Below, in pieces: positions 1 to 33,056 of a stretch of DNA of 33,056 nt. Position 1 is the first letter of the stretch. The number at the start of each line of letters is the position of its first letter. The position numbers and the translations under genes are program-made. Origin of the DNA: Lysobacter antibioticus HS124. Lineage in GTDB: Bacteria > Pseudomonadota > Gammaproteobacteria > Xanthomonadales > Xanthomonadaceae. The notes beneath the pieces are model-generated. The model was given only the letters and a program-made list of their open reading frames with translations. It was not told where the DNA came from and made no database searches. The stretch lies in the NCBI RefSeq assembly GCF_000336385.2, contig NZ_HG424455.1, forward strand, positions 1 through 33,056, read 5' to 3'.

Positions 1-550
1 TTCGGCGCGTTCGGGTTGGCCAGCTTGACCTGCAGCTTGAACTCGTACGGCAGGCCCTTCTCGTTGCCCTTGGCCTCGATGACGTTCAGGTCGGGCTTGG
101 TCATCCAGCCGGACACTTCGAGGTTGCGCATGTAGGTACTGACGCGGGCGTTGGACTGGGCGCGCCCTTCCAGGGTCAGCGTCTCGGCGTCCTGCTTGAT
201 CGCGGTCAGCACCGCGCCGTCGGGAATGGTGCGCACCAGCGAATCGAACAGGTGCACCATCTGCGAACGGTTGGACTGCAGCTTCTCGATCACTTCCTTG
301 CGCGCGAGCAGCTTGCTCTTCTTCTTGTCGAGCTCTTCGATCTCGGTGATCTTCTTGTCGACTTCGGCGATCTGCGCGTCGAGGAAGGCGTTGCGCTTGC
401 GCTGGCCGCTGATTTCGCTGTTGTAGTAGAAGACGATCAGCACCGACAGGGCGACGGCGACCAGGGCCGACAGGCCGAGGATGGCGCCGAATTCCTTCTG
501 GCGGGCTTTGCGCCGTTCGGCGCGCCACGGGAGCAGGTTGATGCGTGCCA

Positions 551-551
<1 letters not shown>
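1..551 (-). CDS. pilN: Type IV pilus inner-membrane assembly protein PilN (partial, C-terminus beyond window)
   Basis: PilN is a bitopic inner-membrane protein of the type IV pilus alignment complex; it binds cytoplasmic PilM through its N-terminal tail and pairs with PilO in the periplasm. The reading frame begins MARINLLPWR, and the INLLPWR tail is the known PilM-binding signature. It continues with one membrane segment at about residues 21-43 and then a charged, coiled-coil-like stretch rich in Lys and Glu (about 50-90). Some 183 codons are visible and the frame is open at position 1, so the last part is missing. Its ATG overlaps the pilM stop as TGATG (A shared at 551), so the two are translationally coupled. 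pilO, pilP and pilQ would be expected to follow outside the window. Confidence 0.95.
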
Positions 552-1660
<1,109 letters not shown>

Positions 1661-1661
1661 T

Positions 1662-1690
1662 TAGATAACGGACTTTTCACAGGCTGGCAA
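1662..1690 (-). promoter_or_regulatory. Candidate sigma-70 promoter of pilM
   Basis: Read leftward, a -35-like TTGCCA (1690-1685) is separated by 17 bases from a weak -10-like TATCTA (1667-1662). Transcription would begin near 1655, about 45 bases before the pilM GTG. The -35 is good and the -10 is poor, so this is tentative. Confidence 0.4.
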
Positions 1691-1968
1691 CCACTTTGTT
1701 CACGATTGCCAACCCAGTCGTGCTTTTTTGACCCGCAACGTCATGTGACCCGCTCCGTCAGTCCTCACGATCCGCGCCGGGACAAGGCGGACCGTTCGTC
1801 GGCCAGAGCGAGACTGCCCTGAATGGGGAAACCGGAACGTGCCGGGATCGGCGGTTCCGAGGTCCGGCACAACCGCGCGTCCGCTGGCCGGCGCCCCCGC
1901 CCGGCCGCCCTCCCCGCTCCCGGCCGGGCGGCGTCTCAGCGCTCGACGGGAGCGCCGGCCCGCTCCTC

Positions 1969-1974
1969 TATACT
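1969..1974 (+). promoter_or_regulatory. Candidate -10 element for mrcA
   Basis: TATACT, 5 of 6 matches to the -10 consensus, lies 36 bases before the PBP1A ATG and would give a leader of about 30 bases. No good -35 stands at 16-18 bases; the nearest candidate (TCGACG, 1943-1948) is 20 bases away. Confidence 0.45.
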
Positions 1975-2010
1975 GGCCGACCATAACCACACGATCCGGA
2001 ACCCGCTTCG

Positions 2011-4575
2011 ATGTCCCGTATTCGCCGTTGGCTGCGCTGGGCGCTCTACGCGTTCATCGGCGCAGTCCTGCTGGGCGCGATCGCGCTCGGCGCCCTGTAC
2101 TACCTGATCGTTCCCAAGCTGCCCGACGTCGAGACCCTGCGCAGCATCGAGCTGCAGGAGCCGATGTACGTCTACGCCCGCGACGGCCGCCTGATGGCGA
2201 TGTTCGGCGAAACCAGGCGCTATCCGGTGGCGATCGAGGACGTGCCCGAGCGGCTGAAGCAGGCCTTCATCGCGATCGAAGACGCACGCTTCTACAAGCA
2301 CCACGGCGTCGACTACAAGGGCGTGGCGCGCGCGGTCTGGCTGCTGGCGACCACCGACGACAAGCGCGTGCCCGGCGGTTCGACCATCACCCAGCAGGTC
2401 GCGCGCCAGTACTTCCTGAGTTCGGAATACAGCTACAAGCGCAAGCTCGGCGAAATGCTGCTGGCGATGCGCATGGAGCGCGAACTCAGCAAGGACGAGA
2501 TCTTCGAGCTGTATCTCAACAAGAGCTTCTTCGGCAACCGCGCCTACGGCGTCGGCGCCGCGGCCGAGTTCTACTACGGCAAGAAGATGAGCGAACTGTC
2601 GCTCGACGAGATGGCTTCGCTGGCCGGCATCCCGAAATTCCCGTCCAGCGGCAATCCGCTCAGCAACCCCGAGCGCGCCAAGATCCGCCGCGACTACATC
2701 CTCGACCGCATGGCCGAGCTGCAGTTCATCAGCGCCGCCGAGGCCGCCCAGGCCAAGACGGTGGCGATGCACGCCAGTCCGCACGAGCGCCCGATCGAGG
2801 TCTACGCGCCCTACGTCGCCGAGATGGTGCGCCAGGAAATGGTCGCCCGTTACGGCGCCGAAGCGCTGACCAAGGGCTATCACGTCACCACCACCATCGA
2901 CCCGACCCTGCAGGCCGCGGCCGACAAGGCGGTGCGCGACGGCCTGTCGGTGTACGACCGCCGCCACGGCTGGCACGGAGTCGAGCAGCACTTCGATCTC
3001 GCCGCCGGCGACGACGCGGCCGCAGCCAAGCTGCGCCTGCGCGGCATCCCGGCCCAGGCCCACCTGCTGCCGGCGGTGGTGCTCGGCACCCGCGGCGGCC
3101 AGGCCCAGGTGGTGCTCGGCGACGGCACCGAGCTGAACCTCAGCGAGAAGCAGGGCTTCGCCGGACGCAGCCCGGGCAGCCTGCTCAAGCGCGGCGACAT
3201 GGTGCGGGTGGCGAAGATCGAAACCCCGGCCGCCGCACCGGCCAAGCCGGCCGGCGAAGCGTCCAGCGACGCGCCCGCCGCGCCGGTCGCGCCGCCGACG
3301 ATCAGCTACCGTCTCGACCAGCTGCCGCAGGCGCAGGCCGCGCTGGTTTCGCTGGAGCCGGCCAACGGCGCGTTGCGCGCCTTGTCCGGCGGCTACAGCT
3401 TCGCCGGCGCCAAGTTCAATCGCGCCACCCAGGCGCGGCGCCAGCCGGGCTCGAGCTTCAAGCCCTTCGTCTACGCGGCCGCGTTCGAGCGCGGCTACAA
3501 CCCGGCTTCGATCGTGCTCGACGCCCCGGTGGTGTTCAAGGACCGCCGCGGCCACCTGTGGCGGCCGCAGAACGACAGCGGCAACTTCGCCGGCCCGATG
3601 CGCATACGCGAGGCGATGGTGCAGTCGCGCAACCTGGTCTCGGTGCGGCTGCTCGATGCGATGGGCGTGGATTTCGCGCGCAAGTACATCAGCCACTTCG
3701 GCTTCGAGATCGAACAGCTGCCGCCGAATCTGTCGATGTCGCTGGGCACCGCTTCGCTGACCCCGCTGTCGGTGGCGCGCGGCTATGCGGTCTTCGCCAA
3801 CGGCGGTTTCCGCATCACTCCGTGGTTCATCGACGAGGTCAAGGACCGCGCCGGCGCGGTGGTATTCAAGGAGAAGCCGGCGGTGGCCTGCCCCGAATGC
3901 GGCGGCCGCGGCCAGGCGGTGGCGGCGCCGGTCAGTCAGATCGTCGACGGCTTCGACCTGGGCCCCTCGCCGAGCGCGGGCGCGGACGGCGACGCCAAGA
4001 CCGCGGCGGCCAAGCCCAAGCAGCCCGAGGCCGCGCCCGCTCCGGCGAAGAAGCCGCCGACCAAGGAAGAGATGGCGGCGATGCACATCGCCCCGCGCGC
4101 GATCGACGACCGCATCGCCTACCAGATCGTTTCGATGCTGCGCGACGTGGTCAAGCGCGGCACCGGCACCGCGGCCAAGGTGCTCGGCCGCGAAGACGTC
4201 GGCGGCAAGACCGGTTCGACCAACGACCACCGCGACGCTTGGTTCTCCGGTTTCGGCGGCCCCTACGTCACCACCGTCTGGGTCGGCCGCGACAACTACA
4301 AGTCGCTGGGCTATCGCGAGTACGGCGGCAAGGCCGCGTTGCCGATCTGGATCGACTACATGCGCGTCGCGCTCAAGGACCAGCCGGTGGCGGCCAACGA
4401 ACCGCCGCAGGGCATGGTCAAGGTGTCGGTGGCCGGCAACGGCGCGCTGATCCCGGACGGCGCCGGCGGCGTGATCGAGTGGGTCAAGGCCGAAGACCTG
4501 GAGCGCATGCAGACCTACACCGACTACGGCCACGAAGACGCCGCGCCGTCGGAGGAGTCCTTCGACATCTTCTGA
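2011..4575 (+). CDS. mrcA: Penicillin-binding protein 1A (bifunctional transglycosylase/transpeptidase)
   Basis: This class A PBP polymerises lipid II into glycan strands and cross-links the peptides at the outer face of the inner membrane. An N-terminal signal anchor covers about residues 13-36. The glycosyltransferase domain carries the catalytic Glu motif [11 protein letters not shown] with E90. An OB-like domain typical of PBP1A follows at about 310-410. The transpeptidase domain has the three expected motifs: SxxK at S481-S482-F483-K484 (S481 acylated), SRN at 539-541 and KTG at 733-735. At 854 aa it is normal size. An Ala/Pro/Lys-rich linker at about 650-690, containing ACPECGG, interrupts the region before KTG and looks lineage-specific. 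It diverges from pilM and ends at a strong terminator, so it is probably monocistronic. Confidence 0.97.
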
Positions 4576-4633
4576 TCGCCGCACCGCGCCGCGGCGGGCC
4601 TGGGTCCGCCGCGGCGCGCGAGCCTACGCAAAG

Positions 4634-4665
4634 GGCCGCACGCCGCGCGTGCGGCCTTCTTTTTT
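4634..4665 (+). terminator. Rho-independent terminator after mrcA
   Basis: A perfect 9-bp stem, GGCCGCACG (4634-4642) pairing with CGTGCGGCC (4648-4656), has a 5-base loop and is followed by TTCTTTTTT. It lies 59 bases past the PBP1A stop. Confidence 0.9.
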
Positions 4666-4821
4666 GCCTGCGACGCGGCGTTCTTGCCCAATCTGGCGCC
4701 TCGCCGGCGCCGGTTTCGGTCCGTACATCAACCCGACCGGTGGACGTGCTAGCGTTGGGGCGCCGGCAGGTTCCGGCCGCGGCGAGCGCCCTCGCCGTGA
4801 CGTGCCCGCCCGGAGGTCGAG

Positions 4822-5475
4822 ATGCACCAGGCCCGACAGCACGCACACCAGCACGCGCAAACCCGCATCCGCGAGCGCCGTCACCGGCTCGCTCACGAAG
4901 CGGCCCGTCTGATCGCCGAAAGCGGCATCCGCGACTATCACCAGGCCAAGCTCAAGGCCGCCGAGCGCCTGGGCATCTTCGACGACGCCTCGCTGCCGCG
5001 TAACCGCGAAATCGAAGACGCGCTGCGCGAGTACCAGCGCCTGTTCCAGCGCGACAACCTCGGCGGCCTGCGCCAACGCCGCGAGGCCGCGCTGCGCGCG
5101 ATGGAGTTCTTCGCCGAGTTCGAACCGCGCCTGGTCGGCCCGGTGCTCGACGGCACCGCCGACGCGCGCAGCCCGGTCGCCCTGCACCTCTACAGCGACG
5201 ATCCCGATGCGGTGCCGCGCTTTCTCGAACAGCACCGCATTCCGGCCGAAGCGCGCGAGCGCCGCCTGCGCCTGGACCGCGAACGCAGCCTGGATGCGCC
5301 GGTATGGCTGTTCTCGGCCGAAGAGCTGAGCTTCGACCTCAGCGTGCTGCCGCTGGACGTGCTGCGCCAGGCGCCGCTGTCCAGCATCGACGAGAAGCCG
5401 ATGAAGCGCGCCTCGGCGGCGCAGCTGCGCCAGTTGCTGGCCGACGAGGAAATCTCCGAGTTCGAGCGCGGCTGA
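4822..5475 (+). CDS. Conserved hypothetical protein, 217 aa
   Basis: A soluble, highly charged protein with no signal peptide or membrane segment. The first 35 residues are His/Arg/Gln-rich; then comes AARLIAESGIRDYHQAKLKAAERLG, a helical segment I associate with an uncharacterised family in beta- and gammaproteobacteria that is sometimes labelled nucleotidyltransferase-like in databases. The central part has VALHLYSDDPDAVPRFLEQHRIP, which reads like a small alpha/beta domain. The ATG at 4822 is preceded by GGAGG five bases upstream, a strong ribosome binding site, and codon use matches the neighbours, so the gene is real. It has its own transcription unit after the mrcA terminator. I do not assign a function; the nucleotidyltransferase label is not backed by any motif I can see. 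Confidence 0.8.
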   Translation: MHQARQHAHQHAQTRIRERRHRLAHEAARLIAESGIRDYHQAKLKAAERLGIFDDASLPRNREIEDALREYQRLFQRDNLGGLRQRREAALRAMEFFAEFEPRLVGPVLDGTADARSPVALHLYSDDPDAVPRFLEQHRIPAEARERRLRLDRERSLDAPVWLFSAEELSFDLSVLPLDVLRQAPLSSIDEKPMKRASAAQLRQLLADEEISEFERG

Positions 5476-5623
5476 GTTCGAGCGCGCTCGCCCCAGGCAC
5501 CGGCGGCAATAGGCGCGTCACGACACGCCGGGCAAACCGCAGCGGAGCAGATTCGACGCGCGCCCGATGACGCTGGCGCGCACTGCGGCCACAATCGACC
5601 GTTCCCCCGATCAAGGACGTCCG

Positions 5624-6016
5624 ATGCGAATCAAGGAAACCGCCGCGCTGTGCCTGCTGCCCCTCGCCGCCATCGTCGCCGGCACCGCCGCCGCCGCGAC
5701 GCCGATCGCCCTGTCCAAGCTGTACGCGAGCTACGAGAGCGCCGACTACAGCGCCCTGTCGATGCCCGAGTACGACCAGCGGGTGCGCTTCACGGCGGTG
5801 GTGCTGGAACAGAACACCTCGCTGGCCGACACCGCGCTGACTTCGGCGACCGACGCCGGCAGCGAGGCCGAATACGCGCGCCTGAGCAGCGAGGACCCGG
5901 GCCAGAGCCGCAAGCTGTCGGCGCTGGAGCCCGGCACGGCGTTCACCGCGACCTGCACGGTCGGCTTCAGCTCGGGCAGCGACTACATGACCCTCACCGA
6001 CTGCACGGTCGAGTAA
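5624..6016 (+). CDS. Exported small protein, probable OB-fold (tRNA_anti-like) domain
   Basis: The 130-aa product begins MRIKETAALCLLPLAAIVAGTAAAA, a typical Sec signal peptide with likely cleavage after the Ala run near residue 25. The mature part has the pattern LYASYESADYSALSMPEYDQ followed by VRFTAVVLEQN and, near the end, FTATCTV...DYMTLTDCTV. That succession of beta strands, with two Cys in TCTV and DCTV that could form a disulfide, resembles the tRNA_anti-like OB-fold family of small exported proteins; this is inference from pattern. I start at 5624 because AAGGACG precedes it; an in-frame ATG at 5567 would put 19 polar residues ahead of the signal peptide. It stands alone and ends at a terminator shared with gltA. 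Confidence 0.75.
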   Translation: MRIKETAALCLLPLAAIVAGTAAAATPIALSKLYASYESADYSALSMPEYDQRVRFTAVVLEQNTSLADTALTSATDAGSEAEYARLSSEDPGQSRKLSALEPGTAFTATCTVGFSSGSDYMTLTDCTVE

Positions 6017-6047
6017 GCCGCCGCGCGACCCAACGGGTCGCCGCAAC

Positions 6048-6079
6048 GAAAAACGCCCCGCCGAAGCGGGGCGTTTTCG
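6048..6079. terminator. Bidirectional intrinsic terminator between the exported-protein gene and gltA
   Basis: An 11-bp perfect stem, AAAACGCCCCG (6050-6060) with CGGGGCGTTTT (6067-6077), has a 6-base loop. A-rich and T-rich flanks allow it to work on both strands, fitting the convergent genes that end at 6016 and 6100. Confidence 0.9.
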
Positions 6080-6099
6080 CATCCGGGAACCGGCGCCGG

Positions 6100-7407
<1,308 letters not shown>

Positions 7408-7486
7408 GAAACACTCCTCGGTCTGCTGCCGCAGGGAGGGCCGCGGCAGGAGGGCAACAGGGGTCACAAACGGATTGCGATACTGA

Positions 7487-7514
7487 ATTATCGCACAACG
7501 ATTCCAGAGCCCAA
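7487..7514 (-). promoter_or_regulatory. Promoter of gltA
   Basis: Read leftward: TTGGGC (7514-7509), 16 bases, then GATAAT (7492-7487), preceded by TGC, i.e. an extended -10. The leader to the GTG would be about 75 bases. Confidence 0.65.
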
Positions 7515-7783
7515 GCTCGGACTTTGGTCGGGACGCGGCCGGCAGCGGCACGGAGCGTTGCCGGCACGGCACGGGAAAGCCCGCCGGCACAGGGTGGCGG
7601 CGGGTGCGGCGGAAACCGGCTTGCACGTCCTGGCGGGAGCCCTGGCGGGGATCGGCCGTTGGCGCGGAACACAGGGGCCTGGGCCGCGGCTTATGCCGCC
7701 CCGGCAGGAAGGCCCGCGACGTGCGCCGACGCGGGGTTGACCGCAGGCGCCGCAACGCGGCCGAAAGCAGCGCGATGCGCAAA

Positions 7784-7813
7784 CGCAAACGGCCGCCCTT
7801 GCGGGCAGCCGTT
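7784..7813 (-). terminator. Probable terminator of rpmE2
   Basis: AACGGC (7788-7793) pairs with GCCGTT (7808-7813); after one mismatch the GCCC/GGGC inner stem closes on a TTGC loop. On the minus strand it is followed by TTTGCGTTTGCG, an interrupted T-tract. Confidence 0.6.
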
Positions 7814-7838
7814 GGGCGTACAGCGATGCGGCGCGGAA

Positions 7839-8081
7839 TTACTTCTGCGCGTAACGCTTGCGGAACTTGTCGACGCGGCCGCTGGTATCGACGATCTTGT
7901 GCTTGCCCGTGTAGAACGGGTGCGAGGCCGACGAGATATCGACCTTGATCAGCGGGTACTCGGCGCCATCGAGCTTGATCGTTTCCTTGCTCGACAGGGT
8001 CGAACGGGTCAGGATCTGGAAATCGGTGGTGACGTCCTGGAACACGACGTCGCGGTACTCGGGATGGATGCCTGCCTTCAT
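7839..8081 (-). CDS. rpmE2: Large-subunit ribosomal protein L31, type B
   Basis: This is an 80-aa L31 protein of the 50S subunit, located at the central protuberance and bridging to the 30S. It begins [16 protein letters not shown] and ends [27 protein letters not shown], the diagnostic C-terminal block of the family. It contains no cysteine, so it is the zinc-free form (C-minus, type B/YkgM-like) that in many bacteria replaces the zinc-binding L31 under zinc limitation. The start at 8081 has AAGG upstream and its own promoter. It precedes gltA in the same direction but a hairpin and a separate gltA promoter divide them. No obvious Zur operator is visible. Confidence 0.97.
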
Positions 8082-8116
8082 GGCACTCAACCTTAAGGTG
8101 TGCGGGAAAGTCGCGC

Positions 8117-8146
8117 AGTATAGCCAGCTCCTGGCGGTGTGCGCAA
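8117..8146 (-). promoter_or_regulatory. Promoter of rpmE2
   Basis: Read leftward: TTGCGC (8146-8141), 18 bases, TATACT (8122-8117). Transcription would start near 8110, leaving a leader of about 30 bases. Confidence 0.55.
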
Positions 8147-8275
8147 GCCCAGGAAACACTGGATTTCATCGCACGGAGCAGTGAGAGCGGCGGAGTCGGA
8201 CTTCCGGGCCAGACGGCAAAAATCTCCTGGCGCCAGCGTCTTTGCCACTCAAAAGCGGCGTTTGGCGGCGCCGGC

Positions 8276-8301
8276 GGGGTGGCCGCGCGCGCGGCCACCC
8301 C
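8276..8301. repeat. Perfect 26-base palindrome
   Basis: GGGGTGGCCGCGC (8276-8288) is followed directly by its reverse complement (8289-8301). There is no T-tract, so it is not a classical terminator. It lies downstream of the leftward nucleoside hydrolase gene and could act as a Rho-independent-like 3' end structure or a dispersed repeat. Confidence 0.7.
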
Positions 8302-8371
8302 CGAGGGGGCTTGAGAGCGGGCCCCGGTGACCGGCCTTCATAGGCGCCCGCTGTGCGCGGGACCCGACCGC

Positions 8372-8446
8372 GGTCGCCGGCAGCCTACGCGGGGGACGCG
8401 CTTCGGATGCTGGCGCCGGTCGCCGACTGCCTACGCGGGGGACGCG
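8372..8446. repeat. Two 29-base direct repeats, one containing the nucleoside hydrolase stop
   Basis: Copies at 8372-8400 and 8418-8446 match at 26 of 29 positions (46-base period); both contain GCCTACGCGGGGGACGCG. The second copy carries the stop codon and last codons of the nucleoside hydrolase gene, the first lies just beyond it, so the gene's 3' end has been duplicated. Confidence 0.7.
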
Positions 8447-9372
8447 GATAGGGCGGCCTGGAGGAGGGATTCGAAGCGCTGTTGATCGTATTTCATCAGA
8501 ATCGACACCTTGTCCGGCCGCCCTTCCTGGCGCCGCCAGTCGACGATCGTCGCACCGCGGCTATGAGTACCGTCCAGCTCGATCGACAGCGGCCGCGCCT
8601 GCAGTTCCAGCGCGCCTTCGGGTTCGAGCGCGAAGGCCATCGCCAGTGCGTCGGCGGCGTGCCAGTGGTCGCCGCGGCGGTCGATCGACCACATCCGGGT
8701 CTTCTCGGAAATGCGCTCGTAGAACTTGCCGCGCGCGGAATCGGTCTTGAACCACTCCAGCACGCGGTCGTGGTGCAGGCCGTGGGCGATCACCGCTTCC
8801 CAGTCGGCCAGATCGATGCGCTCGAAGGCTTCGAACACGATGTGCGCGGCCTCCGGATCGAAATAGATGTTGAATTCCGCGGCCGGGGTGATGTTGCCCT
8901 GGCAGGTCACCGCGCCGCCCATCACCACCAGGCGCGCGATGCGCTGCGGCAGGGTCGGGTCGAGCTTGAGCGCGAGGGCGACGTTGGTCAGCGGGCCCAG
9001 CGCGACCAGCAACAGCTTGCCGGCGTGCTGGTGCGACAACCGAATGATCGCCAGCGCCGCGTGCTCGGCCTCGGCCCGGCGCTGCGCGGGCTCGTAGCCG
9101 ACGTCGCCGAAACCGTCCTGGCCGTGCACGTAGCCGGCGTCCGGCGAGGGATGCAGCAGCGGCGCGTCGGCGCCGGCGAACACCGGCACGTCGACGCCGG
9201 CCACTTCGCACAGCTTCAGCGCATTGGCGACGGTGTGCTTGAGACCGACGTTGCCGGCGGCGATGGTCAGGCCGACCAGTTGGTGGCGCGGATCGTTGAA
9301 CGCCATCAACAGCGCCAGCGCGTCGTCCACGCCGGGGTCGGTATCGATAAGCAGGGGAATGCGATCGGTCAT
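8431..9372 (-). CDS. Nucleoside hydrolase (inosine-uridine preferring superfamily)
   Basis: The enzyme cleaves the N-glycosidic bond of ribonucleosides for salvage. The N-terminus IPLLIDTDPGVDDALALLMA contains the hallmark DTDPGxDD calcium/ribose-binding motif (D10, D12, D16, D17). LLLVALGPLTNVALAL and IARLVVMGGAV...EFNIYFDPEAAHIVFE are the next conserved blocks, the latter providing the ribose-binding Asn and Asp. Near the C-terminus the frequent HDP motif is replaced by HWHAADALAM (H238, D241), so base preference cannot be inferred. At 313 aa the length is normal. Its ATG overlaps the DUF4166 stop as ATGA, so the two are coupled. The 3' end lies in a direct repeat. Confidence 0.92.
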   Translation of the reverse strand: MTDRIPLLIDTDPGVDDALALLMAFNDPRHQLVGLTIAAGNVGLKHTVANALKLCEVAGVDVPVFAGADAPLLHPSPDAGYVHGQDGFGDVGYEPAQRRAEAEHAALAIIRLSHQHAGKLLLVALGPLTNVALALKLDPTLPQRIARLVVMGGAVTCQGNITPAAEFNIYFDPEAAHIVFEAFERIDLADWEAVIAHGLHHDRVLEWFKTDSARGKFYERISEKTRMWSIDRRGDHWHAADALAMAFALEPEGALELQARPLSIELDGTHSRGATIVDWRRQEGRPDKVSILMKYDQQRFESLLQAALSASPA

Positions 9373-9974
9373 GTAACCACTCTTTCGACAGGATCGGCCG
9401 ATTCGGCCGGGACAGCGTGCAGTGCGCCTTCGTAGCGCAGCAGTTCGCCGAAGGGAAACCAGGAGAACGCGACGGCGAAGCGATAACGCTCGCCGTCGGG
9501 ATGGGACTCGATGCGCTTGTAGGCATCGGTGCGCGGAAACAGGAAGCGCGGCGCCGGCAGACCGCCCACGCGCAGGCCGAGCAGTCGCCAACGCCAGCCG
9601 CCGCCGTCGAGGTCGACGCCGAGCCGCATCCGGACCGGACCGGTGGATTCCAGCCAATGGCCGTGCGGATAAGACCCGACCGGCCGAAACACCGACAGCA
9701 GTTCGCTGCCGTCGTCGAAACGGGGGTGCCAGCGCATGGCGTCTTGGCTGTGGGAAATGTCGACCCGGAACCCGCGCTGCGCGCGGTCGGTGGGAATGCC
9801 CAGGCGCTCGGCGAGGCGGCGACCGAGCAGGCCGGCCAGACCGCGACCGGTGGAAATCCCGATCTGCCCGTCCAGCGCACCGCCGCTGCGGTGCAAAGCT
9901 TGCAGGCGCGGGTGCAGCCGCTCGAAGGCCGGGCCGAACCAGTGCATCGCCGCGTTGTGAGGGGCTCCCGGCAT
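9369..9974 (-). CDS. DUF4166 domain protein
   Basis: The sequence follows the DUF4166 pattern: FGPAFERLHPRLQALHRSGGALDGQIGISTGRGLAGLLGRRLAERLGIP, then MRWHPRF, later VGGLPAPRFLFPRTDAYKR and FSWFPFGELLRYEGAL, a C-terminal block characteristic of the family. No function is established for the domain. There is no signal peptide or membrane segment. Two starts are possible: ATG at 9974 (201 aa, with GGAG 12 bases upstream) or ATG at 9947 (192 aa, beginning MHWFGPAF); I list the first. A promoter lies just upstream and the stop overlaps the nucleoside hydrolase ATG, making a two-gene operon. Pairing with a nucleoside hydrolase may hint at a nucleoside-related role, but that is inference. Confidence 0.82.
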   Translation of the reverse strand: MPGAPHNAAMHWFGPAFERLHPRLQALHRSGGALDGQIGISTGRGLAGLLGRRLAERLGIPTDRAQRGFRVDISHSQDAMRWHPRFDDGSELLSVFRPVGSYPHGHWLESTGPVRMRLGVDLDGGGWRWRLLGLRVGGLPAPRFLFPRTDAYKRIESHPDGERYRFAVAFSWFPFGELLRYEGALHAVPAESADPVERVVT

Positions 9975-10002
9975 CCGGGTGAGGCGCTCCAGCGGGCGGG
10001 AC

Positions 10003-10033
10003 ACTATAGCCAAATCCCACCGCCGAAATGCAA
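10003..10033 (-). promoter_or_regulatory. Promoter of the DUF4166-nucleoside hydrolase operon
   Basis: Read leftward: TTGCAT (10033-10028), 19 bases, TATAGT (10008-10003). The TATAGT is close to consensus. The start site would be near 9996, about 20-50 bases before the candidate ATGs. Confidence 0.6.
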
Positions 10034-10040
10034 GCCCCTT

Positions 10041-10103
10041 CGGCGCTCTTCGGGAACCCTCGTGCCCGGGCCGGCCGGGCACGAGGGTTTCGGCAAAGCG
10101 CCG
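10041..10103. repeat. Long inverted repeat in the DUF4166 / RTX gap
   Basis: The core is a 15-bp perfect stem at 10055-10069 and 10075-10089 around a 5-base loop (arms contain ACCCTCGTGCCCGG). Pairing continues imperfectly outward through CGGCGCT (10041-10047) and AGCGCCG (10097-10103). There is no T-tract. It lies downstream of the leftward RTX gene and immediately upstream of the next promoter, so it could insulate the two units. Confidence 0.7.
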
Positions 10104-10151
10104 GGCTTCCCAACCAAGCGCTTCAAGCGCTCGGGCACGCCCTCGCCGCGC

Positions 10152-10907
10152 TTACAAGGCCCCGCCCCGGCGCCCGGGCGAGAGCGCCGTCGCGCACGGC
10201 GGCGACGCCCGTCCGGCAACCGGCACCGGCGAAACGCCGCCGCGCCAGCCTGCCGACGCGGTCGCGGCGCCGGGCAGGCGGGCGAGGATGTCGCTCATTT
10301 CCCAGGCCGCTCCTTCCTGGAACCAGAACTGGTCCACCGCGCGCGGCCACTGCCAGGGATCGTCGGCGGGCGGGAAGAAAGCCGCCAGGGTGACGGTTTC
10401 CGCGCTGGCCAGGCGCACGACCAGATCCAGGCCGTCGCGCTCGAGCTGCACCTGGTCCGGATGAACGCCGGGCTTCAGCACCAGGATGGTGAGGAACTGG
10501 CCCTCGACGTCGCTCTGGTGGATGCGGTCGTGGCCGTCGCCCAGGCCGAACACGTAGGCGTCGTTGCCCAGCTCGCCGTGCAAGGCGTCGTCGCCGCTGC
10601 CGCCGGCGAGGATGTCGTCGCCGTCGCCGGCGTACAGCGTGTCGTTGCCGCCCTCGCCCAGCAGCAGGTCGTTGCCGTCTAGGCCGTACAGCGTATCGTC
10701 GCCGGCGCCGCCGGTCAGGGTGTCGTCGCCGGTAGTGCCGGTCAGCACCTGTCCCGACAACTGCACGCGCCACAAGCGGCCGGCCGGGTAACGCAGCGCA
10801 TCGCGCGTCGCCCGGCCCCATTCCATATCGCCGACCTGGCGGACTTCGCCGGCCACCGCCGGCAGCGAAGCGAATTCGTGCTGCGGCACATCGAACAAAG
10901 CGGGCAT
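10152..10907 (-). CDS. Minimal RTX-repeat (haemolysin-type calcium-binding) protein
   Basis: This 251-aa protein has a short N-terminal part (residues 1-55, no Sec signal), then about seven to eight tandem nonapeptides of the GGxGxDxLx type at 57-129 (for example GGAGDDTLY, GEGGNDTLY, GGSGDDALH), which form a calcium-binding beta-roll. A following block, FGLGDGHDRIHQSD through FWFQEGAAWEMSDILARLPG, resembles the C-terminal domain that follows RTX rolls in large toxins and enzymes. No lipase, protease or adhesin domain is present, so the effector is unknown. RTX proteins are exported by type I systems in response to a C-terminal signal; no such exporter lies here. The ATG at 10907 has AGGAG upstream. 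The last ~40 residues are Ala/Gly/Arg-rich and less typical. Confidence 0.85.
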   Translation of the reverse strand: MPALFDVPQHEFASLPAVAGEVRQVGDMEWGRATRDALRYPAGRLWRVQLSGQVLTGTTGDDTLTGGAGDDTLYGLDGNDLLLGEGGNDTLYAGDGDDILAGGSGDDALHGELGNDAYVFGLGDGHDRIHQSDVEGQFLTILVLKPGVHPDQVQLERDGLDLVVRLASAETVTLAAFFPPADDPWQWPRAVDQFWFQEGAAWEMSDILARLPGAATASAGWRGGVSPVPVAGRASPPCATALSPGRRGGAL

Positions 10908-11039
10908 GGGACGCTCCTGTCGTGAATGCGCGGGACTCCCTCCGCGCTCGGTGCGGGCCGTGCGGCGCACGCTCGCGCGATCATTGCAGCAGAGCCGTGT
11001 CGCACAGGCGCAGACGCAGGCGAAGATCGCCTTGGATGT

Positions 11040-13157
11040 TCAGGCCGAGGCGTAACGCGCCGCGCCGCCGACCCAGCGCGCGACGATGCGCTCGGCCTGT
11101 TCCGGCGATTGCGCGAGCAGCTTCTCGCCGAGCTCCTGCACCAGCGGCAGCAGGTCGGCGTCGCGGGCCAGGTCGGCGACGCGGAAACCGGCCAGGCCGG
11201 TCTGGCGGGTGCCGAGCAGTTCGCCGGGGCCGCGCAACTCCAGATCCTTTTCGGCGATGACGAAACCGTCGTGGGTCTGGCGCATGGTCTCCAGGCGTTG
11301 CCGCGCCAAGCCCGACAGCGGCGAGCGATACAGCAGCACGCAGGTCGAGGCGGCGCTGCCACGGCCGACCCGGCCACGCAGCTGATGCAACTGGGCCAGG
11401 CCCAGGCGCTCGGCGTTCTCGACGATCATCAGCGAAGCGTTGGGCACGTCGACGCCGACTTCGATCACCGTGGTCGCGACCAGCAGATCCAGCGCGCCGT
11501 CCTTGAACGCCTGCATCACCGCCTGCTTTTCCTTGGGCTTCATGCGCCCGTGCACCAGCCCCACGCGCAGCGGCGCGAGCTGGCGCGACAGTTCTTCGAA
11601 GGTGGATTGCGCGGCCTGCGCCACCACCTCGTCGGACTCGTCGATCAAGGTGCAGACCCAATAGGCCTGGCGGCCTTCGGCGCAGGCGTTGCGGATGCGC
11701 TGGACCAGCTCGGGCCGGCGCTCTTCGCTCAGCGCCACGGTCTGCACCGGCGTGCGGCCGGGCGGCAGTTCGTCGATCGCCGACACGTCCAGGTCGGCGT
11801 AGGCGGTCATCGCCAGGGTGCGCGGGATGGGCGTGGCGGTCATCACCAGCTGATGCGGCACGATCGCGTCGTCGCCGACGCTGCCGCCGGCGCCCTTGTC
11901 GCGCAGCGCCAGGCGTTGGTGCACGCCGAAACGGTGCTGTTCGTCGACGATGGCCAGGGCCAGATCCTGGAAGGCCACGCCCTCCTGCATCAGCGCATGG
12001 GTGCCGACCACCACCTGGGCCTCGCCGGCCGCGACCTGCGCCAGCACGTTCTTGCGCGCGCGACCGGTGACCTTGCCGGCCAGCCAGGCCACGCGCACGC
12101 CCAGCGGTTCCAGCCAACGGCGCAGATTATTGAGGTGCTGCTCGGCCAGCAGCTCGGTCGGCGCCATCAGCGCGGCCTGGCGGCCGTGCTGCACCGCCAG
12201 CATCGCCGCCAGCGCGGCGACCACGGTCTTGCCGCTGCCGACGTCGCCCTGCACCAGCCGCAGCATCGGCGAAGGCTTGGCCAGGTCGGCGCGGATTTCG
12301 TCGAACACCCGCCGCTGCGCCGCGGTCAGCTTGAACGGCAGCGATTTGCGCAGGCGCTCGGCCAGCGGCAGTTGCTTCAGCGGCCGCGCGCGGTGCGCCT
12401 GCTGGCTGATGCGCTGGCGGCGCAGGCTCAGGTGATGGGCCAGCAGCTCTTCCAGCGCCAGCCGGCGTTGCGCCGGATGCCGGCCTTCGATCAGCGCGGC
12501 CACATCGGCATCGACCGGCGGCCGGTGCACGGTCAGCAGCGCTTCGCGCAGGGTCGGCAGTTTCAGTCGCCGGCGCAGCTCGCCAGGCAGCAGCTCCAGC
12601 GCAGCGTCGTCGGGCAGGCGGTCGAGGGCGAAGCCGATCAGCTTGCGCAGGGTGGCCGGGCCGATGCCTTCGATGGCCGGATACACCGGGTCCAGCGACT
12701 GCCCGAGTTCGACCTCGGCCGCGTCGTCGAGAATGCGATAGCTCGGATGGACGATCTCCAGCCCGTGCTGGCCGGGCTTGGGCGTGCCGTACAGCCGCAC
12801 CCGCGCGCCGACCCGGAACTGAGCGACCTGGGCGGCGCGGAAATGGAAGAAGCGCAACACCACCGTGCCGTGCGAATCGTCGCCGACCGCGACCCGCAGC
12901 ATCGGCCGGTAGCGGAAGCCGCGCTCGACCGCCTCCACCCGTCCTTCGACCTGCGCCGCGCTCCCCGGCTGCAGGCGCCGGATCGGGGTGAGTTGGGTGC
13001 GGTCTTCGTATTGGCGCGGCAGTTGCAGCCAGAAATCCTGCAGGGTCAGCAGCCCCCGCGCCGCCAGTTTTTCGGCCACGGCCGGGCCGACCCCGGGCAT
13101 GCGCGGCAGCGGTTGCGTGTGGAGATCGACGGCGGGACCGTCCTTACGGCTCTGCAT
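11040..13157 (-). CDS. recG: ATP-dependent DNA helicase RecG
   Basis: RecG is a monomeric superfamily 2 helicase that remodels stalled replication forks, R-loops and D-loops by branch migration. The N-terminal wedge/OB domain (about 60-160) contains VVLRFFHFRAAQVAQ and YGTPKPGQHGLEIVHP. The helicase core has Walker A GDVGSGKT (K310), the DEQH box (D405-H408), VMTATPIPRTLA, and motif VI HQLRGRVGRG followed by the RecG-type C-terminus with LRGPGELLGTRQTG. The 705-aa length is normal. The reading frame stays open well upstream of the true start; MQSRKDGP at 13157 is chosen because a candidate -10 lies six bases before it and no ribosome binding site is present. It follows the TonB receptor gene in the same direction after a 158-base gap with a hairpin. 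Confidence 0.96.
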   Translation of the reverse strand: MQSRKDGPAVDLHTQPLPRMPGVGPAVAEKLAARGLLTLQDFWLQLPRQYEDRTQLTPIRRLQPGSAAQVEGRVEAVERGFRYRPMLRVAVGDDSHGTVVLRFFHFRAAQVAQFRVGARVRLYGTPKPGQHGLEIVHPSYRILDDAAEVELGQSLDPVYPAIEGIGPATLRKLIGFALDRLPDDAALELLPGELRRRLKLPTLREALLTVHRPPVDADVAALIEGRHPAQRRLALEELLAHHLSLRRQRISQQAHRARPLKQLPLAERLRKSLPFKLTAAQRRVFDEIRADLAKPSPMLRLVQGDVGSGKTVVAALAAMLAVQHGRQAALMAPTELLAEQHLNNLRRWLEPLGVRVAWLAGKVTGRARKNVLAQVAAGEAQVVVGTHALMQEGVAFQDLALAIVDEQHRFGVHQRLALRDKGAGGSVGDDAIVPHQLVMTATPIPRTLAMTAYADLDVSAIDELPPGRTPVQTVALSEERRPELVQRIRNACAEGRQAYWVCTLIDESDEVVAQAAQSTFEELSRQLAPLRVGLVHGRMKPKEKQAVMQAFKDGALDLLVATTVIEVGVDVPNASLMIVENAERLGLAQLHQLRGRVGRGSAASTCVLLYRSPLSGLARQRLETMRQTHDGFVIAEKDLELRGPGELLGTRQTGLAGFRVADLARDADLLPLVQELGEKLLAQSPEQAERIVARWVGGAARYASA

Positions 13158-13163
13158 GGCGTA

Positions 13164-13192
13164 AGGATAGGGCCGGAACTGCGGGTCGGGAA
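13164..13192 (-). promoter_or_regulatory. Candidate recG promoter implying a leaderless mRNA
   Basis: Read leftward: TTCCCG (13192-13187), 17 bases, TATCCT (13169-13164), then only six bases before the ATG at 13157. Transcription would start at or next to the A of the start codon. The -35 is weak. Confidence 0.4.
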
Positions 13193-13278
13193 AGCGCGCG
13201 GCGCGACGTCGTCGACCGTCGACGAGGGCGCGACGGACGACGCGACCGGCGCGTTCGCTGGCGCCGCGGCGGGGGCGA

Positions 13279-13299
13279 GCGGGCGTTCGCCGCGCCCGC
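13279..13299 (-). terminator. Hairpin downstream of the TonB receptor gene
   Basis: GCGGGCG (13279-13285) pairs with CGCCCGC (13293-13299) around a 7-base loop, 17 bases past the receptor stop. It lacks a T-tract, so termination strength is doubtful. Confidence 0.35.
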
Positions 13300-13315
13300 C
13301 CGCCGGCCGAACGAG

Positions 13316-15730
13316 TCAGTACCGGGCGCTGAACTCCAGCCCGAACGTGCGCGGCTCGCTGACGCGGGCGCCGACGGTGCCGAGCACGGTCTTGCCGTAG
13401 GTGCCCAGCGCGTTGACGTACTGGTGGTCGAACAGATTGTTCGCGTAGGCGGCCAAGCCCCAGCGGCCCTGCGGCGAGGTCCAGGCCAGGCGCAGGTCGG
13501 TGCGGTTCTGCGCTTCGCCCAGGTCCAGCGCCGGGCTCACCCCGCAGCGGTTCTGCGAGCGCGACTCGTCGCTGCAGCGGACCTTGCCGCGGTAGGCGTG
13601 GCGCAGCGAGGCGCGCAGGTCGCCGCGACCGCCCAGATCCCAGCGGTAGTGCGCGCCGCCGGCGAACGACCAGTACGGCAGGCCGGTCGGGTCGCCGCTG
13701 GCGTCGATGCCGTCGGCGGTGACGTAGTTCTTGTAGGTGGAATCGATGAAGCCGGCGTTGAAGTCCAGGCCGAAGGCGTCGCTGACCTGCCAGCGCAGGT
13801 CGAAGTCCAGGCCATAGGCTTCCAGGTCGGAGGTATCGATCACGAAACGCGGGATGTCGGTGCTGTTGTCCAGCCGCACCGCCTGGCGGTTGTCGTAGAC
13901 GTAGTAGTAGACCGAGGCGTTGAGCTGCAGGCGCTGGTCCGGGAAGGCCTTCTTGATCCCGGTCTCGAAGTTCCAGACGTCCTCGTTCTCGAAGCTGCTG
14001 CCGATCTGCAGCGAGTTGAAGCCGCCGGCCTTGTAGCCCTTGGCCAGCGAGGCGAAGACCATGGTGTCGTCGTCGAAATGGTAGTCGACGACGAAGCGCG
14101 GGCTGAAATCGGTCCAACTGTCGGAAGTTCGCCGCAGGACGCCCTTGTTCATCAGCGCAGGCGGGTCGATGAAGGCGACGTCGAAGACGAAGAACTCGCG
14201 CGGGATCCCGGCCAGATCGAAGAAACCCAGCGCGTCGAGCTGGTCCAGCGCAGCGTCGAGTTCCGGCGCCGAACGCGGCGTGTTGAGCCAGCTGAACTTC
14301 TTCTCGTCGCGGGTGTAGCGCAGGCCCACGGTCAGATTGAGCTTGTCGGTGGCGTGCCAGATCACGTCGCCGAACACCGCGTAGGCGCGGGTGTCCAGGG
14401 TGTTGTTGAACTTCTCGTTCCAACGGTCGCCGAGCAGGCTGATCGGAATGCCGAGCGCGCCGAGCTGCTGGTCGACGTAGCCGAACAGGTAGCCGGTCGG
14501 GGTCGGCGCCAGGCCGAGGTTATGGACGATGGTGTCGACCGAGTCGGTCATCGCGTTGACTTCGCTGGTCTGCCTGGCGCGCTCGTCGAAATAGCTGGCG
14601 CCGGCGACCCAGTCGATCTTGTCGGTGCTGCCGGCGAACTTGAACTCCTGGTAGAAGCTGCGGTTGCTCTCGGTGTTGGTCGAGTCGACATAGAGATAGC
14701 GGCGGTTGGTACCGTCTTCTTCGACCCGGTTGAGCGAGTCGTAATCGCGCCACGAGGTGGTCGAGGTGAAGCCGCCCCAGTCGGTGCCGTGATCGACGAT
14801 CAGGGTGACGCCGTCGAAGCGCCGCGATTCCTCGTTGCCCTCGGCGTCGCTGAAGGTCGGCACCTTGCGCGGATCGAGATAGGCCGACTCGTCGACCGGC
14901 AGTGCCGGCAGGCCCGGCGCCGGCGGCAGGGCGACGATGCCGGTCGTGGCCTGCCCGAGCTGATCCAGACTCTCATGATCCCAGCTCAGCAGCACCGAGG
15001 TGCGCTCGCCGAGCCGGGTCTTGAACGCCGCGCGCGTGGCCCAGTTGTTTTCCGGATTGAGATCGCGTCCGGTCTGCGCATCCTGAATCCAGCCGTCGGC
15101 GTGATTGATCAAGGCATTGAAGCGGAACGCCGAGTTCTCGCTGACCGGCAGGTTGAGCATGCCGTCGACGTACTGCTTGCCGTGGTTGCCGACGCGCAGC
15201 TTGGCCGCCACTTCGGTCGCCGCGGTGCTGGGCTTGCGGGTCACGATCGAGATCGCGCCGGCGGCGGTATTGCGGCCGAACAAGGTGCCCTGCGGCCCTT
15301 TCAGCACTTCGATCCGCTCCACGTCGGTGAACGGCAGCAGCACGCCGCCGCCACGGCCGGCATAGACGCCGTCGACGTAGACGCCGACCGCCGGATCGGT
15401 GCCGATGCCGAAGTCGTCGGTGCTGATGCCGCGCAGTTGGAACCCGGGCTGGGTCGGCTGCTGACTGTCGACCACCAGGCCGGGCACGAAGCTGTCCAGG
15501 TCGCCCAGGTCCTGCGCGGCGACCTCGTCGATCAGCTGGTCGGTGACCACCTGCAGCGCGATCGGCACGTCCTGCAGCTCCTGCTCGCGGCTCTGCGCGG
15601 TGACGGTGATCTTGTCCAACTCCTTGGGCTGATCCGGCGTTTGCGCCGCAGCGGGCAGGAAGGCGCCACCGCACAACGCGGCGATGGCGGTGCCGGTCGC
15701 GACGACCAGGCGGTGTTTGCGCAACGACAT
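13316..15730 (-). CDS. TonB-dependent outer-membrane receptor
   Basis: An 804-aa ligand-gated outer-membrane barrel driven by TonB-ExbBD. A Sec signal peptide (MSLRKHRLVVATGTAIAALC..., cleavage likely after AAAQ near residue 30) precedes DKITVTAQSREQELQDVPIAL, a TonB-box/plug entry. The plug carries GFQLRGISTDDFGIGTDPAVG, VYVDGVYAGR, VERIEVLKGPQGTLFGRNTAAGAISIVTRKP, all standard plug blocks. The rest is a barrel (about 170-804) ending FGLEFSARY with an aromatic terminal residue. There is no N-terminal signalling domain, so it does not itself drive a sigma/anti-sigma system. GGGGAG lies upstream of the ATG. It is the third gene after the beta-helix and dihaem cytochrome lipoproteins. Resemblance is to the broad Pesticin/FyuA-like receptor type common in Sphingomonas and Xanthomonads; the ligand is unknown. 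Confidence 0.95.
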   Translation of the reverse strand: MSLRKHRLVVATGTAIAALCGGAFLPAAAQTPDQPKELDKITVTAQSREQELQDVPIALQVVTDQLIDEVAAQDLGDLDSFVPGLVVDSQQPTQPGFQLRGISTDDFGIGTDPAVGVYVDGVYAGRGGGVLLPFTDVERIEVLKGPQGTLFGRNTAAGAISIVTRKPSTAATEVAAKLRVGNHGKQYVDGMLNLPVSENSAFRFNALINHADGWIQDAQTGRDLNPENNWATRAAFKTRLGERTSVLLSWDHESLDQLGQATTGIVALPPAPGLPALPVDESAYLDPRKVPTFSDAEGNEESRRFDGVTLIVDHGTDWGGFTSTTSWRDYDSLNRVEEDGTNRRYLYVDSTNTESNRSFYQEFKFAGSTDKIDWVAGASYFDERARQTSEVNAMTDSVDTIVHNLGLAPTPTGYLFGYVDQQLGALGIPISLLGDRWNEKFNNTLDTRAYAVFGDVIWHATDKLNLTVGLRYTRDEKKFSWLNTPRSAPELDAALDQLDALGFFDLAGIPREFFVFDVAFIDPPALMNKGVLRRTSDSWTDFSPRFVVDYHFDDDTMVFASLAKGYKAGGFNSLQIGSSFENEDVWNFETGIKKAFPDQRLQLNASVYYYVYDNRQAVRLDNSTDIPRFVIDTSDLEAYGLDFDLRWQVSDAFGLDFNAGFIDSTYKNYVTADGIDASGDPTGLPYWSFAGGAHYRWDLGGRGDLRASLRHAYRGKVRCSDESRSQNRCGVSPALDLGEAQNRTDLRLAWTSPQGRWGLAAYANNLFDHQYVNALGTYGKTVLGTVGARVSEPRTFGLEFSARY

Positions 15731-15800
15731 CGAAAGCTCCCCTCTCGTTCGTTCCAGACCCGAACGCGCGTATTCGGCGCGTTCCCCAACCGCCGGGCGC

Positions 15801-16940
15801 CTAGCCGCAGCTCCCCTGCTGCGCGGTGATCCAATCGCGGATCAGTTGTACGCCCTCGGCATGCACCACGCTGCGACCGAGTTCCGGCATCATCACCGCC
15901 GGATCGTCGCTGAGCATGCGATAGACCAAAATCGATTCGTCCGGCTTGCCCGGCACCAGGCCGTAGCGGCGGTCGCCGGTGCCCTTGCCCGCTGCGATCG
16001 GCAGCTTGCAGCGCCCCAGCCGCAGCGGCTCGCGAGTGGCCGCGTCCAGCCAGAGGCCGGAGGTGTTGCCGGGCCCGCTCGGGCTGTGGCAGTGGCCGCA
16101 ATTGACGTCCAGGTACGCACGCGCCTTGGCATCCAGCGGCGCGCCCGGGTCGCGCCAGTTGGCGGCGCGCGGCGCGGCCTGCGGCGCCGGCGCACCGCGC
16201 AGGTAGCCGGCGCGGGTCCAGCGCGCGATCTGATTGGCCAAGCCGTCGTCGTAGGCGAAATCGCGATTGAGTTGGCGCGCCTTCGGTCCGATCGGCTGCA
16301 GCGCCTTGCTCTTCATGTCGGTGCCGTGGCAACCGGCGCACTGGTTCTGGTCCGGCACCTGATATTGCGCCGGTTCGCTGCGTCCGTCGGCGCCGGTCAA
16401 GCGCAACGGCACCAACTCGCCGGCGCGCATCAACCGCGCCTGAGTCTGCTGTTCGTTCCAGACATAGGGCAGCGCGATCCAACCCTCGCGACGCCGCACC
16501 AGCAACCGGGTTTCGACCAGCCGCACCTTGCTCAGCTCCAGCCCTCCGCCGCGCAGGTCCGGGCCGTCGTCGGCGCTGCGCAACACCGTATCGCCCTCGC
16601 CGCGCGGGTAGTAGAAGGTCTTACTGAGAATGGTGCCGACCGGGAAGTCGAACGCGCGCTCGGCGTCGTAGGCCGCGGCCTGCCCCTGCGGCATCCACAC
16701 CGTGCGCAGCTTGTGCGCGTAGTCGGAGAACAGCGGCGTGTTGAGGTCGTAGGGCATCACGCCCCGGTTCAGGCGCAGGCGCCCGTCGGCGACGCGCAGC
16801 AGGTTCCATTCGGCCAGATCCGCCGGCTGGCCTTCGGCGAAGAAGCGCACCGGCGGCGGCGCGGCTTCCCGCGCGCACGCCGCCAGGCACAGCGACAGCA
16901 ACAACCCGATCCAACCGCGGCCCATCGCGTTCGTTCGCAT
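15801..16940 (-). CDS. Dihaem c-type cytochrome lipoprotein (SO2930 / TIGR03806-like)
   Basis: A 379-aa lipoprotein: signal sequence with lipobox LAAC (C22). Two haem c attachment motifs are visible, CAGCH at residues 201-205 and CGHCH at 281-285, so it is exported and matured in the periplasm. The N-terminal half (about 30-195) contains NRGVMPYDLNTPLFSDYAHKLRTVWMP and a predicted beta-rich domain; with the two CxxCH sites this matches my recollection of family TIGR03806 (HNE_0200 / SO2930), which occurs next to TIGR03805 beta-helix proteins and has no known function. A late Met pair in AVMMPELG may supply an axial ligand. The ATG is three bases past the beta-helix stop, indicating one operon. 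An alternative ATG at 16925 is possible. A periplasmic electron-accepting role is inferred. Confidence 0.88.
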   Translation of the reverse strand: MRTNAMGRGWIGLLLSLCLAACAREAAPPPVRFFAEGQPADLAEWNLLRVADGRLRLNRGVMPYDLNTPLFSDYAHKLRTVWMPQGQAAAYDAERAFDFPVGTILSKTFYYPRGEGDTVLRSADDGPDLRGGGLELSKVRLVETRLLVRRREGWIALPYVWNEQQTQARLMRAGELVPLRLTGADGRSEPAQYQVPDQNQCAGCHGTDMKSKALQPIGPKARQLNRDFAYDDGLANQIARWTRAGYLRGAPAPQAAPRAANWRDPGAPLDAKARAYLDVNCGHCHSPSGPGNTSGLWLDAATREPLRLGRCKLPIAAGKGTGDRRYGLVPGKPDESILVYRMLSDDPAVMMPELGRSVVHAEGVQLIRDWITAQQGSCG

Positions 16941-16943
16941 CGA

Positions 16944-18176
<1,233 letters not shown>

Positions 18177-18204
18177 GGGTCTCTCCGGATTTGGCTTGCG
18201 GTGC

Positions 18205-18299
18205 GCGGATGCGACGCCGGTCCGCATCGCTCCGTGCCCCCGCACGGCTAAGCCAGGAGTCTCCGCCGGGGCCGTGAGCGCGCGTGAGGGCGGATGCGG
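18205..18299. promoter_or_regulatory. Repeated GCGGATGCG motifs in the divergent control region
   Basis: GCGGATGCG occurs at 18205-18213 and again at 18290-18298, 85 bases apart (about eight helical turns). A partial inverted copy, CCGCATC, stands at 18222-18228. They are the only repeated words I find between the regulator and the operon and are candidate operator half-sites. No convincing -10/-35 pair is visible in either direction. Confidence 0.35.
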
Positions 18300-18349
18300 C
18301 ACACTAGGGGGGCAATCGCGGTCAACCGTGCGGCCAGGAGCGTGGGGAG

Positions 18350-19414
18350 ATGCGCCAGCCATCCGATCGGGACCCACCCCAGGACGACATCGCGATGATG
18401 TCGCCGAACCTGCTGTGGGGTCTGCTGGAAACCGCGGACCGGCTCGGCGCGCCCAGCGACGACTGGTTCGCCGGTACCGGGCTCAGCCGCGCCCAGGTCA
18501 GCGACCCGGGCGTGCGCCTGCCCGACCGCCCCACCGCGGTGGTGATCGAACGCGCGCTGCGGGTGCTGCCGGCAAGCATCGGCCTGGACATCGGCCACGC
18601 CCAGCACATCGGCAACTTCGGCCTGCTCGGCCTGGCCATGACCACCGCGCCGACCTTCGGCGACGCACTGCAGATCGGCCTGCGCTTCACCCCGGTGGTC
18701 GGCAGCCTGATGCGCTTCGTCGAAAGCGCGTCCGAGCCCGGCACCCTGGCCTTGGCCGGCCGGATGACCCTGACCTACCCGGCGATCCACCGTTTCGTCT
18801 GCGAAGAGTTCTTCAGCAGTTGCCTGGCGCTGGCGCGCGGCCTGGTCGGCGAGCGGTTGCGGCCGCTGCGGGTCGAGTTCAGCTACCCGGCCCCGCCTTA
18901 CGAGTCGCGCTATCGCGACGTGTTCGATTGCCCGCTCGCCTTCGCCCAGCCGCAAGACCGGCTGGTGCTGGATGCGCAGTGGCTGGCCGCGCCGTTGCCG
19001 ACCCACAACCCGATCGCCTCGCGCCAGGTGCTGGCGCTGTGCGAGGCGCAGATGCCGCAAGGCCCGCTGCCCGGCGAAGTCACCGCCGCGGTGGAACGCC
19101 TGTTGCGCGCGCAACTGGCCCAGGACCCCAAGCTGGCCGGTATCGCCGCGCAGTTGCACGTCAGCGAGCGCACCCTGCGCCGCCAGCTCACCGGCGAGGG
19201 CACCAGCTTCCACGAGATCCACGACCGCCTGCGCATCGACCGGGCCTATGCCCTGCTACGCGAACGCCAGCCGACCATCGCCGCGGTCGGCGCCGCGGTC
19301 GGCTACAAGGATCCGCGCGATTTCCGCCGCGCTTTCAAGCGCCTGACCGGCGAAACGCCGCGCGCCTTGCGCGAGCGGTTTTTGTCTGGGCGGGGATTGG
19401 GAATTGGGGATTAG
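18350..19414 (+). CDS. AraC-family transcriptional regulator (OruR/ArgR-like N-terminal domain)
   Basis: A 354-aa regulator. The N-terminal ligand domain (about 20-230), with LLWGLLETADRLGAP, DIGHAQHIGNFGLLGLAMTTAPTFGDALQIGLRF and a VCEEFF segment, fits the Arabinose_bd (PF12625) type found in OruR-like activators. The C-terminal AraC domain (about 245-345) has two helix-turn-helix units: LAGIAAQLHVSERTLRRQLTGEGTSF and TIAAVGAAVGYKDPRDFRRAFKRLTGETP. AGGAG lies nine bases before the ATG. It diverges from the beta-helix/cytochrome/receptor operon and is its likely regulator; the inducer is unknown. The last eight or so residues (GRGLGIGD) and the stop codon are encoded by GGGATT repeats, so the native C-terminus has been replaced or extended. 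Confidence 0.93.
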   Translation: MRQPSDRDPPQDDIAMMSPNLLWGLLETADRLGAPSDDWFAGTGLSRAQVSDPGVRLPDRPTAVVIERALRVLPASIGLDIGHAQHIGNFGLLGLAMTTAPTFGDALQIGLRFTPVVGSLMRFVESASEPGTLALAGRMTLTYPAIHRFVCEEFFSSCLALARGLVGERLRPLRVEFSYPAPPYESRYRDVFDCPLAFAQPQDRLVLDAQWLAAPLPTHNPIASRQVLALCEAQMPQGPLPGEVTAAVERLLRAQLAQDPKLAGIAAQLHVSERTLRRQLTGEGTSFHEIHDRLRIDRAYALLRERQPTIAAVGAAVGYKDPRDFRRAFKRLTGETPRALRERFLSGRGLGIGD

Positions 19415-19456
19415 GGATTCGCGGAGCGGGGATTCGGGATTCGGGATTCGGGATTG
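19393..19456. repeat. GGGATT repeat array at the 3' end of the AraC-type gene
   Basis: About eight copies of a GGGATT-type heptamer (GGGATTC, GGGGATT, GGGATTA variants) in one orientation, interrupted by CGCGGAGCG. The stop codon TAG of the regulator gene lies within it at 19412-19414. Confidence 0.85.
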
Positions 19457-19472
19457 CCGGAGCGTAAAGCGC

Positions 19473-19498
19473 GACGGCCGCGTGGGCGGCCGTCGTTT
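19473..19498. terminator. Probable bidirectional terminator between regulator and ridA
   Basis: GACGGCCG (19473-19480) pairs with CGGCCGTC (19487-19494) around a 6-base loop, followed by GTTTCG on the plus strand and GCGCTTT on the minus strand. It sits between two convergent genes; the T-tracts are short. Confidence 0.6.
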
Positions 19499-19521
19499 CG
19501 AGCGGTGTTCGACGCTGCGGC

Positions 19522-19905
19522 TCAGCGCAGGACCAGGATCGCGTCGACTTCGAACCCGACGCCGCGCGGCAGGGCCGAGACTTCGACCGTCGAGCGCGCC
19601 GGATACGGCGGGTTGAAGTACTCGCCCATCACCGAATTGACCTTGCCGAACGCGCCCAGGTCGGTGAGGTAGAGGCCGAGCCGGACCACGTCGGCCAGCG
19701 AGCCGCCGGCGGCTTCGCACACCGCCTTGAGGTTCTGGAACGCGCGATGCGCCTGCGCCTCGATATCGCCCTCGATGACCAGGCCGCTGGCCGGGTCGAG
19801 CGGAATCTGGCCGGACAGATACACCGTGTCGCCGACGCGCACGGCCTGGGAGTACGGGCCGATCGCGGCCGGGGCTTGGTCGGTGTGGATGATTTCTCGG
19901 GACAT
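19522..19905 (-). CDS. ridA: RidA family enamine/imine deaminase
   Basis: RidA hydrolyses reactive 2-aminoacrylate/imine intermediates released by PLP enzymes, protecting cytoplasmic enzymes. The 127-aa product carries the family landmarks: [64 protein letters not shown] and the C-terminal [23 protein letters not shown], in which the Arg of PARS is the substrate-carboxylate binder and the late Glu (E of FEVDAI) is the conserved acidic residue. It follows spoT in the same direction, a common gammaproteobacterial arrangement. The start at 19905 is five bases from a GGGATT-type element that fills the spoT-ridA gap, so there is no Shine-Dalgarno sequence; initiation may rely on coupling or an unstructured leader. 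Confidence 0.96.
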
Positions 19906-19910
19906 GGTTT

Positions 19911-20049
19911 GGGGCCGGGATTGGGGATTGGGGATTCGGGATTGGCTAAAGCCAGGAGCAAGAGCGTACGCCGGTACATGCCGCCTTTGCCAATCCCGAA
20001 TCCCGAATCACAAATCCCGCTCTTGCGAATCCCCAATCCCCAATCCCGG
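19911..20049. mobile_element. MITE-like GGGATT element with 24-bp terminal inverted repeats
   Basis: The outer 24 bases at 19915-19938 and 20026-20049 are perfect reverse complements, starting CCGGGATTGGGGATT. Inside are further heptamer copies in inverted orientation (GGGATTGGC left, GCCAATCCCGAATCCCG right) around a unique centre of about 40 bases. No transposase or target-site duplication was identified, so mobility is inferred. It occupies nearly all of the spoT-ridA gap. Confidence 0.65.
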
Positions 20050-20073
20050 CGGCGGCGGCAAAGCCGCCGACGC

Positions 20074-22254
20074 TCACATCCGCTGCACGCCCAACACCAC
20101 CGTCAAGCGGCGCACGCGGCGCATGACGTCGGCGAGGTGGCGGCGGTCGCTGACTTCGATCGCGAAACGCATGATCGCGATGTTGGCGTCGCGTTCCAGG
20201 TACTCGACCCGGTCGATGTTGGATTCGGCCTCGGCGATCGCGGCGGCGACCTGGGCCAGCGAGCCCGGGCGGTTGTCGACTTCGATCCGCAGCGCGGCGG
20301 AGAAGTCGCCGGAGACCTGGCGGTCCCAGCCGATCGCGACCCAGCGGTCGGGCGACTTGCGGTAGTCGGCGACGTTGGGGCAGTCCAGGCGGTGCACCAC
20401 GATGCCCTTGCCGGCGGTGTGGTAGCCCATGATCTCGTCGCCCGGCAACGGCAGGCAACAGTTGGCGAAGCTGATCACGCCGCGCTCGGCGCCGGTGATC
20501 AGGATCTTGTCTTCGGGCAGGCGCGCGCGGTCGATGGCGCGGCCGCGCGACTTGCCCGGCGCCTCGCGCGCCAGCGCCAGCGCGACCTGGTTGGGCATGC
20601 GGTTGCCCAGCGCGATGTCGGCCAGCAGCGCCTCCAGGCGCGGGTAACGGTATTCGCTCAGATAGCCTTCCAGGCGCAGCGCCGGAATCCGATCGAGCGA
20701 GGTCTCCAGCGCTTCCAGCGCGCGGTCGAGCATGCGGTGGCCGAGCTGGACCGCATCCTCGTGTTCGAGCTGCTTGAGCTGCTGGCGGATCGAGGTGCGG
20801 GCCTTGCCCGACACCACGAATTCCAGCCACTGCGGCTTGGGCGTGGACGACTTGGCGGTGATGATCTCCACCCGCTGGCCGCTGGCCAGCTTGGTGCGCA
20901 GCGGCACCAGCTTGCTGTCCACGCGCGCGGCCACCGCGCGGTTGCCGACGTCGGTGTGCACGGCGTAGGCGAAATCCAGCGCGGTCGAATTGCGCGGCAG
21001 CGACATGATGTCGCCCTTGGGCGTGAACAGGTAGACCTCGTCCGGGAACAGATCGACCTTGACGTTCTCCAGGAACTCCAGCGACGAGCCGGTCGCGCGC
21101 TGCGACTCGACCAGGCTGGCGATCCAGCTGTGCGCGCGCGACTGGGCGCTGTTCGGGCCTTCGCCGCCGTGCTTGTACGACCAGTGCGCGGCGATGCCGC
21201 GTTCGGCGATCAGGTCCATGTCCTCGGTGCGGATCTGCACCTCGACCGGCGAGCCGTAAGGGCCGAACAGCACCGTGTGCAGCGACTGATAGCCGTTGGC
21301 CTTGGGAATGGCGATGAAATCGCGGAAGCGCGAATCCAGCGGCTTGTACGCCGAATGCACCACGCCCAGCGCGTGATAGCAGTCCGGCACGCTGCGCACC
21401 ACCACGCGGAAGCCGAACACGTCCATCACCTGATTGAAGCTCTTATGTTCGTGATGCATCTTGGTGTAGATGCTCCACGGCGACTTGACCCGGCTGATCA
21501 GCCGATGTTGAAGCTTCTCCTTCGCCAGCCGCTGGGCCAGATGCGCTTCGATCTGCACCAGCGACTCGCGCCGCACCACCGGCTGGGTGCGGATGCGTTT
21601 TTCGATCACCGCATGGCGCCACGGATGCAGCGCGCGGAAGCCCAAGTCCTGCAACTCGGCCTTGATCAGGTTCATGCCCAGGCGCTGGGCGATCGGCGCG
21701 TAGATCTCCAGGGTCTCGCGGGCGATGCGCTCGCGCGCTTCCGCGCTCTGCGCGCCGAGGGTGCGCATGTTGTGCAGGCGGTCGGCGAGCTTGATCAGGA
21801 TCACGCGCAAGTCGCGCGCCATCGCCAGCAGCATCTTGCGGAAGCTTTCCGCGGCCGCTTCCTGGCGGTCGCGGAACTGCAGCTTGTCCAGCTTGGTGAC
21901 GCCGTCGACCAGCTCGGCCACGGTCGGGCCGAATTCGGTCGCCAGGCATTCGCGGGTCAGCGGCGTGTCTTCGATGGTGTCGTGCAGGATCGCCGCGACC
22001 AGGGTCTCCACGTCCAGGCCCTGGTCGGCCAGCACCTTGGCCACCGCGACCGGATGGGTGATGTAGGGCTCCCCGGATTTGCGCGTCTGTCCGGCGTGCG
22101 CGGCCGCGCCGACCGCCCAGGCGCGGCGCAGCAGCTGCCGCTGCGGTTCGGGCAGATAGTGCGCGGCCAATTCCAGTTCGCGCACGTAGTCCGGCAGCTC
22201 CGTGTCTTCGGGAGCGGCGGGATAGACGGTAAGCGCGGGCTCGGCAGGAGTCAT
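20074..22254 (-). CDS. spoT: Bifunctional (p)ppGpp synthetase/hydrolase SpoT
   Basis: SpoT controls the stringent-response alarmone. The 726-aa protein has the HD hydrolase domain at about 45-200 with HDTIEDT (H91, D92) and LADRLHNMRTL intact, so hydrolysis should be active. The synthetase domain (about 240-360) has VKSPWSIYTKM, VFGFRVVVRS, DFIAIPKANGYQSLHT and EVQIRTEDMD. TGS (KVDLFPDEVYLFTPKGDIMSLP), a zinc-finger-like segment with FANCCLPLPGDEIMGYHTAGKGIVVHRLDCPN, and a C-terminal ACT domain (ALRIEVDNRPGSLAQVAAAI) follow. Order and length are those of RelA/SpoT homologues. It follows rpoZ in the same direction, but a terminator and a separate promoter lie between. No ribosome binding site precedes the ATG; the promoter position suggests a leaderless transcript. 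Confidence 0.97.
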   Translation of the reverse strand: MTPAEPALTVYPAAPEDTELPDYVRELELAAHYLPEPQRQLLRRAWAVGAAAHAGQTRKSGEPYITHPVAVAKVLADQGLDVETLVAAILHDTIEDTPLTRECLATEFGPTVAELVDGVTKLDKLQFRDRQEAAAESFRKMLLAMARDLRVILIKLADRLHNMRTLGAQSAEARERIARETLEIYAPIAQRLGMNLIKAELQDLGFRALHPWRHAVIEKRIRTQPVVRRESLVQIEAHLAQRLAKEKLQHRLISRVKSPWSIYTKMHHEHKSFNQVMDVFGFRVVVRSVPDCYHALGVVHSAYKPLDSRFRDFIAIPKANGYQSLHTVLFGPYGSPVEVQIRTEDMDLIAERGIAAHWSYKHGGEGPNSAQSRAHSWIASLVESQRATGSSLEFLENVKVDLFPDEVYLFTPKGDIMSLPRNSTALDFAYAVHTDVGNRAVAARVDSKLVPLRTKLASGQRVEIITAKSSTPKPQWLEFVVSGKARTSIRQQLKQLEHEDAVQLGHRMLDRALEALETSLDRIPALRLEGYLSEYRYPRLEALLADIALGNRMPNQVALALAREAPGKSRGRAIDRARLPEDKILITGAERGVISFANCCLPLPGDEIMGYHTAGKGIVVHRLDCPNVADYRKSPDRWVAIGWDRQVSGDFSAALRIEVDNRPGSLAQVAAAIAEAESNIDRVEYLERDANIAIMRFAIEVSDRRHLADVMRRVRRLTVVLGVQRM

Positions 22255-22260
22255 TACGGA

Positions 22261-22290
22261 AATTTACGCGCGCTCAGGCGCAGGAAGCAA
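22261..22290 (-). promoter_or_regulatory. Promoter of spoT, positioned for a leaderless mRNA
   Basis: Read leftward: TTGCTT (22290-22285), 18 bases, TAAATT (22266-22261), then six bases to the ATG at 22254. Both hexamers are reasonable and no Shine-Dalgarno fits between them and the start. Confidence 0.55.
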
Positions 22291-22456
22291 CGCGATCGAC
22301 GGTTTCAAAGGTGGCGCCGGCCGCGAACGGCGCAAGCGGTCGGGCCGACGCGGCGGGCACGGCGCGCGCTGCGGTTCAGCTAGGCCAATGGCGGCGGCCT
22401 GCCCAGGCCGCCCGCAGGACCGATCCCGCAGACCCGACCGGTCCGAGCCGCAAACG

Positions 22457-22487
22457 AAAACGGCCCCGCCGCAGCGGAGCCGTTTCG
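22457..22487 (-). terminator. Terminator of rpoZ
   Basis: On the minus strand AAACGGC pairs with GCCGTTT, with an inner CCGC/GCGG stem and a small loop, and is followed by TTCGTTTG. It lies about 37 bases past the rpoZ stop. Confidence 0.75.
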
Positions 22488-22523
22488 CGATGCCGGCGCC
22501 CGCGCGATGCGCGGACCGGGAGA

Positions 22524-22823
22524 TCAGTCGTCGCCCTTGGACAGGTCGTCGTCGGCGACCACTTCGGCCGCGGCCCATTCCAGGGCTTCGCGCTCTTTGC
22601 GCTCGCGCTCGGCCTTCTCGACCGCATCGATGTAGTCCGGGTTGACCTGGCGCGCGGCGATTTCGCGCAGCGCCAGCACGGTCGGCTTGTCGTTGGCTTC
22701 GCTGTTGTCCAGCTGCGGTTCGACGCCGTTGGCCAGCTGACGGGCGCGCTTGGCGGCCAGCATGACGAGTTCGAAGCGGTTCGGGACCACTTCCAGGCAA
22801 TCTTCGACGGTGATGCGGGCCAT
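22524..22823 (-). CDS. rpoZ: DNA-directed RNA polymerase omega subunit
   Basis: The omega subunit aids assembly of RNA polymerase by binding beta-prime, and forms part of one ppGpp site. The 99-aa product begins [30 protein letters not shown] and has [17 protein letters not shown], the standard omega blocks, and a charged C-terminal tail ([14 protein letters not shown]...DDDLSKGDD). The ATG at 22823 has AGGAG five bases upstream; the frame is open further upstream without family resemblance. It has its own promoter and terminator. Its place next to spoT is conserved in proteobacteria and fits the functional link between omega and ppGpp. Confidence 0.97.
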
Positions 22824-23134
22824 GGGGCTCCTGCGGCCGGTGCGGCCGTCTTGCAAGCGGTTGGGGACCGGGGATTTTAGAGGCCCGCGCCGGCCGAAGC
22901 AAGGTTTTCGCCGGCAAGGCCTTAGCAATCAATCAGTTAGCAAGCGGTCGCGACCCGTCGACCGGTCGAAACTCGACCCGGAGAAGAGCCCCCCCTTAGC
23001 CGGCCCCTTTTAGAGGGAAAGCCGGAGCGGGGCTCGGGCGGGGTATCGGCCACCGCCGCGGCCAGCCCCTCCCGGGAGGCCCACACCAGCCCCCCCCCTA
23101 ATCCCTAATCCCCAATCCCGCCTCTCCAACCAAC
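22824..23134. other. Intergenic region rpoZ / gmk
   Basis: This 311-base gap contains the rpoZ promoter, two C homopolymers (7 C ending near 22995; 9 C at 23090-23098) and a short block of inverted GGGATT heptamers at about 23097-23120, just past the gmk stop. No gene or RNA is supported. Confidence 0.5.
22874..22902 (-). promoter_or_regulatory. Promoter of rpoZ
   Basis: Read leftward: TTGCTT (22902-22897), exactly 17 bases, TAAAAT (22879-22874). The leader to the ATG would be about 45 bases. Confidence 0.7.
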
Positions 23135-23752
23135 CTATTCGTCCGTCAGCAACGCGGTGATCAGGCGCGAATGGCGCGCCACCTGGGGCTCGCGGCGCAG
23201 TCGGCTGGCGAGGAAGATCGCGCACATCTCGTCGACCGCGGTATCGAAGACCTCGTTGACGATGACGTAGTCGAACTCGTGGTAGTGCGACATCTCTTCG
23301 CGCGCGGCGGCCAGGCGCTGGCGGATGGTTTCCTCGCTGTCCTGGCCGCGCGAGCGCATGCGCGACTCCAGGGCCTGGCGCGAGGGTGGCAGGATGAACA
23401 CGCTGACCGCGTCCGGCACCTTGGCCCGCACCTGGCGCGCGCCCTGCCAGTCGATTTCCAGCAGCACGTCCTTGCCGGCGGCTAGGAACGGCTCCACCGA
23501 CTGCCGCGCCGAGCCCTTCCAGTCGCCGTGCACGCGCGCGTGCTCGAAGAAGTCGCCGGCCTCGACCATCGCTTCGAACTCTTGCGCGCTGACGAAGTGG
23601 TAGTGCTCGGCGTGACGCTCGCCGGGACGCGGCTGGCGCGAAGTGAAGGAGATCGACAACCGGATGTTCGGGTCGCGCGCGAGCACCGCGTTGACGATGC
23701 TGGATTTGCCGGCCCCGGAGGGGGCGGCGACGATGTAGAGGGTTCCGCGCAT
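23135..23752 (-). CDS. gmk: Guanylate kinase
   Basis: It phosphorylates GMP to GDP with ATP, a cytoplasmic step of guanine nucleotide synthesis that also feeds (p)ppGpp production. The 205-aa product begins MRGTLYIVAAPSGAGKSSIVNAVL, with the P-loop GAGKSS (K16). SISFTSRQPRPGERHAEHYHFV is the GMP-binding region (Arg/Ser/Tyr), and LLEIDWQGARQV and FILPPSRQALESRMRSRGQDSEETIRQRL (lid) follow. The ATG at 23752 is the family start; it directly abuts a GGGATT-type element, leaving no Shine-Dalgarno sequence. The gene follows yicC in the same direction, a conserved neighbour pair, and both are probably transcribed together. Confidence 0.96.
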   Translation of the reverse strand: MRGTLYIVAAPSGAGKSSIVNAVLARDPNIRLSISFTSRQPRPGERHAEHYHFVSAQEFEAMVEAGDFFEHARVHGDWKGSARQSVEPFLAAGKDVLLEIDWQGARQVRAKVPDAVSVFILPPSRQALESRMRSRGQDSEETIRQRLAAAREEMSHYHEFDYVIVNEVFDTAVDEMCAIFLASRLRREPQVARHSRLITALLTDE

Positions 23753-23753
23753 T

Positions 23754-23866
23754 GGGGCCGGGATTCGTGATTCGGGAGTCGGGATTGGCAAAGCGGCTGG
23801 CGGGAAAGGAACCGGCGACGAGAATCCGCTCCTGGCGAATCCCGAATCGCGAATCCCCATTCCCGG
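23754..23866. mobile_element. Second GGGATT-type inverted-repeat element between yicC and gmk
   Basis: It starts GGGGCCGGGATT, as does the copy at 19911, and ends with inverted ATTCCCGG. Arms of GATTC heptamers are imperfect inverted repeats around a unique centre (about 23797-23830). It fills the gap completely: its last base (23866) adjoins the yicC stop codon and its first is one base from the gmk ATG. Confidence 0.6.
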
Positions 23867-24727
23867 CTACTCGATGTTCTGGATCTGCTCGCGCACCTGA
23901 TCGATCAGCACCTTGAGCTCGACCGCGGCGGCGGAGCTGCGGGCGTCGACCGATTTGGAGCCCAGGGTGTTGGCCTCGCGGTTGAATTCCTGCAGCAGGA
24001 AATCCAGGCGGCGGCCGACCGCTTCGCGCAGCTTGAGCACGCGGCGGGCCTCGGCGACGTGCGAATCCAGCCGGTCGAGCTCTTCGTCGACGTCCAGCTT
24101 CTGCAGCCACAACACCAGTTCCTGCTCCAGGCGGCCGTTGTCGGCCGGCTGGGCCAGGTCGGCCAGGCGGGTTTCCAGCTTGGTGCGCTGGCCGGCGCGG
24201 ATGGCGGGCATCATCGTGCGCACTTCGCCGGCGATGCGGGCGATGCCGTCGACGCGCTCGGCGATCACCGCGGCGAGCTTGGCGCCCTCGCGTTCGCGCG
24301 AGGCGACGAACTCGTCCAGCACGCCGTCGAGCAGGGCCAGCGCCTCGGCCTGCAGCGCCGCCGGGTCGGCGGCCGGCGCCTGCAGCACGCCGGGGAACTG
24401 CAGCAATTCGGTGAACTCGGTGCGCAGCGCCGGGAAGCGCGCCGACAGGTCGATCGCCAGGTCGCTGAGTTCGCGCAGCCGGGTCGGATTGAGCTGCAGC
24501 GCATCGCCTCCTTCCGGCGCGCGCAGGCGCAGGGTCAGGTCGAGCTTGCCGCGGCTCAGGCGCGCGCCGATCCGCTCGCGCAACGCCGGTTCGAGCACGC
24601 GCAGCTCGTCGGCCAGGCGCACGCCCAGTTCGAGGAAGCGGTGGTTGACCGAGCGCAACTCGCAGCCGAGCGTGCCCCAGGGTGTCGCGCGTTCGCCGCT
24701 GGCGAAGGCGGTCATGCTGCGAATCAT
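23867..24727 (-). CDS. yicC: YicC/YloC family endoribonuclease
   Basis: A 286-aa protein beginning MIRSMTAFASGERATPWGTLGCELRSVNHRFLELGVRLADELR, the characteristic N-terminal block of the YicC family. The C-terminal block EAVGRRLDFLLQEFNREANTLGSKSVDARSSAAAVELKVLIDQVREQIQNIE is equally diagnostic. Escherichia coli YicC has been reported as an endoribonuclease acting on a small RNA; the role here is by homology. Helical regions (about 100-240) separate the two blocks. It diverges from rph across 69 bases and precedes gmk in the same direction. The ribosome binding site is weak (GGAAT). The stop is immediately followed by a repeat element. Confidence 0.95.
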   Translation of the reverse strand: MIRSMTAFASGERATPWGTLGCELRSVNHRFLELGVRLADELRVLEPALRERIGARLSRGKLDLTLRLRAPEGGDALQLNPTRLRELSDLAIDLSARFPALRTEFTELLQFPGVLQAPAADPAALQAEALALLDGVLDEFVASREREGAKLAAVIAERVDGIARIAGEVRTMMPAIRAGQRTKLETRLADLAQPADNGRLEQELVLWLQKLDVDEELDRLDSHVAEARRVLKLREAVGRRLDFLLQEFNREANTLGSKSVDARSSAAAVELKVLIDQVREQIQNIE

Positions 24728-24757
24728 TCGCTGATTCCGAGCCTTACGGGGGGTGAA

Positions 24758-24766
24758 TGGTAAACT
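24758..24766 (+). promoter_or_regulatory. Candidate extended -10 promoter of rph
   Basis: TGGTAAACT (24758-24766) fits an extended -10 (TGnTATAAT-like). It lies about 30 bases before the rph ATG. No clear -35 is seen. Confidence 0.4.
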
Positions 24767-24796
24767 CGCCGGCCCTCAAAACGGTAACTTCGTCCC

Positions 24797-25561
24797 ATGA
24801 CCGGTCCCCTCGCCGCCCCCGCCCCGCCCCCGGCCGGCCCGGTCGCCCGTCCCAGCGGTCGCGCCGCCGGGCAGATGCGCGAGGTCCGGATCGAGCGCGG
24901 GTACCCCCGCCACGCCGAGGGCTCGGTGCTGGTCAGCTTCGGCCAGACCCGGGTGCTGTGCACCGCCAGCGTGGACAACAAAGTGCCGGCCTTCCTGCGC
25001 GGCAAGGGCGAGGGCTGGGTCACCGCCGAGTACGGCATGCTGCCGCGCGCCACCCACACCCGCAGCGACCGCGAGGCCGCGCGCGGCAAGCAGGGCGGCC
25101 GCACCCTGGAAATCCAGCGCCTGATCGGCCGCGCCTTGCGCGCCTGCATCGACCGCAAGGCGCTGGGCGAGCGCACCATCACCCTGGACTGCGACGTGCT
25201 GCAGGCCGACGGCGGCACCCGCACCGCCGCGATCACCGGCGCCTACGTGGCCCTGGTCGATGCGGTGCGCTGGCTGCAGGCGCGGCGCGAAATCAACCGC
25301 GACCCGATCTTCGGCGCGGTCGCCGCGGTCTCGGTCGGGGTCTACCGCGGCGTGCCGGTGCTGGACCTGGACTACGCCGAGGACAGCGACTGCGACACCG
25401 ACATGAACGTGGTCATGAACGACGGCGGCGGCTTCATCGAGCTGCAGGGCACGGCCGAAGGCCACGCGTTCCGCCGCGAAGAACTCGACGGCCTGCTCGT
25501 CCTGGCCGAAGCCGGGATCGCCGAACTGATCGCCAAGCAACGCGAAGCGCTGGCCGGCTGA
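24797..25561 (+). CDS. rph: Ribonuclease PH
   Basis: A phosphorolytic 3'-5' exoribonuclease that trims tRNA and other RNA 3' ends. The 254-aa protein has the family blocks [66 protein letters not shown] (phosphate-binding Arg) and [24 protein letters not shown], and the catalytic acidic stretch [18 protein letters not shown]. Relative to Escherichia coli Rph, which begins near RPAGRSNNQ, it carries a Pro/Ala-rich N-terminal extension of about 18 residues; no good ribosome binding site precedes the listed ATG, so part of that extension is uncertain. It heads the rightward gene group and diverges from yicC. Confidence 0.96.
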
Positions 25562-25592
25562 GGCCGGCCCGGCAACGAAACACACCGAAACC

Positions 25593-25628
25593 GCGCACCG
25601 GTTCCGGCCAAGGCCGGACCGTGTGCGC
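25593..25628. repeat. Imperfect hairpin downstream of rph
   Basis: GCGCACCGGTTCCGGCC pairs with GGCCGGACCGTGTGCGC around a 2-base loop with two single-base bulges. It begins 32 bases after the rph stop. It lacks a T-tract and could protect or attenuate the rph transcript. Confidence 0.55.
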
Positions 25629-25699
25629 AGCCGCGCGGGGCTGCCGCCGCGGCAACGGCGCGCGCACACTGGCCGGCCCTCCCCGAACGAGCCGCGCCC

Positions 25700-26092
25700 A
25701 TGCATCGCATCCTCGGCAGCCTGACCCTGGTGGTCGGCGACTACGACCAGGCCATCGCCTACTACACCCAGCGCCTGGGTTTCGTCCTGCTCGACGACGT
25801 CGACCTCGGCAGCGGCAAGCGCTGGGTGCGGGTCGCGCCCAGCGCGCAGGCCGAAACCGCATTGTTGCTGGCGCGCGCCGACGGCGACGCGCAAAGCGCC
25901 CGGATCGGCGACCAGACCGGCGGCCGGGTCGGCTTTTTCCTGCACACCGACGACTTCGCCCGCGACCACGCCGCAATGCTCGCGTACGGCGTGCGCTTCC
26001 TGGAATCTCCCCGCGCCGAGACCTACGGCACGGTCGCCGTATTCGAAGATCTGTACGGTAACCGCTGGGATTTGCTGGAACCGAAGGCATGA
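25700..26092 (+). CDS. VOC (glyoxalase/bleomycin resistance) family protein
   Basis: A 130-aa single-domain vicinal oxygen chelate protein. It shows paired beta-alpha-beta-beta-beta modules: ILGSLTLVVGDYDQAIAYYTQRLGFVLLDDVDLGSGKRWVRVAP and GRVGFFLHTDDFARDHAAMLAYGVRFLESPRAETYGTVAVFEDLYGNRWDLLEP. The last block, with VFEDLYGNRWDLLEP, is the usual end of this subfamily; the Glu in VFED or in LLEP may be a metal ligand. Substrate cannot be inferred from the sequence. The ribosome binding site is weak. It overlaps rdgB by ATGA, so the pair is co-translated. Confidence 0.92.
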   Translation: MHRILGSLTLVVGDYDQAIAYYTQRLGFVLLDDVDLGSGKRWVRVAPSAQAETALLLARADGDAQSARIGDQTGGRVGFFLHTDDFARDHAAMLAYGVRFLESPRAETYGTVAVFEDLYGNRWDLLEPKA

Positions 26093-26685
26093 GATTAGTG
26101 CTGGCCAGCAGCAACGCCGGCAAGCTGGCGGAACTGCGCGACCTGCTCGGCGACACCGGGATCGAACTGGTGGCGCAAACGGATCTGGGGGTCGAAGACA
26201 TCGAGGAAACCGGCAGCACCTTCGTCGAGAACGCGCTGCTGAAGGCCCGTCATGCGGCCGCCGTCACCGGACTGCCGGCGTTGGCCGACGATTCGGGCAT
26301 CTGCGTCGACGCGCTCGGCGGCGCCCCGGGGCTGTACTCGGCCCGCTACGCCGGCCGCCACGGCGACGCCCAGGCCAATATCGACAAGCTGCTCGGCGCC
26401 TTGCACGGCGTGCCCGACGAACAGCGCAGCGCGCATTTCTACGCGGTCATCGTGCTGCTGCGCCATGCCGGCGACCCGCGCCCGATCATCGCCGAGGGCG
26501 TCTGGAACGGCCGCATCCTGCACGCCCGCCAGGGCGATCGCGGCTTCGGCTACCAGCCGGTGTTCTTCGATACCGAGTACGGCGTGTCCGCCGGCGAGAT
26601 CGAGGACGAGCTCAAGAACCGGGTCAGCCACCGCGCGCGCGCCCTGGCCGCCCTGCGCGCGCGCCTGCCGGAGCTGCGCGGGTGA
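26089..26685 (+). CDS. rdgB: dITP/XTP pyrophosphatase (RdgB/HAM1 family)
   Basis: It hydrolyses non-canonical purine triphosphates (dITP, XTP) to monophosphates, sanitising the nucleotide pool. The 198-aa product starts MRLVLASSNAGKLAELRDLL, with the SxNxxK triphosphate-binding motif, and continues ETGSTFVENALLKARHAA, ALADDSGICVDALGGAPGLYSARYAG and GDRGFGYQPVFFDTEYG, all canonical blocks; the C-terminal NRVSHRARAL carries the conserved SHR. Its ATG overlaps the VOC stop and its TGA overlaps the next gene's GTG, so three genes are tightly coupled. The rph-rdgB-hemW order is common in proteobacteria. Confidence 0.97.
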   Translation: MRLVLASSNAGKLAELRDLLGDTGIELVAQTDLGVEDIEETGSTFVENALLKARHAAAVTGLPALADDSGICVDALGGAPGLYSARYAGRHGDAQANIDKLLGALHGVPDEQRSAHFYAVIVLLRHAGDPRPIIAEGVWNGRILHARQGDRGFGYQPVFFDTEYGVSAGEIEDELKNRVSHRARALAALRARLPELRG

Positions 26686-27260
26686 ACCGCCTGGCCCGCA
26701 CCGCCGCCCCGCACCGGCGCTTGTTCCGCGCCGGCGGCCACACCGTGCTGGCGGTGGCGGTGCTGTACCTGCTGGCGATGCCGATCGCGATCTGGATCCA
26801 CCACGACGGCCTGAGCCGCAGCGGCCACAGCTTCGGCTCGGACCTAGAACTGGCGCTGTGGCTGCTGGCCGCCCTGGTCGCCCTGGTCGCCCTCGCGGCG
26901 ATCCAGCGGGTCAGCCTGGACGCCGACGGCGGGGTCGGCACCATCCGCTACGCCAACATCACCAGCGGCCACCGCAGCCGCTGCTTCGAACCGGCCGAAG
27001 TGGTGTCCATGTCCCTGCATCGGGCCAAAGACGGGCGCCTGCGCCTGACCTCGACCCTGGAACTGCGCCTGGCACCCTCGCCGCACCGGCGCTGGAACAC
27101 GGTCGCGATCTTCGACGGCGACATGTCCGGCGACGGCCGCGCCGAGCCGCTGGCGACCATCGTCCGCCAGGTCGTGCGCGCCCGCCCCGAGGTCGGCCTG
27201 GACGCCAATCTGCGCGCCCTGCTCGCGCCGTATCGCTACGGTACGGCCGCCGACCGGTAA
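26682..27260 (+). CDS. Small inner-membrane protein of unknown function
   Basis: A 192-aa protein with two membrane segments, TVLAVAVLYLLAMPIAIWI (about residues 24-42) and LALWLLAALVALVALAAI (about 58-75), separated by a short periplasmic loop (HHDGLSRSGHSFGSD). The C-terminal two-thirds are soluble with beta-strand character, including GGVGTIRYANITSGHRS and LRLTSTLELRL. I do not recognise a family. It uses GTG at 26682, sharing GTGA with the rdgB stop, and lies in the rdgB-hemW interval, so it is co-expressed with them. Confidence 0.75.
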   Translation: MNRLARTAAPHRRLFRAGGHTVLAVAVLYLLAMPIAIWIHHDGLSRSGHSFGSDLELALWLLAALVALVALAAIQRVSLDADGGVGTIRYANITSGHRSRCFEPAEVVSMSLHRAKDGRLRLTSTLELRLAPSPHRRWNTVAIFDGDMSGDGRAEPLATIVRQVVRARPEVGLDANLRALLAPYRYGTAADR

Positions 27261-27281
27261 GCTGTCGGCCTGTGTCCTTTT

Positions 27282-27297
27282 CTCGGGCCGGCCCGAG
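27282..27297. repeat. 16-base perfect palindrome upstream of hemW
   Basis: CTCGGGCCGGCCCGAG lies 17 bases before the hemW TTG, after a CCTTTT run. It is perfectly self-complementary. It may be a hairpin influencing hemW translation or a regulator site; nothing else supports either. Confidence 0.5.
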
Positions 27298-27314
27298 CGG
27301 CCGGCCGCAAGCCG

Positions 27315-28508
27315 TTGAGCCAGACCTCCGCCAACCCCGCCCTGAGCACCCCGCCGCTGTCGCTGTACGTGCACCTGCCCTGGTGCGTGCGCAAATGCCC
27401 GTACTGCGACTTCAATTCCCATGAGGGCCGCGGCGCGCTGCCGTTCCAGGCCTATGTCGACGCCCTGCTCGCCGACCTCGAGCACGACCTGCCGCTGGTC
27501 TGGGGCCGGCCCGTGCACAGCGTGTTCTTCGGCGGCGGCACCCCGAGCCTGTTCCCGCCGGAATTCATCGACCGCTTCCTGCAGGGCGCCGGGGCACGCC
27601 TGCGCCTGGCGCCGGGCTGCGAGATCACCCTGGAGACCAACCCCGGCACCGCCGAACACGGCCGCTTCGAGCTGTACAAGGCCGCGGGGGTCAACCGGCT
27701 GAGCTTCGGCATCCAGAGCTTCGACGACGACTGCCTGCGCCGGCTGGGCCGGATCCACGACAGCGGCGAGGCCGAGGCCGCGGTCAAGCTGGCCCAGGAC
27801 GCCGGCTTCGACAATCTCAACCTGGACCTGATGTACGCCCTGCCCGGCCAGACCCTGGCCATGGCCGAGCGCGACCTGGAGCGCGCCTTCGCCCTGCAGC
27901 CGGCGCATATCTCGCATTACCAGCTGACCCTGGAACCCAACACCGTGTTCGCGGCGCGCCCGCCGCAGGGGATTCCCGACGAGGACGGCGCCTGGGACAT
28001 GCAGGAGCACTGTCAGGCGCTGCTGGCCGAGCGGGGTTATGCGCAATACGAAGTCAGCGCCTATGCGCGCGAAGGCCGGCGCTGCGCGCACAACCTCAAT
28101 TACTGGCGCTACGGCGACTACCTGGGCATCGGCGCCGGCGCCCACGGCAAGATCACTCTCGGCGCCGAGCAGACCATCCTGCGGCGTTGGAAGCACAAGC
28201 ATCCGACCCAGTACCTGGCCGCCGCCGGCAGCGCCGCGGCGATCGGCGGCGACGACCGGATCGACCCGGCGCGGCGTCCGTTCGAGTACATGCTGAACCT
28301 GTTGCGCCTGGTCGAAGGCTTCGCTTTGAGCGATTTCGAGGCGCGCACCGGGCTGGCGCGGCCGGCGATCGCGCCGCAATTGCGGCAGGCCGTGGAAGCC
28401 GGCTGGCTGGACTGTGACGGCGAGCGGGTTCGCCCGACCGAACTCGGCCGCCGCTTCACCAACGACGTCGTCGCCTTGTTCCTGTCCGACTCGCCCCCGC
28501 CCGGATAG
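27315..28508 (+). CDS. hemW: HemW-like radical SAM haem chaperone
   Basis: HemW belongs to the radical SAM superfamily, is related to coproporphyrinogen dehydrogenase HemN, and is reported to bind haem and hand it to respiratory proteins. The 397-aa product has the cluster motif in YVHLPWCVRKCPYCDFNSH (C24, C28, C31), the variant with three residues then two, plus VFFGGGTPSLF (SAM-binding GGGTP), ITLETNPGT, GVNRLSFGIQSFDD and the C-terminal NYWRYGDYLGIGAGAHGK with HemN-type end domain. The start is TTG; no ATG or good ribosome binding site is available, and the frame is shared with the preceding gene after its stop. It ends the rph-rdgB-hemW group. Confidence 0.94.
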   Translation: MSQTSANPALSTPPLSLYVHLPWCVRKCPYCDFNSHEGRGALPFQAYVDALLADLEHDLPLVWGRPVHSVFFGGGTPSLFPPEFIDRFLQGAGARLRLAPGCEITLETNPGTAEHGRFELYKAAGVNRLSFGIQSFDDDCLRRLGRIHDSGEAEAAVKLAQDAGFDNLNLDLMYALPGQTLAMAERDLERAFALQPAHISHYQLTLEPNTVFAARPPQGIPDEDGAWDMQEHCQALLAERGYAQYEVSAYAREGRRCAHNLNYWRYGDYLGIGAGAHGKITLGAEQTILRRWKHKHPTQYLAAAGSAAAIGGDDRIDPARRPFEYMLNLLRLVEGFALSDFEARTGLARPAIAPQLRQAVEAGWLDCDGERVRPTELGRRFTNDVVALFLSDSPPPG

Positions 28509-28664
28509 CGCGGACCGTTCGCGCCGGAATGCGCAATGCGGCGCGCGCGGTGGCCGCCGCTCCCCCCTCAAGCCGTTGCTGCGAATGGCCGCCTCCTATC
28601 GGCTGTCGCGCCCGTCCGCTCCCGCACACGGGATTCGGGCTGGCGAGCGCCCGGGAGGCGTGGT

Positions 28665-28670
28665 TATATC
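28665..28670 (+). promoter_or_regulatory. Candidate -10 for the DUF1631-PilZ unit
   Basis: TATATC, the only AT-rich hexamer in the 187-base gap after hemW, stands 25 bases before the ATG at 28696. No -35 at the right distance is visible. Confidence 0.35.
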
Positions 28671-28695
28671 TCGCGGTCGTCTGCAACCAATTCCC

Positions 28696-30945
28696 ATGCC
28701 CGCCACGTACGACCCTCTGGACGCTTCGCCGCCGCGGCCCACCCTGGCCACGGCCGCCCTGCCGCGTCGCGTGCGCCGGGCGCTGGAACAGCTCTACGCT
28801 TTGATCAGCGACGAGACCGCGCCGCCGCTGGAGCGGATGCTGGCCGAGTTCGAGCAACAATTGTTCCGCCAGGCCGATCAGGCCCGCCTCCCCAGTCTGC
28901 AAGCCGGCTATCTGGAAACCCTGCGCCTGGTGCGGCTGCGCCGCGCCGACCTGATCCCGCGTTTCCTGGTCCTGCTGGAAGCCGCCCTGACCCGGGTGCG
29001 CGAGCCGCCCCCGCGCGCGGTCAAGGCCGGCACGCCGAGCTTCGGCGACCTGCGCCTGCTCGACGACAGCGAAATCGACGAGGACACCGTCCTGCGCAAC
29101 ATCGCCGTGCGCCAGGAGTCGCGCTCCAGCCTCGGCCTGATGCTGCTCGGCCAGCGCTTCGGGGTGCTGGCCGGCGGCCCGGCATTCGATGCCGAGCGCC
29201 TGCCGGTCGGCCCGCACCGGCTGGGCCGGATCTTCGCCGACGCCTGCCAGCCGCTGCAGATCGGGCTGGACTCGCGCCTGGATCTGTACCGGGTGTTCGA
29301 CCAGCAGGTCATGCCGGGCTATGCCCACCTGGTCGAGCAGATGAACGCCCTGCTGGCGCGCGAGAACGTGCTGCCCGGCTTGTCGTTCGTGCCGCTGCGC
29401 ACCACCCGCGACCGCAGCGCCGTCGACCCCGCCGCCGCCGACAAACCGCGCGCGGCGCCGGCGGAGACCGCCCCGGGCACCGCACAACCGCGCCCCCACA
29501 CCGCTTGGCTCGGCCAACGCAACGCCGCCGCGCCGGCCGAGCGCAACCGCGACGAGTTCGCCACCCTGCAGCGCTGGCTGGACGAGCGCCGCGGCTTGGT
29601 CGACCGGTTGCGTCCGCGCATTCCCGGCCAGCCGCCGACCGCGATCGCGCTGGACACCGGCGAAGTGCTCGATGCCCTGACCCGGGCCGACCAGGAACTG
29701 CCGCGCGGCGAACAGCGGCTGCGCAAGATCGCCGAGTTGCGCCAGGCCGTGCTCAGCCGCGCCCAGGCCGGCACCTCGCTGTCGCGCGACGACGGCGACG
29801 TGTTCGAACTGCTCGACCTGCTCTACGACGAAATCGAACACCGCCTGCGCGGCGACTCGAACATCGCCGCCCTGCTCAACCGCTTGCAGGCCCCGCTACT
29901 GCACGCCGCGCTGCGCGATCATTCGCTGCTCGGCCAGCAGAGCAACCCGGCGCTGCAGCTGCTCAACACCGTCGCCGAAGCCGGCGCGCGCTGGACGCCG
30001 AACGACGATGTCGATCCGCAGTTGCTCGAACCGCTGCACCGCGCGGTCGACCATGTCGCCACGCACTTGAGCGACGGCGAGGCCGCGTTCGACTACGCCA
30101 ATCAGCGCCTGCAGGAGCAATTGCAGACGCTGAACCGCAAGGCCGAAGTGACCGAACGCCGCCACGTCGAGGCCGCGCGCGGCAAGGAAAAGCTCGAACT
30201 GGCCAAGCGCCGCGCCGCCGAGACGGTCGAATCGATCAGCGCCGACCAGCGCCTGCCGCGCTTCGTCCAGAGCCTGCTCAACCAGGCCTGGGCCGATGTG
30301 CTGACCCTCACCCTGCTGCGCCACGGCGAAGACTCCGAAGCCTGGCGGCGCCAGCTCGAAATCACCGGGCAGATCGTCGCCGCCAACAACGGCGAAACCG
30401 GCCCGGCCGCGCCGGCAGGGCTGGAAGCGGACATCGAACACGCGCTGGGCCTGGTCGGCTACCACGCCGACGACGCCCGCGCGATCGCCCACCAGCTCAG
30501 CCTGGGCGCCGCGCCGGGCGAAGACGCGGCCTCGCGCACCGAACTGGCGATGAAGCTGCGCGCGCGCGGCCGCCTCGGCGAAGAAGCCGCTCCGGTGCGG
30601 ACCGAGCTGCCGCCGCGCAACGAAGCCGAGCAAGACTGCTGGGAGCGGATCCGCACTCTGCCGTTCGGCACCTGGTTCGAATTCGTACAGAACCAACAGG
30701 GCGACGTGGTGCGGCGACGGTTGTCCTGGTTCAGCACCGTCACCGACAACGCCCTGTTCGTGAACCAGCGCGGCCAGCGCGTGGGCGAGCAATCGCTGGA
30801 CAGTCTGGCGCGGATGATGGCGCGCGATCAGGCGCGGGTGGTCGCCGCCGAACGCAGCGGCCTGGTCGAGCGCGCCTGGCACGCGGCCCTGGACTTGCTG
30901 CGCGGGTTCGGCGCCAAGCCCCACGATGCCGGAGACGGCGCATGA
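28696..30945 (+). CDS. DUF1631 family protein
   Basis: A 749-aa cytoplasmic, largely helical protein matching DUF1631: an N-terminal block RRALEQLYALISDETAPPLERMLAEFEQQLFRQAD, DLRLLDDSEIDEDTVLRNIAVRQES, IGLDSRLDLYRVFDQQVMPGYAHLVEQMN, and the C-terminal region AEQDCWERIRTLPFGTWFEFVQNQQGDVVRRRLSWFSTVTDNALFVNQRGQRV. That last region has the strand pattern of a PilZ-like barrel, but lacks the RxxxR and NxSxxG c-di-GMP motifs. A Pro/Ala-rich linker spans about 240-275. The family's function is not established. It overlaps the following PilZ gene by ATGA, so the two are likely partners. Confidence 0.88.
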   Translation: MPATYDPLDASPPRPTLATAALPRRVRRALEQLYALISDETAPPLERMLAEFEQQLFRQADQARLPSLQAGYLETLRLVRLRRADLIPRFLVLLEAALTRVREPPPRAVKAGTPSFGDLRLLDDSEIDEDTVLRNIAVRQESRSSLGLMLLGQRFGVLAGGPAFDAERLPVGPHRLGRIFADACQPLQIGLDSRLDLYRVFDQQVMPGYAHLVEQMNALLARENVLPGLSFVPLRTTRDRSAVDPAAADKPRAAPAETAPGTAQPRPHTAWLGQRNAAAPAERNRDEFATLQRWLDERRGLVDRLRPRIPGQPPTAIALDTGEVLDALTRADQELPRGEQRLRKIAELRQAVLSRAQAGTSLSRDDGDVFELLDLLYDEIEHRLRGDSNIAALLNRLQAPLLHAALRDHSLLGQQSNPALQLLNTVAEAGARWTPNDDVDPQLLEPLHRAVDHVATHLSDGEAAFDYANQRLQEQLQTLNRKAEVTERRHVEAARGKEKLELAKRRAAETVESISADQRLPRFVQSLLNQAWADVLTLTLLRHGEDSEAWRRQLEITGQIVAANNGETGPAAPAGLEADIEHALGLVGYHADDARAIAHQLSLGAAPGEDAASRTELAMKLRARGRLGEEAAPVRTELPPRNEAEQDCWERIRTLPFGTWFEFVQNQQGDVVRRRLSWFSTVTDNALFVNQRGQRVGEQSLDSLARMMARDQARVVAAERSGLVERAWHAALDLLRGFGAKPHDAGDGA

Positions 30946-31289
30946 ACGATCCTTTCCGCCGCGCCCGCCGGCGCCGCATCGCCGACACCGTGCAGGTCGT
31001 GGACACCATGACCGAGACCGTGATCGGCCACCTCGGCAATCTGTCCGAGACCGGCATGATGCTGATCGCCAGCGCGCCGCTGACCGAGGACGCGCTGTAC
31101 CAGCTGCGCTTCGATCTGCGCGACTCGGCGCAGCAGCCGCCGATCGAGGTCGGCGCGCACCTGCTGTGGCAAGACCGCGCCAGCATGCCCGGCCAGACCT
31201 GGGCCGGCTTCCGCTTCATCTGCGTGCCCGAGAACGGCATGCAGCATCTGCGGCGTTGGCTGGATTCGCCGGGCGGCAACTACGAGTAG
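30942..31289 (+). CDS. PilZ-domain protein
   Basis: A 115-aa single-domain protein. It carries the c-di-GMP-binding signatures: an N-terminal Arg-rich stretch RRARRRRIADTVQVV (RxxxR) and NLSETGMMLIA (the [D/N]xSxxG motif). The remaining strands PIEVGAHLLWQD...TWAGFRFICVPE complete the six-stranded barrel and GMQHLRRWLD is the terminal helix. It should therefore be a c-di-GMP receptor. The ATG overlaps the DUF1631 stop. A role with that protein, or in surface motility, is an inference from the operon. Confidence 0.93.
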   Translation: MNDPFRRARRRRIADTVQVVDTMTETVIGHLGNLSETGMMLIASAPLTEDALYQLRFDLRDSAQQPPIEVGAHLLWQDRASMPGQTWAGFRFICVPENGMQHLRRWLDSPGGNYE

Positions 31290-31462
31290 CGGACGACAGC
31301 GGCGCAGTCGCGAGCCGGGACCGGGGCGCAGGGCCAACGGACAAACCGCGCAAAGCCGGCCGCCGCCGCTTTGGCCGAGGCCTATCCGCCGACTCCTGGC
31401 TTCAGGCACTGCCGGCCGCGAGGGCGCAAAATAGCCCCCGTCCCCGCCAGTCCGCGCCCGCA

Positions 31463-32803
31463 ATGACCGCTTCCGACCGCTCCGCCGATCCGTCCGCCCT
31501 GTACGCCTCGCACGTCGCCGAACTGCAGCGCCGCGCCGAAACCGCGCTGGAACGCGGCGGCTTCGATCATCTGGTGGTGCCCAGCGGCACCTTGCACTAT
31601 CAGGTCTTCGACGATCGCGACTACCCGTATGCGGTCAATCCGCAGTTCAAGGCCTGGGTGCCGCTGGTGCGCAATCCCGGCAGCTGGCTGGTGTTCACGC
31701 CGGGCGCCAAGCCCAAGCTGGTCTATCTGCAACCGTTCGACTACTGGCACGTGGTGCCGCAGGCGCCGAGCGGCTGGTGGGTCGAACACTTCGAAGTGAT
31801 CGTGATCCGCGAGCCGCAGCAGGCGCTGGCGCATCTGCCCGCCGACGCCGCCCGCTGCGCGATCCTCGGCGAGCCGCAGAGCGCGCTGGGCGCGTTCGCG
31901 CCGAACAATCCGCCGCCGGTGATCGATTACCTGGAGTACCACCGCGCGTTCAAGACGCCCTACGAAGTGGCGATGATGCGCGAGGCCACGCGCAAGGGCG
32001 TGCGCGCGCACCGCGCCGCCGAAGCCGCGTTCCGCGCCGGCGCCAGCGAATTCGACATCCACCTGGCCTACTGCGCCGCCGCGCGCCAGGACGCCAACGA
32101 ACTGCCCTACGGCAACATCGTCGCCTTGAACCAGAACGGCGCGGTGCTGCACTACATGGAACTCGACCGCGAAGCGCCGGCGCAATCGCGCAGCTTCCTG
32201 ATCGACGCCGGCGCCAGCCACGTCGGCTACGCCTGCGACATCACCCGCACGTACGCCGCCGACCGCGACGGCGAGTTCCAGGCCCTGATCGACGCGGTCG
32301 ACCTCGCGCAACGGCGCATGTGCGACCAGGTCCGCGCCGGCTTCGACTACAAGCAACTGCATCTGGACGCGCATCTGGCCCTGGCCGGCATCCTCAAGGA
32401 CTTCGGCGTTTTGAAGACCTCGCCCGAAGCCGCGGTCGCCACCGGCGTCAGCGGCGTGTTCTTCCCGCACGGCATCGGCCACGGCATCGGCCTGCAGGTG
32501 CACGAGGTGGCCGGTTTCGCCGCCTCCGACCGCGGCGGCCGCATCGACAAGCCGGCCGGGCACCCCTATCTGCGCCTGACCCGCGTGCTCGAACCGGGCA
32601 TGGCGGTGACGATCGAGCCGGGCTTGTACTTCGTCGACTTGCTGCTGCAGGGCCTCAAGCAGGGCGAACACGCCGACAGCGTCGACTGGAACCGGATCGA
32701 ACAGTGGCGCCCGTACGGCGGCATCCGCATCGAAGACGACGTGGTCTGCACCGAGGCCGCGCCGGTCAACCTGACCCGCGAAGAGTTCGCTGCGGTGGAC
32801 TGA
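31463..32803 (+). CDS. pepQ: Xaa-Pro dipeptidase (M24 family)
   Basis: PepQ hydrolyses Xaa-Pro dipeptides using a dinuclear metal centre in the pita-bread fold. The five metal ligands are present: D248 (FLIDAGAS), D259 (YACDITRTYA), H340 (HGIGHGIGLQVHE), E385 (TIEPGLY) and E424 (RIEDDVV), matching the spacing of Escherichia coli PepQ. The N-terminal creatinase-like domain covers about 1-165 and the 446-aa length is normal. The start at 31463 gives the family N-terminus (SALYASHVAELQRR). It is separated from the PilZ gene by 173 bases; AAAATA at 31428-31433 may be a -10. No terminator is visible. Confidence 0.96.
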   Translation: MTASDRSADPSALYASHVAELQRRAETALERGGFDHLVVPSGTLHYQVFDDRDYPYAVNPQFKAWVPLVRNPGSWLVFTPGAKPKLVYLQPFDYWHVVPQAPSGWWVEHFEVIVIREPQQALAHLPADAARCAILGEPQSALGAFAPNNPPPVIDYLEYHRAFKTPYEVAMMREATRKGVRAHRAAEAAFRAGASEFDIHLAYCAAARQDANELPYGNIVALNQNGAVLHYMELDREAPAQSRSFLIDAGASHVGYACDITRTYAADRDGEFQALIDAVDLAQRRMCDQVRAGFDYKQLHLDAHLALAGILKDFGVLKTSPEAAVATGVSGVFFPHGIGHGIGLQVHEVAGFAASDRGGRIDKPAGHPYLRLTRVLEPGMAVTIEPGLYFVDLLLQGLKQGEHADSVDWNRIEQWRPYGGIRIEDDVVCTEAAPVNLTREEFAAVD

Positions 32804-32853
32804 GCGCCGCCAGCCGTAGCACGAAGGCGCGAGTCGCCGTCCAGAACTTTGCA

Positions 32854-32930
<77 letters not shown>

Positions 32931-33056
32931 AAAGAGCTTGGCGCCGCAGCGAACTCGCGAGAACGCCCTGAAGCCCCGAAGGGCGGGCGGCAGGGATGCG
33001 GCCCGTGCGCAGCCAGGCCAGGGAGGGCCTGTGCGGAGCAGCCCGGCGCAAACCTC

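What the first reader, a model, noticed from the sequence alone, without database searches (positions are those of the whole stretch)
13316..19414. Beta-helix lipoprotein + dihaem cytochrome + TonB receptor + AraC-type regulator: a candidate uncharacterised periplasmic oxidation/uptake system
Seen: three leftward genes, the first two 3 bases apart and the third 70 bases on, face a divergent AraC/OruR-type regulator. The first two encode a beta-helix lipoprotein and a lipoprotein with two CxxCH sites; the third is a TonB-dependent receptor. Known: the first two correspond, as I recall them, to TIGR03805 and TIGR03806 (SO2929/SO2930-like), families that occur as a pair and have no assigned function. 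Inference: the receptor imports a ligand the beta-helix protein binds or cleaves, the cytochrome takes up electrons from its oxidation, and the regulator senses ligand or product. A sugar polymer, alcohol or aromatic are all possible.
Basis: partly seen in the sequence, partly recalled or inferred. Interest (0 to 1): 0.75.

Follow-up and report, generated by a model that had tools for sequence, protein, structure and literature searches.

The report
Four-gene orphan redox and uptake cassette
Four neighbouring genes that are gained or lost together in this bacterium's relatives appear to form a self-contained system that takes up and oxidises an unknown compound at the outer membrane, built on an unusual pairing of a beta-helix protein with a two-haem cytochrome.

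Summary
In detail: at 13316-19414 a TonB receptor, a dihaem cytochrome (TIGR03806) and a beta-helix lipoprotein (TIGR03805), the last two over their curated cut-offs, face a divergent AraC/PF12625 regulator. The four genes are a real unit: in 119 sampled family genomes the same 26 carry all four, and the other 93 carry none at comparable score. All 26 keep the order; 24 sit between ridA and recG, and 28 of 28 examined genomes without the pair have ridA and recG adjacent. A conserved operator-like block lies between beta-helix and regulator and was found once per genome in 14 of 16 searched, control 0. Elsewhere beta-helix and cytochrome can be one chain, while more distant cytochrome relatives are fused, in the same order, to a glucose/sorbosone-dehydrogenase-like domain. 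Some clusters add an aldehyde or PQQ alcohol dehydrogenase. Best reading: a ligand-induced outer-membrane oxidation module whose beta-helix stands where a dehydrogenase would. The substrate is unknown.

The parts
16944..18176 (-). Right-handed parallel beta-helix lipoprotein (BH), TIGR03805
   Evidence: TIGR03805 425.0 bits over cut-off; AF2 model mean pLDDT 91.7; lipobox AAAC, its Cys present in 60 of 61 aligned relatives, the other a gap; nearest solved folds AlgE modules, E 7e-9
15801..16940 (-). Dihaem c-type cytochrome lipoprotein (CYT), TIGR03806 / SO2930 family, with an all-beta N-terminal part
   Evidence: TIGR03806 391.9 bits over cut-off; AF2 model mean pLDDT 91.4; two CxxCH invariant in 17 sequences
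16326..16340 (-). First haem-binding motif CAGCH (residues 201-205)
   Evidence: sequence; columns C201, C204, H205 invariant
16086..16100 (-). Second haem-binding motif CGHCH (residues 281-285)
   Evidence: sequence; columns C281, C284, H285 invariant
13316..15730 (-). TonB-dependent receptor (plug and barrel)
   Evidence: PF07715 and PF00593 over gathering; orthologue in the 26 of 119 family genomes with the pair, none comparable in the other 93
18350..19414 (+). Divergent AraC-family regulator with PF12625 N-terminal domain
   Evidence: PF12625 139.8, PF12833 71.7 bits; orthologue (276.8 bits or more) in the same 26 of 119 genomes, next best 142.2
18286..18325 (-). Conserved operator-like block between BH and AraC (TTGACCG...TTGCCCCCC...TAGTGTGCCG...GCCCTC)
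   Evidence: seed with 0-1 mismatch 66-168 bases before BH in 35 of 39 loci; 36-base pattern found once in the window's genome, control 0

Best explanation
A self-contained, ligand-induced outer-membrane oxidation and uptake cassette. SHOWN: four genes gained or lost as a unit; a conserved operator-like block found once per genome; two lipoprotein-like proteins that elsewhere are one polypeptide. INFERRED: the beta-helix and the dihaem cytochrome form one complex at the outer membrane; the beta-helix holds the substrate in the position where more distant cytochrome relatives carry a glucose/sorbosone-dehydrogenase-like domain, and the cytochrome takes the electrons and passes them to the periplasmic cytochrome pool. 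The receptor brings the substrate or its product across the outer membrane. The AraC protein senses the ligand in the cell and activates the operon through the operator. Where an ALDH is attached it oxidises an aldehyde product further. Substrate class (sugar-like, alcohol/aldehyde or aromatic) is not resolved.
For: Unit: the same 26 of 119 genomes have all four; 26 of 26 in the same order; empty site in 28 of 28 examined; L099, L100 and L112 carry the whole unit at other sites. Operator. Pair as one complex: in the 36 loci outside the family that were over the TIGR03806 cut-off, 32 have BH adjacent and 4 have it fused to CYT; 4 of 13 further below-cut-off loci are also fused (both TIGR models match in the 7 fusions scanned). 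Oxidation: 8 more distant CYT relatives lie C-terminal to a GSDH-like domain (5 of 5 scanned reach PF07995; motifs HxxG and GxRNP in 8 of 8). Neighbours: ALDH-cluster gene within five genes in 13 of 80 named loci (two members scanned); ALDH, AdhP and a PQQ-ADH in Novosphingobium; PQQ_enz_alc_DH 673.7 bits over cut-off in L227. Receptor clade: linked receptors in distant loci (e.g. L198, 776 bits) resemble the window's far more than any unlinked receptor of the 119 family genomes (261.8 bits at most).
Against: No redox cofactor is evident in the beta-helix; its nearest solved folds are non-redox polysaccharide epimerases and lyases. The GSDH-fused cytochromes score below the TIGR03806 cut-off, so they are relatives, not members; the best solved-structure matches of one such fusion are Hedgehog-interacting proteins (84 bits), ahead of quinoprotein glucose dehydrogenase (48.5 bits). 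23 of 26 family genomes with the unit lack a PqqE over cut-off, so PQQ is not generally needed. The attached-type ALDH has relatives in all 119 family genomes and is no marker of the unit. In distant loci the AraC gene is mostly absent and the receptor present in a minority, and many neighbours are unrelated. Direction of electron flow, location and ligand are untested.
Confidence: 0.45

Rival explanations
1. Polysaccharide or oligosaccharide use: the beta-helix is an epimerase, lyase or glycan-binding protein, the receptor imports the products, and the cytochrome oxidises a sugar product or serves another enzyme.
For: Top fold matches are AlgE4/AlgE6, RbmB lyase, PL6 lyases and inulin fructotransferases; invariant tyrosines and acidic residues recur on successive rungs. 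In print, Bcam1339, given a TIGR03805 prediction, lies in a Burkholderia exopolysaccharide cluster (PMC3584217, one passage; score and full membership unknown).
Against: No significant sequence match to a solved enzyme of this kind (best E 0.026 to BcAlyPL6 and 0.041 to a fructotransferase); no other carbohydrate-active gene in the unit; BH adjacent or fused to the cytochrome in 36 of 36 over-cut-off loci outside the family is odd for a plain lyase.
Confidence: 0.2
2. Metal or haem acquisition or maturation: NosD-like beta-helix with a metal-loading or reducing cytochrome and a metal-complex receptor.
For: BH scores on PF05048 NosD (42.1 bits, over gathering 23.6); the receptor plug resembles siderophore receptors.
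Against: NosD model TIGR04247 34.6 bits against cut-off 300; PF05048 and PF13229 overlap on the same repeats; no MauG/CCP family hit for the dihaem protein in Pfam at E 0.01; no metal-pathway gene in the unit.
Confidence: 0.12
3. Outer-membrane electron-transfer module that reduces external or periplasmic acceptors instead of oxidising a substrate.
For: Shewanella SO_2930 and SO_2931 are listed together as outer-membrane/extracellular cytochromes (PMC4837345, one passage); SO_2931 is counted among five outer-membrane cytochromes (PMC12175506, one passage).
Against: The unit has a substrate-type receptor and a PF12625 regulator; relatives fused to a dehydrogenase-like domain imply electrons flowing into the haems. 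I did not verify the domains of the Shewanella proteins.
Confidence: 0.12
4. The receptor and regulator are chance neighbours of the conserved pair.
For: They are not kept with the pair in most of the 80 named loci.
Against: The same 26 of 119 genomes carry all four, none of the 93 others; the unit stays whole at other sites; the conserved block lies between BH and AraC.
Confidence: 0.02

Closest known systems
TIGR03805 / TIGR03806 families (HNE_0200, SO2930)
   Same: Both proteins pass the curated cut-offs; the pair is adjacent as in other loci
   Different: Catalogued by name, function unassigned; here embedded in a conserved four-gene unit with receptor, regulator and operator-like block
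Glucose/sorbosone dehydrogenase-cytochrome fusions (PF07995 + TIGR03806-like domain)
   Same: Same C-terminal dihaem domain type, same order of partners
   Different: Partner in the window is a beta-helix; cytochrome domain of the fusions is below the family cut-off; 23 of 26 family genomes with the unit lack PqqE
AlgE mannuronan C5-epimerase A-modules and PL6 lyases
   Same: Right-handed beta-helix fold, best Foldseek hits
   Different: No significant sequence relation; chemistry not redox; catalytic residues not compared
NosD (TIGR04247, PF05048)
   Same: Right-handed beta-helix repeats
   Different: Far below the NosD family cut-off; no nos genes in the unit
QhpR / GliR / CypR AraC-type regulators
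   Same: Best-scoring regulator models in NCBIfam
   Different: All below their cut-offs (143.8/250, 118.9/570, 105.3/500)
MbnH/MbnP dihaem enzyme and partner of methanobactin operons (recalled)
   Same: Dihaem protein with a partner protein and a TonB receptor nearby
   Different: No MauG/CCP hit in Pfam at E 0.01; no direct sequence comparison made

Membership tests
TIGR03805 parallel beta-helix family | score over curated cut-off 141.5 bits | tested here: met
   425.0 bits
TIGR03806 SO2930 dihaem cytochrome family | score over curated cut-off 313.3 bits | tested here: met
   391.9 bits
TIGR03806 SO2930 dihaem cytochrome family | two haem sites CxxCH | tested here: met
   residues 201-205 and 281-285, invariant columns; haem attachment itself not testable here
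TonB-dependent receptor | plug PF07715 and barrel PF00593 | tested here: met
   70.0 and 100.5 bits, over gathering
TonB-dependent siderophore receptor TIGR01783 | score over cut-off 223.5 bits | tested here: not met
   144.8 bits
AraC family with PF12625 | PF12625 and PF12833 over gathering | tested here: met
   139.8 and 71.7 bits
QhpR regulator (quinohaemoprotein amine dehydrogenase) | score over cut-off 250 bits | tested here: not met
   143.8 bits
NosD TIGR04247 | score over cut-off 300 bits | tested here: not met
   34.6 bits
PQQ dehydrogenase system | PQQ dehydrogenase domain in the unit | tested here: not met
   none of the four proteins matches a PQQ-domain family in Pfam at E 0.01; none in the NCBIfam rows shown (4 of the receptor's 29 families not shown)
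PQQ dehydrogenase system | PQQ biosynthesis in the genome | tested here: inconclusive
   PqqE over cut-off in the window's genome, but in only 3 of the 26 family genomes with the unit
AlgE-type C5-epimerase | significant sequence relation and catalytic residues | tested here: inconclusive
   fold match only; no AlgE among profile matches to E 10; residues not compared

The most novel reading that the evidence does not exclude
The right-handed beta-helix protein is itself the substrate-oxidising subunit of a haem-linked outer-membrane dehydrogenase: a polysaccharide-enzyme fold turned into a redox partner that replaces the dehydrogenase domain seen in related fusions, with its own receptor and single-target regulator.
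Probability: 0.28. Interest if true: 0.85.

Novelty: new variant of a known kind. Interest (0 to 1): 0.6.

Why it matters
TIGR03806 is over cut-off in 37 of 398 genomes sampled across the phylum. My searches of open-access papers found mentions of the families and tags but no study of what the pair does (passages). The fused forms and the dehydrogenase-fused relatives give a testable reading of the pair, and the operator-like block plus regulator give a direct route to the inducing ligand: one promoter reporter screened against compounds. If the beta-helix is catalytic it would be a new architecture for periplasmic oxidation.

Tried and rejected
Rejected: that the four genes are merely adjacent; that the pair needs PQQ (23 of 26 family genomes with the unit have no PqqE over cut-off); that the attached ALDH is a fixed member (relatives in all 119 genomes; near the pair in 13 of 80).

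Led nowhere: sequence search of solved structures with BH profiles and with CYT (one hit, E 4.6e-5, to an engineered cytochrome c555 trimer); Foldseek of CYT (no match at E 0.001, best 0.16); plasmid searches beyond Novosphingobium; locus-tag literature. Papers, all seen as passages only: PMC4837345, PMC10986466, PMC5829830, PMC5955497, PMC12175506 (Shewanella tags), PMC3584217 and PMC5847202 (TIGR03805 in a table row each), PMC3922391 (PA4926 among growth-impairing antisense inserts; that PA4926 is a member of these families is a guess from recall). All other papers were seen as search listings.

Limits: gene calls in fetched loci come from my own simple caller and some starts are wrong. The caller missed CYT in L173 and L114; tblastn or profile search finds it there. 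One search used 28 of the 93 family genomes without the pair. The k-mer control was 5 mononucleotide shuffles. The 13 below-cut-off loci (L148-L160) were picked by score from many more matches. L151 (CYT domain in a 2039 aa frame) was not analysed. Six of the 93 family genomes without the unit have weaker TIGR03806 matches (best 182.6 bits), not followed.
Full report
WHAT IS THERE. The window is G000:C16. Three leftward genes (beta-helix lipoprotein BH 18176-16944, dihaem cytochrome CYT 16940-15801, TonB receptor 15730-13316) face a rightward AraC gene (18350-19414). Gaps are 3 and 70 bases. Curated cut-offs are passed for TIGR03805, TIGR03806, PF07715, PF00593, PF12625 and PF12833. The block sits between ridA/spoT and recG (gene names from the sequences, recalled).

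IS IT A UNIT. TIGR03805 over cut-off occurs in 26 of 119 sampled family genomes. TIGR03806 over cut-off occurs in the same 26; six others have weaker matches, best 182.6 bits. The receptor orthologue scores 923.6 bits or more in 25 of the 26 and is split in two pieces (707 + 447 bits) in the other (G101); the best receptor at any other place in the 119 genomes is 261.8 bits. The AraC orthologue scores 276.8 bits or more in the same 26; the next best is 142.2. In 26 of 26 loci the order is AraC / BH-CYT-receptor with AraC divergent; 24 of 26 lie between ridA and recG. The other two (L099, L100), and L112 from another family of the order, carry the same unit elsewhere. In 28 of 28 genomes without the pair that I examined (of 93), ridA and recG are neighbours. 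So the unit is gained or lost as a block.

A DEDICATED SWITCH. In the AraC-BH region the 9-mer AGTATGCCG occurs in 19 of 27 loci; the commonest 9-mer in 5 shuffled sets reached 4. It belongs to a longer block, TTGTCCG-N-TTT-N-CCCCCC-N2-AGTATGCCG-N5-GCCCTC. The window copy reads TTGACCG...AGTGTGCCG...GCCCTC. The seed was found with 0-1 mismatch, 66-168 bases before BH, in 35 of 39 loci tabulated (27 whole-genome loci with the window and L112, 12 named loci L161-L172; two of the latter duplicate genomes of the former). The misses are L164, L165, L169 (upstream cut by the contig end) and L171 (AraC in tandem, not divergent). The two parts resemble direct repeats about two helical turns apart, the layout expected of AraC-type binding (inference). 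A 36-base pattern with up to 3 mismatches hits once each in 14 of 16 genomes chosen for carrying the unit, with 0 hits for the reversed control; each hit lies at the unit. In the two misses (G032, G070) the block is present with its left part shifted by one base (L088 and L087). The regulator therefore appears to have one target.

THE CORE PAIR. Outside the family, 36 genomes were over the TIGR03806 cut-off in the class and phylum searches (4, 32 more). All 36 loci (L112-L147) hold BH: 32 adjacent and 4 fused to CYT in one chain. Of 13 below-cut-off loci picked by score (L148-L160), 4 are BH-CYT fusions and 9 have CYT without BH. Both TIGR models match in the 7 fusions scanned. Of those 9, five were scanned and all carry PF07995 glucose/sorbosone dehydrogenase N-terminal to the cytochrome. 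Three more align along the same domain; motifs HxxG and GxRNP are present in 8 of 8 (that these mark the PQQ site is recalled). The ninth, L151, was not analysed. One such fusion (L154) matches Hedgehog-interacting proteins best among solved structures, then putative oxidoreductases and quinoprotein glucose dehydrogenase, so its activity is not proven.

CONTEXT CLUES. The ALDH-cluster gene follows the receptor directly in Dyella, Rhodanobacter, Dokdonella, Stenotrophomonas nitritireducens and one MAG (L226), lies between receptor and BH in another (L234), and is near the pair without a receptor in L221. Two members were scanned and are aldehyde dehydrogenases; the L171 copy is nearest to benzaldehyde dehydrogenase MdlD (293.5 bits, below its cut-off of 550). 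In Novosphingobium sp. EMRT-2 the annotated neighbours of the pair include TonB receptors, ALDHs, AdhP, an AraC gene and a PQQ methanol/ethanol-type dehydrogenase. In L227 (a Caulobacteraceae MAG) a PQQ alcohol dehydrogenase over cut-off is the second gene after CYT. So much of the neighbourhood is noise. In seven alphaproteobacterial loci a gene of one cluster (TetR_N in L198, the one scanned) stands beside the pair, with a receptor of this clade in 5 of the 7.

STRUCTURE. BH models as a right-handed beta-helix, mean pLDDT 91.7; nearest solved folds are AlgE4/AlgE6 C5-epimerase modules (E 7e-9, TM 0.47 on the query, 19% identity), then RbmB, PL6 lyases and fructotransferases. CYT models at 91.4 with an all-beta N-terminal part and found no solved fold at E 0.001. 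Both window proteins have lipoprotein-like starts; the BH lipobox Cys is kept in 60 of 61 aligned relatives, the other a gap. Outer-membrane sorting is inferred from the residues after the Cys (recalled rule). In print, SO_2930 is listed as outer-membrane/extracellular (PMC4837345, one passage).

HOW IT PROBABLY WORKS. Shown: gene unit, operator-like block, physical fusion of BH and CYT elsewhere, fusion of related cytochromes to a dehydrogenase-like domain. Inferred: BH holds the substrate; CYT takes electrons; the receptor imports; AraC senses. The argument for oxidation is positional: in one set of chains the N-terminal partner of this cytochrome type is a GSDH-like domain, in the other it is BH. 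Against it: those cytochromes are below the family cut-off, BH has no evident cofactor, and PqqE is missing in 23 of 26 family genomes with the unit, so BH is not a helper of a PQQ enzyme there unless PQQ is taken up.

KNOWN OR NEW. The two families are catalogued by name. Seven searches of open-access papers gave no functional study of the pair. They did give Shewanella cytochrome lists and a Burkholderia exopolysaccharide cluster with a TIGR03805-predicted protein, Bcam1339 (passages), the last of which favours the polysaccharide rival. I saw no description in that library of the four-gene unit, its operator-like block or the two kinds of fusion, but I did not search for the fusions by name, and subscription journals were not searched.

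Noticed in passing
L095 (G101:C1:343517-345914): The receptor gene is split into two reading frames (707 + 447 bits), an apparent frame break in an otherwise intact unit.
   Followed up: no
L241, 4789-8581: On a Novosphingobium plasmid a TonB receptor beside the pair appears interrupted by an IS5-family transposase gene.
   Followed up: no
L116, L117: BH and CYT are one 886 aa frame, and a second CYT-type cytochrome lies nearby.
   Followed up: partly
L177, L184, L187, L198, L204, L213, L233: A gene of one cluster (TetR_N in L198) stands beside the pair, with a receptor of this clade in 5 of 7: the regulator seems to have been exchanged.
   Followed up: partly
L150, L152, L154-L158, L160: Glucose/sorbosone-dehydrogenase-like domains fused to a TIGR03806-like dihaem domain, possibly haem-linked sugar dehydrogenases.
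   Followed up: partly
L161 and L162: Two Stenotrophomonas carry the unit at different sites: S. nitritireducens elsewhere and with an ALDH, the other between ridA and recG.
   Followed up: no
G000:C34:6198-7259: The window's genome has a PqqE over cut-off, which 23 of the 26 family genomes with the unit lack.
   Followed up: no
G076:C27:305313-306233, G020:C9:8598-9530, G033:C23:133300-134205, G027:C9:81574-82512: Below-cut-off TIGR03806 relatives (160-183 bits) in family genomes that lack the unit.
   Followed up: no
L151, 8862-9831: CYT domain inside a 2039 aa open frame; partner domains not examined.
   Followed up: no
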